Part shown: positions 1-64,000 of the stretch, piece by piece | How the letters are laid out: each line of letters opens with the position of its first letter | Position numbering within the stretch: the first letter of the stretch is position 1 | Virus record (IMG/VR): IMGVR_UViG_3300044634_002252 | Coordinates: 26,140-90,139 of that record | Direction: 5' to 3' (one strand) | DNA from: a virus | Length of the DNA: 64,000 nucleotides | Notes under the pieces: model-generated | What the model saw: only the letters and a program-made list of their open reading frames with translations | Databases searched by the model: none | What the model was told of the DNA's origin: nothing | Position numbers and translations under genes: made by a program

Positions 1-121
1 TGGCCTGTTGGGGTTGCGTATGCCCCATTGGAAGATCTGTACTATCTAAATACCAAGCATCTAGCTCTTTTGCGAGCTGTTTGCCAATTATATTCCTGGC
101 ATTTGCATCCATGCCAAACAT
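1..121 (-). CDS. Partial CDS, N-terminal 40 residues, runs off left edge
   Basis: An open minus-strand frame starts at ATG 121-119 and leaves the window at base 1. It begins MFGMDANARNIIGKQ and is mostly helical and polar. The start lies nine bases after the stop of the gene at 130-372, and no strong SD sequence is visible. The fragment alone has no recognisable domain. If the window ends are joined, its frame continues in phase into the oxygenase-like fragment at 63669-64000, giving one protein of 150 residues with this piece as its N-terminus. That is an inference. It could instead be an unrelated gene whose remainder lies outside the window. Confidence 0.55.
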   Translation of the reverse strand, partial: MFGMDANARNIIGKQLAKELDAWYLDSTDLPMGHTQPQQA

Positions 122-129
122 TTGAATAA

Positions 130-372
130 TCAATTTTCACCAACCAAACGATTCTCTATTAATCTTTCACGCTCATCTACGATCTCATATGCAAATTTCA
201 TCATCTTGTCATAGCCAACTGCATTGTCTACAATTTTTTCATAATGGTGACCACAAAACATTAGGTCTCCAGAAACTCCAGTAACCTGGACATAGGCCTG
301 AGCTCCACAACTATCGCATCTATCGGACACCGCTAGCTGCCACTCAACTTTATCATTTACCATAGTTTCCAT
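130..372 (-). CDS. DUF7455-like zinc-binding protein
   Basis: This 80-residue protein carries a compact putative zinc site: C19-x2-C22 in the string DRCDSCGAQAYV and C40-x-H42-H43 in LMFCGHHYEK. The arrangement is typical of the small DUF7455 proteins of Actinobacteria, which have no firmly known role. The C-terminal half ends in a helix with the string IVDERERLIENR. The same CxxC/CxHH plus DERE pattern occurs twice in the protein at 1271-1798, so the two genes are related. The start has an upstream AAGGA, five bases before ATG 372. The gene follows the FmdB-like gene by two bases and shares its promoter. The family match is an actinobacterial host clue. Confidence 0.8.
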   Translation of the reverse strand: METMVNDKVEWQLAVSDRCDSCGAQAYVQVTGVSGDLMFCGHHYEKIVDNAVGYDKMMKFAYEIVDERERLIENRLVGEN

Positions 373-374
373 GA

Positions 375-557
375 CTATCCTTTATTATCTGTTGAATAAA
401 ATCCGCCGCCATTAAAGGCAACACCTATAGGAGAGTATACCCTAGTTAGGGGAATTTTGCAAGACTGGCACTGTGGAAGAGATTCCTTGTCTGAAATGCT
501 TCTAACGACAGTTTTAGATAGGCCGCAGGTCTTACATTTGTATTCGTAGAGAGCCAT
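375..557 (-). CDS. FmdB-family zinc ribbon protein
   Basis: This 60-residue protein begins MALYEYKCKTCG, the hallmark N-terminus of the FmdB/putative regulatory zinc ribbon family. It has two Cys pairs (C8/C11 and C30/C33) that would bind one zinc. The tail after the ribbon (VAFNGGGFYSTDNKG) also matches the family, in which GGGF-Y is usual. FmdB-like proteins are common in Actinobacteria and their phages, but their molecular role is unclear. SD AAGGAAATT precedes ATG 557. It is the first gene after the promoter at 610-638. Confidence 0.85.
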   Translation of the reverse strand: MALYEYKCKTCGLSKTVVRSISDKESLPQCQSCKIPLTRVYSPIGVAFNGGGFYSTDNKG

Positions 558-609
558 AATTTCCTTGTTTTTAATTTATCTTTGTCACATTATTAATATT
601 GACATATAC

Positions 610-638
610 ATTATATACTAGAATAGGTCAAAAGTCAA
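610..638 (-). promoter_or_regulatory. Consensus sigma70/SigA promoter, minus strand
   Basis: On the minus strand TTGACT (638-633) and TATAAT (615-610) are separated by exactly 17 bases. Transcription would start near 603 and give a leader of about 45 bases before the FmdB-like gene. It lies in the intergenic space between two divergent genes, the natural place for a promoter. The opposite strand also has a TTGACA at 599-604 and TATACT at 614-619, but with a 9-base spacing that would not work as a pair. Confidence 0.75.
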
Positions 639-659
639 CGCTTATGCTATCATTATTAA

Positions 660-1244
660 GTGACCGCCTACACTCCAGAAATTATAAGATTTCTCAATTT
701 AATCCCAGAACCCTTTGAGGCTATAATAGTTTGCTACCCAAGATCTGGGTCAACCTATTTGGGCAGATATATGGACCAAAGAGCTATGGTACATTTAAAA
801 AAGTCTCATGCTTGCGAGGTAGTGCCTGGATACAAGATAGTAGGAACCTTTAGGAAACCTGAAGAGTCCATAACATCTTTTGTCTCTATGGAAAGTTACT
901 ATCAAAATAGAACCGACTATCAGGTTATGATAAACAAAGAGATAGCAAAATATAATCAAATGTTAGATTTTTTAATTAAAAACGCTGACATCATGGTTGA
1001 TTACCAAAGAATGATTATGGCCCCAGAAGAATCTATAAAACTTGTCTGCAATGCTCTAGGCATTAATGTTAAATATCATTTTGACTACATAGATCAGATA
1101 GAAGATATGCCAAAAGACAAATTCCTAAAATCTAGTAAGTATTTAAAACAATACAGGCAAATCGAAAATATGGTTTTAGAGTCTGATCTAGAGGCTTCCA
1201 AAAATCTATATAGCATGGCCTTAAAGCTAGATAAAACTATTTAG
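660..1244 (+). CDS. Sulfotransferase-like P-loop protein
   Basis: This 194-residue protein has the two sulfotransferase signatures for the nucleotide donor PAPS. The 5'-phosphosulfate loop is YPRSGSTYL at residues 26-34. A 3'-phosphate loop resembles FRKPEESITSF near residues 64-74. The C-terminal half (DYQRMIMAPEESIKLVCNALGI) matches the helix that follows in sulfotransferases. It is shorter than typical enzymes of about 250-300 residues, so acceptor-side elements are reduced. The start is GTG at 660 with no SD. A TATCAT hexamer ends six bases before it, so a leaderless start is possible. It is the only convincing plus-strand gene and faces the accessory cassette. The acceptor is unknown, and retained activity is not certain. 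Confidence 0.72.
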   Translation: MTAYTPEIIRFLNLIPEPFEAIIVCYPRSGSTYLGRYMDQRAMVHLKKSHACEVVPGYKIVGTFRKPEESITSFVSMESYYQNRTDYQVMINKEIAKYNQMLDFLIKNADIMVDYQRMIMAPEESIKLVCNALGINVKYHFDYIDQIEDMPKDKFLKSSKYLKQYRQIENMVLESDLEASKNLYSMALKLDKTI

Positions 1245-1270
1245 ATTTATTATAGCAATCTTGTGCTTTT

Positions 1271-1798
1271 TTAGATATTAGACAACTGCTCTGCCTCTTC
1301 TGAGACAGAAAGTTCTAGCTTTATTCTTTCATCAATTACGCTGTAGTCATCGGACATTTTTCTTCCATTTGATAGATATCTAAAGAAAAGTTTTCTATAA
1401 TGAAAATTGCAAAAAAAGCTGTGGTGTCCGTTATCATGTCTTGTTGCTTTTACAAGACTGCTGTATCCACACCAGCACTTTCCAAAACTATTTGAAATGC
1501 CTTTTCCAGATATTTCTGGAAAGCTTTCTCTTATTAGCTCTCTCTCGTCTATGACTATTTTAGCTATCTCATCCCATTGGTCTGGTGTTCTACGAAGAGT
1601 TATATCCTTCTCGTAATAATAGTGATAGTCGCACAAAAAACGTTTACCCCTGCTACCCTCAATATAAACAGAAGCTGGAGCAACACAAGATGTATTTGCT
1701 TTCATTGGATCATCAATAATATAGTTAGTTTTTTCTGGAATAATCATTATTGGGTCAAACGCTTGGCACAGCTGATCCTCTGAGATAGATCTTGTCAT
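1271..1798 (-). CDS. Tandem DUF7455-like double zinc-module protein
   Basis: This 175-residue protein appears to be two copies of the module seen singly at 130-372. Copy 1 (about residues 30-92) has C38, then FLCDYH with C56 and H59, and ends in VIDERELIRES. Copy 2 (about 105-162) has C108/C110, then FFCNFH with C130 and H133, and ends in VIDERIKLE. Copy 1 keeps only one Cys of the first pair (SCVAPAS in place of CxxCGA), so its zinc site looks degraded. The gene lies 11 bases after the oxygenase at 1810-2454 and ends convergently, 26 bases from the sulfotransferase-like gene. The function is unknown. DNA, RNA or protein binding is possible. Confidence 0.65.
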   Translation of the reverse strand: MTRSISEDQLCQAFDPIMIIPEKTNYIIDDPMKANTSCVAPASVYIEGSRGKRFLCDYHYYYEKDITLRRTPDQWDEIAKIVIDERELIRESFPEISGKGISNSFGKCWCGYSSLVKATRHDNGHHSFFCNFHYRKLFFRYLSNGRKMSDDYSVIDERIKLELSVSEEAEQLSNI

Positions 1799-1809
1799 TC
1801 TTTACTTCT

Positions 1810-2454
1810 TTATTCCGCACCCGTGGAGCCTAGCATATTCTCAGTATTATGATACCAATGTGGCATTGAGTACCTTAGTCCTGATTTTATAGGCCATACC
1901 TCATGTACATACAAAAAGTTAGACGGGAAAAATATAATACTTCCAGCTTTTGGCTTTAGCTTTACTCCAGAGTTTACAAACTCAATTTCTCCGCCATCGT
2001 AGTCATCATTCAAATACATTACCGAAGACAAAACTCTTGTTGAAATTCCCTGATCTTGATGAGCTGGAAGGTGACCACCTGGGCCATACTTTAACAAATG
2101 AATGCTTTCCTCTCTAGATTTTATGTTTTTTTCTGCAAATGGATAAATTTCTTTAGAGTAATGACTAAAAGCTTGTTCTAAAGATCCATATAGAATCTTT
2201 GAAATTTCTTTCATTTCTTTAGCATAGTAGTCATCATCAGATACGTCCTGCTGCTCTGGAAAAAATTTTTGCATATTAAAAACAGTATCGCCATACATCC
2301 AGGGAGACCACGTCTTAACAAAAGTATACTGGTCTCCATGCTCATTTGCTAAAAATCTTTTATCAATATCTTCTATTAGCTCAATAAGCTTGTCGGGATT
2401 TTCAATAGCTTCTTTGTAATATACAAGACCTAAATCTAAAATTTCATACTTCAT
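1810..2454 (-). CDS. 2OG-Fe(II) oxygenase, prolyl-4-hydroxylase type
   Basis: This 214-residue protein has the double-stranded beta-helix iron site: H132-x-D134 in LPAHQDQG, distal H184 in YVHEV and the 2OG-binding arginine R194 in SGLRYS, ten residues after the distal His as usual. The strand YLNDDYDGGEIEF between them is typical of P4H-like enzymes. The expected reaction is hydroxylation using 2-oxoglutarate and oxygen. The substrate is unknown; related enzymes act on proteins, peptides or small molecules. Its ATG overlaps the stop of the carbamoyltransferase (ATGA), so the two are translationally coupled. A second oxygenase lies upstream of the carbamoyltransferase. Confidence 0.85.
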   Translation of the reverse strand: MKYEILDLGLVYYKEAIENPDKLIELIEDIDKRFLANEHGDQYTFVKTWSPWMYGDTVFNMQKFFPEQQDVSDDDYYAKEMKEISKILYGSLEQAFSHYSKEIYPFAEKNIKSREESIHLLKYGPGGHLPAHQDQGISTRVLSSVMYLNDDYDGGEIEFVNSGVKLKPKAGSIIFFPSNFLYVHEVWPIKSGLRYSMPHWYHNTENMLGSTGAE

Positions 2455-3863
2455 CTAATTATTTCCGTTCCGTAAGTCTGCTCCCAATCAATTATATCAT
2501 TTTCATCATTGAGAAGTGGCTGTCCTTTTATGTTCAGGCTAGTATTTAAAAGCAGCGGAACTCCAGTTTTTTCATAAAACATCTTGAGCAAATCGTATAG
2601 TCCTGGGTGCTGAGATCTATTAACCGTCTGTACCCTGGAAGTACCATCCACGTGGACCACAGATGGAATTAGCTCTGGCTTTAAACACCTAGGAGTGTAT
2701 TGCATATAAGGGCTTGCATAGTCCATGTCAAACCATTCGGAGGCATGCTCCTCCATTACCACTGGAGCAAATGGCCTGAAGAGCTCTCTCTTCTTTATTC
2801 TGTTAACCTTATCCTTGATGTTTGGGTCACGTGGGTCTGCCAGGATGCTTCTGTTTCCCAGTGCTCTTGGTCCAAACTCTGCCCTACCGCTGGCTACTGC
2901 AGCAATCTGGTTTGTCATAATCTCATTAAAAATCTTGTCTACTGGATATTCTCCGCCAAGATCGTATCCAAGATAGGGTCCCTGCCAGTTTAGGTGCTTG
3001 CCGTATAGTGCAGCTGCTGCTCCAAGAGAACTTCCAGCATCTCCTGGATTTGGCATTATCCAGACATCTGGGAATATATCCCAAAGCATTGTATTAGCCT
3101 TGCTGTTCAGGGCACAGCCGCCCATAAATACTAGATTAGGACTATCTAGTTCCTGTCTGACTATGTACATAAAGTCCCACAGCCTTTCTTCGTAGACTCT
3201 TTGAACTGCTGCTGCGATATGAAACTTATCGTTGTCTGTGACATCCTGACCCCAGTCAATAATCCCTTTGTGGAAGTTATACTTTTGCTTATATACTGAT
3301 GGAAAGTACTCAGAAACTCTTTCAAAGTACAGGTCTGGATCACCATATCCTGCCATCCCCATCATGATGTACTCTTCCTCATTGGGTTTTAGCCCAAGCA
3401 ACTGTGTGAATGCAGAATAGAATAGTCCAAAACTAAATGGGTATTCCCACTTCTTGTGAAGATTAATTTTTTCTCCATCACCAATCCATACGCTAGAAGT
3501 GGCAAACTCTCCTATTGCATCCAGCACTACAATAGCTGCCTTATCAAATGGGCTCGTGTAATATCCTGCGCAAGCATGAGAGTAGTGATGCTTAAAGGCT
3601 TTATCGTATCTGTGCCATGGCTTCCAGTCCGCCTTCCCACCGTGTAGCAATAGCCTTAGCTGCTTTAGTCTTGGCTTTTCATAATATGCTATGGCATCTG
3701 GATTTCCAAACTTTAAGCCGTCATCCCAAAGAGCTTTGTTCGTGTACCAGTCATTCTTCTTCTTGCTATATCTTTCGGCATGACCTGCAAATAAAATTGT
3801 ATCCCCTTCAATTACTGCAAGTGCAGCATCGTGAGATGTCTCGTTAAATCCAAAAACTTTCAC
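2451..3863 (-). CDS. Carbamoyltransferase of the NodU/CmcH/TobZ family
   Basis: About 470 residues. The N-terminal part has the Kae1-like metal/nucleotide signatures: NETSHDAALAV near the start, then HHYSHACAGYY and VVLDAIGE, and later MGGCALNSKAN. The C-terminal carbamoyltransferase domain has GRAEFGPRALGNRSILADPR and ends LLNTSLNIKGQPL. The family moves a carbamoyl group from carbamoyl phosphate via carbamoyl-AMP to a hydroxyl acceptor. I chose GTG 3863, preceded by AAGGAG at five bases and lying next to the upstream stop; an ATG at 3902 would overlap the previous gene and lacks homology. The C-terminus stops about 20 residues after NTSLN, earlier than in many family members. Flanking oxygenases could create the hydroxyl acceptor. 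Confidence 0.88.
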   Translation of the reverse strand: MKVFGFNETSHDAALAVIEGDTILFAGHAERYSKKKNDWYTNKALWDDGLKFGNPDAIAYYEKPRLKQLRLLLHGGKADWKPWHRYDKAFKHHYSHACAGYYTSPFDKAAIVVLDAIGEFATSSVWIGDGEKINLHKKWEYPFSFGLFYSAFTQLLGLKPNEEEYIMMGMAGYGDPDLYFERVSEYFPSVYKQKYNFHKGIIDWGQDVTDNDKFHIAAAVQRVYEERLWDFMYIVRQELDSPNLVFMGGCALNSKANTMLWDIFPDVWIMPNPGDAGSSLGAAAALYGKHLNWQGPYLGYDLGGEYPVDKIFNEIMTNQIAAVASGRAEFGPRALGNRSILADPRDPNIKDKVNRIKKRELFRPFAPVVMEEHASEWFDMDYASPYMQYTPRCLKPELIPSVVHVDGTSRVQTVNRSQHPGLYDLLKMFYEKTGVPLLLNTSLNIKGQPLLNDENDIIDWEQTYGTEIIR

Positions 3864-3865
3864 TA

Positions 3866-4468
3866 CTACTCCTTGACGTACGGATGCTGCTCTGCATGCC
3901 AAATACTTCTGTCAACTTCTGGATGAAATTCTGGATCTAGATGTTTGGGAATGCTAGTATGCATATATAGCGCAGTATGTCTTGACCCAGACTTGATAGT
4001 TGTGATGCCATGAATGTACTCAGAGCCTGATGATGGGAAGAATACAGCAGAATATTTCCTTGGCTTGTACTCAAAATTTTGATTGGGGAAGTATATAACT
4101 CCACCATCATACTCGCTAGGATCATTTAAATAAATGATTGTGCTCCACTCTATAAATGGCTCAGGGTCTTGAGCATCTATGTGTAGATCGCCTTTAGTTC
4201 CTGGATTCCACCAAGAGCCAAACGCCTTGAATACATAAATAGGATTAGCAAATCCATTTAATTCTTTATGAACATCATTAGATTTGTGCCCATACTTGAT
4301 TAACAAATCCATTACCCTTTTATTGTATGGAAACGCTGTACCACCATACCTTTCAGAGTAGTACTCTGGGTATGGGTTTCTTTCAGATGGATTCTTTTGT
4401 TCATCAATAAGTGCCTGGGCATCCTCTGGTGTTATAAAATCATCAATGATAGTTATTCTATGCGTCAT
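3866..4468 (-). CDS. 2OG-Fe(II) oxygenase
   Basis: This 200-residue protein has the iron facial triad H96-x-D98 (DLHIDAQ) and H153 (YIHGI), with R163 (SGSRH) for 2-oxoglutarate, the same ten-residue spacing as in the enzyme at 1810-2454. The fold is prolyl-hydroxylase-like, with YLNDPSEYDGGVIYF as the core strand. SD AAGGAG lies just before ATG 4468. The gene sits between a glycosyltransferase (13 bases upstream) and the carbamoyltransferase, which begins two bases past its stop codon. The product probably hydroxylates the cassette's target; the substrate is not readable from the sequence. Confidence 0.85.
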   Translation of the reverse strand: MTHRITIIDDFITPEDAQALIDEQKNPSERNPYPEYYSERYGGTAFPYNKRVMDLLIKYGHKSNDVHKELNGFANPIYVFKAFGSWWNPGTKGDLHIDAQDPEPFIEWSTIIYLNDPSEYDGGVIYFPNQNFEYKPRKYSAVFFPSSGSEYIHGITTIKSGSRHTALYMHTSIPKHLDPEFHPEVDRSIWHAEQHPYVKE

Positions 4469-4481
4469 TTTTTCTCCTTCT

Positions 4482-5291
4482 TTAGTGTATTGACTTTACG
4501 TTAGATATAAACTTTCTAGAATCTATATCGTTTATCTTAAGACTATTTGGATTGTAGGGTACATCATCATTTGCATAAGGCAATGGTAGGATTGGACACT
4601 TATCTAAACCTATGTGCCTCCAAAAGCTGAGTGTAATGATGTCAAGTACTTTGCCATATTTATGTTCTATAGAAAATGTCCTATACTTATTTTCTATGGT
4701 TCTTTGATTTAAGTCTGAACCAAGACTGCTGGGAGCATTATAAACAGTATATCCATTCTCAAAACATCTGAAAGACAATAGCTCGTCTTCACCCAGATAC
4801 TTAACATATATAGGATAGCTAACTGGCTTTAGTGTGCTGGTCTTCGAAAAAATTAAATTCTTGCTTACTATATTGCTTTCATTAAACTGATCTGACTCTT
4901 CGGATTCGGAGATCACTGTAAATAAGTCTCTGTTTTTAAAGCGCTGCCTCCCAATTCCAGAGACAATAGTTTTGTCATCTTTAATAAAATCTATTAAAAT
5001 ATCGTCCCAGCCTTTTCTAACTAAGATGTCGTCTGATAATACCAAGAAATACTCTGAAGAGCTTTCGTGAATTGTTTTTGACTTGTACTCGCAAGGACTA
5101 TTTAGGTAATCCCAAAAGATATGAGTATAGGATATTTGTGGGCCAGAAAACATTTCTTTTCTGTCTAAAGGGTGTTGATCATAAACGTATATGTGAATAT
5201 CATTACTGGTTGACGCAATAAGATTGTCAACAATCTCTTTTAAAAATTTATTTTTATACGAATAAATAACGGCATCAATCGTTGTCATCAT
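4482..5291 (-). CDS. GT-A fold glycosyltransferase-like protein
   Basis: This 269-residue protein starts with a nucleotide-sugar binding strand and helix (TIDAVIYSYKNKFL). It then has FLVLSDDILVRKGWDD around residues 82-97, where S-D-D sits at the place of the metal-binding DxD motif of GT-A enzymes. A later acidic string, YLGEDELLSFRCF, resembles the ED/DE catalytic-side motif seen in GT2- and GT60-like enzymes. The likely role is transfer of a sugar from a nucleotide donor. The start has AGAGGT upstream. ATG 5291 overlaps the upstream DUF6065-like gene by 17 bases, and a second ATG follows directly. A glycosyltransferase beside prolyl-hydroxylase-like genes recalls hydroxyproline glycosylation, but this is only an analogy. 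Confidence 0.7.
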   Translation of the reverse strand: MMTTIDAVIYSYKNKFLKEIVDNLIASTSNDIHIYVYDQHPLDRKEMFSGPQISYTHIFWDYLNSPCEYKSKTIHESSSEYFLVLSDDILVRKGWDDILIDFIKDDKTIVSGIGRQRFKNRDLFTVISESEESDQFNESNIVSKNLIFSKTSTLKPVSYPIYVKYLGEDELLSFRCFENGYTVYNAPSSLGSDLNQRTIENKYRTFSIEHKYGKVLDIITLSFWRHIGLDKCPILPLPYANDDVPYNPNSLKINDIDSRKFISNVKSIH

Positions 5292-6042
5292 GACTTACCT
5301 CTGGAGATCTCTTATTAAATATGCCAAAATTCTTTTTTCTCCAAGCAAATTTTTTATAATATCCATAAAGCATTGATCGCCTATTTTCAGCCATAAGTTC
5401 ATGCTTATCTAGCTCTTCGTCAGTATCTATAACCTTTGATTCCCAGTCTTCTCTTTTAAATGGAATTATTTGAAATATTGGCGTACCCTTGGGAATCACA
5501 CCTCTAAAATTTCTCTTAAGAAAAAATGCAGTAAAGACTGGAAGTCCCCAAATATCAGACTCTACAATTCCAGATAGGGTATAAAACGGAAGGTCATGCC
5601 TGTTCATTGGTTGTGTAACTAGTACAGAGTACCCTGGAGGAGTTTCATAATACCAGTTCATCCTCCAGCCATAGTGAATTGGATGGCAATTATCTGGAAC
5701 TGGAACCTCTATCGTTGGCCTAGTGTCGACAATCATTACATCGCCCTTCCAGGACAAGACTGGGACTCCGTTTTCATCCAAGTCTACATACAGATCATCC
5801 TCTAAAACATACTGGTATCCAGCGGTTAGCGCATCAAAGAAGGGCATGCACATCTTTGTAGCTACCTGCGCTCCATCTGTTCCTAAAGAGTTTTGGGGGC
5901 TTAGGGTTTTATCACTATTTGATTTTTCAAACTTTGCCAAGCTTCTATACCATTCTGGTACATGCTTTGTAGCTGGTTGTGGTGCCGTTAGCCGATCGCC
6001 AGGCATTCTAAAAGATGGAACAAAATTAATTATGTTAGACAT
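5275..6042 (-). CDS. DUF6065-like protein, copy A
   Basis: This 255-residue protein resembles the DUF6065 family. Landmarks are PATKHVPEWYRSL near the N-terminus, MCMPFFDALTAGY, a central TPPGYSVLVTQPMNR and a C-terminal PKGTPIFQIIPFKREDW. The protein at 6042-6764 has all of these in the same order, so the two are paralogs. The aromatic GYSVLV core and GTP-x-x-QxIP strand suggest a beta-sandwich or cupin-like fold, but no catalytic set is known. The start ATG overlaps the stop of copy B by one base (TAATG). It is followed by the glycosyltransferase gene, which overlaps its end. DUF6065 proteins are of unknown function; a role in the modification cassette is inferred from position only. Confidence 0.7.
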   Translation of the reverse strand: MSNIINFVPSFRMPGDRLTAPQPATKHVPEWYRSLAKFEKSNSDKTLSPQNSLGTDGAQVATKMCMPFFDALTAGYQYVLEDDLYVDLDENGVPVLSWKGDVMIVDTRPTIEVPVPDNCHPIHYGWRMNWYYETPPGYSVLVTQPMNRHDLPFYTLSGIVESDIWGLPVFTAFFLKRNFRGVIPKGTPIFQIIPFKREDWESKVIDTDEELDKHELMAENRRSMLYGYYKKFAWRKKNFGIFNKRSPEVSHDDND

Positions 6043-6764
6043 TAATTATATTCTTTCTTTGACCTAAAGATAAGTTTATATCCATTTGCAAACATACTAC
6101 GCAGCTTAAGTCTCTGGTTTGATAAAGTTTTCTTTGAGTCTTCGGCATCAACGACCTCGGACTCCCAGCTATCTCTTTTAACTGGGATGACTTGTACTAG
6201 AGGAGTGCCACGTTTGATTACACCCTTAAATCCCTTTTCTACAATAAAAGATAGGTGACCTTCTGTAATAAATTTATCAGAGTCGACAAAAGCTGGTATT
6301 GCAGTTAATGGATAGGTGTCTCTGTGAACTGGATTTAAAAATAGGGTGCTATAGCCAGGCTCTGTCTTCATGTACCAGAAAGGCATTACCCTAAATAATG
6401 TTTCGTGTTGACGACTTTTATCTATTGGGTATTCGTCATATTGCTGTTTTTCATGGGAAGAAAACATATCTGCTTGGAATTGTTTAATTGCAATTGGTAT
6501 AGACCATGTTAACTTTTCTGGATCAGTAGCGTCTAAATAAACATCGCATGGCATAGTGATCATATAGCCAGCTGTCATTATATCAAACACTGGCATACAT
6601 CTTTTAACAGTTGAAGTAGAGTAGCCTTTTGGAAGAGTCTCGGAATCATTTACTGTGCCCTTTTGCTTTTTGTACCAATCTGGAACAAACTTTACTGCTG
6701 GCTCAGGCGGGTCTGTGTATGCGGAGGTGCCTTCACTATGTTGATAAAATCTAATCTTTGGCAT
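6042..6764 (-). CDS. DUF6065-like protein, copy B
   Basis: This 240-residue protein is a paralog of the protein at 5275-6042: EPAVKFVPDWYKKQ, RCMPVFDIMTAGY, EPGYSTLFLNPVHRD and KRGTPLVQVIPVKRDSW are the corresponding landmarks. I chose ATG 6764 because GAGGAG precedes it. An upstream TTG at 6776 would put codons inside the SD. The gene overlaps the end of the upstream gene (6751-7422) by 14 bases. The two copies share motif order but are well diverged elsewhere, so the duplication is not recent or has been under different selection. They might form a heterodimer. Function unknown. Confidence 0.7.
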   Translation of the reverse strand: MPKIRFYQHSEGTSAYTDPPEPAVKFVPDWYKKQKGTVNDSETLPKGYSTSTVKRCMPVFDIMTAGYMITMPCDVYLDATDPEKLTWSIPIAIKQFQADMFSSHEKQQYDEYPIDKSRQHETLFRVMPFWYMKTEPGYSTLFLNPVHRDTYPLTAIPAFVDSDKFITEGHLSFIVEKGFKGVIKRGTPLVQVIPVKRDSWESEVVDAEDSKKTLSNQRLKLRSMFANGYKLIFRSKKEYN

Positions 6765-7422
6765 AAAACTCCTCAATTCCTAAATCTATTATAGCATTCC
6801 TGGGAATTATCATATCGTAAATAGGCGATAGTCTTTTGACTTTTCCAAACTCATTATCTATCATATGACTGCCTTCTTTTTTAAATCTAAAAGGTATCAT
6901 AAATGGCTCTAAATACCTTGTGTCTTCAGGAATTTTAATGCAATGTCTTGTAGTTTCAAATATCTTAAATGCAGACTCTTCTTCTGGAACTACAAATCTA
7001 ACCTCACAGCTTGAATCGATTATCCAAGGAGTATAGGCCACAAAAGTATCTTCAAAGCACTCCGAGTCTAGGCCTGCAACATATGACGATCTATAAAATT
7101 GTCGCAACCATGGCCTATCTAAAAACTTTCTCTCTTTATTATTTACTAAAATAAAAACTTCTGCATGACTATATTGCCTCAGTCTAATAAAATTATCATC
7201 AATGCCGATTAGCTTTGGTGCTGGATAAAGAGCCTCTGCGTATTTATTAATTGGCTTTATTACGCTGTTCTTGTATTTTTCCAATGACTTTATTTTTTGA
7301 AAACTTAGCCACTTTTCTGGAACTCTAGAATTAAAAGAAATTTCTACAAAGCTTGGATCATATGTTGACTTCCATATTCCAAAATCATAGTCAGTATTAT
7401 TAAGTATTTCTGGTTTATCCAT
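6751..7422 (-). CDS. Hypothetical protein upstream of DUF6065-like pair
   Basis: About 223 residues, not recognised. ATG 7422 overlaps the stop of the upstream methylase-like gene (ATGGATAA, 8 bases). This is preferred over a TTG at 7434. The protein is soluble, with no signal peptide or membrane segment, and has a Trp/Tyr/Arg-rich middle (RPWLRQFYRSSY). Two prolines-and-aromatics strings (EPFMIPFRF and SPIYDMIIPRNAIIDL) faintly recall the DUF6065-like neighbours, so a distant relation is possible but unproven. Tight coupling to the genes on both sides argues that it works in the same pathway. Confidence 0.55.
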   Translation of the reverse strand: MDKPEILNNTDYDFGIWKSTYDPSFVEISFNSRVPEKWLSFQKIKSLEKYKNSVIKPINKYAEALYPAPKLIGIDDNFIRLRQYSHAEVFILVNNKERKFLDRPWLRQFYRSSYVAGLDSECFEDTFVAYTPWIIDSSCEVRFVVPEEESAFKIFETTRHCIKIPEDTRYLEPFMIPFRFKKEGSHMIDNEFGKVKRLSPIYDMIIPRNAIIDLGIEEFYAKD

Positions 7423-8128
7423 TAGGGCCTGCAATTAAAACAGATATGAAATCTGACTGGTTAATCTTCATGCTAAGAACTTTATCAATAACGGCAGACA
7501 CGCTATCTCTGACTATTGTTTGATCTATCATGGTGACATTAATTCCAATTCCTACGGGATGATGCTTTCCAAAAACAGTTTGAATATCTTTTAAAATTTC
7601 TATGATTTTAGAGTTGTCGTCTTTTCTATTTTTAACTAAAAATAAATATGAAGTATGACTTTGCTTAACCCAATCAAACTTTTCTAGCCTGCCTTTTGAA
7701 GACGAACCTGGAACATCATCTTCGAATATAAAAGACTTGCCACCTACTCCAAGTATAGCAGGCAAGGCTGAAATAATTGATGGTCCTGGAATTACCTCAA
7801 CTGGAAGGCCTTGCTCATGAGCAATAACAATTATTTTGCCACCTGGATCTGCTACTCCTGCCATCCCATCGTCTGGGCAGATCAAAACATTTTTGTTGTT
7901 TTTTAGTGCTTGAATAACTTCCAAAATTATTGGAACCTCAGACTCTTCGTCCATTGGGGCGTAGTACTCAATTATAGCGCCAGACGGAACAATAGCTAAG
8001 TCTTTGCAAAGATTGTCAAACATATATCTATTTTCTACTAAAACAATGTCACAATCTTTTATCGCAGATATCATCCTAAGACCAACGTCTAGCCTATTGC
8101 CAATGTCTACTCCGCCAACGATTAACAT
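7415..8128 (-). CDS. Tetrapyrrole (corrin/porphyrin) methylase-fold protein, RsmI-like
   Basis: This 237-residue protein shows the class III SAM-methyltransferase fold. The N-terminal strand is LIVGGVDIGN. The glycine-rich motif LICPDDGMAGVADPG (82-96) corresponds to the VSDAGTPxxSDPG motif of RsmI. The string VEVIPGPSIISALPAILGVGG (110-130) corresponds to the conserved IPGPSA region. RsmI methylates the ribose of C1402 in 16S rRNA; other members methylate porphyrins or diphthamide. Here the SDAG motif is changed to PDDG, so the substrate may differ. It has a good SD (AAGGAAC before ATG 8128) and is the first protein gene after the tRNA cluster, heading the accessory cassette. The substrate is unknown. 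Confidence 0.75.
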   Translation of the reverse strand: MLIVGGVDIGNRLDVGLRMISAIKDCDIVLVENRYMFDNLCKDLAIVPSGAIIEYYAPMDEESEVPIILEVIQALKNNKNVLICPDDGMAGVADPGGKIIVIAHEQGLPVEVIPGPSIISALPAILGVGGKSFIFEDDVPGSSSKGRLEKFDWVKQSHTSYLFLVKNRKDDNSKIIEILKDIQTVFGKHHPVGIGINVTMIDQTIVRDSVSAVIDKVLSMKINQSDFISVLIAGPNG

Positions 8129-8143
8129 CTGTTCCTTTCTTTG

Positions 8144-8215
8144 AGCCTCCTGTCAGGATTGAACTGACGACCTACGCATTACAAGTGCGTTGCTCTACCA
8201 CTGAGCTAAAGAGGC
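8144..8215 (-). tRNA. tRNA-Thr (anticodon TGT)
   Basis: The minus-strand cloverleaf runs from GCCTCTT (acceptor, 8215-8209) to AGGAGGC plus discriminator T. The anticodon loop CTTGTAA sits on the stem ACGCA/TGCGT and gives anticodon TGT. The T arm is CAGTTCAATCC-like (TTCAATC loop). CCA is not encoded. It lies only one base downstream of tRNA-Glu, so processing from a common transcript is needed. Confidence 0.95.
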
Positions 8216-8216
8216 G

Positions 8217-8289
8217 TACTCCCAACGGGATTCGAACCCGTGCTACCGCCGTGAAAGGGCGACGTCCTAGGCCACTAGACGATGAGAGC
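8217..8289 (-). tRNA. tRNA-Glu (anticodon TTC)
   Basis: The minus-strand cloverleaf has GCTCTCA pairing with TGGGAGT, including a G-U pair at the acceptor end. The anticodon loop is TTTCACG with anticodon TTC, and the T arm is GGGTTCGAATCCC. CCA is not encoded. It is separated by four bases from tRNA-Asp upstream and one base from tRNA-Thr downstream. Confidence 0.95.
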
Positions 8290-8293
8290 AGTG

Positions 8294-8367
8294 CGACCCT
8301 GACCAGACTTGAACTGGCGACCTCCTCCGTGACAGGGAGGCGCTCTAACCAACTGAGCTACAGGGCC
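8294..8367 (-). tRNA. tRNA-Asp (anticodon GTC)
   Basis: The minus-strand cloverleaf has GGCCCTG pairing with CAGGGTC and discriminator G. The anticodon stem CCTCC/GGAGG carries the loop CTGTCAC with anticodon GTC. The D arm is GCTCAGTTGGTTAGAGC and the T loop is TTCAAGT. CCA is not encoded. Confidence 0.95.
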
Positions 8368-8545
8368 CTTGTCCACTTTTATCCCTTCTCTCTGCGGGAG
8401 TGGTGTAGACTAAACCATTAGAGCGAATGGAGAGAATCGAACTCTCACCGTCAGTTTGGAAGACTGAGGCACTACCACTATGCAACATTCGCATTGCCCA
8501 TTTTTATCCTTATACCCTTAGGAGTGGTATGGGCCACACCATTAG
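8368..8545 (-). repeat. Two related ~53-base spacers flanking tRNA-Gly
   Basis: The spacer between tRNA-Gly and tRNA-Asp (8421-8368) and the one between tRNA-Asn and tRNA-Gly (8545-8493) share the same plan on the minus strand. Both start CTAATGGT, continue to ACCACTCC, then have GGATAAAA-TGG-CAA just before the next tRNA. Each can form a small hairpin between its GGTxTxG and CACC halves (8-9 bases in). The similarity suggests that a tRNA plus its spacer was duplicated as a unit, or that the spacers are conserved processing signals. Confidence 0.7.
8422..8492 (-). tRNA. tRNA-Gly (anticodon TCC)
   Basis: The minus-strand cloverleaf has a perfect acceptor stem GCGAATG/CATTCGC with discriminator T. 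The anticodon loop CTTCCAA sits on TCAGT/ACTGA and gives anticodon TCC. The T arm is GAGAGTTCGATTCTCTC. CCA is not encoded. It is flanked on both sides by the related spacers at 8368-8421 and 8493-8545. Confidence 0.95.
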
Positions 8546-8617
8546 CTCCCCTCCGTGGATTCGAACCACGAACCGACGAGTTAACAGCTCGTTGCTCTGC
8601 CATTGAGCTAGAGAGGA
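8546..8617 (-). tRNA. tRNA-Asn (anticodon GTT)
   Basis: The minus-strand cloverleaf has TCCTCTC pairing with GAGGGGA (one T-G pair) and discriminator G. The anticodon loop CTGTTAA sits on ACGAG/CTCGT and gives anticodon GTT. The T arm is CGTGGTTCGAATCCACG. CCA is not encoded. It is the first tRNA of the cluster in the direction of transcription, following the subtilase-like gene. Confidence 0.95.
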
Positions 8618-8649
8618 TTGTGCCCGTTAAGGATGGGCTTCCATTTTAT

Positions 8650-9687
8650 TTAATTATTATACACTGAGTCGAGCTGGCTTGCAAGATCCCTAAGGGTCTT
8701 TGCTAGTTCAGATGCAGACGCTCTATCTAAAGTGTCGGTAGAAGCAGCATTGGCACGAACCTTTTGAATCAAAGATGCCAAACTGTCTAGCGATCCCAGC
8801 AAAAGCTGTCTTGAAGATACAGTGGATGTTGTTGCTGGTGTTTCAGCTACCACTCCTACAACCTTAGAAACTGTAGGTTCTGGAGCTTTTGCCTTAACTG
8901 TAGGAACTGAGGCTACTGCAGCAGTCACCGTTGCTACTGATGTTGTAAAGCCAACCATAAATGGATTAGGGCCTGTAGTGGTAATTGGAAAAGAGTCGTG
9001 CAACCCCTGAACGGCAGTCCTAATAGACTTTAAACTCTTACTAGTATATGCATTGCCAGATAGCACTAGGTCAGATCGCTGAGTGCTGCCTGCAAACTGA
9101 GTAGAACCAACTGCAACAGAGTCTGAAATACATGCTGGATAGTCAATGTTGTTTCCGCTTCCATAGTTTCCAGATGAGGCATAAAAATCAATCTTGGATG
9201 CCTTGAGTACGGCGATTGCATTAACAACATTGTTATGAGTTGTCAAAATATTTACACCTGGAGATGCTGGCGTACAGCTTGAGCCTTTTCCAGCATTGTA
9301 AGAAAATGACACTGCTTTAATATTATACTTAGCTGAATTAGCAATTACCCAATTAAGAGCATTGGATAACTGAATTCCAGTAATTACACCAGTCTTGTCT
9401 GTTCCTGCCTCAATTAAAACTAAGGGAATATTTGCGTTATTTGATCTAGCAACATCTGCCATGATTGTGCCATGATTAAATGCCTTAAACTGTGAAGTGT
9501 TTCTTGGAGTTGGAGCTGAGCTACACACCGAAGGTGCAGCCAAACAAATCTCTGTTACCTCTCCACTAATTAAAGTAGATTCAAAATTTACATCAATAAT
9601 TGCAACGGCCCCAGTTGTTTCTGCCTGAGCTGGAACAATTCCAACAAGTGCAAGGATTGTGACAAATGCAATAGCTAGTTTCTTCAT
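8650..9687 (-). CDS. Secreted subtilisin-fold (S8) serine protease-like protein
   Basis: This 345-residue protein has a clear signal peptide (MKKLAIAFVTILALVGIVP, then AQA before the cut). The S8 landmarks follow in order: D32 in VAIIDVN, H72 in NHGTIMADVA, N174 in ASSGNYG as oxyanion-hole Asn, and S250 in FTTSVATVTAAVA, where GTSMA is usual. The catalytic triad is therefore present, but the serine motif is altered (TTS for GTS). The last 80 residues are a linker rich in Val/Pro/Thr followed by a helical tail. It is exported from the infected cell or remains at the cell envelope. It ends just before the tRNA genes. Its place downstream of the holin candidates would suit envelope degradation or release. 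That is an inference. Confidence 0.78.
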   Translation of the reverse strand: MKKLAIAFVTILALVGIVPAQAETTGAVAIIDVNFESTLISGEVTEICLAAPSVCSSAPTPRNTSQFKAFNHGTIMADVARSNNANIPLVLIEAGTDKTGVITGIQLSNALNWVIANSAKYNIKAVSFSYNAGKGSSCTPASPGVNILTTHNNVVNAIAVLKASKIDFYASSGNYGSGNNIDYPACISDSVAVGSTQFAGSTQRSDLVLSGNAYTSKSLKSIRTAVQGLHDSFPITTTGPNPFMVGFTTSVATVTAAVASVPTVKAKAPEPTVSKVVGVVAETPATTSTVSSRQLLLGSLDSLASLIQKVRANAASTDTLDRASASELAKTLRDLASQLDSVYNN

Positions 9688-9700
9688 ATTATTTTTCTTT

Positions 9701-9919
9701 CTATTGACTGATTAATTTAATTACTGGGGCACACGGGTCTCCGCCGTCTTCCCATTCTTTTTCTTCTTCTTCTGTCATGTACGGATCTCCGTCATGAGTA
9801 TAGCAGAATGGCTCAGTTACCCAACCATTGCTAATGCCAATCATAAGCCATTCATCAAAGTCAGGCAAAGATGGCTCATTGTCTATAATGTTTTTCATAG
9901 AAAAACCCCTTTGAGTCAT
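9701..9919 (-). CDS. Small acidic conserved phage protein
   Basis: This is a 72- or 65-residue protein of the acidic type seen in actinophages, with FCYTHDGDPYMTEEEE and GGDPCAPVIKLI towards the C-terminus; two Cys and His could bind metal. Two in-frame starts are plausible. ATG 9919 lies exactly six bases after the TATAAT at 9931-9926 and would be leaderless. ATG 9898 (MKNIIDNEPSL) has AAAGGGG seven bases upstream. The SD lies in the 8-base inverted repeat described at 9906-9946. The function is unknown. It lies 13 bases before the protease gene. Confidence 0.7.
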   Translation of the reverse strand: MTQRGFSMKNIIDNEPSLPDFDEWLMIGISNGWVTEPFCYTHDGDPYMTEEEEKEWEDGGDPCAPVIKLISQ

Positions 9920-9946
9920 ATATATATTATATACAATCCAAAGGGG
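9906..9946 (-). promoter_or_regulatory. Inverted repeat that can hide the SD of the small acidic gene
   Basis: On the minus strand CCCCTTTG (9946-9939) can pair with CAAAGGGG (9913-9906), an 8-base perfect stem with a 25-base loop. The right arm is the SD before ATG 9898. The left arm lies inside the promoter spacer and would only be present in RNA read through from the holin-like genes. Read-through RNA would therefore have its SD paired, while RNA from the local promoter would not. The phage T4 e gene is a known precedent for such control. Confidence 0.5.
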
Positions 9947-9954
9947 CTTGTCAA
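9926..9954 (-). promoter_or_regulatory. Consensus sigma70/SigA promoter, minus strand
   Basis: On the minus strand a perfect TTGACA (9954-9949) and a perfect TATAAT (9931-9926) are separated by 17 bases. The predicted start point falls on or next to ATG 9919, so the message may be leaderless. It drives the small acidic gene, the protease and probably the tRNA cluster. It is one of the two best promoters in the window. Confidence 0.8.
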
Positions 9955-9958
9955 CTAA

Positions 9959-10225
9959 TTACTTAGCGTTTTTATCTACCTTGGAAAAGGCCTGGTTGAT
10001 CTCTTCTAGGGTTAACTTTCCATCATCCAAGAATGCTCTAGCTAGTCTTTCAACTACTGATGCTACTCCAAGAATACCTGCCATAAGTACGGCAGAAATC
10101 ATGTCAACGCCTACAACTGCTCCTGCACCCAGAACGGTAAGTCCTGATGCTGCGAATACAGCTAAGATTCTCCAGAATACATTCTTGATGGTTGCCCATC
10201 CTCCTGCTACTCCTTGTTCTTCCAT
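9959..10225 (-). CDS. Small membrane protein, holin candidate
   Basis: This 88-residue protein has hydrophobic segments at about residues 17-38 (ILAVFAASGLTVLGAGAVVG) and 41-57 (MISAVLMAGILGVASVV). A charged C-terminus includes DDGKLTLEEINQAF, an EF-hand-like string. Size, two predicted membrane segments and position next to another small membrane protein fit actinophage holins. The SD AGGAGG is strong. It forms a pair with 10240-10425. It may be holin or antiholin; the sequence cannot decide which. Confidence 0.65.
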   Translation of the reverse strand: MEEQGVAGGWATIKNVFWRILAVFAASGLTVLGAGAVVGVDMISAVLMAGILGVASVVERLARAFLDDGKLTLEEINQAFSKVDKNAK

Positions 10226-10239
10226 GTTATCCTCCTATT

Positions 10240-10425
10240 TTATTTATCTTCTTTTTCATAACGAAAAATCGGAAATGTTACTATCCATACTAATAGTGTT
10301 ATTAGTATTAGGTTTCCTGTAAGTTCCTTGGCGGAACCCTCAAGAACAAGCCAAGCGATAACCATTCCAAGCAATGTCCATGCTTGCTCTAGAATATCCT
10401 TAGCTAATGCTGTTAAGAATTTCAT
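10240..10425 (-). CDS. Small membrane protein, second holin/antiholin candidate
   Basis: This 61-residue protein has hydrophobic stretches at about residues 10-31 (TLLGMVIAWLVLEG) and 37-54 (LILITLLVWIVTFPIF) and a charged tail (RYEKEDK). ATG 10425 is chosen because it follows the upstream stop as TAAG-ATG; a GTG at 10437 would sit inside the SD AAGGAG. It lies 14 bases before the other small membrane gene. The two together look like a holin/antiholin pair, but there is no decisive motif. Confidence 0.6.
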   Translation of the reverse strand: MKFLTALAKDILEQAWTLLGMVIAWLVLEGSAKELTGNLILITLLVWIVTFPIFRYEKEDK

Positions 10426-10426
10426 C

Positions 10427-12406
10427 TTAAGATCCACTCCTTATGTTTACTGTTGTTGCAATACCGCTTATTGAAACTGCGGATAGGGCTGCTTGCACTC
10501 CAACGATTGCTGCGACCACTACCTTTTCTGATTGCTCTCTAATCTGGGGACTCATATCTGCCCCAGCATTTCCCAAAAAGTTAACAAGTTCTGTAGCTCC
10601 CCCAAGAACGTCTCCAAGGAGCGGGATAGCTGCTAGCGACTCATCTAGAACTATGTCATCCTGTTGAGCGGCCACAAACAGGGCCTCCAAGGCCTGCTGG
10701 TACTCCTCTGAGCCCTGCTCAGCAGTTTCAAAGGTTTCTATGGCTGCGGCCACTAAAGCCTCTGCCTGAGCCTCTGAAAGCTCTGTAGGGTCTATTTGAG
10801 CTAGGTCTACCTGCATCAATTCTTCAGCAGAAAGCTCCTCTGGTAATTCTTCCGCAGATGTGATAGACTCTTCTTCTGGTTCTATAATAGGAGGTTCAAT
10901 TGGTTCAGGTTCAATTGGAGAGGGTTCTACAGGTTCTGTGGTTGGCTCTTCTGGTTGCTCTAATTCCTCTGGCTCTGGTGTGGGCAGTACTTCTGGCTCT
11001 GGCTCCAGTGACGGTTCTGGTTCTGGGATTACTGGTATGGAGGGCTGTGGCTCTGGTACAACGGGCACGACTGGGGATGGCTCGGGAAGAGTCTCAATTG
11101 GAATATCTTCATAAGTAATAAGAAGAATCAATACCTTTACAGTCCCCCCTGCTGGATCATTCTGAAAAGTGTCGTTTGATACTTCTACTGTTGCTGAGGT
11201 TTCTCCAGCCAGTAGTTCAAACAAAATAGAAGAGACGTCTTGTCCACGAGTGGAGTTATTGGGGTCTCCGTAATAACCAACTGCGCTCGCAATCCTTTGA
11301 CCTTCTGGCGCAACTATCTCGACGAATGATCCTTCATTTGTAACTGTTGCACCATTTGGAACTGTAGGTGCAGGAGGTGGAGGAGACGCCACTACTGTCG
11401 AAGCAGTTGCGGAGAATGAAGAGTAGACGGCAGCTGTGTCGTTGTCAGAACGAATTCTGAATTGGTAAGTCTGATCTAATCCACCTGTAGTTGCAAATGA
11501 ATCTCTAGGTATGGTGATGCTGTTTGTGGTTGAAGCAATTCCCCATCCTGTATCAAAGTTGTTTGTAGACCAACTAATTGCATAACGCTCTACGGCAGTG
11601 TTGCTTTGCACTGGAACATCCCAAGTAAGTTGAACTGAGCCATCTGAAAGCTGCGTAGCTGTAACGTTTGTTGGTGCGTTAAGTACTAGAGGTTCTGGGG
11701 TTGGGGTAGGTTCTGGTGTTGGTTCTGGGGTGGGGGGAGTGAACGGTGCCTCTTCTGTTGGCTCTGGAGCTAGCTCTGGAGTCTCTTCTGTTTCTTGGAT
11801 TCCGTAAGTCTCGAAGTCAACAACTGAGCCATCGTTTAGACGAACTCCAGTTCGTGGGTTGTTCTGTGGGTACTCTGGGCCACTGAGGGTATAAGCCATA
11901 GCAACTGTTCCATCTGAGAGGATAGCTGCAGTAATTACGATATGAGTTGGTTCTGCTGTGCCTTGTAGCCAAATAGGTCTAGCTGAAATATCTACCTGGA
12001 ATCCACCATCTGATGAACGAATGATTAAATGTTCGTCAGATCTCCACTGTGGGTAGACAACCCAGTCGAAAGAGTATAGTGAGATAGACGGTGTGGTTGG
12101 GTATGTCCAGTAAGTTCCATCTGGCTGACCAAAGGTAATTACTGAGTTAGTGGTGGCATAAATATTGCTGTAAGTTACTCCGTCAAAAGTTACGGTAGTT
12201 GTCAATGGGATCTGGTAAGAGACGTCATCTCCACCGCAGGTGGCTATTTCAGTGACTACTGGCTCAGTTGAGCCGTTTTGCTGAGCGGCTGCTACGGCAG
12301 CAACCTGTCCAGGATTGACACAGTTAGCGTGTGCAAAGCTAGAGCCCATAAAGGATGGGAAAAAAGCTAAAGACAATGCTATAAAGATTTTAAGTGGGGT
12401 TTTTAT
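10427..12406 (-). CDS. Secreted Fn3 and Pro/Glu-rich repeat protein (probable ATA start)
   Basis: About 659 residues if started at ATA 12406. From there the N-terminus is a textbook signal peptide: basic KTPLK, hydrophobic IFIALSLAFF, and SFAHA before the cut. AAGGAG lies six bases before the ATA, and the frame is closed by a stop a few codons further up. The only other option is TTG 12376, which has no SD and loses the basic region. Then come a beta-rich domain (to about 195), a Pro/Thr/Glu linker, an Fn3-like domain (about 240-345, LSDGSVQLTWDVP), a beta domain, a long Pro/Glu repeat region (about 440-520) and an Ala-rich helical C-terminus. It is probably exported and attached to the envelope or virion. 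It resembles actinobacterial surface proteins. The role is unknown. Confidence 0.7.
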   Translation of the reverse strand: MKTPLKIFIALSLAFFPSFMGSSFAHANCVNPGQVAAVAAAQQNGSTEPVVTEIATCGGDDVSYQIPLTTTVTFDGVTYSNIYATTNSVITFGQPDGTYWTYPTTPSISLYSFDWVVYPQWRSDEHLIIRSSDGGFQVDISARPIWLQGTAEPTHIVITAAILSDGTVAMAYTLSGPEYPQNNPRTGVRLNDGSVVDFETYGIQETEETPELAPEPTEEAPFTPPTPEPTPEPTPTPEPLVLNAPTNVTATQLSDGSVQLTWDVPVQSNTAVERYAISWSTNNFDTGWGIASTTNSITIPRDSFATTGGLDQTYQFRIRSDNDTAAVYSSFSATASTVVASPPPPAPTVPNGATVTNEGSFVEIVAPEGQRIASAVGYYGDPNNSTRGQDVSSILFELLAGETSATVEVSNDTFQNDPAGGTVKVLILLITYEDIPIETLPEPSPVVPVVPEPQPSIPVIPEPEPSLEPEPEVLPTPEPEELEQPEEPTTEPVEPSPIEPEPIEPPIIEPEEESITSAEELPEELSAEELMQVDLAQIDPTELSEAQAEALVAAAIETFETAEQGSEEYQQALEALFVAAQQDDIVLDESLAAIPLLGDVLGGATELVNFLGNAGADMSPQIREQSEKVVVAAIVGVQAALSAVSISGIATTVNIRSGS

Positions 12407-12415
12407 TTGTTTCTC

Positions 12416-12441
12416 CTTGTTAGTGGGGTAAGACTAACAAG
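12416..12441 (-). promoter_or_regulatory. 9-base perfect inverted repeat overlapping an SD
   Basis: The arms CTTGTTAGT and ACTAACAAG (12416-12424 and 12433-12441) are separated by eight bases. On the minus-strand RNA the right arm ends in AAG, the first three bases of the AAGGAG SD of the 10427-12406 gene. No T-run follows, so it does not look like a terminator. It could limit ribosome access or act as an operator or RNA-processing site. Confidence 0.5.
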
Positions 12442-12468
12442 ATAAGTATACCATTTTATTTAGATATA

Positions 12469-15522
<3,054 letters not shown>

Positions 15523-15536
<14 letters not shown>

Positions 15537-15942
15537 ATAGAATCCTCATCCTTTGTTTTACTTTGTCTACGTCTTCGGGTGTGCCGAATATTTCTATCCT
15601 GGCAACAATTGGTACTCCAGTTTTTTTAGAGATTAGTTCTGCAGCTTTGCAAAAATGTTCTCCAAAGTTTGTATTCCCAAATCCGACTACTCCTCTAAGG
15701 AGGTCTCTATTTTGGGGTACATTTAAAAATTGTCTGACTTGTCTGGGAATCGCACTACGTTCGGATCCTCCACCGTAAGTCGGTACAAAGAGTATATAAG
15801 GAGCACTGGAAATAAAAGGAGCATTCCCAATCCCAGAACTAATAGGAATCCTAGCAATATTAAAGCTTCCATCATCTACCTTATTTACAAATCTTTTTGT
15901 ATTCTCAGAGTAGTTTGAGAAATACACAATGTTTATGGACAT
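15523..15942 (-). CDS. nrdI: Flavodoxin-like NrdI
   Basis: This 139-residue protein has the FMN-phosphate loop [11 protein letters not shown] near residues 8-18, and [15 protein letters not shown] and [15 protein letters not shown] further on, all typical of NrdI. It provides the oxidant for assembling the NrdF dimanganese-tyrosyl cofactor. The SD GAGAGG precedes ATG 15942. It is the first gene of the nrdIEF unit, directly after the terminator at 15972-16009. Confidence 0.95.
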
Positions 15943-15971
15943 TAATTATACCTCTCTTTTTTTACTTGGGG

Positions 15972-16009
15972 ATAAACAAAGGGAAGGGCAAAATAGCCCT
16001 TCCCCAAGT
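15972..16009 (-). terminator. Intrinsic terminator after the 16024-16908 gene
   Basis: On the minus strand GGGAAGGGC (16004-15996), loop TATTTT and GCCCTTCCC (15989-15981) form a perfect 9-base stem followed by TTTGTTTAT. It lies between the stop of the secreted protein and nrdI. Part of the 5' arm (ACTTGGGG, 16009-16002) can instead pair with CCCCAAGT at 15971-15964, so two exclusive foldings exist. Confidence 0.8.
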
Positions 16010-16023
16010 CTATCTTGTTTCAA

Positions 16024-16908
16024 TTACTTAATTAGCTTAACTCGCTTGTTCTTTTTTACCAGCTTGTTGTACTTGGTAGCTAGCTTGTTAAAGTCGCTCT
16101 TTAGCTTTGCATTCTCTGCATTCAAAAGAGCTACCTGAGTAACTAGATCTGCAGTTGCAATAGAGAAAGAAGTTTCTGTTACTGCCTTTGGCAAACCAGT
16201 CACATCTGTAGCAGAAATGTTTGCAATACCAGCAACTGTACCAGCAGTAGCAGGAGTGGTAATTACACCCTTGTATAGCTTGGCGGTTGAGCTCCAGGTT
16301 AGTGCTGTCTTAACAGTTCCACGAAGAAGTGTTGTTGTAATTGTTGCATTTTCAACTGCGTTACCAAAAACGTCAGTAGCGGTTGCTGTAAAGTCCACAT
16401 CGGAGCCGAGGCCAGCAACAGTTGGAACTGAAACTGACAGGTTGTATGCAGAGCCAGCAAGACCCTTTAGGTAATAGGTGGAAGATGATCCACCAGCTGT
16501 AACAACTACTGAGCCAGTAGTAGTCTTAGTTGTAAACGCATAGAATGTAGCGGTAGTTCCTGAACCAGTGTTAATCTCAACACTAGAAGTTCCTGCCGAA
16601 GCTGAAACCTCAGCACCCACTGCATCCAAAGCTGTTACTAGCTTTGCATCGGTTGCTGTTGCACGAACAACTGTACCAGTTGGCACTGTAACAACAAACT
16701 TAACAGTGTCAGCAAGGTCGACCTTGTTGTCTGATGGAACTGTTGGTGTTGCTGGAGTTGTTGATACCTTAGATGTAGTTGCTACGTCTGTTGCACCTAC
16801 GGTTACTGCTGCATTTACTGTTGCGTTAGCTGGAACTGCCAGAATAGCAGTTGCAACTAGAGCTACTGCTGAAGCAATAGCAATTAGTGGCTTCTTTAAT
16901 GAAGTCAT
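16024..16908 (-). CDS. Secreted Ala/Thr/Val-rich Ig-like protein
   Basis: This 294-residue protein has a signal peptide (basic MTSLKKP, hydrophobic LIAIASAVALVATAILAV, cut after ANA). A low-complexity Thr/Ala/Val linker follows, and then two beta-rich repeats of bacterial Ig-like type, with FVVTVPTGTVVRATATD and VDFTATATDVFGNAVENA as landmark strands. It ends in a short coiled coil (LLNAENAKLKSDFNKLATK) with a basic tail KKNKRVKLIK. Its composition looks like secreted proteins of freshwater actinobacteria and may be host-derived. SD AAGGAG is strong. It lies between terL and nrdI with its own terminator. A role at the cell surface or on the virion is possible. Confidence 0.65.
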   Translation of the reverse strand: MTSLKKPLIAIASAVALVATAILAVPANATVNAAVTVGATDVATTSKVSTTPATPTVPSDNKVDLADTVKFVVTVPTGTVVRATATDAKLVTALDAVGAEVSASAGTSSVEINTGSGTTATFYAFTTKTTTGSVVVTAGGSSSTYYLKGLAGSAYNLSVSVPTVAGLGSDVDFTATATDVFGNAVENATITTTLLRGTVKTALTWSSTAKLYKGVITTPATAGTVAGIANISATDVTGLPKAVTETSFSIATADLVTQVALLNAENAKLKSDFNKLATKYNKLVKKNKRVKLIK

Positions 16909-16922
16909 GTTTGTTCTCCTTA

Positions 16923-18698
16923 TTATAATAAATTGAATCTATCCAAATACTCTTTAACATCGTTTGGCATAGGCTTATATTTTATCACATCTGGCCTGTC
17001 TTTGTCAAGATCTGATTTTGACCTATCACTAAAAGTATGAATCTCTACTTCAAGGTTTTGGTCTTTTGGAGTATGGGACAGGGCACCAAAGATAGCCCCA
17101 CAAACGGCGTCTGCAAGGTCTTTAGAAGACTTTCTTGGGTGGTCAACTCTATTATTTTTCATAATCTTTAACTCGGTAAGCTCTTCAAACAAAAGCTCAA
17201 TAGCTGGCATTGCAAGTCTTTCTTCATACATTAGCATTGCCATGTCTTCGTAATGCTTTTTAGCTACCGAAACAGTCTCTGTTCTCATACCCACAGACTT
17301 AAGTTCATTCTGGATATCAAAGGACTGCCAGCGGTCAAATGATACCATTCCGATATCAAACCCTTGTCTACGCAAATTCTGGATCCACTGTTTAACCTCA
17401 GACAAGTTCACTGGGCCCTCTACCTTTGGCTCCCAGTAAACAACAGCATCAACAATTACCATGGGAACCACCTGCTCGTAATCTTTCATAACCTGAACAG
17501 ATACCCACTTTTCTACGTGAGCAATCGCTACCGCACACTTGTCATGCTTTTGTGCAAGGTCAGCATGAACAAAATATTTTTTATTTGGATCTGGCTTAAA
17601 GGTTTCGTCAAATCTTTTTGCAGAATCAATGGGGTTTCTTATTGTCATGCAGGCACGAACTTTTTCCTGCTGTTTAAAGAATGCATCTGAAGCGAAGGTT
17701 GGAACACAGGCAAAGCGTTGCATGGCATCGCCTATGTCTGTATAAAATGCAAGCTTAAAATCATCAATTTTTCTAGTAGGATTGACTTCCCATGTTGGCT
17801 TTTTTAGTGCAAACATTCCTGGATACTTGTAAGAAATTATGTTGTCTTCGTCCCAAGAAATTTCCATAGAGTTTCCTGGAGAATCTTCTGGAAGATCTTC
17901 GTTCATGATGAACTTGTGGGTCTTAGAAACTACTTCCTTCTCCATAATAACATCATCATATCTTTTAGAGATAAAGTCTCCTGGATATCTTGGAAATGAT
18001 AGCAGTGCTACTTTTCCAAGGTCTGGGAATCGTGAATCTACAGATGCACGGAAAGCTTTATATATGTTGTCGGCTGTCTTCCCCTGGTCATTACCAGTAC
18101 CAATCTCTTGAGCAAATCCTGAAATCTCGTCGAGTACTGCTAGGATAAGGTTGAGCCCTTCGTGAGACTCTCGCTCCGAATGTCCAGAGTAAACTGTAAT
18201 GGCTTTGTCAAACTCAACGCTGTCTGCCTTTGCATAAAACTTTCCAGCAAACCATGGCGACTTTTCTATCTTGCTTTTAAATCCTTTAAAGAAAACATTC
18301 TTAGCCTGTTGAGCGTTAATAGCAACGTTAATAATATCTATAGCATCTCCACTTGGCTTTCCAAAATACCTGGACGGATCTTTTAGACATAGAAGTTTAT
18401 AAACAATATATGCACAGGCAACCGTAGATGTAAAGTCCTTTCCAGACCCTTTACCAAGCTGCAAGATTACTTCGTTCTTTGTATACTTCTTATAATAGCG
18501 GCGGCCCTCTTCTTCTCCCATAAGGTCGATTAGATCTTCTACCCTATAGATTTGACTCATGGCTTCAACGATATCGTACTGAACTTGAGAAAGTGGAGGC
18601 TGCTGAAGAAAGTCATCCCCTTCAACAAATGTCTTGGCGTCTACTGGCTTCTCTTCAAAGTTATCTGCTTTAAGAACTTCTAAGAACTCATCAAACAT
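16923..18698 (-). CDS. terL: Terminase large subunit
   Basis: This 591-residue protein has an ATPase domain with a Walker A-like LGKGSGKD at 81-88 and Walker B LAVLDEISGF (D190, E191). The C-terminal RNase H-like nuclease has FVHADLAQKHDK, VSFDRWQS and a last acidic motif near SSKDLADAVCGAI. It packages DNA into the prohead with the small subunit next to it. It overlaps the upstream small-terminase candidate by eight bases. It lies about 36 kb from the portal gene rather than beside it, so packaging and head genes are split. Confidence 0.92.
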   Translation of the reverse strand: MFDEFLEVLKADNFEEKPVDAKTFVEGDDFLQQPPLSQVQYDIVEAMSQIYRVEDLIDLMGEEEGRRYYKKYTKNEVILQLGKGSGKDFTSTVACAYIVYKLLCLKDPSRYFGKPSGDAIDIINVAINAQQAKNVFFKGFKSKIEKSPWFAGKFYAKADSVEFDKAITVYSGHSERESHEGLNLILAVLDEISGFAQEIGTGNDQGKTADNIYKAFRASVDSRFPDLGKVALLSFPRYPGDFISKRYDDVIMEKEVVSKTHKFIMNEDLPEDSPGNSMEISWDEDNIISYKYPGMFALKKPTWEVNPTRKIDDFKLAFYTDIGDAMQRFACVPTFASDAFFKQQEKVRACMTIRNPIDSAKRFDETFKPDPNKKYFVHADLAQKHDKCAVAIAHVEKWVSVQVMKDYEQVVPMVIVDAVVYWEPKVEGPVNLSEVKQWIQNLRRQGFDIGMVSFDRWQSFDIQNELKSVGMRTETVSVAKKHYEDMAMLMYEERLAMPAIELLFEELTELKIMKNNRVDHPRKSSKDLADAVCGAIFGALSHTPKDQNLEVEIHTFSDRSKSDLDKDRPDVIKYKPMPNDVKEYLDRFNLL

Positions 18699-19227
18699 CT
18701 GTATGAACCACCGTTATAATTTCTTGTTTTCTAGATACATCTGAAAGCCTTCTCATAATCTTGTCTCTAATTTCTGGATGCTCAGACGCAATGTCCTTAA
18801 GTATCCCGACTAAAATCTCTTGCTTGTTTTCAATCTCTAGCATTTCTTCTGCTAGTTCTTTATTTTCTAGAAGACCAGCCTTTTGTAGCATTTCAATTCT
18901 AGTTTTTTCAATATCCATAACTAATTTAATTGAAGCATTCTTTGCACCAAGATTTGCAGTAGTAGTAGCATCATCCATAACCTCATAGGCTTTTTGAATT
19001 AACTTGTTATAGTGAGCGTCTGCACCTGCCAGAGCTTCCCTGGCACGTCCTCGAATAGCCGCATTGTCTGCAGCCATAACTCTCCACTCATTTATATATG
19101 CAACAACCTTTTGTCTTGGCATATCTAATTCTTTAGAGATTTGGGTTGGCTCATTTCCAGCCAAGTATTTCTCGACTACCTTGTTTACTTCATCAAGGTG
19201 CTCTACGGTTAGGTCTTCAAATGACAC
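18691..19227 (-). CDS. Probable small terminase subunit (HTH protein)
   Basis: About 178 residues. The N-terminal region contains a helix-turn-helix: YLAGNEPTQISKELDMPRQKVVAYINEW. A long helical middle and an acidic, coiled-coil-like C-terminus (ENKELAEEMLEIENKQEI) fit a small terminase that oligomerises and binds DNA. GTG 19227 is chosen as start; it overlaps the upstream stop, and the open frame further up overlaps the preceding gene heavily. Position directly before terL, with overlap, supports the call. No sequence signature is decisive. Confidence 0.7.
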   Translation of the reverse strand: MSFEDLTVEHLDEVNKVVEKYLAGNEPTQISKELDMPRQKVVAYINEWRVMAADNAAIRGRAREALAGADAHYNKLIQKAYEVMDDATTTANLGAKNASIKLVMDIEKTRIEMLQKAGLLENKELAEEMLEIENKQEILVGILKDIASEHPEIRDKIMRRLSDVSRKQEIITVVHTDV

Positions 19228-19501
19228 GTTTGGCTCTCTTTCCTCTTTGTGGTATACGCTTAATACTATCAGACTTGAAGCTCCTGTATGCCCCAACTTG
19301 TCCACGCTGGACCTCAAAGCAGTCTATCCACTGAGCACCAGTATCAAGATTAGTTGTAAGGCTTTGGAACTTAAACTTGGACCCATGCTCGCCTTTAACC
19401 TTGACTAGGTCTCCTTTAGTAATTAAAAATCCATCAAGCATGATCTCTGGATTTTTCTCAAACCTTGTGGGCTGCTCTGTTGTGGGGTTACGCCTTCTCA
19501 T
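19217..19501 (-). CDS. Conserved small phage protein upstream of terminase
   Basis: This 94-residue basic protein has a central beta-rich stretch, KGDLVKVKGEHGSKFKFQS, then WIDCFEV and a C-terminal YRSFKSDSIKRIPQRGKRAKR. The pattern is of a kind found near terminase genes in actinophages (SH3-like barrel suspected). The basic C-terminus could bind nucleic acid. It overlaps genes on both sides (11 and 14 bases). Function unknown. Confidence 0.6.
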   Translation of the reverse strand: MRRRNPTTEQPTRFEKNPEIMLDGFLITKGDLVKVKGEHGSKFKFQSLTTNLDTGAQWIDCFEVQRGQVGAYRSFKSDSIKRIPQRGKRAKRVI

Positions 19502-19760
19502 TGGCTCCTCTTTCTTTAGAAATTTTAAGAAGAATTAGATATCCGATCAAGTCATCGATGTCATTATCTCCTGGGTATTCGGTCCCCCTTGCAAACCTAG
19601 ATAACTTATCGTCAATCCTGACTAGCAGCTGTTCCATGCCATTTGATTTAGAAAAAATTCTAACTGGATTTAGGGCTGAGTCTCCATATGCTAGATTTTT
19701 TTCCATTAGCATACGCTTAATCTCATCGCATATTCTGTTAATATCATTTATAGTATTCAT
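19488..19760 (-). CDS. Nmad1/DUF1599-like protein
   Basis: This 90-residue helical protein contains KNLAYGDSALNPVRIFSK, then LLVRIDDKLSRFARG and DDLIGYLILLKI. This is the layout of the family formerly DUF1599, renamed nucleotide-modification-associated domain 1. That name came from gene-neighbourhood studies of phages with modified DNA bases; the biochemical activity is not established. Its ATG overlaps the stop of the upstream HTH gene (ATGA). If the assignment holds, it is a hint that this phage alters nucleotides or DNA. It could alternatively be a MazG-like helical protein. Confidence 0.6.
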   Translation of the reverse strand: MNTINDINRICDEIKRMLMEKNLAYGDSALNPVRIFSKSNGMEQLLVRIDDKLSRFARGTEYPGDNDIDDLIGYLILLKISKERGANEKA

Positions 19761-19912
19761 CTGCGGGATTTCCTTAATCCGAACTTAGCAAGATAAACGT
19801 AGACTGTTTCTACGCTCGTCCCGCATTCTTTTGCAATTTCTTCTGGGCTTTTCTTGTCTAGCCAGTAGCGTTTCTTTAGCCATGCTTCATTAGTGTATAG
19901 TTTAGCAGCCAT
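19757..19912 (-). CDS. 51-residue helix-turn-helix protein
   Basis: This short minus-strand gene begins at ATG 19912 (MAAKLYTNEAWLKKRYWLDK) and ends with TGA 19759-19757, which overlaps the next gene's ATG. SPEEIAKECGTSVETVYVYLAKFGL forms a clean helix-turn-helix of homeodomain/sigma-region-4 type. It fills the space between the RuvC-like and Nmad1-like genes and keeps the tight coupling of this operon. It is probably a DNA-binding regulator or the DNA-binding half of a larger complex. Confidence 0.75.
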   Translation of the reverse strand: MAAKLYTNEAWLKKRYWLDKKSPEEIAKECGTSVETVYVYLAKFGLRKSRR

Positions 19913-19923
19913 GATCTTTTCTG

Positions 19924-20499
19924 TCAATCCCCCAGCTTGTCCCAGTTTCGCAATGCGTAATGACCAATTCCAATTGCATCTGCAATATCATTGTCGGTAA
20001 TTTCTAAATCATAATTAATATTAATAAAGTTTATAGTCTTTTGCTTTCTTGCCTCACGTTCGTGTTGCTTATACCAAGACTCTGATCTTTCTGGATTTTC
20101 TTTTCTCATTAAAAGTTTTGCATCTTTTGTGACTTTGCCATTTCCAATATATGTTTGCCAGGCTATAGGGTTTGTCCCCTTAAAAATTTTGATTCCTGCC
20201 AATGAGGCTCCAGCTAAGATTGCACCCTGTACCATAGAAAGTTCGGACATTGTTTTTGGACTATTTATAAAGATTGCTCTTTCTATAACTAGTGCTTCTG
20301 GAGCAATGTCTTTTATAACATCTACAACGGATCCTATTGCACTAGATATCTTTTGGTAAACGTTTTTCCCTAAAAACTCAACTTTACCATTAAGAATAAG
20401 TTTTTTATCTTCGAAGACTGCGTAAGCTATGCTTGTTGTGCTAGCATCAACTGTAATAATTTTATTTGGAATAATAGAGAACTTAGTCAAATTTACCAT
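19924..20499 (-). CDS. RuvC-like Holliday junction resolvase
   Basis: This 191-residue protein has an RNase H-like fold. It starts with ITVDASTTSIAYAVF (first catalytic Asp near residue 18), then ALVIERAIF with the second acidic residue (E73 region), and a C-terminal DNDIADAIGIGHYAL with the last Asp pair. This matches the RuvC/phage resolvase layout. It resolves branched DNA before packaging. It overlaps the zinc protein upstream by 17 bases. Confidence 0.85.
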   Translation of the reverse strand: MVNLTKFSIIPNKIITVDASTTSIAYAVFEDKKLILNGKVEFLGKNVYQKISSAIGSVVDVIKDIAPEALVIERAIFINSPKTMSELSMVQGAILAGASLAGIKIFKGTNPIAWQTYIGNGKVTKDAKLLMRKENPERSESWYKQHEREARKQKTINFININYDLEITDNDIADAIGIGHYALRNWDKLGD

Positions 20500-20776
20500 C
20501 AGAAAGACCTTTTATTTCTTTTATGGCTTTTTTAACGTCTAGCGGATTGACAAGGCACTTAACGCACAGAGGATCATCATTGTAAACTGACAACGAAGCA
20601 TTACAGCTTTTACAAAGTCTTTCCTTGCCTACCCTTTTAGCTCTTCTATTTTGAGCATACTTCTGGGCCATCTTCTCTTTGGTTGCAGCTTCTCTGCATT
20701 CTGAAGAACAGTATATTTGATAAGAAATCTCTGTCTGAAATACAGAGTCACACCAGCTACAATGCTTGTTTGTCAT
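20483..20776 (-). CDS. Two-zinc-ribbon small protein
   Basis: This 97-residue protein has two metal sites: CSWCDSVF with YCSSECREAA (C6/C9 and C23/C27), and CKSCNASLSV with PLCVKC (C55/C58 and C71/C74). They are joined by a basic helix (KYAQNRRAKRVGKERL). This arrangement occurs in small actinophage proteins beside recombination genes. It probably binds nucleic acid. It overlaps the nuclease before it by 20 bases and the resolvase after it. Confidence 0.7.
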   Translation of the reverse strand: MTNKHCSWCDSVFQTEISYQIYCSSECREAATKEKMAQKYAQNRRAKRVGKERLCKSCNASLSVYNDDPLCVKCLVNPLDVKKAIKEIKGLSDGKFD

Positions 20777-21554
20777 CCAGAGGCTCCAAGGAATTAATCT
20801 TTATTAGTCCCTTGCCAGCTTCTGCGCATGCCATTTGTATTGGACATGTCTTGCAAATTTTAGAATTAGATCGATAGTTTTTTTCTGGAAGAGTTTTAGT
20901 CTCCCATGCACTACGCACGGTCTTCATCCAATCGAACGCCTGGTTTACCCACCTGACATAATAATCATTAATCTCTACTGGGATTACCAGAAGGTCATGA
21001 TTATTTTTGTTTTCATAAATCAAGACGGCCTTTGTCTTGTTTAAGATCTTCATATAGATAAGCAGCTGAATGAGGTGACCTAGCTTAGCCTTACCGCTTG
21101 CTTTTCTGTACTCAAAGCCTTCGGCTGGCATTGTCTTGATTTCTCCAAGAAGGTCCTCGCCTGCCCAATCTAAAATAACATCCCCAAAACCAAAAATTGG
21201 AGGATCGCTATAAGTAACTTTAAATTCTGAATCCTTTAAGATTCCAGCGTCAGCCATAGCTTGCTGGATTCTTTCGTGTGACTTTGTTCCAGCAGTCATG
21301 TTAGCTCCGCCGTAAGCATCTGCATTATCTTCAAAGGTTGCACCCTCAAAGGCTAGGTACCAATACCTAGGGCACTCTCCATGGGAGTATGCTATTGTGC
21401 TTGGAGCAAATGACTTTTTCTGTGTAAACTTTGGCAGCCGCTTAGAAATGTAGCCATAGTTAATCTTTTCAATAAGCTCCTTAGTGTCAAGAAATGACGG
21501 GCCAGAGTTTTGTACATTTTTTAGCATTACCTGCTGTAATAAATTTTTAGCCAT
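20757..21554 (-). CDS. Cas4/RecB-like PD-(D/E)XK exonuclease with Fe-S cysteines
   Basis: This 265-residue protein shows the RecB-family nuclease core: H93 in GTKSHERI, D125 in FGFGDVILDW, E138-x-K140 in LLGEIKT, and QLLIYM. Four cysteines (C61 in GECPRYW, and C234, C237, C243 in CKTCPIQMAC) match the iron-sulphur cluster layout of Cas4/AddB-type enzymes. It is expected to resect DNA ends for recombination or replication. There is no CRISPR array or Cas1 in the window, so it is a phage recombination nuclease. It starts six bases after the upstream stop without a clear SD, suggesting translational coupling. Confidence 0.85.
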   Translation of the reverse strand: MAKNLLQQVMLKNVQNSGPSFLDTKELIEKINYGYISKRLPKFTQKKSFAPSTIAYSHGECPRYWYLAFEGATFEDNADAYGGANMTAGTKSHERIQQAMADAGILKDSEFKVTYSDPPIFGFGDVILDWAGEDLLGEIKTMPAEGFEYRKASGKAKLGHLIQLLIYMKILNKTKAVLIYENKNNHDLLVIPVEINDYYVRWVNQAFDWMKTVRSAWETKTLPEKNYRSNSKICKTCPIQMACAEAGKGLIKINSLEPLDDKQAL

Positions 21555-21560
21555 AGCTAA

Positions 21561-21866
21561 TTAACGAATGATATATTTAAGCGCAGCAACTAAACTATTA
21601 ATTGATTCTGCTGCAGTATAATAAATATTCTTTTTCGCTCTATCTCCTTTTTCTACGTTTGTCAACCAGGTTGCACGAAATGCCATTTTAGCTGCAATTG
21701 CCTGTAGACGAACGATTTCTAGTGTTACCACACTCATTGGGATGTCTGGTTTTAATATAACTTTTGAAATAAAAACTAGAGCAGAAGTAAGCTCTTCGTC
21801 ATTCATATAATCTGCCACTTCAGACAGCCCATTAATCATATCTATTGTTGAAACGTTATTTTCCAT
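21561..21866 (-). CDS. Conserved helical phage protein
   Basis: About 101 residues, mostly helical: MNDEELTSALVFISKVIL, then VVTLEIVRLQAIAAKMAF and a C-terminal KKNIYYTAAESINSLVAALKY. The pattern (DEELT-A, LQAxAAK, NIYY, ALKY) recurs in actinophage proteins near recombination genes but has no known role. ATG 21866 is preceded at nine bases by TAGAAT with an upstream TGC, a possible extended -10. The GTG at 21872 is a weaker alternative. Confidence 0.6.
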   Translation of the reverse strand: MENNVSTIDMINGLSEVADYMNDEELTSALVFISKVILKPDIPMSVVTLEIVRLQAIAAKMAFRATWLTNVEKGDRAKKNIYYTAAESINSLVAALKYIIR

Positions 21867-21894
21867 AATCACTCTATTCTAGCATACCCTGCCA

Positions 21895-22647
21895 CTACTT
21901 GCCAATATTTTTAGCAAGTGAATTGTACATATCCCAAGCTGAGGTGAACTCTTCACGCTCTTTGAGGGTCTCTAAATACTCTCTATGAGCCTCTGGCTTT
22001 CTTAACGGATCTATTGGATCCTGTTCTCCAGAAAACGCCCAGTCAGTTGGTGGGCAGTAGTCAAATGTAACTATCTCTAAAAATTCCCCCTCTTTCCACT
22101 CACGCTTTGGACGCCAGTGTACCTGGTTAACTGCACTAAAGATTATAGCGTCTCCAGTTTTAAGACTATATGGCTTATTGTCTATATAAATATCCCAATC
22201 TATATTTCCGTCTAGCTGGTAATTAAAAGTCACCAAGTTTTCTGTGCTATCTATATGTGGTGGCAAGGATGGCTCATACCTGCCATCACCGTATTTTAAA
22301 TTATAATCAATGTAGCTATAGTGAGCAAGCTTTATTTCATTTTTATGCAATGGCTTAGAATAAGAATCCATAACGCCTTCTACAGATTCTGGGCAGTCAA
22401 ACTCAACAATGAGTCTAGACATGTGTGTCATAAGCCTAGGCTCTAGCCTGCTCTCTGTGCTTATGAATTCTTCTTTATCTCCAGGGAGGGGGTGAGATGC
22501 TAGAGGAGTTTGTTTGATTAGTTCAATTGCTTCTCTTAGCTCTGAGATCTGCTCTTCAGAAAACGGTTTTTCTATGTAGATTGGCAGGGTTGCGTTGTAA
22601 TCTTTAAAGCCCGACAAAAATTTGTGCATCTTTGCAACATTAGCCAT
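21895..22647 (-). CDS. 2OG-Fe(II) oxygenase-like protein, tandem copy 1
   Basis: This 250-residue protein has H131-x-D133 (PPHIDST) and a distal motif QVHWRP (H177, R179), giving a likely iron triad and nearby Arg. The beta-helix core is FNYQLDGNIDWDIYI. The same two motifs with the same spacing occur in the two upstream genes, so these are paralogs in tandem. The QxHWR motif differs from the P4H-like enzymes at 1810 and 3866, so this is a separate subfamily. It overlaps copy 2 by eight bases. The substrate is unknown. Its place among recombination genes may mean a nucleic-acid substrate, which is a guess. Confidence 0.8.
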   Translation of the reverse strand: MANVAKMHKFLSGFKDYNATLPIYIEKPFSEEQISELREAIELIKQTPLASHPLPGDKEEFISTESRLEPRLMTHMSRLIVEFDCPESVEGVMDSYSKPLHKNEIKLAHYSYIDYNLKYGDGRYEPSLPPHIDSTENLVTFNYQLDGNIDWDIYIDNKPYSLKTGDAIIFSAVNQVHWRPKREWKEGEFLEIVTFDYCPPTDWAFSGEQDPIDPLRKPEAHREYLETLKEREEFTSAWDMYNSLAKNIGK

Positions 22648-23224
22648 TTGCTTCCTCCAACTTTAAACGCCATACTTCTGACTTGTCATCCATTAACTTC
22701 GTGTGTTCTGGACCAAGCTGATTGATGTTCTCTTTAAGATATAGATGGCAGAATATCATTTCTAAAAACTCACCAACAACAAAACTTCTTTCTGGCCTCC
22801 AGTGTATCTGATGTGTTCCACTAAAAGTTAATGCCTGGTTATTCTTTAAAACAAATTCCTTGCCTTCTACGTATATTGGCCAATCAATGTTTGACCCAAG
22901 CTGGTAGTCAAATGTGAATCGTGGCTCGATAAAGGCGTCAAAGTGTGGACGTAAATTTGGGACTTCTACTTTTCCATCGATGTCTAGCAGCTCATATCTA
23001 GAAAATTGATATTCTAACTCAAAGCCAGAAAGCCCTGTTATGTTTTCAACATGAGAAATTATTTTGTCTTCTATGCTTTTTGGCATTCTAAAATCTGAAA
23101 TTTGTTGCACATGAAGGTCCATAACATAATTGTTATAAGGCTTTTTAATTGAGCTATACAGGTCAGAAATTTCTGAGTCTGTCAATAGGTTCTCTATGAC
23201 TACATTTTTTTCATCAAATTTCAA
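22640..23224 (-). CDS. 2OG-Fe(II) oxygenase-like protein, tandem copy 2
   Basis: This 194-residue protein is the middle of the three paralogs: H94-x-D96 (LRPHFDAF), core FDYQLGSNIDWPIYV and distal QIHWRPERS (H141, R143). It shares NIDW and VGEFLEM with copy 1. The N-terminal third is reduced compared with copy 1. It overlaps both neighbours by about ten bases, so the three are made from one message. The full set of metal ligands is present, so it is probably active. Confidence 0.8.
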   Translation of the reverse strand: MKFDEKNVVIENLLTDSEISDLYSSIKKPYNNYVMDLHVQQISDFRMPKSIEDKIISHVENITGLSGFELEYQFSRYELLDIDGKVEVPNLRPHFDAFIEPRFTFDYQLGSNIDWPIYVEGKEFVLKNNQALTFSGTHQIHWRPERSFVVGEFLEMIFCHLYLKENINQLGPEHTKLMDDKSEVWRLKLEEANG

Positions 23225-23852
23225 TTGATTCCTCCATACTGTTAATGCCAGTCTTATTAATTAAAAAGTTGGCTCGTTCTCTTAACACTTCATCCTGATC
23301 ATTCTCTAGTGGCAAATCAGCTGTATACTCTAAATGACAAAATATCATGTCGATTTCTGCATCATCTGCTATTTGCTTGTCTTCTCTCCAATGTATCTGC
23401 TGAGTTCCTGCAAAAACTAATGCCTGATTATCTTGTAGGTTATAGACATCTTCTTCTACGACAAGCGCCCATGGCTCTGATGTTTTTAATTGAATATCAA
23501 ATGTTACCCTCTGGCTTGGTCTAGTGTCATAGTGTGGGAAAAGCTTGGCCTTGTATCCAAACTTAGGGGAGTATCTTGCAAAAGAATAATCTTTTCTAAG
23601 TACTAGATGGTCCCCCAAAGAGTTTTTGACAACTTCGTTAATCCTATCTTCAATCTCCTGGCCCAAAGATACATCCCAAACCTTGTGGCTAGCCCAAGGC
23701 TGGACCCTAGTCTGATCTTCAGAGGTATTATCAATAACTTTATAAATCTTATCGATATGATCCTGCTCAAATATATGATCTACTACCATCACTTCAAAGT
23801 CTTGATTAGAAATATGTCTTTGAGCTGCCTTAAAGTCTTTATAAGATGTCAT
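23214..23852 (-). CDS. 2OG-Fe(II) oxygenase-like protein, tandem copy 3
   Basis: About 212 residues from ATG 23852 (MTSYKDFKAAQ). Motifs are H107-x-D109 (LFPHYDTR) and QIHWREDK (H144, R146), with the core FDIQLKTSEPWALVV. ATG 23852 lies exactly six bases after TATAAT 23864-23859, so this first gene of the trio seems to have its own promoter and a leaderless message; a GTG at 23867 would lie upstream of the predicted start point. It overlaps copy 2 by 11 bases. The subfamily and probable role are as for the next two genes. Confidence 0.8.
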   Translation of the reverse strand: MTSYKDFKAAQRHISNQDFEVMVVDHIFEQDHIDKIYKVIDNTSEDQTRVQPWASHKVWDVSLGQEIEDRINEVVKNSLGDHLVLRKDYSFARYSPKFGYKAKLFPHYDTRPSQRVTFDIQLKTSEPWALVVEEDVYNLQDNQALVFAGTQQIHWREDKQIADDAEIDMIFCHLEYTADLPLENDQDEVLRERANFLINKTGINSMEESIEI

Positions 23853-23858
23853 AATTAA

Positions 23859-23864
23859 ATTATA
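23859..23864 (-). promoter_or_regulatory. TATAAT -10 element for leaderless oxygenase trio
   Basis: TATAAT on the minus strand ends six bases before ATG 23852, in the short gap between the DEDD exonuclease stop side and the oxygenase trio. No good -35 is visible 17 bases upstream (ACTGAA). The spacing matches three other gene starts in the window. Confidence 0.5.
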
Positions 23865-23872
23865 CACTATAC

Positions 23873-24481
23873 CTAGTAGACTTCAGTTGCCTCTATGATA
23901 GCCTGCTTCTCTTTGCTGGATACCCTGCCACTAGTAACAAACCATGGCAACAGAATGTCGTACAAATCTATTAGCAGGTTAACGTCCTGGATCTGATACT
24001 TTTTCATTTCTTTCCAAGAGTCCTTGTCACCAGCCATACATCCAAGCCATAATCTAAATCCAGAGTGCTTGACCTTCGCTCCAACCTCAAGCTTTTGTGC
24101 CACATAATCTAGCTTGTTTGAAGGAAACATAAAGTTTGCTTTTGTGACGCTCATTAAATCTAGATCCTTAACTGGTGATGGCGGTAGCATGCCATTTTCC
24201 AAGAATTCTCTATTTATATGTTTGTGATCAAATGATGCTGAATTCCAGCCAACAAGAACATCTGCCTCCTCCATAAGTTCATGCAGCTCTTCTAGCATTG
24301 CCTCTTTGCCGTCATGGTGAACTGACTTAAAGATAACCTTCTTGCTACCAAGCCACCTGGCTCCGAAGCAAAGCATTTCAGTACTCTTAATGATTTGGTC
24401 TATGCTAATGTTTTGGTCCCATAGCCCCCAGGTATAAACCTGCATTGGTGTAGTTTCAATATCTAAAAATAATGTTTTCAT
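23873..24481 (-). CDS. DEDD-type 3'-5' exonuclease
   Basis: This 202-residue protein has an RNase H-like exonuclease fold: FLDIETTP (D6, E8), VGWNSASFDHKHI with the second Asp region near residue 86, and YQIQDVNLLIDLY near residue 162, the YxxxD form of the ExoIII motif. It is like the DnaQ/DNA polymerase proofreading family but stands alone. It could supply proofreading to the DnaE-type polymerase, which usually needs a separate exonuclease, or act in recombination. It overlaps the upstream nuclease gene by four bases. Confidence 0.8.
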   Translation of the reverse strand: MKTLFLDIETTPMQVYTWGLWDQNISIDQIIKSTEMLCFGARWLGSKKVIFKSVHHDGKEAMLEELHELMEEADVLVGWNSASFDHKHINREFLENGMLPPSPVKDLDLMSVTKANFMFPSNKLDYVAQKLEVGAKVKHSGFRLWLGCMAGDKDSWKEMKKYQIQDVNLLIDLYDILLPWFVTSGRVSSKEKQAIIEATEVY

Positions 24482-24765
24482 AATTTATCCTCAATTAGTT
24501 GCTCTAATAGAGATAGCTCTATTATTGCTAGTCTAGTTTTTTTATTGCCTTCCCCCAGTACCACGATGATAGCTGGGTCATTTTTATTTTTCATTGCATC
24601 TGTAGTTGCTTTTGCCCAGTTATCCTGGTTTACGGTAAATCCTTTTGGATACTCCTTAAAATCCACTGTAAAGTTTTCAAAGACTGCATCGCCCTTAGTT
24701 GTTCCTCGACCACTATTTTTTATAGCTTTGGCACCTAAGCGTTTAATCTCAGACCTCTCGCTCAT
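24478..24765 (-). CDS. Small HJR-like PD-(D/E)XK nuclease
   Basis: This 95-residue protein resembles compact Holliday-junction-resolvase-like nucleases: a basic N-terminus with SGRGTTKGDAVFENF, then TVDFKEY as the D-x-K catalytic motif, and PAIIVVLGE as the following strand. The missing N-terminal Glu helix makes it short for the fold. It overlaps the exonuclease by four bases and the zinc protein upstream by 17 bases. It could cut branched DNA or act as a nicking enzyme. A second resolvase (RuvC-like) is encoded at 19924-20499. Confidence 0.6.
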   Translation of the reverse strand: MSERSEIKRLGAKAIKNSGRGTTKGDAVFENFTVDFKEYPKGFTVNQDNWAKATTDAMKNKNDPAIIVVLGEGNKKTRLAIIELSLLEQLIEDKL

Positions 24766-24925
24766 AGTCTTTCTTCGTTTTAGGTTTTAAAGAAACTTCG
24801 CTTAAATGCTTTTCAGAGCATAGCCAAGTTATCAATTTGTCTGTCGCATAGTGCCTAAGACTAGTGACCTCGGCATTGCAAACTTGGCATTTAAACTTTC
24901 CCTGATAGACTGTATATTTAGACAC
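24749..24925 (-). CDS. Small zinc-binding conserved phage protein
   Basis: This 58-residue protein from GTG 24925 has FKCQVCNAEV and TWLCSEKHLSEVSL, so C-x2-C plus C/H is a likely zinc site. It ends in a basic, acidic mixed tail (KTKKDYEREV). The pattern is common in small actinophage genes after RecA. GTG has AAGG six bases upstream and overlaps the recA stop by eight bases. An ATG at 24952 would overlap further and is the alternative. Function unknown. Confidence 0.65.
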   Translation of the reverse strand: MSKYTVYQGKFKCQVCNAEVTSLRHYATDKLITWLCSEKHLSEVSLKPKTKKDYEREV

Positions 24926-25928
24926 TGTGAACCTTTTTGTATAAGGAGTCATATAGCTCTTTATCTTCTCTAACTTTTGTCACAAAAGCATCACGACCTT
25001 GCAACTTAGATCCGTCATCAAGCTGGTACCATGCACCAGTCCTATTTACAAACCCAAGCATCTCTGCAGTATCTACTAAATCTCCTACAGAGTCGATACC
25101 TATCATGTCTCCTCTATAGTAGAAGTCGTACTCGGCAGAATCTCCTGGAGCTGATGTCTTAGAATTAAGAACTTCCCATCGAACCTTTCGACCAATTTTT
25201 TGCTCTATCAGCTTGTCTCCAGATTGGATCTTAGCTTTAATTGCTTGAGAGTCCGAACTAGATGAGAACAGCTTAACTATTGTAGATGACATAAACTGCG
25301 TTGTCAGTCCTCCTGTTGGAGCTGCCTGAGTATACGTAGCCTGGATGTTATTCCTGGCCTGAGAGATTGCAACTATAAGAGCTGGCTTCTCACGATTGTT
25401 AGCGTAGTTAAGCATTAGCCAAGCATGCTTAAGGTCTTTAGACTCTGCGCCAATTTGCTTAGTCTGGTCTAGAGCCTTTAGCTCATCTGAGTCTTTTTCA
25501 AAGTAAACCGCTGGTAGCAGAGAGCTAATGCTGTCGATTACAATAATGTCAACACCTGCTTGAAGAAGTGCAACACCTACGTCTACCATGTCATTTATAC
25601 TTCTAGCTTCAGAGTATATTAGCTTGGATGTATCTACCCCCAGCTTTTTTGCCCACTCTTCATCGTAGGACATTTCTGCGTCTACCCAAGCACAGAGCTT
25701 TCCTTCTTTTTGCGCCATTGCAATCATTTGCAAACATAGCGATGACTTTGCGCTAGACTTACTACCCCAAAGAAGGACCTGCCTGCCATAGGGAAAGCCA
25801 CCGCCTAGAGCACGGTTTAACCCAGCGCTTGGCGTAGGCTGCATCTCTGTTTTAATACCAACACCAGTAGTTAGTCTTTTTCTAATTTTTGGATCTAGCT
25901 GAGCCATAGCCTCTTCGATAGTAGTCAT
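24918..25928 (-). CDS. RecA-like recombinase
   Basis: This 336-residue protein has the RecA ATPase core. The P-loop is WGSKSSAKSSL (54-64), then AWVDAEMSYDEEWAKKLG, Walker B VDIIVIDSISSLLPA, and AISQARNNIQ as the L1/L2 approach. It lacks the typical long bacterial C-terminus. It acts in strand exchange, recombination-dependent replication and repair. SD GGTGAG precedes the ATG. The neighbours are NrdH (one base overlap) and small nucleases. Confidence 0.9.
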   Translation of the reverse strand: MTTIEEAMAQLDPKIRKRLTTGVGIKTEMQPTPSAGLNRALGGGFPYGRQVLLWGSKSSAKSSLCLQMIAMAQKEGKLCAWVDAEMSYDEEWAKKLGVDTSKLIYSEARSINDMVDVGVALLQAGVDIIVIDSISSLLPAVYFEKDSDELKALDQTKQIGAESKDLKHAWLMLNYANNREKPALIVAISQARNNIQATYTQAAPTGGLTTQFMSSTIVKLFSSSSDSQAIKAKIQSGDKLIEQKIGRKVRWEVLNSKTSAPGDSAEYDFYYRGDMIGIDSVGDLVDTAEMLGFVNRTGAWYQLDDGSKLQGRDAFVTKVREDKELYDSLYKKVHSV

Positions 25929-26149
25929 TAGCTCACCAATCCTGAAATCTTATCTGGATTAAACCCTGACCAGGACTCGCTATCAGTAATAACTACTGGT
26001 GCTGCTCTAAAGCCTTTAGAAACTATCAAGTCTAGCGCCTCTTCGTTTACTGTAATATCTACAGTCGTATACTCAATATTCAACTTGTCCATCATTCTTT
26101 TAGTTGCATCGCATTGTACGCACGATGGCTTTGTATATACTGTAATCAT
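25928..26149 (-). CDS. nrdH: NrdH-redoxin
   Basis: This 73-residue glutaredoxin-fold protein has the C10-VQ-C13 active site (SCVQCDATKRMM) and the NrdH C-terminal signature with APVVI and WSGFNPDKI. It gives electrons to the class Ib reductase NrdEF, which is about 10 kb away in this genome. Its ATG follows the polymerase stop (TAATG). Location inside the replication operon ties dNTP production to DNA synthesis. Confidence 0.93.
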   Translation of the reverse strand: MITVYTKPSCVQCDATKRMMDKLNIEYTTVDITVNEEALDLIVSKGFRAAPVVITDSESWSGFNPDKISGLVS

Positions 26150-29100
26150 TATTTTATATCCTCCAAGATAATTGTTCCGTCTTTTGTTTTTCCAAACTCA
26201 AAAGTATATGCTGCCCCTTCTTTGATATTCATGTATGCCTTTGGAAAGGCTGTTGGGAATACCGTTACGGAGTGAAGATTTCGGGAAGTGTCTGCCAGTG
26301 TTAGAGATGCCATCTTTTTACCAGCCTTTGTAACCCTTGGCTTAAAGGAAATAACAAACATCTCATCTTCCTTATATGGCAACATCTTATAGTTTAAGAA
26401 TTTAACTAGGGCTGATTCAGAACCCTTAATCTCGTCAACTCCGATGGCACTAACAATCCTATTATCATTACATAAAAGAAGGTAGGTTCTGCCAGTTTCA
26501 ATAGTAGTTTGCTCTTCATCAAAGATCCCGACGCTTCCTGTCTTGTCTAAAATTTCTACACGTGACCAGCCCTTGCCACGCTTAACTGTTTTAACCATTC
26601 CCATAAGAACGTATGCGCCCTTTTCCTCGAACTCTTCTACATCATTAATAAATGCATAGTAGTGAGATGGAATATCTATGTTGAACTCTGGAAGGTTTAG
26701 ATATTCATAAAGATTTTCTCTTACTTCATGCTCGTCCCTGGGATTATCTTCAAAGGTGGCAGCACCAACAAGCTTTAGGGCCTGTAGCGCACGACTATTA
26801 ACTCCATTACCCTTACCAAAAGTAAAAGCCTCTAGGTCCTTATAAGAAGAGAATGGCCTTCTTGCAATATACTTTTTTGCAATATTGTCTGAGATATACT
26901 TAATCGAGCTTAAGCCAAATCTAATCCCCTTGCCCTCAATCTTAAAGTCCATGTCAGACTCGTTAATGTGTGGCAAACGAATAGAAATATTCATCCTTTT
27001 AGCCTCAATCAAATATTCAGTACGAGCATCCTTGTCCTTTTCGTTCTTAAGAACCGAATACATAAACTCTATCGGATAGTACTTTTTTAGCCATGCAGTC
27101 CAATAAGATAGTGTTGAGTATGCTACTGCGTGAGACTTGTTAAACGAGTATCCTGCGTGAGCTTCAAAGTCTGTCCAAAGATTTAGAGCATCATTTGGAG
27201 ATAGGTACTGAGATGCTCCCTTAACAAACTTTTCCTTAAACTGATCAAACTCTTTAGCATCTTTTTTCTTACCAATAATCTTACGAACCTTGTCAGCTTC
27301 TGCCATAGTCATTCCGCCAAGCTCTGTACAGGCTTGCATAACTTGCTCTTGGTATAAAATACATCCATAAGTTTCTGCAGTAAAAGCTTTCATTACTTGG
27401 TGGTGGTAAGAGATGTTCTGCTTACCGTGCTTACGAGCAATGTAGTCTTTACCAATAGTGTTGGCAGCACCTGGACGAACCAAAGCGTTAGATGCAGCAA
27501 GCTCTGCAAAGTTTTTAACACCCATCTTTACTAGCAAGTTTGTATATGGAGTAGCTTCACACTGGAACACACCCTTGGTATAACCAGAAGAAAGCATTTC
27601 GTAAACTCTCTCATCTTCCATGTCAATCTCTAAAAGATTAATATCTTTTCCGCTTCTATCTTTAATAATATCAAGCGTATCTCTCAGAACAGACAATGTC
27701 TTTAGACCTAGAGCATCAATCTTGATTAGCCCAATACGCTCTGCCTCTTCCATATCTACCGCAACTACTGGGATTCTTTCTCCGCTTCCAGGAGAAGTTC
27801 TTGTTTCCATTGGAGCGTACTTGAATATCGGAGACTTTGATGTTACAACACCTGCAGCATGAATTCCTGTTCCACGAATTCGACCTCGAAGCTGCTCTCC
27901 ATATTTTTCAATTTCTGGATACTTCTCACGGAACCAGACTGCCTGCTTTGATGTGCAGTAGTCATCCCAAGTATCTACAACTTTCATAACCTTATTAACA
28001 TCGGTTAGAGGTATATTTAAAACACGAGCAATGTCTCTTACAACACCCTTGTCTTTAAACTGCAGAAATGTAGCAATAGATGCTACGTGACGATATTGAC
28101 GAACAAGGTAGTCCTTTACCTCTTCACGACGTGAGTCCTGGATATCGGTATCGATGTCTGGAAAGTCGTTACGCTCGGGATTAATAAAGCGAAAGAAAAG
28201 CAATCCATGTGGGATAGGATCAATGTCTGTAATCTCAAGTGCATAGCACAGAAGCGAGCCAGCGGAAGATCCACGACCTGGACCAACCATGATGCCTTCC
28301 TTTTTAGCCCAAGAAATCATATTACGAACAACTAGGAAGTAAGGCCCAAAGTTCTTATCCTCAATAACCTTTAGCTCTTCATCTAGTCTAGCTAGATACT
28401 CGTCTGTATGTACACCACGTTTCTGAAGACCTGCCACTGCAATATCTCTAAGCTCTTTATTAGGATTCTGATACTGAACTGGCAATAGGTCTAGGTGATC
28501 TTGAATGTCATAGGAACTAATCTTTTCAGAAATTTCTAGTGTGTGCTGGTAGATATCTTCTCTGTCGATTTCCTGAGACTTCATTGCAGCCTTCATCTCT
28601 TCATAAGATAGAAGGTGAATCTCAAACTTGTTGAACGACATCTGACGATCAGCACCGTATAGGTAATCAAGCTTGTCCATAAGATTTTCATGCTTAAGGG
28701 ACTTTTCGTATGTAGCTTCCTTTGCAATCTTATTTGCATAAGTATTAAGAATTAGCTTTAGTTCTTGAATTTCTTTTTGTCCAGCATGAGAGTGGTGACA
28801 GTCTGGGGTCACTACAGCCTTTACCCCGTACTCATCTGCCAAAGCTAAAAGTTGATGATTTACCTCTGCTGGGTTGTGTGGCATAACCTCAATGTAGTAG
28901 TCGTCTCCAAAGACACGCTTATGCCATTCAATAATGTGCTTTGCCTCAGCTAGCTCCTCTGCCTCAATTGCTTTAGCAAGAGCTCCAGATAGACAACCAG
29001 AAAGGACTACAAGACCTTCAGAATACTTTTCCAAAACCTCATAGTCAATACGTGGCTTCTTGTAAAAACCCTCAGTCCACGCAATCTCATTTAGCTTATT

Positions 29101-29418
29101 TAAGTTTTCCAAACCAACATCATTCTTAGCAATAATGATAATGTGGTTGTAGACTAGGTCAAGCAGGCCCTTTCTTTCTTCTTTATCTCTTTGATCGAAT
29201 CTGTCTTGAGTAATGTATCCTTCTACTCCTAATATCGGCTTAATGCCACTCTCACTAGCAGCTCTAAAGAACTCCCTGTGACCAGAAAGAGATCCATGGT
29301 CAGTGATTGCTAATGCATTCATACCCAGCTCTTTAGCTCGCTCTACATATTCTAATGGAGTAGCGATGCCGTCAAACAAGCTGTAATGAGTGTGGACATG
29401 TAAGCCAACATAGGACAT
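26149..29418 (-). CDS. dnaE: DNA polymerase III alpha subunit (DnaE type)
   Basis: This 1089-residue protein is a full-length C-family polymerase. The PHP domain starts with GLHVHTHYSLFDG and has AITDHGSLSGHREFF and PDCHHSH. The palm has the active-site string FPDIDTDIQDSRR, and GPGRGSSAGSLLCYAL. It is followed by the helix-hairpin-helix region and an OB-fold C-terminus (VLMGMVKTVKRGKGW). It replicates the phage genome with the phage helicase and primase. The PHP domain may proofread, or the separate DEDD exonuclease may. There is no obvious intein. The SD is weak. Confidence 0.95.
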   Translation of the reverse strand: MSYVGLHVHTHYSLFDGIATPLEYVERAKELGMNALAITDHGSLSGHREFFRAASESGIKPILGVEGYITQDRFDQRDKEERKGLLDLVYNHIIIIAKNDVGLENLNKLNEIAWTEGFYKKPRIDYEVLEKYSEGLVVLSGCLSGALAKAIEAEELAEAKHIIEWHKRVFGDDYYIEVMPHNPAEVNHQLLALADEYGVKAVVTPDCHHSHAGQKEIQELKLILNTYANKIAKEATYEKSLKHENLMDKLDYLYGADRQMSFNKFEIHLLSYEEMKAAMKSQEIDREDIYQHTLEISEKISSYDIQDHLDLLPVQYQNPNKELRDIAVAGLQKRGVHTDEYLARLDEELKVIEDKNFGPYFLVVRNMISWAKKEGIMVGPGRGSSAGSLLCYALEITDIDPIPHGLLFFRFINPERNDFPDIDTDIQDSRREEVKDYLVRQYRHVASIATFLQFKDKGVVRDIARVLNIPLTDVNKVMKVVDTWDDYCTSKQAVWFREKYPEIEKYGEQLRGRIRGTGIHAAGVVTSKSPIFKYAPMETRTSPGSGERIPVVAVDMEEAERIGLIKIDALGLKTLSVLRDTLDIIKDRSGKDINLLEIDMEDERVYEMLSSGYTKGVFQCEATPYTNLLVKMGVKNFAELAASNALVRPGAANTIGKDYIARKHGKQNISYHHQVMKAFTAETYGCILYQEQVMQACTELGGMTMAEADKVRKIIGKKKDAKEFDQFKEKFVKGASQYLSPNDALNLWTDFEAHAGYSFNKSHAVAYSTLSYWTAWLKKYYPIEFMYSVLKNEKDKDARTEYLIEAKRMNISIRLPHINESDMDFKIEGKGIRFGLSSIKYISDNIAKKYIARRPFSSYKDLEAFTFGKGNGVNSRALQALKLVGAATFEDNPRDEHEVRENLYEYLNLPEFNIDIPSHYYAFINDVEEFEEKGAYVLMGMVKTVKRGKGWSRVEILDKTGSVGIFDEEQTTIETGRTYLLLCNDNRIVSAIGVDEIKGSESALVKFLNYKMLPYKEDEMFVISFKPRVTKAGKKMASLTLADTSRNLHSVTVFPTAFPKAYMNIKEGAAYTFEFGKTKDGTIILEDIK

Positions 29419-29426
29419 AGACTATA

Positions 29427-30083
29427 TTACCAATCTATGTTCGAACTAGCGGTGGATGACGGTGTGTCAAACCCTAGGTAGAAAGCCTCTTGCTCAGCGT
29501 ATGGCACCTTGCTCAAAGCAGACTCTAGTGGGTATGGACGGATATCGGCCCATACAAATGGTTCCTTGTCTGGAGTTGAAGGGATAAGGGTGTAGCTTGT
29601 CTCTGTACCCTGACCATTCCTCTTTAGCTTCCAGGTCTGGTTTGAAATGCTTCCAGTCTCAAGCGCAAACTCACGAATAGTGTTGAATGCAGACTGCTTG
29701 CTTACACCCATAGACCAGATAGCAACGTATGGGTCTTCTAGTCCATCGTCAACAAGGACGTTGCAGTAGAAGCGGAGACGTGCTCTCCATCCAGCCTTTG
29801 GATCTTTTCTGTGCATCTCTTCTGCCCAGTCTCGACCTTCGGTGTCCATAGTATCTACAGCCTTACGTCTGTAATCCTTCGGATTTGTGTGTTCCTTTAC
29901 AACAAGTGCAAGACCACGCTCTTCAGAATAGCTTGAGCTATCCTCGTCCAGCTCTTCAATGAAACGAATCTTTACAGACTGTCCATCTGCTAGCTTTAGC
30001 CAGCGAACCTTAGCCTTGTTCTCATCATACTTTGGCTTATCAAGTAATGCGTTGATATTCTTTAGCCCTTTTACTACGCTCAT
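29427..30083 (-). CDS. Probable single-stranded DNA-binding protein
   Basis: This 218-residue protein has an OB-like beta core: WLKLADGQSVKIRFIEEL, GWRARLRFYCNVLVDDG and WSMGVSKQSAFNTIREF. It ends in a short, flexible Ser/Thr stretch with a final DW. It resembles the gp32-type ssDNA-binding proteins found in actinophages between primase and polymerase. A strong SD (AGGAG) precedes ATG 30083. Position between polymerase and primase supports the call. A weak C-terminal acidic tail is the main reason for doubt. Confidence 0.6.
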   Translation of the reverse strand: MSVVKGLKNINALLDKPKYDENKAKVRWLKLADGQSVKIRFIEELDEDSSSYSEERGLALVVKEHTNPKDYRRKAVDTMDTEGRDWAEEMHRKDPKAGWRARLRFYCNVLVDDGLEDPYVAIWSMGVSKQSAFNTIREFALETGSISNQTWKLKRNGQGTETSYTLIPSTPDKEPFVWADIRPYPLESALSKVPYAEQEAFYLGFDTPSSTASSNIDW

Positions 30084-30106
30084 TTTTTCTCCTATATATT
30101 AGTTTA

Positions 30107-31051
30107 TTATTTTAGCATTGAAGCGATTGATTTGTCAAATGATTCGTCCAATTGCTTGATTTCGTCATCTGACATATCGCCTATATCTTTATATTTTTTA
30201 TTTAGTTGTATTACGATAACACGAGATCCAAGATTTTCTACAATCTTGTCTTTCATGTTACCGCCTGCTTCATCATTATCTGCAATAACGCAAATGTTAT
30301 TGAAGTATTTTTTGAGTAGGTCTATTTGGTAGTTAGAGACATTCGACCCTAGAGTAGCTACCGCTGGGAAGCCACACTGATCTAGCCTAATTGCATCAAA
30401 AGATGACTCAACTACGTAAACTTTTTTAGATGCCTTGACCCTGTGGAGATTAAATAGCACCTTTGCTTTTGGAAGTCTTGGGGTGTTTTTAAAGTCTTTG
30501 CCCTCAACTGATCTACCCACAAATCCAACTTCCATACCGTCTGGAGAGTGAACTGGAACAGTTACCATATCTTGTTTTTCAGAATAACCAAGCCAAAACT
30601 TTTTTACAGAAGCTTCTGAGATGAGTCTGCCTTCAAAATACCTCATGGCTCTTGGTGACTCTAGTGCCTGAGAGTTAAGTCTTTTAATAGACACCTGATC
30701 GTACTGAACGTATTCTGGAATATCCACTAGCTTCTTGTTGACTCTATCTAAAACAGAAGAGCTCTCTTCTTTGCTTTTTATAAATCTAACAGCCTCAAAG
30801 TATTTTCTACCAGAGAAATGCATGACCAGCTCAATAAAGTCACAAACGTGGTGGCATGAAAAACAAAAGAACACTCCAGTGACCTTGTCAACTTCTCCTG
30901 CTGGAGTTCTGTTGTTGGCGTGAAATGGACAAAAGATAATAAAGTCAGTATCTACTTCTGACTGGACCTCTAGGCCCGTTCCTTCAAGAACTCTCTTAAT
31001 TTGCTCTCTTGTATATAGATTGGTTTTGTTTCGTCTATTCCCAGTATCCAT
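30107..31051 (-). CDS. DNA primase (CHC2 zinc finger and TOPRIM)
   Basis: This 314-residue protein has a CHC2-type zinc finger near residues 41-70 (CPFHANN and FFCFSCHH). It has a TOPRIM domain with VYVVESSFDAIRL and VIADNDEAGGN. It is much shorter than bacterial DnaG, with no C-terminal helicase-binding domain visible. It makes RNA primers for the phage fork. ATG 31051 is the only credible start. The gene overlaps the end of the preceding gene by 82 bases in another frame, which is unusual. Confidence 0.88.
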   Translation of the reverse strand: MDTGNRRNKTNLYTREQIKRVLEGTGLEVQSEVDTDFIIFCPFHANNRTPAGEVDKVTGVFFCFSCHHVCDFIELVMHFSGRKYFEAVRFIKSKEESSSVLDRVNKKLVDIPEYVQYDQVSIKRLNSQALESPRAMRYFEGRLISEASVKKFWLGYSEKQDMVTVPVHSPDGMEVGFVGRSVEGKDFKNTPRLPKAKVLFNLHRVKASKKVYVVESSFDAIRLDQCGFPAVATLGSNVSNYQIDLLKKYFNNICVIADNDEAGGNMKDKIVENLGSRVIVIQLNKKYKDIGDMSDDEIKQLDESFDKSIASMLK

Positions 31052-31296
31052 TCGCTTTGTTTCTTCCCTATATATATTCCGTATAAACTTAGTTTAAATT
31101 CAAAAAAATCTTTTAGCTCGTTATAGTATATCGTAAAATCTGGATTGATGTCAAGCCTTGGTACATACCCAGAAAGCCTCATCTCAGTGACAATCAGCCT
31201 TATATACTCGCCTTTGAGTCTAGGAATGGCAGAGTCATCGTGGATATTACCGTCCAAGCTAAATTTCTTAATTGGCTTGTGGTGTAGATTAAGCAT
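30970..31296 (-). CDS. Conserved phage protein upstream of primase
   Basis: This 108-residue protein has the landmarks NIHDDSAIPRLKGEYIRL, MRLSGYVPRLDINPDF and WILGIDETKPIYI. It is a type found in actinophages between helicase and primase; its role is unknown, and primase or helicase accessory is possible. ATG 31296 lies exactly six bases after TATAAT 31308-31303, so it may be leaderless. It shares its last 82 bases with the start of the primase gene. Confidence 0.7.
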   Translation of the reverse strand: MLNLHHKPIKKFSLDGNIHDDSAIPRLKGEYIRLIVTEMRLSGYVPRLDINPDFTIYYNELKDFFEFKLSLYGIYIGKKQSEWILGIDETKPIYIQESKLREFLKERA

Positions 31297-31302
31297 GTAT
31301 TA

Positions 31303-31308
31303 ATTATA
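31303..31308 (-). promoter_or_regulatory. TATAAT -10 element six bases before a leaderless start
   Basis: On the minus strand TATAAT is followed by six bases (TAATAC) and then the ATG at 31296. It overlaps the helicase stop region. No clear -35 was seen. The -10-to-ATG distance is the same as for 50702, 23852 and 9919. Confidence 0.55.
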
Positions 31309-31309
31309 A

Positions 31310-32530
31310 CTACTTATCCTCAAAGTCCTTGTATCTGTACCAGCCCTTATCAAAGTCTACCTGGACCAAAAAGTCGCCCATAAACCCATTACGATTCTTT
31401 CTAAATACACACTCAATAATATCGCTGTTTGTTGCACGGCCCAACGCTAAGACCCAGTCTGCATCGTAAGCAATCTGTCTAGACCAAGCTGTTTGACCAA
31501 GCGTTGGAACAGTGTCAAGCTTTGTTACGTCATCTGGAGTTGCTGAAGAGATTGCCATAATTGGGACCTGCTCAGAAATTGCCATAAGCTTTAGCTCTCT
31601 AGAAAGATTCTTCATCCTAACAGTTTCATTCTCGGACTTCTGGTTTGGAGACATTAGTTGCAAATAGTCTACGACAACAAAGTCTGGCTTGTACTGATCT
31701 AGCTTTCCTCTAAGTACAGAAGGGTTTACATCTCCACCACTATCATTGGAAATAATATGAAACTCTGGCTTGCCTTCAAGATTCTTTTCGTGCCACTTAG
31801 CTAAGTCTTCTAGATCTACCTGACCACTCGAAAGCTTTCTATGTGACCAAAGGCCTTCGCCCATGATTGCATAAACACGATTACGAACTTCGGTTTCGCT
31901 CATCTCAAGACTTACGATCATTGGAGACTTACCCTGCTTCCAAGCCTGTACCGCAAAGTATAAAGATAGCCAAGACTTACCGATACCAGGATACGCAAGA
32001 AACACGCCAAGCTGTCCTGGCATAATTCCAGAAGGAAGGTAGTTGTCAAAACCTGGCAAACCAGTTTTGATTCCAAGCATACCCAGCTCTTGCTCTCTTT
32101 GAAGCTTCTTATAGTATTCTACAGCGGAAGCCAAATCAGTAGCATCAATATCTCGAATTGCAGAGGTATTCTTTTTAAGCTCTGAGGTCTTTGTAATAAG
32201 TGTCTCAAGGGCGTTAACACTACTACCGCCCTGGATCTCTGTCGCTGCAGAAACTAGAATTTCTTTTATGCTGCTTTCAAGGTACTCCCCTTGCAGCTCT
32301 TCTAGGTGGTGCTTGGTGGCACCCACTCCTTCAACTGGAGAAAAGTCTCTAAACTTGTCGACTACTACTGACTTGGGCGGAACTGATCCATTAATCTCAG
32401 CATACTTACGAATAAACTCCCAAATATCTGTGTGCGTTCTTAGAAGCTTTTCTACGTCTGCTTGAAGCAGGACGTGCAGCTGCTTATCCTCCAGGACTGC
32501 AGATATTAGTTTATCTTCTACGCTACTCAC
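31310..32530 (-). CDS. dnaB: Replicative DnaB-like helicase
   Basis: This 406-residue protein has a helical N-terminal domain, then a RecA-type motor with Walker A AYPGIGKSW (about 178-186), SLEMSETEVRNRV (H1a), DFVVVDYLQLMSP (Walker B and loop) and TAWSRQIAYDADWVLAL. It unwinds the fork. It is shorter than bacterial DnaB. The start is GTG 32530, overlapping the upstream stop by eight bases; the SD is weak. Primase, polymerase and ssDNA-binding protein follow in the same operon. Confidence 0.9.
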   Translation of the reverse strand: MSSVEDKLISAVLEDKQLHVLLQADVEKLLRTHTDIWEFIRKYAEINGSVPPKSVVVDKFRDFSPVEGVGATKHHLEELQGEYLESSIKEILVSAATEIQGGSSVNALETLITKTSELKKNTSAIRDIDATDLASAVEYYKKLQREQELGMLGIKTGLPGFDNYLPSGIMPGQLGVFLAYPGIGKSWLSLYFAVQAWKQGKSPMIVSLEMSETEVRNRVYAIMGEGLWSHRKLSSGQVDLEDLAKWHEKNLEGKPEFHIISNDSGGDVNPSVLRGKLDQYKPDFVVVDYLQLMSPNQKSENETVRMKNLSRELKLMAISEQVPIMAISSATPDDVTKLDTVPTLGQTAWSRQIAYDADWVLALGRATNSDIIECVFRKNRNGFMGDFLVQVDFDKGWYRYKDFEDK

Positions 32531-32831
32531 TTAGCCACTCTTTCGCTTTCTTTCTTCTTTCAATTCTTTCAACCGTATCTTCTTCGATACGTGATTTAGA
32601 TTCAATTAGTTTATCTATATTGCTTGCAAAGTTTTTCCAATTTGGAGTTGGGTGCACATCGAAGTAATACTCTAGCATTTCATAGCATACATGAATTCCA
32701 TAAGAATCTATGATTGCATCTGCTGCCCAGGCTTCTGCCCATCTGTTAAGGTTTGGCTTTATGTCATATTTGAACTTGTAGTGCTTTTCAAATTTGCTGA
32801 GCAAGGCCATTTGGTCTTTACGCTCAGCCAT
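32523..32831 (-). CDS. Small helical protein upstream of helicase
   Basis: This 102-residue helical protein contains KFKYDIKPNLNRWAEAWAADAI and YEMLEYYFDVHPTPNWKNF, and a basic tail ERIERRKKAKEWLSE. Its place immediately before the helicase suits a loader-like role, but this is a guess from position. It overlaps the helicase gene by eight bases. Confidence 0.55.
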   Translation of the reverse strand: MAERKDQMALLSKFEKHYKFKYDIKPNLNRWAEAWAADAIIDSYGIHVCYEMLEYYFDVHPTPNWKNFASNIDKLIESKSRIEEDTVERIERRKKAKEWLSE

Positions 32832-32832
32832 C

Positions 32833-33042
32833 CTACTTAGCCTCTACCTCAGCTGAAGCTTCTTTAACCTTGGAGGCAAGCTTGTCTTCAACAAAAGCAT
32901 AGACACGCTCAAAGGCATCTCCAATGTTTTCGCCATCACGCTTGTTGTCCTGGATCTCTACGTCAATTCGCAAAGACTGAAAGTTTCCTAGGTTAAGGGT
33001 ATAGCCTAAAGCGACCCTTACCTTAGTTTCTTCGTTATTCAT
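32833..33042 (-). CDS. Small conserved phage protein
   Basis: This 69-residue acidic protein begins MNNEETKVRVALGYTLNLG, then LRIDVEIQDNKRDGENIGDAFERVYAFVEDKL. The layout (a beta-strand pair followed by a helix) is common in small actinophage proteins near the helicase. The function is unknown. It ends two bases before the next gene's ATG. Confidence 0.6.
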   Translation of the reverse strand: MNNEETKVRVALGYTLNLGNFQSLRIDVEIQDNKRDGENIGDAFERVYAFVEDKLASKVKEASAEVEAK

Positions 33043-33054
33043 ACCCGTTTCTTT

Positions 33055-33585
33055 CTATATAGATTCTGACCAAATTGGAATGAATCTTCCATCTTCGGTT
33101 CTTGTATATGTCAGTATACCATCACCCATCCTTCTTGTCAACTCTTGAGTGGATGGAGTTACATCATTTGTAATTAACTTATCTTTCCTAGGTCTTCCCA
33201 TATGGTAGGATGCAAGTATATCACGAATCTCTCTTATTTGCGACTCTGAGTAGTAGCTTCTTACTTGCCACCCAGTGCTTCCACCCTTTTGAGATCCAGT
33301 TGGATGTGGAATTATACCACGCTTCATTAAATTTGGCAAATACTTTTTGTGACGATTTACAAGTTCAGCAGTTTGTCCAACAGTGTATGCCCTTTGCCTA
33401 CTTTTTTTAAAATCTGAGATCAGACAGCTTTCTATTTGATCTTTAGTTATATTATAAACAGACATAATTCCATTAGACTTATTTAAATGATGAACTCTTA
33501 CAAGACTGTCATTTAAAAACCAAACTTTTTTGCTTCCAGGAATAACTGGAGCAGCGTTGTAGAGACTCATGTCCGTTAGTGGCAT
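33055..33585 (-). CDS. Helix-turn-helix DNA-binding protein
   Basis: This 176-residue protein has a MerR/excisionase-like winged helix in the middle: RAYTVGQTAELVNRHKKYL, then a beta wing with GGSTGWQVRSYYSESQIREI. MGRPRKDKLI follows, resembling an AT-hook. It probably regulates transcription or binds the replication origin. It lies at the border between tail genes and replication genes. AGGA precedes ATG 33585; ATG 33570 is the alternative start. Confidence 0.75.
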   Translation of the reverse strand: MPLTDMSLYNAAPVIPGSKKVWFLNDSLVRVHHLNKSNGIMSVYNITKDQIESCLISDFKKSRQRAYTVGQTAELVNRHKKYLPNLMKRGIIPHPTGSQKGGSTGWQVRSYYSESQIREIRDILASYHMGRPRKDKLITNDVTPSTQELTRRMGDGILTYTRTEDGRFIPIWSESI

Positions 33586-33593
33586 GAGTAATC

Positions 33594-34046
33594 CTAGCTT
33601 GGAATTCCTATTGCAAGAATATTAATTCCTATGGAGGCAGTACCGCTTGTTCCGAACCTTGCAACACCTTCTACCCTAGAGGTAGTCACCAAAGTCAGAA
33701 CAACAGAAACGTCTCCACCACTTGCAGTACCAGATATGTTGATTGGTGTTGCTGTTACAATTGGTGGATACTTAAAATCTGCTGCAGGGAAGTTGTAGGA
33801 GAAGCTAGCTGTAGACCCAGCAGTAACCTCTGTATTAGGCGATAGCTCATAATACCCACCAACCATCCTACTGTCAGTAATACGCACATCCTGCCTACCA
33901 ATGTTTGCTGCTGGGGTTTCGATTGAGCTAAACTTGTTGGAAGAGTAGGATGCCTGAGTCGATAGCTGATTTACTGCATTTGCAAGCTGATAAATGTATG
34001 AAAGATCTAGAGGTTGCCCACGCTCTGGTACTGGAATATTTGCCAT
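33594..34046 (-). CDS. Tail fibre-like protein with lectin-type C-terminus
   Basis: About 150 residues from ATG 34046 (MANIPVPERGQPLDLSYIYQ), preceded by AGGAG. An earlier ATG (34094) would overlap the previous gene. A helical N-terminal part is followed by a beta-rich domain (FKYPPIVTATPINISG then RVEGVARFGTSGTASIG) like the H-type lectin domain of tail fibres. It is last in the tail operon and likely sits at the tip, where it contacts the host. Assignment is by composition and position. Confidence 0.6.
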   Translation of the reverse strand: MANIPVPERGQPLDLSYIYQLANAVNQLSTQASYSSNKFSSIETPAANIGRQDVRITDSRMVGGYYELSPNTEVTAGSTASFSYNFPAADFKYPPIVTATPINISGTASGGDVSVVLTLVTTSRVEGVARFGTSGTASIGINILAIGIPS

Positions 34047-34065
34047 TATTTCTCCTAAACTAATA

Positions 34066-34488
34066 TTATACCAGAGGTATAACTCCTGATTCATAAATTT
34101 CTAATGCTTCGCTTCTGGTCTTGGCTATTCCAGATACCTGAATAGCGAACCTAAAGGAATCTTCTGCATTATTAATAAATGTATATGTATGAACAGATGA
34201 TGTTCCATGATAAAAGTAGTTTTCATTATCAAACTTGACAAAGATGTCATACTGTGGACGACTTTCCTCGTCTCCCCAAACAAGTGTAACCACTCTTCCA
34301 TTTATAGAGTATTCTGCATCTACGGTTTGTGGTGGCTTAGCGTTTAAGGAAAAAACTGAAGACCAGGAGGAAACCCTGTTTTTGTCGTCTGACACTATCC
34401 TATATCTTACTAGATATTTGTTTTCTGAGGTAACATCAGTCAAAGAGGATTTTGGGATTACTACCTTTTTGATTCCTGCGTCTGCCAC
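34066..34488 (-). CDS. Fn3-like tail protein
   Basis: This 140-residue protein is an Ig/Fn3-like beta sandwich: YLVRYRIVSDDKNRVSSWS, then TLVWGDEESRPQYDIFVKF and FRFAIQVSG. It lacks a signal peptide. Its ATG overlaps the stop of the upstream protein. It probably decorates the tail tip or fibre. Fn3-like domains in phage tails are common, and their role is often carbohydrate contact. Confidence 0.6.
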   Translation of the reverse strand: MADAGIKKVVIPKSSLTDVTSENKYLVRYRIVSDDKNRVSSWSSVFSLNAKPPQTVDAEYSINGRVVTLVWGDEESRPQYDIFVKFDNENYFYHGTSSVHTYTFINNAEDSFRFAIQVSGIAKTRSEALEIYESGVIPLV

Positions 34489-35663
34489 TACTCTACCCCA
34501 ATTGCAATTCTAAACTCTATGTAGTTTGAAGTGTTTGAAGCTTTTACAATAGGTAAAGCTCCGTCCGACTTGACTACCGAATACCCTGTCAATCCATATA
34601 AAGGATTGGTTGTTGTCAAATTTTCAAGTTTCATTCCATCTAAAGCAATATAGTAATCCGAAGACGGCTCATCGTCTTTTGACACCTGGGCATAAATCCT
34701 TGCAGTGTTTGCAGTATTCCAGTTAAAACCAGAAGTATAATAAAGATTTTGAATTTCTTTTGAAACTACAAAATATCTGTTTTCAGAAAAGTCACCAACT
34801 TCGGGATCTTCTTCCTGAGTAGTAACAACACCGTTATCTATATTTACTGAAAAGCTTGCATATTGCTGAGGACTTGCTGATGAAAAGAATTTAACCAAAA
34901 TCTTAACATTGTCTGGAACATTTGCATCTTCTCCATCTTTATTTATTAAAGAAAACGCAAGCTTAATTTTATCAGTTGGCGCATTTTTGCTAAAGCTAAA
35001 TGATGTCTCTGCTCTTTCTATGTAGCTACCAGAAGTAATGGAGACGCCTTCCGTTATGCTAGATGCTAGCTGAGAACTGTCTCCAGCAATCATAATCATA
35101 TTATTAAAGAATCTGCATCTTTCATTTCTGCCAACTCTTGTGCTATCTGTAAAGATTCTGTTATCCGCATTAGTATGGAATGTAGGAGTTTCGACCATTG
35201 TTCCATTTACAATATATTCTCCAGTAATTACGTTATTTCCAGCCGTATCTAGTGGCGCATAAACTGATGGAATCTCGTCTGATCCCTGCAGCTTCCAGCC
35301 TTCATTCTGATTAAACAAAAAAAAGTTTTTGCTGTCGAATGAGCCTGCAGAGGGGTTTGATTGTGCTGGAAAAATTCCAACTTCTGTAATTTCATATCTC
35401 TCTTCTGTGGGCAATTCAGCAGTCAGCACTAGCTTTGTTAAATTATTTTCATTAATATATCCCTTTGAAATAATTGGAACACGAAACATCTCAAAGTCTA
35501 ATGATTTTTTTTCTGAATATTCTGTTTTTTGAGAATTGGTAAATCCAGACTCTTCGCTATTCAGAGCCGATGGCCCACAGCCCACAGCAATATAAGAGGC
35601 ATAAGCTGGTGCTTGTCCGATAAGGTATTTAGCCAATATACCTTTTCCAGTATTTGTAATCAT
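34488..35663 (-). CDS. Minor tail/fibre-like protein
   Basis: This 391-residue protein begins MITNTGKGILAKYLIGQAP, similar to the N-terminal attachment region of tail fibres and tail-collar proteins (YASYIAVGCG and YEITEVGIFPA are other landmarks). A jelly-roll/carbohydrate-binding-like part follows. It overlaps both neighbours by one base. It is probably a receptor-binding or fibre component. Confidence 0.6.
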   Translation of the reverse strand: MITNTGKGILAKYLIGQAPAYASYIAVGCGPSALNSEESGFTNSQKTEYSEKKSLDFEMFRVPIISKGYINENNLTKLVLTAELPTEERYEITEVGIFPAQSNPSAGSFDSKNFFLFNQNEGWKLQGSDEIPSVYAPLDTAGNNVITGEYIVNGTMVETPTFHTNADNRIFTDSTRVGRNERCRFFNNMIMIAGDSSQLASSITEGVSITSGSYIERAETSFSFSKNAPTDKIKLAFSLINKDGEDANVPDNVKILVKFFSSASPQQYASFSVNIDNGVVTTQEEDPEVGDFSENRYFVVSKEIQNLYYTSGFNWNTANTARIYAQVSKDDEPSSDYYIALDGMKLENLTTTNPLYGLTGYSVVKSDGALPIVKASNTSNYIEFRIAIGVE

Positions 35664-36187
35664 TATGAAGACTCCTCAGAGTATATTGTATCATGTAGCT
35701 GGCCTATGTTGGAAATAACTTGCACTTCTACTTGCTCCTCTGGTTTCAGATTAATTAGATCTATAACCAAATCGCCAGTATTAGGGTCTACATAGACATA
35801 CTTACAGTTTGGAACCTCAACGTCATCCAGGATATCATAGCCGCTACCGCATTCTGGAGTCTTGGTATAAATAGAAATTGCAAAATTCTTAAAATAGTCT
35901 TTGTCAGTTCTAGATAGCGGAACTATGTTTTCTGATCTATACTGATAGGCCAAGTCTGAAAGATTTTTTACAAGTTGGTATGTAACGTTTTGACCATTTA
36001 TAATATCATTTCTAACAACGTTGATTATTTCTTGACCACCAATGTCTTCAAAAATAAGATCCACCATTACGTCTTCTGTAAGTGTGCTGTCAGAAAAGTT
36101 CAGCAGGTCTGGGGTAGCAATTTTTACGGAGCTGCTGGTGTTTGAGGCATAAGCTCTAGTTTCTGTTGATAATGGTCTAGAATCCAT
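35663..36187 (-). CDS. Tail tip/baseplate protein
   Basis: This 174-residue protein is not recognised with certainty. It is beta-rich, with YVDPNTGDLVIDLINLKPEEQ and VQVISNIGQLHDTIY at the C-terminus. It overlaps the large tail-hub protein by one base and the fibre-like protein by one base. Position in the tail operon makes it a baseplate or fibre-connection protein. Confidence 0.5.
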   Translation of the reverse strand: MDSRPLSTETRAYASNTSSSVKIATPDLLNFSDSTLTEDVMVDLIFEDIGGQEIINVVRNDIINGQNVTYQLVKNLSDLAYQYRSENIVPLSRTDKDYFKNFAISIYTKTPECGSGYDILDDVEVPNCKYVYVDPNTGDLVIDLINLKPEEQVEVQVISNIGQLHDTIYSEESS

Positions 36188-39100
36188 TATGCCACCTCAC
36201 TTAAAAATACAGACATCTCTGGGCCGTCTGAGGATACTGAGTACTCTATCTGATAAACTACAAACCTATCGCTATCGTCTGATACTTGATTTATATTGTT
36301 TGTATCCTTATAGTTAATATTAACAATATCTCCTAGCTGTAATATTGGCACTCCAAAAACATTAACCCCAACAGATTTTCTTGGCTTCATAACTTTAGAT
36401 ATCATCCAAGACATTAGATTTTCTGCATCGTCATGTGACTGTATATATGGTGCATCTAGGGTAAAATCTTTTTTACCATGAGTTAGTCTGCTAACCTTTA
36501 TGTCCTGATAATCTTGCTTAAATTTTGTTGGATAACTAACTAATTGCTGACCATCAAATTGTGGATTAGATAGGTCGCTATTTTTATCAAAGTATTCATC
36601 TACAGTTAGCTCGTGAGTAGACTGCTGAGTAAAGGTAACTCCCTGAATTCTTAAGTAGTTTCCGCTTGTCTCATCTAAACTTAATGCTGTGTCAGTTGCA
36701 TTAAATATTAAGAACTCTGCTCCATATGCAGTAGCCATAAATCCAGAAGTAGTGTATCCCTTTATTTGATTAAATGTTGGAGATAGCTTTGCATAAAGAG
36801 CTGGAAAAGCTTTGTCATATCTTATATTGAAGTAAGCGGCCTCTCTCATAATTGTTCCAAACTCTTCAAAATAGATGTTGTATCTTGGCGGTTCTGATGG
36901 GCTAATTCCAGATAGATATGTTGACTGCACTACGCCACTTAGGGCATACTTTCTAAATGATTCATTCATGCTTATCTCCTCTCCAGAGAAGACGTCGCTT
37001 ATTGGAGTATCCAGTGCATACGCTGTATTTTGAGAATAATTATTTGTAATTGCATAAATATTTTCAAACATGGCTCTGGATCCACCACGAACAAATAAAC
37101 ACATGTTTCTGTGTATTGGCAATGGATTGTCGTCTACGACTGTAGCTATTAGCTTATTATTAATATATAAGAAGAATCTTCTAGATGTTCCAATATCCTG
37201 GTACTCAACTGCTAGGTCATAGACAGTTGGTTTGTCTTCATTCGCCATTCTATATTGACCAGTAAAATTACCATCATCTACTAAGATTTGTGCGAAGCCG
37301 CCAAATAGCTTTACTGGCATAGCTTTGGTTTCAGAGCTATTGGTTGACTTTGCTACCTTATAGAATAATACATTGTGTATTTCGTCTGAGTTATCGTACG
37401 AATTTATGTTATTTTCGGTAAGTGCAACTATCTCAAAAAAGTATCCATTGTTTGTTTCTGGATTTACTAAAATTCCTAGACCGCCACTGGCACCAGAAAT
37501 TATTGATGCTTGGCTTGGTGTGCTTGATGATCCTAAATAGTAAGATGACGATCCAATTGGAGTTTGTGCACTATTTACATTATTCTCAACTTTGCCAACA
37601 ATCCTCATCCTAGAGCCAAAGTGTTTATACTTATCATCTAAAGGTTTGTATACGTATGATATAAAGTCTGTTGGAGTATCGGCAGTTGTGAATGCTGGAC
37701 CAGTAAATACAAAAGCTGATGACTGGATTGTTCCAGGAGCCATGGACTCTTCTGAAACATTTTCTAGCTGAGGTTTATAGGTTAGAAAGTTTTTAAGAAT
37801 TCCAGTTCTAGAAGAATTTTGTGCAAGAGAATTATTAGAACCAATTGCTCCAGAAATAACTGTCTGTGCTGTAGCATTTCCAAATAACTGAGATCCGTTC
37901 ATGACGCACCCACGAACATTTTGGTTGTCTGACCAATAAGAAGAAAGGCCAGCCTGGTGACTAACAATCTTAGTACCAAATTGGTTTCTTCCATGCTTGG
38001 CTACTGGACCGTTTGCTAGCTGAGGTCTGCCCTCAATAGTGACATAGTTTGGCTCAGAATATATCCTAACTCTTCCAGTTGGATACATCTTTCCATTAAA
38101 TGGCAATTTGGCAAAATACTTTTGATAGTCTCTTACGCTAGTTATCCATACCCTGCCAATACCACCAGAAACAGATGCATCTGCAACGAGTTCTCCATTA
38201 ATATTTTCTTGTAAGATAGTTCTCTCTAGTCCAGGAATTTCAAATTCTACGGCATCGTATTTTATAACTTCACCATTTGCATAGAAGTATCCGTTATACC
38301 TTGTAATCCAATAAACACTTTCTCCTAGATCCATAATGTTATTTTCAATAGTTCCGTTAACAACAAGTGGTGGTTGATCGTTCAGAGAGGTGCTCAGTGG
38401 AATGGCAGCCAAAACAAAATTAGACTGATTATTCACAACATCATTTACCGATTTTGTATTTTCAGAACCAGCTACCTCCCAAAGTAAAGCAGGTCTATAA
38501 ATCCATACCTTATCTTTATCTATCATGCTTGCCTGTCTAATAGTTCCGTAAGATCTTTGAATATATCTAGTATTATAGTTAATCTTTCCACCATTAAAAA
38601 CATCATCTTTTTGACTTGCAATTTGAACAATATTTGCTAGCTTTGCGCTTGTCGTCTTATTGGCTAGTTGACCATCTACAGAAAAATCTTTTGATCCATA
38701 GAGTGTTAGGTCTATCTCTCTTTCAGATTCTGAAGGTAGCATATATTCTTTTGACATTACGACTAAGTTATTATACTCGTCAAAGAACATAGCACTTTGG
38801 GTTGATACAGCTATATCATTCAATACCTCTGCCAAAGATTTATCTGGTGCCACAAAAAAGTTTGGAATTATTGCCTCTGAGAAATTATTTAATCTCTTAA
38901 AAATATAGTTTGAGAATCCAACAGAGTCTAGTACCATAGATACTGCATAGCTAAGGGATGCATTTTGAATAAAAGTTTGTGGCGCTGCCTTTGATTCAAA
39001 ATAAAAGAATAGATCTCTAAGCTCTATCTTGACAGATCTGTCTTCTGAAGTTAACTCTGGAACTTGTTCGGAGTACATTGTTTTAATTGGCACATAGTAG

Positions 39101-40548
39101 TCTTCTCCATTAACATCTAGAATAACTTCGTATAGTTTAAACTGAATGCCCTTATTTAAATATCTTCTAACAATGCTATTAGTGTTGTTAGAACTAAATG
39201 CCAAGTCATAGTCAAATAGTGATATAGATCCTACCCCTGCTAAAAGTTGCCCTACTGGCATTCCGCTATTTCCAAGGTCGGAAGCGGCCTTTGTAACACT
39301 AAACCCCTCCACCTTATCAGAAAGATTTACTGCCAGCCTAGGGGATAGTTCAATTAGGTCAAATGTTGAATCTACCTTATTCATTGTATCTACTACAATG
39401 CGTATTCCAGAAATTTCATCAAACTCTCTGTACTTCTTTATTCCGTCTGTTGGGTCTAAGTAAAATGCTGGAGCTGTTAGGTTTGTTGCAAAGTTTGTAA
39501 GCTTATTTACCTGAGACTCCTCAAGATGCCATCCGTATTCTGGAACAAAGGTTTCGTAATCTTCTAAATAGTCTAGCCAGATATGATATGTTCCAATCTC
39601 ATCAGCTGTTTCTTTAATGAGATAAGCCTGACCATTAAGAGATTGCTCTGGAAGAAAGCTTTGTGTATAATACTCATCTGCCTTAATAAAAATATCTTTA
39701 TAGATTTCTGGAACAATTAGTCCGTAAGAAAGCTCTAAGTATCCGTCTGACTTAATTATAGGAGTTCCGTCTTCTCTTGTTGAGCTAAGGTCGAAGGACA
39801 CGGCATCTGTCCAGTTATTATCTTTTAATGTTTGAACTTTCCATTTTACTGGAGTTGTGCTATTTTGATTTCCAAAAAATGGATCTTCAAAGTCGCCACC
39901 GTTTTCGGAGAAGGTTCCAAGGTCAATATCGCCTATGTTGGTTTGCATTTTTACAACCAGTCTGTTTGCTGGAACTATGTTTTTATATACAACAAAAGGA
40001 GATGCATCATCTATAAAGTATTGATTATTAATAAATTTATTAGCAATTCCTCTTTCAGTGCCAGCCTCTGTTCTATATGATGACCAGTATTTGAATTGAT
40101 CATCTTTATGTGCCATATAATACCTTGGCCTTCTGACCATATCAATATTAGTAAAATGAGTGTACTTACCAGGGAAATACCTAAGTTTGTTAATTCCTGA
40201 ACGGGGCCTAAATTTTCCGAAACAGTCTTCTAATGAATAAAGAAGTCTTTCTTTTTCTTTTGGAGGCGTAAATAGGATTGGAGTTTCATCGTCATCTTCA
40301 AGGCCACCGTCAATAACTACATCTGCGTCTGTTGCATTTGTGTAAAAATTTCCAGAGTCGCTCTCATCAAATGAGGTTACTGCTAGTCCGTAGTCACTGG
40401 ATGGACCCTCAGATGGGCGGTATCTGTAGTTACCAATCTTTAGAATGTTTTCTGCAATATTCATATTCCATTCTGCAATTACAGCAGAATTAGTTTTAAT
40501 TGTAGAAGATGTCTCTAAATGATTTAATAGTTCATCATTCTTAAACAT
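36187..40548 (-). CDS. Large tail hub/tip protein
   Basis: This 1453-residue protein follows the tape measure and the 232-residue tail protein, the usual place for the Tal/gp27-like hub. The N-terminal half is rich in beta strands with short acidic and aromatic stretches. A concanavalin A/LamG-like domain near residues 1080-1170 includes TSRRFFLYINNKLIATV and FVRGGSRAMFENIYAI. A C-terminal part (SVGVNVFGVPILQLGDIVN) resembles the domain where phage hubs end. No peptidase or lysozyme motif was seen. It probably forms the tail tip and may bind glycans. Confidence 0.65.
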   Translation of the reverse strand: MFKNDELLNHLETSSTIKTNSAVIAEWNMNIAENILKIGNYRYRPSEGPSSDYGLAVTSFDESDSGNFYTNATDADVVIDGGLEDDDETPILFTPPKEKERLLYSLEDCFGKFRPRSGINKLRYFPGKYTHFTNIDMVRRPRYYMAHKDDQFKYWSSYRTEAGTERGIANKFINNQYFIDDASPFVVYKNIVPANRLVVKMQTNIGDIDLGTFSENGGDFEDPFFGNQNSTTPVKWKVQTLKDNNWTDAVSFDLSSTREDGTPIIKSDGYLELSYGLIVPEIYKDIFIKADEYYTQSFLPEQSLNGQAYLIKETADEIGTYHIWLDYLEDYETFVPEYGWHLEESQVNKLTNFATNLTAPAFYLDPTDGIKKYREFDEISGIRIVVDTMNKVDSTFDLIELSPRLAVNLSDKVEGFSVTKAASDLGNSGMPVGQLLAGVGSISLFDYDLAFSSNNTNSIVRRYLNKGIQFKLYEVILDVNGEDYYVPIKTMYSEQVPELTSEDRSVKIELRDLFFYFESKAAPQTFIQNASLSYAVSMVLDSVGFSNYIFKRLNNFSEAIIPNFFVAPDKSLAEVLNDIAVSTQSAMFFDEYNNLVVMSKEYMLPSESEREIDLTLYGSKDFSVDGQLANKTTSAKLANIVQIASQKDDVFNGGKINYNTRYIQRSYGTIRQASMIDKDKVWIYRPALLWEVAGSENTKSVNDVVNNQSNFVLAAIPLSTSLNDQPPLVVNGTIENNIMDLGESVYWITRYNGYFYANGEVIKYDAVEFEIPGLERTILQENINGELVADASVSGGIGRVWITSVRDYQKYFAKLPFNGKMYPTGRVRIYSEPNYVTIEGRPQLANGPVAKHGRNQFGTKIVSHQAGLSSYWSDNQNVRGCVMNGSQLFGNATAQTVISGAIGSNNSLAQNSSRTGILKNFLTYKPQLENVSEESMAPGTIQSSAFVFTGPAFTTADTPTDFISYVYKPLDDKYKHFGSRMRIVGKVENNVNSAQTPIGSSSYYLGSSSTPSQASIISGASGGLGILVNPETNNGYFFEIVALTENNINSYDNSDEIHNVLFYKVAKSTNSSETKAMPVKLFGGFAQILVDDGNFTGQYRMANEDKPTVYDLAVEYQDIGTSRRFFLYINNKLIATVVDDNPLPIHRNMCLFVRGGSRAMFENIYAITNNYSQNTAYALDTPISDVFSGEEISMNESFRKYALSGVVQSTYLSGISPSEPPRYNIYFEEFGTIMREAAYFNIRYDKAFPALYAKLSPTFNQIKGYTTSGFMATAYGAEFLIFNATDTALSLDETSGNYLRIQGVTFTQQSTHELTVDEYFDKNSDLSNPQFDGQQLVSYPTKFKQDYQDIKVSRLTHGKKDFTLDAPYIQSHDDAENLMSWMISKVMKPRKSVGVNVFGVPILQLGDIVNINYKDTNNINQVSDDSDRFVVYQIEYSVSSDGPEMSVFLSEVA

Positions 40549-41247
40549 TTACACCTCTTCCAGCGTTACCGATATGTTCCAAAAATCGTGTGTATTGGAT
40601 CCACGCTTAACAACGGTATAGGAAAAGTCTGCAATAAACATTTCGACCAGTTGATTGTAGTGTGGAAGATGCGAGTATGCCTGATCATCATTTCCAAAAA
40701 CAGAGTATTTGTCATACGCAAGATATACCCAGAAAGAACCTTGATGGTTTTCATACCATCTTAAAAGCTCGACTCCACCAGCGCCGCCATCTGTTGTGTA
40801 TTGCTCAGAAGAATTTGTTATATTTGGCAAAATACTAAATGAACCATCTACGCCCTTTTCTCTAGATCCAGAAGTAGTTAAGTCAGGCTCTCCAGTTGCT
40901 TGCTCAAAGTTTGGCCTTGACTTATGAGACCTAGATGGTAGCATGTCCCAAGAAGTAGAGACTGTTAGCTTATCTGCAATGTGATAAGAGCGCATTCTTC
41001 CGTTCACCATGCGCTTACGGCTTTCAATTCTTGTTGGTCTAAAATCTATAGGAGACCTATTGTCATCCGACAGTATTAAGAACTGATCTAAATTTGCTAG
41101 ATCGCTATTAGAACTAGTATCAGAGTTAACTTCAAGGCCATTTGGAACATACAGGCCATCTACGATTGTGCCAGGGTTTTCAGACCACAGCATGGCTTGT
41201 GGTCTTTGATACTTTTTACGGCCTAGCACGTAGTCTTCTGTAGCCAT
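40549..41247 (-). CDS. Distal-tail-like protein
   Basis: This 232-residue protein lies between tape measure and hub, the usual place of a Dit-type distal tail protein. It has SRKRMVNGRMRSYHIADKL, LLRWYENHQGSFWVYLAY and a C-terminal FIADFSYTVVKRG, which fits a tail-tube-like ring fold. It overlaps the hub by no bases and the tape measure by one base. The call rests on order and size. Confidence 0.55.
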   Translation of the reverse strand: MATEDYVLGRKKYQRPQAMLWSENPGTIVDGLYVPNGLEVNSDTSSNSDLANLDQFLILSDDNRSPIDFRPTRIESRKRMVNGRMRSYHIADKLTVSTSWDMLPSRSHKSRPNFEQATGEPDLTTSGSREKGVDGSFSILPNITNSSEQYTTDGGAGGVELLRWYENHQGSFWVYLAYDKYSVFGNDDQAYSHLPHYNQLVEMFIADFSYTVVKRGSNTHDFWNISVTLEEV

Positions 41248-44200
41248 TAAAACTTATTTCCCCTAATTCTTTGAGAGTCGATCTGCTTGATTTGTCCGAT
41301 AACTGACCTAGCAATTTGGTCTGCATTAGCATCTGTCTTGACGTTAACATTTACTTCATAATTATACACTGAATCGCTTGACTGTGCTCCATTATTTATA
41401 GCCCTCATCTTGTCCACACCGTACTTTTGAACAGCATACTTGCTCATTACAAATTCTCCAGGAGTTAGCATTGCTGGCACTGTATCTGTGCCTCTTGCAA
41501 ATCCACCATCGACAAAGTATTTTGGAACTAGTCCACCCTTAGCTAGAGCTACATAACTGCCTCTAGGCCTTCCTAGCGCCTGATTCGTAGCATTGACATA
41601 GTCTGTAACCTGGCTGCCAGATGCAGTTCCTGATGCGATTGCTGGCAAAACTACATCTTCAAAGTACGCTCTATTCCTTGACGCTGTTCCCGAATTTTGT
41701 AAAATCTTATTTGGGTCTAAAGGATTTGTTCGCATTTGATTCCAATAATTTACAATTTCCTTAACAATATCCAAAGCAGTTTGCATGGCATCTTTAAACG
41801 ATTGGCTAGAAGTAACAGCCAAGTCAATTCCGTTCTTTACCTGTCTCCACTCAAGAGATGTCTTTCCAAGAACTACTAATGATGCAGTGTCTGCAGCAAG
41901 CTTTGCTTCTGCTTTTCTAACTGCCTCAGTTGCTGGCTCTAGCCTTTGCTCTTCAATCTTAAATATTTCTTTTTGAATCTTTAGGATATCTGCTTCTAAT
42001 TGCTCTCTTGTCTTTCCGCCAGAAGACCTTAAGCTGCCAAGAGCTCCCTGCCTAGATGCCTCTATCATGTCTCTCTGGTTTCCAATAGCACCCTGTGCAG
42101 ATTGAGCTCTCATTTCCTGGGCTGCCCTGGCAGCTCCTGCAATGTCACCCTGAGTTAAAGCATCGGCAAGGGAAATCTGTGTTTTCTGTTGAGCAGAGAT
42201 AGCTTCATTTGCTTTTTCAATCTTATCTAAAGCCTCTATCCTCTTGTCATACTTTTTATTAACCTCATCCTCTTGCCACTCAATTTCTTGAATTCCAGCT
42301 TGAAGATCGTCCATCTTAAACTGTAAGGCCCCTATTTCATTTTGAGCCTGAGCCATAATTTCTCTTGCACCTGTTTGAGCAACTCCTTCAATGCTAAAGC
42401 TCTTAAGATCAACTTCCATATCAATTTGAAGCTTTTCTTCTTGTGCAGCAAAGGCTTCCATAGCCTTACCAAATCCATCTTGGAAAACTGATTCTTTAAA
42501 TTCAATGCTGTCTATGACCTGTTGCATTCGAGTAGCAAACTCTGCTGGTAATTCGTCGATCATGCCAGTCAAAAAGTCTTGGTAGGTTTTTGAAAGTGTG
42601 GCATCAAACTTAATAGCTGCCTGTTGCAATTCGTTAAGCTTAGTGTTGTTTGTATTAAAGCGATCAGCCATCGCCCTTTCGCCTGAAGCATCCTGAATAT
42701 CCTGAATTAGCTGTAGTCTTGCTGCTACTAAACCTATCTTAGAAGCAGCCTCATTTGCGTCAGTTGCTAGAGTTTTAAGCTCTTCTGAAGAAATGCTCTT
42801 TGATGCAATGGCTGCAGCTAGGGCTGGATTTTCAATTGCCTTAAGTGCTTCGGCAACAGACATGCCAGAACCAACTAGCTTATTGAAAGCGTTTGATTGA
42901 TTTAATGCTTCTTGAGATGACTTCTTTAGTGATGACTGGTATTCTCCCAAGGCAATTTCGTTAAACATTTTAGCAAGGTTTTTACCTTCTTTTGTTATTG
43001 TTAACAGTCCATTTTTAAATTTTACAAACTTTGTCTGTACATCTTTATCAAGTCCAAGGATATAGTCTATAAATGTTGTGTTAGTTCCACTCTTCATTAA
43101 ACGCTGCTCAAGTCCTTCGAACTGCTTCATGTTTTTATTACCACCAAGCCACTTACTTAGCTCTTTTGCACCGCCTGCGGCATCAACGGCTGCAGACCTT
43201 ACTTCTTTAAGTCTCTTTAGCGGTTCTGCGTATGGGTCTGTTTTTCCGCCACCTGTGGTGTCCTCAGGATCTTCACCATCAGTGTTGCCGTCTTTGCTTC
43301 CTGTGCCACCTTCTCCAACAGTCCAGGCAGAAGCTGCGCCACCATAAGTAGCTTGGTCTACGACTGCGCTACCAGTGCTAGTGATTCCCTTTTCTGCCAT
43401 ATATGCTGCCAAAACGCCTTTATCAGATTTTCCAGCTAAGAAGTCTACTGTTACTTGATAAGATGCCTCATTGTCTCCTCCAGAAATAACATCCCAGTTA
43501 GCAATCATTGATCTTAGCTGAGCACCTAAAACTGGATCTTTAGTGGTATCTGCCATTTCTGTAATATACTTAAGGTCTATTGTTTCTGGGAAATCCTTTG
43601 TTTTATCCATATAGTCTTTAATAGAGTCAATCTTTTCTTCGCCCTTTACATTTAAGTCAATGGTGAAGCCGTACTTACTCCTAAAGTTAGTTAGCGCTGA
43701 TAGAGCTTCAAAGCTAGAATCAAAGTCTCGATCTTTTTGAGCAAACATTTGCAAATATATTGGATAATTTTCTTGTTTTACATTAGAAGTTGCAAGCAGT
43801 TGCAATAGATCATTTGCCTCACCAGTGCCCTTTGCTTTTACCAATGCGGAAAACTCTGTACTGATCTTTCCACCTGTTTTATCATCAGCAGCTAGCAAGC
43901 TAGTTATAACTTGTGGATCAAGTTCTTTAGATAGGTAAGCTAAAGATAGTGTGGCCTGGAACTCTCGGCTATAGCCCTTCTTGTTATCCATTTCATCAAT
44001 GGCTTTTATAGCCTGATCGCCAAATATTTTATCTGTGCCCTCTGTATATACGTTTGCTGCGGCTGACTTAAATCCATCATCAAAGGTTGTCTTATCCATT
44101 GCTAATGACTGCTGAATTATGCTGTCAAAAATAGCAGCGTTAGATTGCCTAATTGTCTCTACGTCTGATTCTCTCTTCTTGTATAAGTCGTTCAAATCTT

Positions 44201-47200
44201 CTTCAAGAGCTTTTCTCTTTTCAACGTCTGTTGTAGCTGCAAGCTCTGCTTTCTTTATATTTATCTTTTCGTCATACTGTGCTTTTACAGAATCTAACAG
44301 TCCTCTATTTTGTGCTAGCTGTTCAGCCCCCAATGTAAGATTTGCACTAATAAGTTTGTTGTTTTCTTCATATTGATCAATTTCTGATAGTGCTGGAAAA
44401 ATTAACAGTTTTCCTAAAATTGAATTATTAAAAGCATCATCTTCTTTATTTTTGCTGACGCCAGATTCTAGTGACTTAAAACTTTGTTCTAGATTTGCCA
44501 TTGAGTCTTCTTGAATTTTAAGAGCTATCTCTAATGGATTATCTAAAAGATTTTCTCCATTTTTGCCAAACAAAGATACTAGGTTTCCAGAAATACTTGC
44601 TGAAATGGAATAGTCTCCAAGCTTTTCTCCAAGTGCTGCTGCAATACTTTGAGCCTGGTCCTGAGTAATAACTCCCTGCATAATTGCATATCCAAGCTGT
44701 CTTGAAAGGTTTTTAGAAATATCTCCAGAACTCATTCCAGAAGATGCCATCGTCTCAATGTCTGCCATCATTGTGGAGCCAGTTTCAGATTCTAGATATG
44801 ATTGACCAAACTTTCTTTGCCCTCCAGAAGTTCCAGAAATCATATCCTGTCTTGATCTTTTTGAAATTTCTGTAGCAGAAACTGTTCCTATAAATTCGGA
44901 CATAGCCTGTAACTTATCGCCAGTCATTGTCATCGCTTTTGCAGTCTCAACGCCCTTTTTCCTTGCTTCCTCAAGTGCTGAGTTAAGCAAGTATATTCCA
45001 GTAGCTAAACCTCCTATTGCCAAAACTGCAAGTGCAATTGGGTTTTTTAACATTGATAGCATCATAAGTGGCATAGAAACTAGGCCTGCAATATCAGCCC
45101 CTGGGCCACCAGACATTCCATATGCCATGGCACCCATTCCAGCAACAGTTCCTGCTGCACCTATTGCTCGGCCACTAGGAGCTCTAGAACTTTGCTTATT
45201 ACTTGCTCGAACTGCAGAAATTCTTGCTTGAGCATCTTTTGGCTTTACGTATGCGCCAGTTCTGGCATCATAGTACCCGCCCTTTGCACCACGAGTTAAT
45301 CCAGCTGCTTCTAGGCCATCCTCATATCCAGGAATACTTCCTGCTATCATCGAGTTAATTAGTGGGGCATACTTTTCAGACATTTTAGCTGGGATAACAG
45401 CTTCACCAGGTGACAGCATTGCTGGTACCACATCGCCCTTACCCTTTGGCCCTGGCACAGAAACTACCCCATCGTTAAAACGATTCTGAGAAAGCTTTGC
45501 AAGAAGCCCAGCTATCCCCCTTGCTGCTGGAAGAGTCTTAGCACCACCACTGCCAACACTTAATATTTTTGATAAAGAGGCTGATGCCCTGGTCGGCGTT
45601 GGTGGTTTCGGACTAGGCTTCTTACTAGCTGCTCTTTTTACTACAGCTTTCTTTGGTTCTTTAACTGTATAATCTTTTCCAGACTCTCTAGCGTCAACAA
45701 GCTTTTCCATTGTCTCGTATCTAGACTTTTCTGGCAAGGGCAGGGTTTTAATCAATTCGTTAGAAAAACGCATAGCATCTTTTTTAGGAAGAGAATCTAG
45801 AAGTGGCAAAATCCTATTTTTAAGATTTTCTGGAATCATGATCTTGGTCTGAGATAGGAAGTTGCTTTCTAGCTTTTTAGTAAAGGTTGGACCAAACATT
45901 TTTGAAAGAATTCCACTTCTTCTTAAGCTAATTGCTTTATCTTGAACATTTCCAAAAATACTTAAATATCTTCTGGTTGATCCGCTGGCCTGTCCAGGTC
46001 CTTGGGCTGGCGTAAGGCCTAGCTTTCCAAGAGAGTTGGCGTCCTCAATTAATCTTTTGGCTATTGGATTTTTTATTTTTTTAACAGCTGAAGCCTCTGC
46101 CCTCTGATACATCTTGTGAACGTCAGACTCTTTTAGCTTTGAGTCATAAGATCTTTTTAATTCAGAAGTGAATGACTTCTCCATGTTTAATATATAAGAC
46201 TTAAGTTGCTTGTCTGAAATTCCATGATTTTCTGGAAGCCTAGTCAATATCCCAGAGCCAAAAAGTCCCTTTGGCATTTTACGAAGTGACTTTAGGTAGT
46301 CCTTTCCAGACATCTTTGTGCTATCTGGATTTGCCGTGGCCTGGTTTGCGAGTGATGGCAGTGCCTCTACCATATTTGAATAAAGTCTAAGATTATTTTC
46401 TGGAAGCTTGCTTACTGTTTTAAAAAATTCTTCCTTTAGCTGGTTAGGGTCAATTCCTCTTCTTTTAAAGGCGCCAGACTTAATTCCCTTTTGTAGCTCT
46501 GTCTCAAAAAGACCAGCTAGTTGCTTTCTTGTTAGGCCCTCTCCAATGGATGGAGAGAAGTGCGAGCTTTCTAAAGTTTTAGATGCATCAAATCGCATCT
46601 GCTTAATCTCTGCAGAGCCATTTTTATATCCAGGGATACCCAAGCCTCTAAACAATCTTGCAGCAAAGCCAGAACCAGTTACCCTAACACCACCTAGACC
46701 TGCTGCACGTAGTTCTTGCTTTAGCTGTTTTGCAATAGCTGGATCACGTGCGATAATCTTATCGATTTCTTTAAACGAGAATCCTCCAGGAGTTTGAGTT
46801 TCTATGTATGGAGATCTAGGATTCAAAGAATATTGATTGCTGGTTCCTGATACCAGATTGCTACCAAACGGTAGACCTAGCCTTTCAAAGGCTTTTAGCT
46901 GTTCTGGAGATGCTCCACGCATGGGCGCTGGCTGAATGAATCTACTAAGATTGGCAGATGGCATTCCAGAATCTTTTGCTCTAGCATATGCCATTAGCAT
47001 GTCATTAGGGTATGCAGATGACCTTCTAGCTACAGAAGAATTAGCAATAATGTCTATGTTTCCATACCTAGCCAAAGACTTTTCGCTAGGATTAGTGGTA
47101 AGAGCATTAAAGTTTTTGCCCTTAGTTCCAAATATCTTATTAATTATGGATTGAAGTATTGAGGTTTTTGCATAGCCATATGTGGGCCTAGCTGATGCTG

Positions 47201-49610
47201 ATGTTGATTTTGGATCTAAACCAAATAAGTCTCTTTCCATGTCTGACCTAGATTGTTTTTGCCTTGGGTTTAAGATTCCATACTTTGTCAAATAGTCTGC
47301 GCCAGATTGGGTTTCAAATGCGCTCTTGTACCTTGCACTGCTACCGCTGGTTTTTAAAGCATCCATGAATGTATCTGACTGCATCCTAACGCCAACTCTG
47401 GAACGACCTAGCATTGAGGCAAATGGATTAAGTCCAAATCTGAATCCTGGAATATTATCTGAAATCATTGAGGAGACTAGCCCTCTATACTTTTTTGCCT
47501 GCTTAGCTGGTATAACGGCTTCGCCTGGGGAAAGCATAGCTGGAACTACATCCCCAGCACCCTTAGGGCCTGGAACAGAAACAACTCCTCTAGCATATTT
47601 TTTAGGAGATCTTCCAGCCCCACGAGCTACTGGAGCACCAGTTTCTGGATTTATCCCCAAGAATTTAGATTGCTGAACAATAGCTCTTGCATAAGAAGTT
47701 GCCAGCTTATCTACAGCCCCAGCCTCTACAGCAAATGTCTGAACAAGCTTTGCATGTGATTGGTTTAGAGATGATGCTACAGCTGTGGCTTCAAGCTGTT
47801 GCTGTGTCATGTAGTCAGTTGAAAGGCCTAGACCTCTAGAGGAGTCGCCAGTTTTTGAAAAGACATTCATTAAAGTAGCAAAAAGCTTAATTATATTAGC
47901 AGCACCATTAGCTATAAGACCAAACATCATTAAGAATATTGGACCAACAGCACCGACCAGTGTGGTTGCAACTACTGTAAACTGTTTGGCACCTGAGCTC
48001 ATCTGGTCAAACTTTTTCAATAGCTCTGCAGCAAACTCTACTATTGGAGTTATTGCCTTTAAGAATTCTTCTCCAACTGGCGCTAAGGCTGCCTGAAATC
48101 TTTCAAGTTGTTTTTGAAATTTAAAAAGAGGCGAACTCTCTACTCTCTTTAGCTCTCGTTCAGCAACGATTGCTAGCTCGGCTGTTGAGGAGCTTGTCAG
48201 CTTCAGAACTCTCTGTGCCTGAGATCCTTCTTTAATAACATTTTGAAATAGTGTTGATAGACGTGAAAACTGAAACTTACCAAATAATTGTTCGATTGCT
48301 CTTGCACGGTTAAGTGGATCTAGGGTATCAAGTGCTTGAGCAAATCCAATTACAATGCCCTTAACATCTCCCTTATTGGCCTCAACAATGCCCTGTATAT
48401 TAATTCCAAGAGCACCCAGCATCTCTGCCGCTTTTCCTGTTGGATTAATCAAAGCTGCAAGACCAGACTTTAGGGCGTTAGCACCTTCTGAGGCATTAAT
48501 TCCACCCTCTTTCATGGCTGTCAGGAAGAAGGCTAGATCTTCAACATTTCCACCGAGCTGCTTTACAACTGGACCAGCTTTTGGAATTGCAATAGTCAAA
48601 TCATTAATCGAAGTTACTGTTTCGTTTTCTACGGAGTTTAAGAAGTTAATCTTAGCTGCTAGGTCTTCCGCTGCCACTCCAAACGCATCTGTAACTGATA
48701 TTGTTGCTCTTAGGGCTTCTTGCTGATCTACCTCACCAAGAACTGCAAGTCTTGTTGCCTGAGTTACCTGAGCCATAAGGGCAGAGCCTTTTAGGCCCAT
48801 CTGAGCTGCATCTGCCGCAAGCTCAAGAGTTTTGTTTACTTCAACGCCGTACTTTGTAAAACCATCAGCAAGGCGCTTCATTTCTTCTAGAGCTTTATCC
48901 GTTGCCCCGTCTGAGTCAAATGCGTCTCCGTAAACACGCTTAAATCTAATAGCCTGCTTTTCAATTTTTTCAAATTCTTTTACGGCCATAGAGCCAAAAA
49001 TTGCTAGAGGTATTGTAAAACCAACCATAAGCTGTCTACCAGCCCACTGGGTGTTCTTACCAAAGTTTAGAAGGTTGGTAGATCCTTGCTTAACTAGCTG
49101 ATTAAAGAGCTGTTGCTTTTGTGCGGCAACGGCAGTTTTAGTTGCTAGATTCTCCATGTCTAAAGCTAAAGGCCGAACAGCAATGGCCTTCATTGCACCA
49201 CTGCCGTCACGGCCTAGCTTAACATATTGAGTCTGTAAGGTTTTTACTCTTTCACGAGCAACCTTTTCAATTGTGTCAAATTCACTTCTAAATAATCTAC
49301 CAAAAGTCTTTGTAGATGCTCCAGCATATCTGAAGTACTCCCCCATGCCGAGCTTGTTTTTTTCAAGCGCAGTAGTAAAAGATTCTGCAGTTGTAGATAT
49401 ATTTTTTACACTGGCAGCAAACTGACCAGTCGCATTAATATTATTTATTAAGTTACGCTGGATGTTCTGGGCGGACTGTGCCTGCTGTGCCCCGCTCTTG
49501 AGCAGCTGAGCATTTAGCTGAGATATCTGCCTCTGCAGGTTTTTAATTTCTGCTATACCCACAGATGTGTCAACATTAATTATAATGTCGGATCTGATAT
49601 CATCAGCCAT
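41247..49610 (-). CDS. Tape measure protein
   Basis: This 2787-residue protein is long, helical and repetitive. It has an N-terminal coiled coil (IAEIKNLQRQISQLNAQLL), hydrophobic stretches near residues 540-580 and 1490-1560, and an Ala/Gln-rich C-terminal coiled coil. A motif of the form DVVPAMLSPGEAVIPA occurs near residues 686 and 1393, and a variant TVPAMLTPGEFVMSK near 2710. SD AGGAGG precedes ATG 49610. By the usual 0.15 nm per residue a tail of about 420 nm is expected if the protein is not processed. It is preceded by the two tail-assembly chaperone genes. Confidence 0.92.
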   Translation of the reverse strand: MADDIRSDIIINVDTSVGIAEIKNLQRQISQLNAQLLKSGAQQAQSAQNIQRNLINNINATGQFAASVKNISTTAESFTTALEKNKLGMGEYFRYAGASTKTFGRLFRSEFDTIEKVARERVKTLQTQYVKLGRDGSGAMKAIAVRPLALDMENLATKTAVAAQKQQLFNQLVKQGSTNLLNFGKNTQWAGRQLMVGFTIPLAIFGSMAVKEFEKIEKQAIRFKRVYGDAFDSDGATDKALEEMKRLADGFTKYGVEVNKTLELAADAAQMGLKGSALMAQVTQATRLAVLGEVDQQEALRATISVTDAFGVAAEDLAAKINFLNSVENETVTSINDLTIAIPKAGPVVKQLGGNVEDLAFFLTAMKEGGINASEGANALKSGLAALINPTGKAAEMLGALGINIQGIVEANKGDVKGIVIGFAQALDTLDPLNRARAIEQLFGKFQFSRLSTLFQNVIKEGSQAQRVLKLTSSSTAELAIVAERELKRVESSPLFKFQKQLERFQAALAPVGEEFLKAITPIVEFAAELLKKFDQMSSGAKQFTVVATTLVGAVGPIFLMMFGLIANGAANIIKLFATLMNVFSKTGDSSRGLGLSTDYMTQQQLEATAVASSLNQSHAKLVQTFAVEAGAVDKLATSYARAIVQQSKFLGINPETGAPVARGAGRSPKKYARGVVSVPGPKGAGDVVPAMLSPGEAVIPAKQAKKYRGLVSSMISDNIPGFRFGLNPFASMLGRSRVGVRMQSDTFMDALKTSGSSARYKSAFETQSGADYLTKYGILNPRQKQSRSDMERDLFGLDPKSTSASARPTYGYAKTSILQSIINKIFGTKGKNFNALTTNPSEKSLARYGNIDIIANSSVARRSSAYPNDMLMAYARAKDSGMPSANLSRFIQPAPMRGASPEQLKAFERLGLPFGSNLVSGTSNQYSLNPRSPYIETQTPGGFSFKEIDKIIARDPAIAKQLKQELRAAGLGGVRVTGSGFAARLFRGLGIPGYKNGSAEIKQMRFDASKTLESSHFSPSIGEGLTRKQLAGLFETELQKGIKSGAFKRRGIDPNQLKEEFFKTVSKLPENNLRLYSNMVEALPSLANQATANPDSTKMSGKDYLKSLRKMPKGLFGSGILTRLPENHGISDKQLKSYILNMEKSFTSELKRSYDSKLKESDVHKMYQRAEASAVKKIKNPIAKRLIEDANSLGKLGLTPAQGPGQASGSTRRYLSIFGNVQDKAISLRRSGILSKMFGPTFTKKLESNFLSQTKIMIPENLKNRILPLLDSLPKKDAMRFSNELIKTLPLPEKSRYETMEKLVDARESGKDYTVKEPKKAVVKRAASKKPSPKPPTPTRASASLSKILSVGSGGAKTLPAARGIAGLLAKLSQNRFNDGVVSVPGPKGKGDVVPAMLSPGEAVIPAKMSEKYAPLINSMIAGSIPGYEDGLEAAGLTRGAKGGYYDARTGAYVKPKDAQARISAVRASNKQSSRAPSGRAIGAAGTVAGMGAMAYGMSGGPGADIAGLVSMPLMMLSMLKNPIALAVLAIGGLATGIYLLNSALEEARKKGVETAKAMTMTGDKLQAMSEFIGTVSATEISKRSRQDMISGTSGGQRKFGQSYLESETGSTMMADIETMASSGMSSGDISKNLSRQLGYAIMQGVITQDQAQSIAAALGEKLGDYSISASISGNLVSLFGKNGENLLDNPLEIALKIQEDSMANLEQSFKSLESGVSKNKEDDAFNNSILGKLLIFPALSEIDQYEENNKLISANLTLGAEQLAQNRGLLDSVKAQYDEKINIKKAELAATTDVEKRKALEEDLNDLYKKRESDVETIRQSNAAIFDSIIQQSLAMDKTTFDDGFKSAAANVYTEGTDKIFGDQAIKAIDEMDNKKGYSREFQATLSLAYLSKELDPQVITSLLAADDKTGGKISTEFSALVKAKGTGEANDLLQLLATSNVKQENYPIYLQMFAQKDRDFDSSFEALSALTNFRSKYGFTIDLNVKGEEKIDSIKDYMDKTKDFPETIDLKYITEMADTTKDPVLGAQLRSMIANWDVISGGDNEASYQVTVDFLAGKSDKGVLAAYMAEKGITSTGSAVVDQATYGGAASAWTVGEGGTGSKDGNTDGEDPEDTTGGGKTDPYAEPLKRLKEVRSAAVDAAGGAKELSKWLGGNKNMKQFEGLEQRLMKSGTNTTFIDYILGLDKDVQTKFVKFKNGLLTITKEGKNLAKMFNEIALGEYQSSLKKSSQEALNQSNAFNKLVGSGMSVAEALKAIENPALAAAIASKSISSEELKTLATDANEAASKIGLVAARLQLIQDIQDASGERAMADRFNTNNTKLNELQQAAIKFDATLSKTYQDFLTGMIDELPAEFATRMQQVIDSIEFKESVFQDGFGKAMEAFAAQEEKLQIDMEVDLKSFSIEGVAQTGAREIMAQAQNEIGALQFKMDDLQAGIQEIEWQEDEVNKKYDKRIEALDKIEKANEAISAQQKTQISLADALTQGDIAGAARAAQEMRAQSAQGAIGNQRDMIEASRQGALGSLRSSGGKTREQLEADILKIQKEIFKIEEQRLEPATEAVRKAEAKLAADTASLVVLGKTSLEWRQVKNGIDLAVTSSQSFKDAMQTALDIVKEIVNYWNQMRTNPLDPNKILQNSGTASRNRAYFEDVVLPAIASGTASGSQVTDYVNATNQALGRPRGSYVALAKGGLVPKYFVDGGFARGTDTVPAMLTPGEFVMSKYAVQKYGVDKMRAINNGAQSSDSVYNYEVNVNVKTDANADQIARSVIGQIKQIDSQRIRGNKF

Positions 49611-49641
49611 GCATTAGCACCTCCTAGCCGCTAGTCCATAT

Positions 49642-49953
49642 TTAAGTGTTTATTCTGCCGAAGATGCTTGCGTTTCCTGATGCCTCTTCAACAATCTTAT
49701 AAACTGTAGGAAGGTCTAATAGATCTTCCAAAACCTTTACGTCTTCTGCTAGCTCTGGCTTAAACTGCTGCATAGCAATCTGAACACACTCGATAAGAAG
49801 ATTCATAGACTTCTCGTTGTCTTCTGAAACATCCTGAATTTCCTGGAACTTCTTTAGGAATGGTCTCAAAAGTGAAATCTTTAGTGGTCTAATCTGAATC
49901 TCTTGACCGTCTAGCAATGTTACCTTTTTTTCTTCATTTACTGTAGTTGCCAT
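49642..49953 (-). CDS. Tail assembly chaperone, short paralog
   Basis: This 103-residue protein shows VTLLDGQEIQIRPLKISLLRPFLKKFQEI and an MQQF and LDLPTVYKIVEEAS pattern that matches the N-terminal part of the protein at 50010-50702 (VELFDGNSIEVSPLKIKYLRQF, LDLSSIYKIIDVAAG). It lies just before the tape measure, as gpG-type chaperones do. AAGGAAAT precedes the ATG. It is a separate gene, not a frameshift product. It probably keeps the tape measure soluble before tail assembly. Confidence 0.8.
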   Translation of the reverse strand: MATTVNEEKKVTLLDGQEIQIRPLKISLLRPFLKKFQEIQDVSEDNEKSMNLLIECVQIAMQQFKPELAEDVKVLEDLLDLPTVYKIVEEASGNASIFGRINT

Positions 49954-49991
49954 AGTATTATTTCCTTCCTAGGTTTTTTGTGGCTTTGATA

Positions 49992-50000
49992 ATTATATCA
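49992..50000 (-). promoter_or_regulatory. Extended -10 (TGA-TATAAT) before the short chaperone gene
   Basis: On the minus strand TATAAT (49997-49992) is preceded by TG at the extended -10 position. It lies in the 56-base gap between the two chaperone genes. The -35 region is poor (CTAAAA-like), as is usual for extended -10 promoters. It would allow the short chaperone and the tape measure to be expressed on their own. Confidence 0.5.
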
Positions 50001-50009
50001 CAGAGAGGC

Positions 50010-50702
50010 TTATTTTTTAGTTAAATCTTCGTAACCAAGGCCCATCCCAATACCAAATCCAGCCTTTTTAGCATTCTGCCCTTGCAGTGCAGTAATATCG
50101 TTTGCATCCTTTGCTTTGCCCTTGCTAAACACTCTAGCTTTCATCTGTTCCCAAGCATTGCTATCATTTCTTCCAGTTTGCTTATCTAGGTCTACGCCCT
50201 GGATGGCTGCAAAAAACTTTTTTTCTTGATAATCTAATTCTCTTTTTGTTTCTAGTATTGAGGTAAGTTCTGGCATAGATATACTAGATTCCATCTCTTC
50301 GTAGTTTTTCCAAATTCCCGTCAAAAAAGCTTCAGCCTCTAGCTTCACAAGGTCTAATCCAGACCAGTCAGCGCCGCTACTCACGGCCTGCTCTTTAACT
50401 TCTTTTTCGCTTTCTTTCTTTATCTTAATTCCTGCAGCCACATCTATAATTTTATATATTGAGCTTAAGTCAAGGTTTTCTTCTAGGTCAGCCATTGTCT
50501 TAATTGATGGATAATACTGCTGCATGCATATTCTGGCACATTCAGAAAGGAAGAATATAGCGTCGTCGTCAGTTTTTGCAGCTTTTACAAACTCGAAGGC
50601 ATCCATAAATTGACGTAAATACTTTATCTTAAGTGGGGATACCTCAATACTGTTGCCGTCAAAAAGCTCAACAATAGATGTTTCGTATATTCTGGTTGCC
50701 AT
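50010..50702 (-). CDS. Tail assembly chaperone, long paralog
   Basis: This 230-residue protein has an N-terminal domain (about residues 1-95) that is paralogous to the short chaperone, then a helical extension with ILETKRELDYQEKKFFAAIQG and a C-terminal GFGIGMGLGYEDL. It resembles a fused GT-type chaperone in one frame. ATG 50702 lies exactly six bases after TATAAT 50714-50709, with no SD, so the message is probably leaderless. A terminator ends the previous transcript just before it. Confidence 0.78.
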   Translation of the reverse strand: MATRIYETSIVELFDGNSIEVSPLKIKYLRQFMDAFEFVKAAKTDDDAIFFLSECARICMQQYYPSIKTMADLEENLDLSSIYKIIDVAAGIKIKKESEKEVKEQAVSSGADWSGLDLVKLEAEAFLTGIWKNYEEMESSISMPELTSILETKRELDYQEKKFFAAIQGVDLDKQTGRNDSNAWEQMKARVFSKGKAKDANDITALQGQNAKKAGFGIGMGLGYEDLTKK

Positions 50703-50708
50703 GTATCT

Positions 50709-50714
50709 ATTATA
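50709..50714 (-). promoter_or_regulatory. TATAAT -10 element six bases before a leaderless start
   Basis: On the minus strand TATAAT is followed by AGATAC and the ATG at 50702. Two bases upstream are GG, and a TTGCTG at the -35 distance (17 bases) is weak. It lies directly after the terminator at 50721-50755, so a new transcript starts where the last one ends. Confidence 0.65.
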
Positions 50715-50720
50715 CCAAAA

Positions 50721-50755
50721 GCAAACTGCCCCAGCAACTTAATGCCAGGGCAGTT
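50721..50755 (-). terminator. Intrinsic terminator after the major tail protein
   Basis: On the minus strand AACTGCCC (50755-50748) pairs with GGGCAGTT (50731-50724), extended inward by wobble and three more pairs around the loop TTAAGT. TGCTTTT follows. The internal mismatches on the plus strand become G-U pairs only in minus-strand RNA, which supports the direction. Confidence 0.75.
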
Positions 50756-50777
50756 CTATTAAATTATATTTAAGCTA

Positions 50778-51401
50778 TTAGCTTGCTGGGATTGTGCGGT
50801 CCACGATCTTTCCGTATGACGCTGCGTCATTTGGAAGTAAACGGAACGAAACTTCAAACATTGTTGCTTCGTCACGCTTAGCGCCTACAGTAACACTTTC
50901 AATAGAAAGTGCACGGTAAGCAACGTAAATACGTTCAATCTGGTCAGATGCTGCACAGTCACCAGTTCCTGGGCCAACAGCAACTAGACCACGCTCTACT
51001 GGACACTCTCCAATGTCACCTGCGGACAGGTTCATTGTTGGGTTTCCAGCAACAGTAGTTAGATCATCATCCTTTGCAGCAAGTGCAAATAGAAGGTTCT
51101 CTAGTGTAGCTTCAGCAAATGCAGTATTCAGGTTAACCTGCATACCCTGCTTGTATAGTTTAGCAACGTCTAGAACCTGGTCAACCTGTACTTCTCCGAA
51201 GTCAGGCTGGAATACGATTTCAAGACCATTCATTGTGTAACCAACGTTACGGTAGTCAGCATCGTCAGACAAGGTTGTCTTGTACGATACGTCCTCTGTA
51301 TAAGCTGGTAGATCACCGTCTGTCAAAAGACCGTTTTCGTAAGTAAATAGAGCAGCTGCACCAACAATAATTTGTGAGCTATTACCACGTGTATATGCCA
51401 T
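50778..51401 (-). CDS. Major tail protein
   Basis: This 207-residue protein has the composition and position of a tail tube protein: beta-rich, with LTTVAGNPTMNLSAGD, a Gly/Asp-rich middle and VSFRLLPNDAASYGKIVD near the end. GAGGTG precedes the ATG. It is followed by a terminator and the two chaperone genes, the classic order tube-chaperones-tape measure. The N-terminus MAYTRGNSSQIIVGAAALF fits. Confidence 0.8.
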   Translation of the reverse strand: MAYTRGNSSQIIVGAAALFTYENGLLTDGDLPAYTEDVSYKTTLSDDADYRNVGYTMNGLEIVFQPDFGEVQVDQVLDVAKLYKQGMQVNLNTAFAEATLENLLFALAAKDDDLTTVAGNPTMNLSAGDIGECPVERGLVAVGPGTGDCAASDQIERIYVAYRALSIESVTVGAKRDEATMFEVSFRLLPNDAASYGKIVDRTIPAS

Positions 51402-51457
51402 AATTTTTCACCTCTTTTTCATTTTATGGATAAGAGGGCTTTGTTTCCTCAAGACCA

Positions 51458-51466
51458 ATTGTACCA
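51458..51466 (-). promoter_or_regulatory. Possible extended -10 before the major tail protein
   Basis: On the minus strand TGG-TACAAT (51466-51458) lies in the gap before ATG 51401. It is one base off TATAAT, and the extended TG element is present. The -35 region is poor. It would give the tail tube gene its own high-level transcript, but the evidence is weak. Confidence 0.35.
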
Positions 51467-51471
51467 CGCTT

Positions 51472-52047
51472 TTATATAAGAGTATTATTGTAGGATACGT
51501 TTCCTGGCGCATATCCCTTGGTGTGGTAGCAGTAATCTATAATTATCTTGTTACCAGCATAGGTTCTGGCAGTTCCAAAGTCTATAATATCCCTAGTCTC
51601 CTCTAGCTGATATATCTTGATGTCATGGAAGTATACTGGCAGGAACTCTCCCTTATATAGGCCTGTTGCTGGATTGTAGTCTGGACTGGACATAATCCAA
51701 TTATTAAGATCTTCTGCAGACTCGTCCCCTCGATCCAGGAGATCCTGAACAGCCTGAGTTGCAAAAATAAGAGCTTCAGAATCGCTGTGCATTTTGTAGA
51801 AATAGTAAAGGAGTTGTTCATCTTTGATGTGTGGAAAAGCCCTTCTCCTCATCTTGAACATTCTATCGTATACAGCAAATACGTCCGCAGATGCATCTGG
51901 GAAGTTTTCTGTTAAGGCTTGCAGGTCTGTTGGGGCTGTCGGAAAAAATCTCATTAGATTAGCATTAAATCTTTCTGGACCAAGAATCTCTGGTATTTTT
52001 GAAGAGAGATAATCATTAATAAATATTGGTGGGTATGACATTGCCAT
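51472..52047 (-). CDS. Head-tail connection/tail completion protein
   Basis: This 191-residue protein lies between connector genes and the major tail protein. It has SYPPIFINDYLSSKIPEILG at the N-terminus and FHDIKIYQLEETRDIIDFG towards the end. No clear family is recognised. Order suggests tail terminator or neck protein. Its ATG overlaps the upstream stop. Confidence rests on synteny. Confidence 0.55.
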   Translation of the reverse strand: MAMSYPPIFINDYLSSKIPEILGPERFNANLMRFFPTAPTDLQALTENFPDASADVFAVYDRMFKMRRRAFPHIKDEQLLYYFYKMHSDSEALIFATQAVQDLLDRGDESAEDLNNWIMSSPDYNPATGLYKGEFLPVYFHDIKIYQLEETRDIIDFGTARTYAGNKIIIDYCYHTKGYAPGNVSYNNTLI

Positions 52048-52715
52048 TATAGAACACCAGCCTTTTTAATCCAATTCAAACCGACAGCAATTCCTCGTGA
52101 TCTACCGCCACGCTTTGCTGAGCTAAAGTTAGTCTTAAAGTCTACTGGGTTACGAAGATAGTTTGCAATTCCAGTTGATTCCAAAAACGACTGTCTAAAG
52201 TATCTACTAAAGAATGAGTCAAACACTTTCTGATATTCTCCCTGAACTGGGCCTCCTGGATTTTCTACCCTAACTGGAGAAGATGTAAAAACCTCTTCTC
52301 CGTCAACCTCAAAGGCTAGTACAGATTGTTTTGGAACTATTGTAACTGGAATTCCGTTTTCCATAATTTCTGCTTTATTATAAAAAGGAACGGTAGAGCC
52401 ATTCTTTATACTTCTAGACTGTCTAAACGTAGAGTTAAAGGATAAGCCATTGCCCTTAACGACATAGCTCAAACTAAATAATCTTGAATCTGGAGATCCA
52501 GCTTGATCCCACTCATACATATGATGAAGAAGCTGTGGGTTTACTCTTGCATTTGAGTCTATGTATTGCTTTAGTGCAGACAAGGAAGTTTCTCCAAAAG
52601 ACTTTAAGAATGAAGGAAGTCCTCTCTTTACGCCGTCAAGAAATCCGAATGTGTATTCAACCATGTTGTCCATGTCTCGCATAAAACTTTTAGTATTAAT
52701 TTTTAAACCAATCAT
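52047..52715 (-). CDS. Neck/tail-completion protein (HK97 gp10-like position)
   Basis: This 222-residue protein is at the place of HK97 gp10-type neck proteins. Its N-terminus LKINTKSFMRDMDNMVEYTF is helical, followed by beta-rich parts with NGIPVTIVPKQSVLAFEVDG. It overlaps the preceding gene by one base. The role in head-tail joining is inferred from position. Confidence 0.55.
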   Translation of the reverse strand: MIGLKINTKSFMRDMDNMVEYTFGFLDGVKRGLPSFLKSFGETSLSALKQYIDSNARVNPQLLHHMYEWDQAGSPDSRLFSLSYVVKGNGLSFNSTFRQSRSIKNGSTVPFYNKAEIMENGIPVTIVPKQSVLAFEVDGEEVFTSSPVRVENPGGPVQGEYQKVFDSFFSRYFRQSFLESTGIANYLRNPVDFKTNFSSAKRGGRSRGIAVGLNWIKKAGVL

Positions 52716-53164
52716 TAGACATCAGCCCCCTGATTTTCTGATCTTCTAATAACAATTTTATAGTATTCCATATTTCCAAAAGGACCAATAAATGGTTGGT
52801 TTGTTGCTATTTCAAATATAGTTGATTTCCCTTTTCGGGGACCAGAAGTTTCAGTATAAAGATGATTACAGTTTTTGTCACGTATGTTTGTGATAATTAC
52901 GTTAGTCATTGCATTTTCAGATTGTCTGCTTGAGATTCTAAGGTCTTCTTTAGCTCTACCCATAAGTATATTGTCTTGTGTTATGTCTACGTTTGGCTTA
53001 AGTTCTTCTTTCCAAGCTGTGCCAGCTGTATTAAAGCTGCATGCAATAGTCCTGTCTAAAATCCAACTTTTCTTAACATTGCCTAAAGCTGTTTGCTCTA
53101 CGATAGGGTAAAAGATGTCTGCTTCCATTGGGAACGTGAAATCTGTTTTGTCTCCACATGCCAT
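52715..53164 (-). CDS. Head-tail stopper-like protein
   Basis: This 149-residue protein has KTDFTFPMEADIFYPIVEQ and TIFEIATNQPFIGPFGNMEYYKI, a beta-barrel composition like head-tail stoppers. It overlaps the neighbours by one base. SD AGGAG precedes its ATG. The call is by order (after adaptor, before neck) and size. Confidence 0.55.
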   Translation of the reverse strand: MACGDKTDFTFPMEADIFYPIVEQTALGNVKKSWILDRTIACSFNTAGTAWKEELKPNVDITQDNILMGRAKEDLRISSRQSENAMTNVIITNIRDKNCNHLYTETSGPRKGKSTIFEIATNQPFIGPFGNMEYYKIVIRRSENQGADV

Positions 53165-54042
53165 TAAAAGACTCCTAATGACTTAATGGGCTTCTGATAC
53201 TTAGAAAGTATCTTATCCACTAAAATGTTCCCCGTCCCGTCAAACACTCCTGCATCAAATTTAATCTTAAACTGGTCGGTGCTGTAGTCAGCAATATACC
53301 TCTTGTAGTAGTCTAGTTTTCCGCACTCAATATCATCTATTAGAAGTTCTGTTGCCCTGACAATCTCTGATGGAATTTTTGCATAGCCAAATTCTCCAAC
53401 AACAAAGTAGTCATAGCCCCTTGGGAATCCTCTGAAAAAATAGTTAAGATCTAACATATCTGTAGCAGCGGCAGGAAGGATATTTGGGGCTGACTCACTT
53501 CTATTAAAGGTATCAACTATGGTCTCTTGTATACCTATTTTATTTTTGTCTAGCTCATACTTAACTGTATAAATATCTGGATCTGAGGAGTCAAATACTA
53601 ATACGTTATTTTCGTAAAGCTTTAATAGCTTCTTGATGCTGTCCCAAATCGGCAAAATGTCTGCCCCTAGCCCCACAGTAGAATAAACTTTCTTTTTATA
53701 ATAAAAACCATCGTCAACAACTGAGTCAATTATTGCTCTAGCTAGTTCTTCATTTCTTGCATACTTCTCTATTTCTGTGGCAGTTTCACCTTTAGTATTG
53801 GGATCTACGTATGGCCTGACCACGTCAACAATATACTCTTCGTCATCGATAGAAATTGTGTAAGTGTTGTCATACTTGGATGGTAAAGATATTGTCACGT
53901 TTGATGCAGAGTTTGAAGTGACAGTTTCAGAAGTAATTGAGGAGTCCGCCATATCTAAGATGGTATATTCATACTCAGTTCCAGGGGAACTAACAGAAAC
54001 TACAACATCAGTATTATATGGCGGGACCCTCAAAATTTGCAT
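53164..54042 (-). CDS. Head-tail adaptor-like protein
   Basis: This 292-residue protein has a beta-rich N-terminal third (YEYTILDMADSSITSETV) and a helical middle with KGETATEIEKYARNEELARAII. Its position after the capsid gene and the small structural gene suits a head-tail connector (adaptor) protein. The large size and Ig-like N-terminus are unusual for adaptors. Confidence 0.5.
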   Translation of the reverse strand: MQILRVPPYNTDVVVSVSSPGTEYEYTILDMADSSITSETVTSNSASNVTISLPSKYDNTYTISIDDEEYIVDVVRPYVDPNTKGETATEIEKYARNEELARAIIDSVVDDGFYYKKKVYSTVGLGADILPIWDSIKKLLKLYENNVLVFDSSDPDIYTVKYELDKNKIGIQETIVDTFNRSESAPNILPAAATDMLDLNYFFRGFPRGYDYFVVGEFGYAKIPSEIVRATELLIDDIECGKLDYYKRYIADYSTDQFKIKFDAGVFDGTGNILVDKILSKYQKPIKSLGVF

Positions 54043-54516
54043 TTACTTGCCAAACTCCCTTGCAACCTCTTCTGGAGTTGCAGTTCTTGTGTGATCACGA
54101 GTGAGCCACATCTTGGCCTGGTCGGGGGTTACAAGATTGTATCCCTTATAAACCTTACCTACAGGCCCCCAAGTTACGTTCTTTGTAGAGTGAATCGCAA
54201 CCTTTTCAACCTTTGGCTTGCTCTTTGGATCTGCTGGCTTTGGGCTTTTTGCAACCCTTCCTGCGCCAATGACCCCGTTAGCTACGGCAGTAATTGAAGA
54301 GACGGTACTGTCTCCTATGTTCTGCCTCTTGTTTGTAATTACATTCTCTGCTACTGGCTCGTCTACTGACACCTTTGCAGAATTCTGAACTTCTTCAATT
54401 ACGGCTTTAAACTGCTCAGCGCTTTCTTTTGAAATTACTGGCTCTCCATCTTCAAGCTTTGCTGGCAACACTTCTTGCTGCTCTAAAGCATCTTCATTAT
54501 TAATTTCTTCAGACAT
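54043..54516 (-). CDS. Small structural protein after the capsid gene
   Basis: This 157-residue protein has an acidic N-terminus (MSEEINNEDALEQQEVLP), a linker rich in Lys/Pro, and a C-terminal VTWGPVGKVYKGYNLVT followed by WLTRDHTRTATPEEVAREFG. The C-terminal pattern occurs in small actinophage proteins behind the capsid gene. It may bind the capsid or connector. SD AAGGAG. Function unknown. Confidence 0.55.
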   Translation of the reverse strand: MSEEINNEDALEQQEVLPAKLEDGEPVISKESAEQFKAVIEEVQNSAKVSVDEPVAENVITNKRQNIGDSTVSSITAVANGVIGAGRVAKSPKPADPKSKPKVEKVAIHSTKNVTWGPVGKVYKGYNLVTPDQAKMWLTRDHTRTATPEEVAREFGK

Positions 54517-54542
54517 GAAAGTCTCCTTTTCTTGTTAACTTA

Positions 54543-54551
54543 ATTATAACA
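54543..54551 (-). promoter_or_regulatory. Extended -10 (TGT-TATAAT) after the capsid terminator
   Basis: On the minus strand TATAAT (54548-54543) is preceded by TGT at the extended -10 position. It follows the terminator at 54556-54591 and gives a leader of about 20 bases with SD AAGGAG before ATG 54516. It restarts transcription after the strongly expressed capsid gene. Confidence 0.55.
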
Positions 54552-54555
54552 GATT

Positions 54556-54591
54556 AATGAATAAAGGGGCAGGAGCTAATGCCCCTGCCCC
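54556..54591 (-). terminator. Intrinsic terminator after the major capsid gene
   Basis: On the minus strand GGGGCAGGGGC (54591-54581), loop ATTA and GCTCCTGCCCC (54576-54566) form an 11-base stem with one G-U pair, followed by TTTATTCATT. The G-U pair exists only in minus-strand RNA, which supports the direction. Confidence 0.85.
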
Positions 54592-54610
54592 CTCAATTTT
54601 TTGCTACAGT

Positions 54611-55750
54611 TTAGCTGTCAGCAGCGGCGTCAGCGAACGCAATGGCGTCCTCTTCTTCCCACTGTAGACCAAAGCGGACGAACACTGTATATTCAATGGT
54701 GTCCTTCTTTGGCTGGTACTGACGGTTAACGGTGATGTCTCTCTGGAATCCCCACACACGGTTCTGTGGGAATGTAAGGTCTACATAACCATCTGGGTAG
54801 TAAGGAACTTCCTGTACGTCAATTCCTAGAACACGGGTAGTGCGAGCACCACCAAATGTCTGGCCCTGTCCATCAAGGTAGCTCTGGGTATTAGCCTGAG
54901 TGTTACCATTCTTTCCAAGTGCCTCAGCAATTGCGTCAGATAGTGTACCGTTGTTCTTAACGATACCCTGGAATGCATCGGTACCTGCGTAGAACTTCAA
55001 GTTAGACTTGATTGCACGGTACTTACGTGGCATTGCCAAGATAAGCTGCTGCATAACCTCTGGAGTCCATGCATTGTCAGCTACTGTTACAACAGCCTCG
55101 TGTGCATCTCCAGTCTTTGCCTTGTTGACAAAGCCGTCCATAATGTTAAGGAATGGGTTTGAACCCGCTCCTGTACCATTGATGGCTAGATCTTCGATGT
55201 CATTTGCAAAAGCATTTGTCATCAAACGAACTAGGTGGTCCTCTAGTGCAGCCCCCTCAATACCATCTTCGAGAGCCTCTGCTGAGACTTCCCAGTCAAG
55301 ACGAATCTTCTTGGTTGTTAGCTCTACCTTTGAGAACTGAGCGCCAGCGTTTGTGTAGTCTCCTACAGCCTGAGCTGCAGCACGGATTACACGCTCTCCA
55401 ACGTTTACCTTCTCTAGTTCCATGGTGTTGGCTCGCATAGTTACACGACGACCATCCTTGGCGAGTACAGTTGCATCCCATACGTAGTCGATAAAACGAC
55501 GTGCCTGTTCAGGGCGTAGAATACCACTGCCTGCATCACCCGAAGGATTTACAGCATTTGGTCCAGTAGTTAGACCATATTCAGCGTTGGGGATGTTGCC
55601 TAGTACGCCACCATCTCCATAATTACCAGGGATATTCTCCCCAGCATCTGAGCCAGAGGCAAAAGCACCCTGACCCTGGAAGGTTCCAGGAGTTGTTCCT
55701 CCTAGTTCACCAGTTTGACCTGGCTGATTTTTAATAATCTCTTCCGACAT
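54611..55750 (-). CDS. Major capsid protein, HK97 fold
   Basis: About 379 residues from ATG 55750 (MSEEIIKNQPGQTGELGG), preceded by AGGAGGTGAC. Upstream open codons to 55951 are not part of it. The HK97 family shows as the long helix with DATVLAKDGRRVTMRANTME, EVSAEALEDGIEGAALEDHL, and SKVELTTKKIRLDWEVS as the P-domain approach. The Gly/Ser-rich N-terminus could be a scaffold-like delta domain or a flexible arm. It ends at a strong terminator, which suits high expression. Confidence 0.85.
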   Translation of the reverse strand: MSEEIIKNQPGQTGELGGTTPGTFQGQGAFASGSDAGENIPGNYGDGGVLGNIPNAEYGLTTGPNAVNPSGDAGSGILRPEQARRFIDYVWDATVLAKDGRRVTMRANTMELEKVNVGERVIRAAAQAVGDYTNAGAQFSKVELTTKKIRLDWEVSAEALEDGIEGAALEDHLVRLMTNAFANDIEDLAINGTGAGSNPFLNIMDGFVNKAKTGDAHEAVVTVADNAWTPEVMQQLILAMPRKYRAIKSNLKFYAGTDAFQGIVKNNGTLSDAIAEALGKNGNTQANTQSYLDGQGQTFGGARTTRVLGIDVQEVPYYPDGYVDLTFPQNRVWGFQRDITVNRQYQPKKDTIEYTVFVRFGLQWEEEDAIAFADAAADS

Positions 55751-55775
55751 ATTGTCACCTCCTAAGTGATTGTGT

Positions 55776-57122
55776 TTATTTGAATAAATCGGCAGTTTTG
55801 AGGAAACGTCCGCCCCATAGGGATTTTTCAACCTTTTCTGGTTGAAACTGTACGACCTCGCCGAGATCGCCAGACTTGCGAAAAGCGGTATCTGCCTCAA
55901 CGGCGTCAACTCGCTTTCCAAAATTATCAAACTCTGATTTTGCAGAACCAAGCTCGCCCTTTACAGAGGAAAGCTCGCTCTTGACAAGACCAAGAGACTT
56001 GTTTAGTTCCGATACCTGTTCGTGCAAAGACTTTACAGTTTCGGCTAGATCGCTAAAGGCTGATGTTAGAGTACTCTGGATTTCAGTTACTGCGTTAACA
56101 ATTACTTCATCCGACTTAGATACCTCATCGACTTCTGGTGCAGACTCTGACTTCATTTCGTCTTCTGACTTCATTTCGTCTTCATCCATATCTGCAGACT
56201 TCATTTCTTCCTCATCCATAGATTTCTCTTCGGATTTGGCATCTTCGTTGTCCATGGACTTTTCTACTGCATCGTTAGTTGTGGCATCTGCCTCTGGAGC
56301 GACCTGTGTTTCTTCAACTACCTCATCGTTTTTTTCAACGATGTCTTCAGTTGTTTCATTCATAGGATTTCCCTCCTTGTTAATCTTAGAAGTATTAATG
56401 CCTTTAGCACTATCAACTAAGAACTTTATCATTTCTGTTTTTTCGCTGTCGTTTTTTTCAACGAAACCTATATTTTTCATTAGTGACCCATCTATTGGAC
56501 TTTCTTCAGACTCTTCAGATGAGACCTTTACGATTCCGTTTGACCTATCCCAAAAAACGTTTTCAAATTCTACGTCAAGGTTCTCGCCCTTAATCATGTC
56601 TACCCCGTCCACCTTTTCAATAGAAAGTATATTTGCAAACTGGTTGGCTGGATTATCTACAAGAGAAAGCTCTACAAGGTCATAGTCTTTAATGATTCTG
56701 ATTGACTTATCAATTGACTCATCATATCCATCATCCCACTTATTCATCTTGCCACCGATAGAAAATCCAGAAAGGGTTCCGTCCAGAACCTTTTCCCAAG
56801 TATTCTGAGCACCCTTAGAAATGTATGCAGAAACAAAAACTCCAGAATAGAATTTTTTAGTGTCTGCGTCAAAGAACTTTTCTTCTTTAAAGTTAACCAT
56901 CTTGCCAACAGATAGTGGCTGGTGCATCTCACGGATGTTGCCACGGAATTTCTTAAAAGCTTTTACACTAGCTTCTGTAGTAACTATGTCTGCCTGCTTG
57001 TCAACATTGTCAAGTGTGGCAAATCCTGAAACGATCCTTCGTTCCTGGTCAACCTTACTAAATGGCATAGACAGTCTTACACTGTCGCCATCCATATCCC
57101 ATTGCGCTTTTGACATAGTCAT
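55776..57122 (-). CDS. Prohead protease fused to scaffold-like domain
   Basis: This 448-residue protein has an XkdF/HK97-type prohead protease at residues 1-175: H67 in REMHQPLS, the Ser region LSGFSIGGK (118-125) and VELSLVDNPAN. An acidic middle has repeats of DEMKSED type (about 285-335), and a C-terminal coiled coil (VSELNKSLGLVKSELSSVK) fits scaffolding. It cleaves scaffold and capsid in the prohead. ATG 57122 is nine bases after TATAAT 57137-57132; ATG 57116 is another option. There is no SD. It overlaps no neighbour. Confidence 0.85.
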   Translation of the reverse strand: MTMSKAQWDMDGDSVRLSMPFSKVDQERRIVSGFATLDNVDKQADIVTTEASVKAFKKFRGNIREMHQPLSVGKMVNFKEEKFFDADTKKFYSGVFVSAYISKGAQNTWEKVLDGTLSGFSIGGKMNKWDDGYDESIDKSIRIIKDYDLVELSLVDNPANQFANILSIEKVDGVDMIKGENLDVEFENVFWDRSNGIVKVSSEESEESPIDGSLMKNIGFVEKNDSEKTEMIKFLVDSAKGINTSKINKEGNPMNETTEDIVEKNDEVVEETQVAPEADATTNDAVEKSMDNEDAKSEEKSMDEEEMKSADMDEDEMKSEDEMKSESAPEVDEVSKSDEVIVNAVTEIQSTLTSAFSDLAETVKSLHEQVSELNKSLGLVKSELSSVKGELGSAKSEFDNFGKRVDAVEADTAFRKSGDLGEVVQFQPEKVEKSLWGGRFLKTADLFK

Positions 57123-57131
57123 TCTATTCTA

Positions 57132-57178
57132 ATTATATCGCTTTTTTATCAAATTATAGATAAAGGACCATTATATCA
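57132..57178 (-). promoter_or_regulatory. Triple TATAAT cluster before protease-scaffold gene
   Basis: On the minus strand TATAAT occurs at 57175-57170 (with a TGA extended element), 57158-57153 and 57137-57132. The last is nine bases before ATG 57122. The region is a 60-base AT-rich gap between portal and protease. One or more can serve as -10 elements. Confidence 0.5.
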
Positions 57179-57182
57179 GATA

Positions 57183-58811
57183 TTATTCTGAAGATCGGCC
57201 TTCTCCTTGAGCATTTCTACCTGATATGGTAGCCGTACTGTCGGACTGGTTATTTGTTCTCTCGGTGTCCCTTTGTCTGTTGCCAGCTAGGTTGGACCTA
57301 GAATCTGCAGCCTGTCTTGTAGACATCTCAAATGGCTCATCTCCGTCTGGCCTTTGTGGCAAGCCAAGAACTTCTCTGGCCTCATTTGGAACCATAATCT
57401 GAGTCTTAACATAACGCTCTAGAATCTGTGACTGAGCAATTTCATCAGTGAGGGTAAGCTCATTAAATCTTAGCTCAAGGACGTCTGTCTTTTCCTTAAC
57501 AATTCTATTTACAAGCTTCTCAATAGTCCTCTGTAGAGGTCTAGCGACCTGCTCCTTAAAGGTACGGTCCTGAGATAGCGAAGATGCAATACTTGATGAG
57601 TCGGATCCACCTATCTTTGACAAAGGAACCTGATGCGCAACAAGGATGTCGTCACGATTACGCAATCGGTACTCATTAAACGAAGCCTCTTGAACATTAT
57701 TCTCAACTGGCTTCATTTCAAACTCAACCTTGTTTTGATCTGTGTCGCCTGGAAGTGGAATGTAAAGGGTTCTATGAGACTGCCCTTTTAAGTTTGTTTG
57801 CATAAATCTGAACAGCTTGTCTTCAGCCTCTGAAGAAAGCTTGGCGCCCTTAAGAGTAAAGATGTACCTAGGAACTGCCTTATTGCTAAAGTAGTCTATA
57901 TTGTACTGTGATGCCAGCTGGTCACCATGTAATGAAGATACAGCAGACATAATGTCTGGTATACCGTAGTAAGTGTTTAGCGGAGAGTACTGCTTAAAAT
58001 GAATAATTTCATTTGGACGTGGGTCCTCAGTAATAGGATTTATGTTTGTAGCTTCAAAATTTCTAAAGTAAACTACTTTGTTTCCAATAATCTGAACATA
58101 TCCATCCTTTAGTCTACGAACACGCATAGTTGTTGCAGGGATGTGACCAATATATCCGATTTCTCCACGTGTAGTTCTTCCAATTTCTAAATAGCCATTT
58201 CCAGTAGACTCGTAGTCAGTCAGAACCTTCATCATTATATTAGTAAAAGCTTCTTCATCATTAAGATTTTCTAACCAGTCACGCATTTCCATCTTTATTC
58301 TTTCGATGCGCTTTCTTGCCTTTTCTCTTGCTGAATCATTTTCGTTAGACTCTAGCATCATAAGCGTTCTATCGGAAACATGGAAGTCGTATCCTAGGCC
58401 TACTGTATTTTGTACTTTTGCGTCAATCGATGCATGGTTTGCAAATGACGTGTCATAAAAATTAGCTAACTCATAAAGATTCCATGGCGGAGTAATGACA
58501 TCAAACATACCGTAGCCATTACGATAAACAGTCCCTGGGTTTATTTCTTTTGAGGTTGCACCGTTCATACCAGAATTAATTGCAAGAGCGCTATCTAGAT
58601 AAACTGGATTTGAGGTATCTAAGTTTTTTGGAACTTGAACATCGTAGGCCTTTGACATTCTGTCTGTTCTACGTTTAAAGTTTTTCTCTAGGCCAGTCAG
58701 ACCCTTTAGATCATTCCAGGTCTTGTTAAAAGGATCTTGAGCCTTAAAGTCATCTTGAGCTATTTCTGACTCTGGCAAGCCCAAATCTCTAATATAGTAG
58801 TCTTCAGACAT
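57183..58811 (-). CDS. Portal protein
   Basis: This 542-residue protein has the SPP1/HK97-type portal features: a helical N-terminus, wing strands such as SLHGDQLASQYNIDYFSNKAVPR (about 285-307) and a stem region DILVAHQVPLSKIGGSDSSS (about 395-414), followed by a C-terminal extension rich in Ser/Asn/Arg. It forms the DNA gate of the head. It is preceded by a 125-residue protein that overlaps by one base. Confidence 0.85.
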   Translation of the reverse strand: MSEDYYIRDLGLPESEIAQDDFKAQDPFNKTWNDLKGLTGLEKNFKRRTDRMSKAYDVQVPKNLDTSNPVYLDSALAINSGMNGATSKEINPGTVYRNGYGMFDVITPPWNLYELANFYDTSFANHASIDAKVQNTVGLGYDFHVSDRTLMMLESNENDSAREKARKRIERIKMEMRDWLENLNDEEAFTNIMMKVLTDYESTGNGYLEIGRTTRGEIGYIGHIPATTMRVRRLKDGYVQIIGNKVVYFRNFEATNINPITEDPRPNEIIHFKQYSPLNTYYGIPDIMSAVSSLHGDQLASQYNIDYFSNKAVPRYIFTLKGAKLSSEAEDKLFRFMQTNLKGQSHRTLYIPLPGDTDQNKVEFEMKPVENNVQEASFNEYRLRNRDDILVAHQVPLSKIGGSDSSSIASSLSQDRTFKEQVARPLQRTIEKLVNRIVKEKTDVLELRFNELTLTDEIAQSQILERYVKTQIMVPNEAREVLGLPQRPDGDEPFEMSTRQAADSRSNLAGNRQRDTERTNNQSDSTATISGRNAQGEGRSSE

Positions 58812-59182
58812 TATTCTTCATCCCCATACATCTCTAATGTTTTCTTTGCAGCCATTACAGCACCAATATCGTTAAGTGATGGAATAAGGCCTTGCTTCAT
58901 ACGATCAATTTGTTCTGAATGCTCTTCTTCGCTAATTCTTGCGGTCCCTGGGAAAAATACTGGAGAGCCATCTGCTTCGCCATAGTGGGCTGCAGTCTGC
59001 TTTAACTTTGCAATTTGATTTTCATCGCCCTTGTTAGCTGGAACATTAAGGACATTGCCGTTACCATCAGTAAACCATTTGCCGTTAGACTTTTTCCAAA
59101 CATATACGCCCCAGGCATAACCGCTGGGCTCTACTAAAGTGACTCTTGCTTTGCCAAGAGCTTCTGCAAATTTATCTTTCAT
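58811..59182 (-). CDS. Small protein before portal
   Basis: About 123 residues from ATG 59182. TGG-TATACT lies seven bases before it, so a leaderless start is likely; GTG 59188 is too close to the -10. It has SGYAWGVYVWKKSNGKWFTDG, then SPVFFPGTARISEEEHSEQ. It may be a head-associated or connector protein. It overlaps the portal gene by one base. Confidence 0.6.
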   Translation of the reverse strand: MKDKFAEALGKARVTLVEPSGYAWGVYVWKKSNGKWFTDGNGNVLNVPANKGDENQIAKLKQTAAHYGEADGSPVFFPGTARISEEEHSEQIDRMKQGLIPSLNDIGAVMAAKKTLEMYGDEE

Positions 59183-59189
59183 GACCACA

Positions 59190-59205
59190 AGTATACCACA
59201 TTATA
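59190..59205 (-). promoter_or_regulatory. TATAAT and extended TATACT before portal operon
   Basis: On the minus strand TATAAT (59205-59200) and TGG-TATACT (59195-59190) lie back to back in the gap before ATG 59182. The second places the ATG seven bases after the -10. Good -35 boxes are not visible. Confidence 0.45.
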
Positions 59206-62200
59206 CCGCTTGGTACACTTGTGAACGCCAAGCAATATCTTCAGCGACCGTGTATGAGTAATCTCCGAACCGAATCTCGATTTCATCATCAATAATTATC
59301 TTATTTGTGCCAGTATATATCTTATAAATGTCTGATGGATCAACCCCATAATAGCTAGTTGTTGCAATTACTAGAACATTTTCCCATAAAAATGGGAATT
59401 TCCAATAATCCCACTCTAATTCTGTGGTTTCTGCTATCTTTACCTTAAACCAAGGTCTTTCGATAACTGTCTGAACCTCTTGCAGGTTTGTAGACTTGTA
59501 GTAAGATATGTTGTTATATGTTAATGGTGCTGTCAGTCTTAAAGCTCCCGCATAGTTCCCAAATTCTTGGGTATTTGCAAACCTAATCCCTAGCATAGCC
59601 CATTCTTTTACAGTAAGAATAGGATTTTTTACGAGCTTTCCATTCAGGAAAAATGACAGCCCATTCTCCAGCTTACCCTCGTCATTAATAGCATAAATCT
59701 TAGCTCTTTTACCCTGAGGATCAACGGCAGACATGTAAAACTTTATGTAAGAGTTCTTGCTCTGTATCTCAAATACCTTGGTTGGTGCATAAGGGAAAAA
59801 GTCTTGATCAAATCTCATGGCCATTTGCATAGCAATTACCTTATAGTTTTCAGATTTTGCCTCATTAATAGGCACAGAAATCCCTCTATTCACAAGAGGG
59901 TCAAAGTCTCCACGAACAGTAATTCCACTATTCCTAGTCAAATAAAGATATGGCGTGCTGCCCTTATAAATCGAAAATGGGTTTCTTTCTTTATAAGTAA
60001 AGTAAAAGCCATCTTTTCTATATGGATAAATGTCATTGCCAAACCTTGTGCCTACTGGAGTAGGAGATGTTTCTGATAAAGACATTGATGCATACTCTAG
60101 AGATTTTATGGATATCGGAGTGTCCTTAATGCTATTGGATATCATCTCTATGTGCGTAACTATAGCAATATCTCCAAATGATACTGATTGTGGAGGATAG
60201 ATAATCATATTGTCGACAACTTCATATTTTGTATTTATCCAATTGTCTCCTGGAGATATTATTCCATTTTTAGGTGCAAGCTCTGTATTTACAAAAAGCT
60301 CAGCTGGTTTGTTTGCTCCTGTTTCTAAAAGCTGGAAGGTTATGTAGCTTTTTACTACTGAGCCAGATGTGTCATATTTGTAAGATACACTAGACCTATT
60401 TTTTAAGTCTTCATAATTTTCATATCCAGTAAATAGCTGATTATCTAAAGAGTCATAGTTTCTTTGGACTGGGCTAGAATACTCTTCCTGAAGCTCTTCG
60501 TAAGTCCAGCTACCCTGTTCTGCATCTTGTACAAATATTGATGGAGAAGGATAATTAATATTAAATTGTATAAAATCTAGATCAAGCTTTTCGTCACCTC
60601 TTGAATCTAAAGCATTTTTAGCAAAAAATGAAAGAGGGATGTAGTCTTGCCAAGAAGAGTCTGCAGATACCAAAAGACCAAAGCCAGAAAGACTGTCGCC
60701 AACTTGGATTCCGTAGCTTGGGGTATGTCCACTTATAACAGATTCTGAATATTCTTTAAGCGTTCCTCCATCATATAAAAATTCAAAAATTGAGTTATTG
60801 TACAGCCCAGCATCTGCCACGTTTAAGTGTGGCAAAGAGCCATCGACAAAATCATCGGATATTGGCAATCCGTCTGGACCAAATGCAGACGATATCTTGC
60901 TTAGATTTTTAGCTGAGCAAAAACCAATAGTATAGACTTTTCCACCAAAAACCTGTGAAAAGTCTTTCCTGCTTCCAACGTATACTGATGGAGATGACAA
61001 TCTTCCAAAAAACTGAGCAGCCTTTCCTCCGTAATAATCAGAGAATTTTCTTATGTCTAGGGCTATGGCATTCTTTTCTCCAACACCAGCTAAGTATTCC
61101 CTTTCCTTAGAAGCTATAAGATAAGACTGCCCCCTTTCGTTAATAAAATATTTTATGCCCTCGGAGTCGAGCTTAATTTCAAAGGTTGTTTCGGAAGACC
61201 TATCTTCAATAACTATAAGGGTTTGCTCCGATGATGGCAAAGATCCTTCTTTACAGACTACATACAGTCCTCTAACTTCTTCGTTTATAAGGTTTGCATT
61301 TTCAAAAAATAGATGGCCGCTTGAAGAGTTCCAGGAAGAATCAGGCCTTATTTTAATAAATAAGTCAGATTCATTTTGAGCTTCTTCTAAGTCTAGCAGC
61401 CACTCGCTTTCTGTTTTATTATTAAACTTAGCAACTGGGGCGGTATACGAAGGGAAAGAAATAGAGTTTCCATTAATCAAAAGGTTATCGTAGGCACCCT
61501 GTTTCCATTTCCCGAGGCTTGGATAGTTATAGTTTTTAGAATATTTTGAAAAAGGATAGTCGATAAATATAGAACTTCCACTATAGGCATTATTTATGTT
61601 TTCTGGAAACTCTACGCCTTGACCGTAAACGAACCTTCTCTTTGCCATTTGATCTGGCACTCTATAGCCATAAATTGCAATACCATCTAGGTCTATTGGA
61701 GAAACGTCTCCATATGACCAAAACCCTAGCCAATCATTATCTAAAGTTAGTGTGCTTGACGCTACAGTTCTAGGCTCTGGAAATTCTAAGGATTCTGCTG
61801 CTATAGATAGCTCTCCAACCTGCTCACCATTTATTACCAATCCTATAGAAGATGCCGAGTATCTTATTTGAATTAGTAGTGGCCTATACCATTGACCAAC
61901 ATAGTGTCTGATTACATTGCTACCAACCTTTAAAGATATTGAAGATCCGTTAACATATAGCCCATCTGAGCCACGAATATTTCCAAAAATTCTTTTTTCT
62001 TCTGTTGTATCAGAGTTTATCCTAGCCCAAAACTCAAAAGTGTAGTCTTTGTATTGTCCAGCTTTATTTAAAAATCCTAGCCCTGGAACAATTAGTGATG
62101 GAACAATCCCACCACTTTGCTGGACTATTGTACTATTCGTTGCCCCATAAACTAACGGAATTCCAGAGTTTTTTGCAGCTAAAGAATTATTCCTAACTAG

Positions 62201-62899
62201 ATAATATCCAGTTAAGTCCTCTAGTCCATAGGCTTTAGCTGGAATAGCATCTATGTTCGTAGCACCAAAGATACCTACAGGAACTTCTACTGGAGTAACC
62301 CCAAGGGAACTGGCATTAAACTCTTCAGACCATTGACCTAAGGAGACTCCATTTACTAAAAATGAGAAATCCTCCAGGGTTCCCCCATCAAAAAAATTAG
62401 CTTTTATTACTAATCTTATATAGGAGTTGTCCGAGGGCAATGGAAACGTTTCTGAAACAAATATCCAGTTTTCTGTAACTTGAGATGGAAAAGACTTTAA
62501 CCTTTGTACTAGGCTACCGCTTGTGGCATCAAAGTACTCATAGCCAATTTCAAATCCAGAGATATACGGGGTCTTACTATAAAGCATGGCAGAAATAGAA
62601 AAATTTGATAAATCTTGATTTAGATCTGAAGCTGCAATTATGTTAGGGCTAACAGCTGTAACGCTAGATGAGGCTTCTAGACCTATCGGTTGAATTTCTG
62701 TAGTATGGCTTTCAGGGAACGGCTCATCTAAAATAAAAGGAACTGCCTCAGCTGTTCCATTTTCTATATCCCAAAGTGTTAGGTCTCTATTTGTCTCAGA
62801 AATAAGAGAGACGTAGTCAGCCTTATCGTCAAGGGGCCAAAAGGCTATTGGATGCTCTGCAAAGATTTTCTCAGCATATAAACTAGAAGGAGTAGACAT
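59201..62899 (-). CDS. Large LamG/jelly-roll structural protein
   Basis: This 1232-residue protein has repeated concanavalin A/LamG-like domains. Landmarks are AEHPIAFWPLDDKADY near the N-terminus, KDYTFEFWARINSDTTEEKR (about 285-305) and KVFEIQSKNSYIKFYMS near residue 1050. There is no signal peptide, so it is a virion protein. Its place before the portal operon fits a head decoration or a fibre. SD AAGGTG precedes ATG 62899. It is probably glycan-binding. It could help adsorption to the host surface. Confidence 0.65.
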   Translation of the reverse strand: MSTPSSLYAEKIFAEHPIAFWPLDDKADYVSLISETNRDLTLWDIENGTAEAVPFILDEPFPESHTTEIQPIGLEASSSVTAVSPNIIAASDLNQDLSNFSISAMLYSKTPYISGFEIGYEYFDATSGSLVQRLKSFPSQVTENWIFVSETFPLPSDNSYIRLVIKANFFDGGTLEDFSFLVNGVSLGQWSEEFNASSLGVTPVEVPVGIFGATNIDAIPAKAYGLEDLTGYYLVRNNSLAAKNSGIPLVYGATNSTIVQQSGGIVPSLIVPGLGFLNKAGQYKDYTFEFWARINSDTTEEKRIFGNIRGSDGLYVNGSSISLKVGSNVIRHYVGQWYRPLLIQIRYSASSIGLVINGEQVGELSIAAESLEFPEPRTVASSTLTLDNDWLGFWSYGDVSPIDLDGIAIYGYRVPDQMAKRRFVYGQGVEFPENINNAYSGSSIFIDYPFSKYSKNYNYPSLGKWKQGAYDNLLINGNSISFPSYTAPVAKFNNKTESEWLLDLEEAQNESDLFIKIRPDSSWNSSSGHLFFENANLINEEVRGLYVVCKEGSLPSSEQTLIVIEDRSSETTFEIKLDSEGIKYFINERGQSYLIASKEREYLAGVGEKNAIALDIRKFSDYYGGKAAQFFGRLSSPSVYVGSRKDFSQVFGGKVYTIGFCSAKNLSKISSAFGPDGLPISDDFVDGSLPHLNVADAGLYNNSIFEFLYDGGTLKEYSESVISGHTPSYGIQVGDSLSGFGLLVSADSSWQDYIPLSFFAKNALDSRGDEKLDLDFIQFNINYPSPSIFVQDAEQGSWTYEELQEEYSSPVQRNYDSLDNQLFTGYENYEDLKNRSSVSYKYDTSGSVVKSYITFQLLETGANKPAELFVNTELAPKNGIISPGDNWINTKYEVVDNMIIYPPQSVSFGDIAIVTHIEMISNSIKDTPISIKSLEYASMSLSETSPTPVGTRFGNDIYPYRKDGFYFTYKERNPFSIYKGSTPYLYLTRNSGITVRGDFDPLVNRGISVPINEAKSENYKVIAMQMAMRFDQDFFPYAPTKVFEIQSKNSYIKFYMSAVDPQGKRAKIYAINDEGKLENGLSFFLNGKLVKNPILTVKEWAMLGIRFANTQEFGNYAGALRLTAPLTYNNISYYKSTNLQEVQTVIERPWFKVKIAETTELEWDYWKFPFLWENVLVIATTSYYGVDPSDIYKIYTGTNKIIIDDEIEIRFGDYSYTVAEDIAWRSQVYQAV

Positions 62900-62930
62900 A
62901 AATCACCTTGTCTAGTTTACCACATAAAAC

Positions 62931-63545
62931 CTAGAATCCTCGGATCTCCCAATTGTCCCACTCAACTTTATCATAATCTACGTTTGGGAACCAGGACTGA
63001 CCCTTAAGGCCCATCCATGCTTGAGAAAGATACATCCTACCATCTAGAACTGGAGTTATTTTTCTCATGTCTTCGGCATTACCCTCTTCAAAAATAATGA
63101 GATCTCCAGGCGAGTAGTCAACCTCTGACTCTTGCTGCGTTTTGTTATTTATAGAAGTAATATTTCCACCAGAATAATTATTATTCCAAAAAATATAAGA
63201 CACAAGCGTATGTTCTGGCCTGTTTGTATCTGTATGTGGAAGTTCTCCAGAGCCAGTGAGATATCTAGCAATATAGTGTTTTGAGAACATCGGTGGTAAA
63301 TACTCTAAGTCTTTATTCATTTCAGTAACGATGTCGTAAAAACCTTTAGAATACTTAGAAAAAATTTGCAATATTTCATCCGAGAATTCTCCACGTGTCC
63401 TAATATCAAAGGTTATTGCGTCCTGACTATATAGATTATCGTGAAGTGGTGTGTGATTATCTTTTGTATGAAAGGTAGATAATTCCGCATATTCATATAC
63501 GGTTTTAACGTCTTCTGGAGACAAAAAATTCTTTATTACTATCAT
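62931..63545 (-). CDS. 2OG-Fe(II) oxygenase-like protein lacking the distal His
   Basis: This 204-residue protein is of the P4H-like type with H104-x-D106 (LPHTDTNRP) and core SYIFWNNNYSGGNITS. The distal motif reads NAEDMRKITPVLDGRMYLS: the place of the usual His before xPVxxGxRYS is taken by Met or Arg (M160/R161). The iron triad is therefore incomplete. It may be a binding protein, or use a different ligand. Its ATG overlaps the stop of the small protein at 63542-63679 (ATGA). Confidence 0.7.
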   Translation of the reverse strand: MIVIKNFLSPEDVKTVYEYAELSTFHTKDNHTPLHDNLYSQDAITFDIRTRGEFSDEILQIFSKYSKGFYDIVTEMNKDLEYLPPMFSKHYIARYLTGSGELPHTDTNRPEHTLVSYIFWNNNYSGGNITSINNKTQQESEVDYSPGDLIIFEEGNAEDMRKITPVLDGRMYLSQAWMGLKGQSWFPNVDYDKVEWDNWEIRGF

Positions 63546-63679
63546 TTAAAAGACATCCTTATGTGAGAGTTGTTACTTGAGCATCTAGAGCAAATTTCCT
63601 GCCTAGCTTTTGTTACTGGACATTCCTGTATTTTTAAGTCGTGTCCAAATATAAAACACTTTAATTTATTAAAGTTCAA
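63542..63679 (-). CDS. Small Cys/His protein (DUF1660-like), TTG start
   Basis: This 45-residue minus-strand gene from TTG 63679 begins LNFNKLKCFIFGHD (with initiator Met for the first Leu). Cys, the FGH string, and CPVTKARQEICSRC complete a likely zinc site. The C-x2-FGH and C-x2-C layout resembles small phage DUF1660-type proteins. It overlaps the upstream stop by 11 bases and the downstream start by four, as in a coupled operon. GGTGG about eight bases upstream may be the SD. A rare start codon is the main doubt. Confidence 0.6.
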   Translation of the reverse strand: MNFNKLKCFIFGHDLKIQECPVTKARQEICSRCSSNNSHIRMSFK

Positions 63680-64000
63680 TCCAGTTACCACCAAAAAAAT
63701 TAGGGGTTACGTCATATGCAATTGTAATCCTTGGCTTTTCTTCAAACCAGTCGTCTCTTCCATGAGGGTGTCCAGTTTCAGATAATATTGCACGGTTATT
63801 CTTGTTAATATTTTCAAATATTTGACCAGACCTGTCTATATCATAGAATGTTTTTGATGGCTCTGCATTTATACAATAATAGCCATGAAAAACTGGTGAC
63901 CCAGTGCCCCCAGCATGATCATGGAAAAACATTTTATTTTTTAATGGATTAACCCCAAAATCAGCATTTTGAGTTTTAGGGTCTAGATTAAACCATCCAT
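63669..64000 (-). CDS. Partial 2OG oxygenase-like protein, C-terminal part
   Basis: An open minus-strand frame runs from the right edge to stop TAA 63671-63669, about 110 residues. KNKMFFHDHAGG (a His-Asp-His cluster) and SETGHPHGRDDW with PRITIAYDVTP resemble the iron-binding part of 2OG oxygenases of the 2OG-FeII_Oxy_5 kind, where the distal His precedes an Arg and a final strand. The N-terminus is missing. If the ends are joined, the missing part is the 40-residue fragment at 1-121, in phase. An ATG at 63932 exists inside but lacks the upstream part. Confidence 0.6.
   Translation of the reverse strand, partial: GWFNLDPKTQNADFGVNPLKNKMFFHDHAGGTGSPVFHGYYCINAEPSKTFYDIDRSGQIFENINKNNRAILSETGHPHGRDDWFEEKPRITIAYDVTPNFFGGNWIEL

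Follow-up and report, generated by a model that had tools for sequence, protein, structure and literature searches.

Introduction

In Dictyostelium and Toxoplasma, the Skp1 pathway (PhyA and Gnt1) proceeds by prolyl hydroxylation and then sequential sugar additions (PMC3515798). A virus-encoded enzyme of the first type is the prolyl 4-hydroxylase of PBCV-1, for which peptide substrates have been described (Eriksson 1999, as cited in PMC7019647 and PMC9301287); in the analysis cited as reference 162 in PMC7019647, hydroxyproline was not found in PBCV-1 particles. Carbamoyltransferases of metavirome phages modify 5hmC and co-occur with a thymidylate-synthase-family hydroxymethylase (PMC8670742). 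In the literature we found no description of a hydroxyl-sugar-carbamoyl decoration of proteins for bacterial viruses. Orphan genes for 2OG oxygenases, carbamoyltransferases and glycosyltransferases are numerous in phages of abundant aquatic bacteria and are usually classed as auxiliary metabolic genes. Here we describe a cassette that unites such genes in a 64,000-nt stretch (the window) of the virus record IMGVR_UViG_3300044634_002252, to which all coordinates refer. This virus infects bacteria, probably freshwater actinobacteria.

Results

A conserved cassette

All ten open reading frames reported by an initial annotation proved to be real and in place. The block that it had delimited (660-8128) is not a natural unit. 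The conserved cassette consists of six to seven genes, all on the minus strand. It begins with U6751 (6751..7434), whose 227-aa product has no known family, and continues with two DUF6065 paralogs, A (6042..6776; phrog_7084 156.9 bits, Pfam DUF6065 not reported) and B (5275..6042; phrog_7084 119.8 bits, Pfam DUF6065 sub-threshold), a putative GT-A glycosyltransferase (4482..5291), 2OG-Fe(II) oxygenase A (3866..4468), a TobZ/NodU-type O-carbamoyltransferase (2451..3902) and 2OG-Fe(II) oxygenase B (1810..2454). The remaining genes are not part of this core. An RsmI-like methyltransferase of the tetrapyrrole-methylase fold (7415..8128, minus strand; TP_methylase, RsmI nearest) is a frequent neighbour in relatives in variable positions, and the lineage-specific gene at 1271..1798 (minus strand), whose product has no family, recurs in about 14 other contigs. 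The sulfotransferase-like gene that faces the block (660..1244, plus strand) belongs to Sulfotransfer_3 (35.6 bits, cut-off 27) and encodes a P-loop-like PRSGST within YPRSGSTYL; the fetched relatives contained no homologue of it, and sulfation is therefore removed from the multistep pathway first proposed, of which hydroxylation, glycosylation and carbamoylation are retained as the likeliest functions of a co-inherited cassette.

The block genes lie on one strand and abut or overlap, an arrangement that is consistent with an operon; a scan for promoters and terminators gave a signal no better than in shuffled sequences. Several annotated start codons are too far upstream and require trimming. 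For the carbamoyltransferase the most likely start codon is GTG 3863, which follows AAGGAG and lies 2 bases past the oxygenase stop, while comparison with relatives suggests ATG codons at or near 7422 for U6751 and at or near 6764 for DUF6065 paralog A.

The same gene set was sought in other phages by an IMG/VR scan anchored on the window glycosyltransferase, which yielded 39 distinct loci that retain the core order. The next cassette gene is the oxygenase in 39/39 loci, and U6751 with two DUF6065 genes lies upstream in 31/32. Among 34 relatives, a carbamoyltransferase is nearby in 29 and SGNH-type genes in 24, so that SGNH/GDSL-type proteins, which the initial annotation had not listed, are a usual cassette member there. 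The core order persists down to ~30% identity among the glycosyltransferase loci with variable tailoring genes inserted, is recovered in an independently anchored set of carbamoyltransferase loci and is far above chance expectation. All carriers are related phages and the synteny thus partly reflects shared descent; outside the core, gene neighbours turn over between loci. Every cassette gene tested is under strong purifying selection (dN/dS about 0.01-0.15), DUF6065 paralog B being the most constrained (0.012). Could the genes be independent morons that merely hitch-hike together, with no joint pathway? The relatedness of the carriers, the variable tailoring genes and the clear lineage specificity of the sulfotransferase, RsmI-like and 1271-1798 genes would fit such a view, but the maintenance of a five-gene core order in 31/32 to 39/39 loci across deep divergence, together with the very low dN/dS, makes it very improbable.

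Oxygenases, glycosyltransferase and carbamoyltransferase

The catalytic residues, whose absence would have been a concern, are conserved in the oxygenase and carbamoyltransferase alignments. In oxygenase A, the iron triad and distal Arg of the HxD...H...R motif (H96/D98/H153/R163) are invariant; in oxygenase B, H132/D134/H184 are invariant and R194 nearly so. Both exceed the PF13640 cut-off (2OG-FeII_Oxy_3; 30.5 bits for A, cut-off 27, and 61.8 bits for B). Their profiles match prolyl 3-hydroxylase 1 (1.5e-7) and prolyl 4-hydroxylases (2.8e-8), PKHD/PHD2 also rank ahead of TET, and the closest PDB relatives of both are prolyl hydroxylases. Judged by these matches, A and B are prolyl-hydroxylase-like 2OG-Fe(II) enzymes. 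Hydroxylation of a peptidyl proline is putative, as fold alone does not give the substrate of a 2OG oxygenase. In two loci (L004 and L008) U6751, both DUF6065 genes and the glycosyltransferase are retained and oxygenase A is not nearby, so hydroxylation may not always be required before glycosylation.

The window glycosyltransferase scores below cut-off against both PF00535 and PF11397, reaching 17.7 bits for the latter (gathering score 21), and 3/18 members of its family match PF11397 at E<=0.01. The family profile aligns with a PF11397-type profile at 98.7% (hhalign, E 2e-16), compared with 26% or less for control glycosyltransferases. These comparisons mark it as a GT-A enzyme and, at the profile level, a specific remote relative of PF11397/GT60, the family of the Skp1 hydroxyproline GlcNAc-transferase. 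Bona fide PF11397 genes occur inside the same cassette in 9/34 relatives. A PDB sequence search with the glycosyltransferase, PF11397 and DUF6065 profiles gave no usable match. The parallel with Skp1 drawn in the initial annotation is strengthened by the prolyl-hydroxylase-like oxygenases, the PF11397-related profile and these PF11397 genes.

The carbamoyltransferase (Carbam_trans_C/N 183.9/141.9; phrog_1601 329 bits) combines a Kae1-like N-domain and a YrdC-like C-domain with conserved HHxSH and GRxExGPRALGNRS motifs. Its relatives TobZ, GdmN and novobiocin carbamoyltransferase take small molecules, and 2OG oxygenases often do likewise, small-molecule substrates being common for them. The cassette might accordingly produce a modified nucleotide sugar or metabolite for host or phage, with no macromolecule as target. 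We consider this improbable, given that it includes no scaffold-forming enzyme, that its glycosyltransferase is GT60-like, unlike a natural-product glycosyltransferase, and that the conserved partners are grouped with structural and lysis genes.

A predicted dUTPase-like fold and the question of a DNA target

In a Foldseek comparison, the AlphaFold model of DUF6065 paralog B (pLDDT 82.7) resembled dUTPases, with a prob of 1.00, an E of 9e-5 and a TM of 0.74 by target. DUF6065 is thus predicted to adopt a beta-clip, dUTPase-like fold, a feature additional to the initial annotation; paralog A would share it by extension from B, and the predicted structure of U6751 points more weakly to the same fold. 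At the sequence level, hhalign of U6751 against DUF6065 gave 22%. As in the dUTPase superfamily, the regions of motifs 2-4 are in register; unlike dUTPases, DUF6065 (A2) has neither the motif 1 Asp nor motif 5, and PF00692 gave zero matches across all block-carrying records. Since hhalign of DUF6065 with dUTPase profiles was not significant, the kinship rests on fold. Cellular DUF6065 contexts (Phenylobacterium, Bradyrhizobium, Gammaproteobacteria) revealed no clear functional link and we found no literature on DUF6065, for which the fold is a first structural clue.

A fold resembling that of a nucleotide enzyme, in U6751 and two DUF6065 proteins, invites the thought that hydroxylated pyrimidines of DNA are glycosylated and carbamoylated, giving restriction resistance. 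T4 provides a precedent, its DNA being glucosylated by phage glycosyltransferases, and a phage-type carbamoyltransferase with 5hmC as substrate exists (PMC8670742). DNA-acting carbamoyltransferases, however, accompany thymidylate synthase (PMC8670742), and PF00303 (thymidylate synthase/hydroxymethylase) was found in 0/34 related records, several of them fragments, with 9/14 control genomes positive. Tet_JBP (PF12851) was likewise above cut-off in 0/34, which leaves neither a hydroxymethylase nor a TET route among these records, and the oxygenases score higher with prolyl hydroxylases than with TET. The doubt about a DNA target voiced in the initial annotation is upheld, and we assign DNA hypermodification a low probability.

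Candidate acceptors

Outside the block, DUF6065 occurs among tail-fibre genes of other phages, in several cases accompanied by PF11397 (73-100 bits) and by 2OG oxygenases; in five loci (L151, L160, L169, L185 and L093) the neighbours are Mtd_N/tail fibre, collagen-like and fn3 genes. Most non-core DUF6065 loci have neither oxygenase nor glycosyltransferase. On the strength of the tail-fibre contexts, the target is best sought among phage proteins that belong to the virion or are exported. Upstream of the cassette, a further addition to the initial annotation, lies a gene for a Pro-rich fn3 protein with PEPTPEP-rich linkers and a C-terminal hydrophobic segment (10427..12376, minus strand). Such a gene is upstream in block-positive loci with sufficient flank. 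It is also encoded by several phages without the block, which rules it out as a block-specific acceptor and leaves it a candidate. Collagen was rejected: relatives that lack the block commonly have its repeats, and are the richest in them, those with the block rarely do, and the window virus genome has a single weak collagen-like ORF.

The block also adjoins holin-like, peptidase (M23/LysM, CHAP) and exported lectin-like genes, and carbamoylation and O-acylation are typical of glycan tailoring. The decorated molecule could then be a host envelope glycan or surface protein, serving superinfection exclusion or receptor masking, much as pelagimyophage glycosyltransferases have been proposed to change host LPS (PMC7029224). 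The combination of two prolyl-hydroxylase-like oxygenases with a GT60-related enzyme argues instead for a polypeptide acceptor. The cassette family matches include no gene for a lipid carrier, a flippase or a polymerase, and DUF6065 and PF11397 lie repeatedly beside tail-fibre genes. Remodelling of the host surface is possible, if rather unlikely.

Discussion

What might the cassette do? We propose that it carries out post-translational decoration of a protein of the phage itself, one that is either displayed on virions or exported to the surface of the cell, a reading for which we see the case as evenly poised. In the presumed order of steps, both oxygenases would hydroxylate a polypeptide, most likely at proline, and the GT60-related glycosyltransferase would join a sugar, of presumed identity, to the new hydroxyl. 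The glycan would then be capped by tailoring enzymes through putative chemistry: the carbamoyltransferase in the window virus and, in relatives, also SGNH-type (esterase/O-acyltransferase-like) and PF11397 enzymes. Together, U6751 and the DUF6065 pair may make up a trimeric assembly of dUTPase folds, or be components of one, with an assisting role such as acceptor presentation or nucleotide-donor handling. A more specific version is doubtful: a hydroxyproline-glycoprotein pathway in which a prolyl hydroxylase and a GT60-like transferase, with help from a hetero-trimer of the three dUTPase-fold proteins, would furnish the extensin-like PEPTPEP linkers of a surface protein of the phage with carbamoylated glycans. 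On that reading, the glycans of relatives would also be acylated.

The fixed operon with DUF6065 and the tail-fibre neighbourhoods suggest that such genes decorate the phage's own surface proteins. If true, this would explain many orphan genes and add a hydroxylation-dependent glycosylation route to bacterial viruses, a question open to test by virion proteomics.

The 5hmC carbamoyltransferase (PMC8670742) is a phage enzyme of the same family as that of the cassette, but it has a hydroxymethylase partner, which was found in none of the 34 related records. TobZ/NodU/CmcH O-carbamoyltransferases share both domains and the motifs with the window enzyme; the known members act on antibiotics or Nod factors. 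PBCV-1, like the window virus, encodes an enzyme of prolyl-hydroxylase type; it is an algal virus with one lone enzyme, for which we know of no linked glycosyltransferase or carbamoyltransferase, and the negative result for hydroxyproline in its particles counts against our reading. The Skp1 pathway differs in that the window system is viral and operon-encoded, has a glycosyltransferase under the PF11397 cut-off, adds carbamoyltransferase, SGNH-type and dUTPase-fold partners and has as yet a candidate acceptor only. What the two have in common is the pairing of a prolyl-hydroxylase-family oxygenase with the PF11397 GlcNAc-transferase family, to which the window glycosyltransferase is related by profile.

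Gene order and limits of the cassette

We propose that the minus-strand genes at about 1810-7434 form a conserved cassette with which the phage carries out hydroxylation-dependent glycosylation and tailors the resulting glycan, the substrate most likely being one of the phage's surface proteins. A literature search for this gene set found no describing paper. All the ORFs listed in the initial annotation are present in the sequence. The order U6751 (6751-7434), DUF6065 paralog A (6042-6776), paralog B (5275-6042), GT-A glycosyltransferase (GT, 4482-5291), oxygenase A (3866-4468) and carbamoyltransferase (2451-3902) is kept in about 20 of 80 IMG/VR loci that encode a 62-82% identical carbamoyltransferase. 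So as not to condition on the carbamoyltransferase, another scan took the GT profile as its anchor; its best 80 hits, which leave weaker relatives unsampled, group into 39 clusters at 90% identity. In 39/39 clusters the labelled cassette gene that follows the GT is oxygenase A, and U6751 and two DUF6065 genes lie upstream in 31 of the 32 clusters with enough sequence. The core order is maintained in other phages, the check that the initial annotation had put forward. Two loci of the carbamoyltransferase set (L004 and L008) carry core and carbamoyltransferase without oxygenase A, so the GT-oxygenase A pairing is very strong, not absolute. Within 6.5 kb downstream are found oxygenase B (1810-2454; 34/34 clusters), the carbamoyltransferase (29/34), SGNH-type genes (24/34) and PF11397-type genes (9/34). 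Against L002, the closest relative, dN/dS is 0.01-0.09 for the core genes and 0.15 for the RsmI-like gene (7415-8128). In L002 itself two ORFs (7140-7862) take the place of paralog A, owing to a frameshift or an assembly error. ThyX, a flavin-dependent thymidylate synthase, adjoins the carbamoyltransferase in L013-L016 and L040 (Pfam-confirmed in L016).

No fetched relative contains a homologue of the sulfotransferase (660-1244, plus strand), which was initially counted as a pathway member. The 1271-1798 protein has counterparts on about 14 further contigs; of the clustered loci, 13 contain an RsmI-like gene, whose position varies. These three genes are outside the cassette. The carbamoyltransferase most likely starts at GTG 3863, behind AAGGAG and two bases past the oxygenase stop. 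Five tRNA genes (Thr, Glu, Asp, Gly, Asn; 8143-8617) lie directly upstream of the cassette.

The IMG/VR record of the phage comprises 90,139 bases, the window being its bases 26140-90139, and encodes the terminase, portal, head protease, major head protein and tail proteins of a tailed phage. A WhiB-like protein, recognized by its cysteine pattern and encoded upstream of the window (L085:4240-4524), suggests an actinobacterial host, WhiB being described as an indicator of actinophages (PMC10202952).

Predicted enzymes

Both oxygenases retain the iron and 2OG residues. In profile searches of the PDB, the closest structures to oxygenase A are prolyl 3-hydroxylase 1 and prolyl 4-hydroxylases; for oxygenase B they are prolyl 4-hydroxylase, PKHD-type and HIF prolyl hydroxylases, and TET-like proteins match less well. 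A further oxygenase is encoded outside the window (L085:1819-2526). The two domains of TobZ and GdmN, and their motifs, are preserved in the carbamoyltransferase. The GT belongs to the GT-A type, and its PF00535 and PF11397 matches are both sub-threshold; its family profile matches that of phage PF11397 proteins at 98.7%, against at most 26% for other glycosyltransferases of the same genome. In the SGNH-type genes of relatives the AGCSxTxG block is invariant, a DxH is present towards the C-terminus, and the match to a GDSL lipase is weak. The SGNH label is thus a lead, not a proof. The same phage has one such gene outside the window (L085:489-1391). Elsewhere in this genome, a GT4, an FkbM methyltransferase and a GT2-like gene are consecutive, forming a second glycan cluster (L084:8167-10542), and a possible second sulfotransferase-like ORF (HFPRSGGKYF; L084:4950-5495), without Pfam match, is distant from the cassette.

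DUF6065 and U6751

The DUF6065 assignment was right: both paralogs strongly match phrog_7084, while Pfam DUF6065 falls just under its cut-off for one paralog and gives no reported match for the second. The predicted DUF6065 model (pLDDT 82.7) matches dUTPases and dCTP deaminase (prob 1.00, E 9e-5), and the sequence is in register with dUTPase motifs 2 to 4 (PPGYS...NR, GIVESD, GTPIFQ); profile comparison with dUTPase was not significant. As DUF6065 lacks motif 5 and the Asp of motif 1, dUTPase activity is unlikely. U6751 (pLDDT 89) shows a weaker dUTPase-like fold than DUF6065, matching a herpesvirus dUTPase in the viral library (prob 0.99) and E. coli dUTPase in the PDB (prob 0.84). dUTPases are typically trimers, and the adjacency of three divergent paralogs suggests that U6751 and the two DUF6065 proteins may form a hetero-trimer.

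The core block is absent from 41/63 DUF6065 clusters, and thus DUF6065 has a role wider than the cassette. Its neighbours in unrelated phages are genes for tail fibres or other virion components, and in several cases a PF11397 gene and 2OG oxygenases accompany it. Family support for these contexts is firm in L151 (Mtd_N/tail fibre), L160 (collagen-like) and L093, and weaker in L169, L172, L185, L094 and L110; L093, L094 and L110 are probably mis-binned phage contigs. An approximately 30% identical DUF6065 protein is also encoded by haloviruses (HF2, HRTV and relatives), where baseplate and virion genes are nearby (Halorubrum phage HF2, L113:8905-9789).

Target of modification

What does the cassette modify? 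Thymidylate synthase accompanies those phage carbamoyltransferases that modify DNA, and others adjoin genes such as glycosyltransferases (PMC8670742). PF00303 is absent from 34 related records (controls positive in 9/14) and Tet_JBP does not rise above cut-off in related records, so a DNA target is disfavoured. In favour of a protein target are the predicted pairing of prolyl-hydroxylase and GT60-like enzymes and the position of DUF6065 beside tail-fibre and virion genes in unrelated phages. The gene at 10427-12376, upstream of the cassette, encodes an fn3 protein whose linkers are of PEPTPEP type and which has a hydrophobic segment at its C-terminal end. Where block-positive loci of the carbamoyltransferase set have sufficient flanking sequence, such a protein is likewise encoded upstream of the block, and counterparts in other block-carrying loci match PA14, lectin-like, PT-repeat or extensin-like families. 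As some block-negative phages also encode such a protein, it is a candidate acceptor only. A tail-fibre-like ORF of the same genome (L084:14195-15478) contains short GADGADGAD repeats of collagen-like type. Carbamoyltransferase-carrying relatives without the block (G015, G017, G021-G025) encode numerous 2OG oxygenases as well as very long collagen-like ORFs, of up to about 1560 aa. We think that the cassette works like the Skp1 hydroxyproline pathway, without classing it as a member of that pathway.
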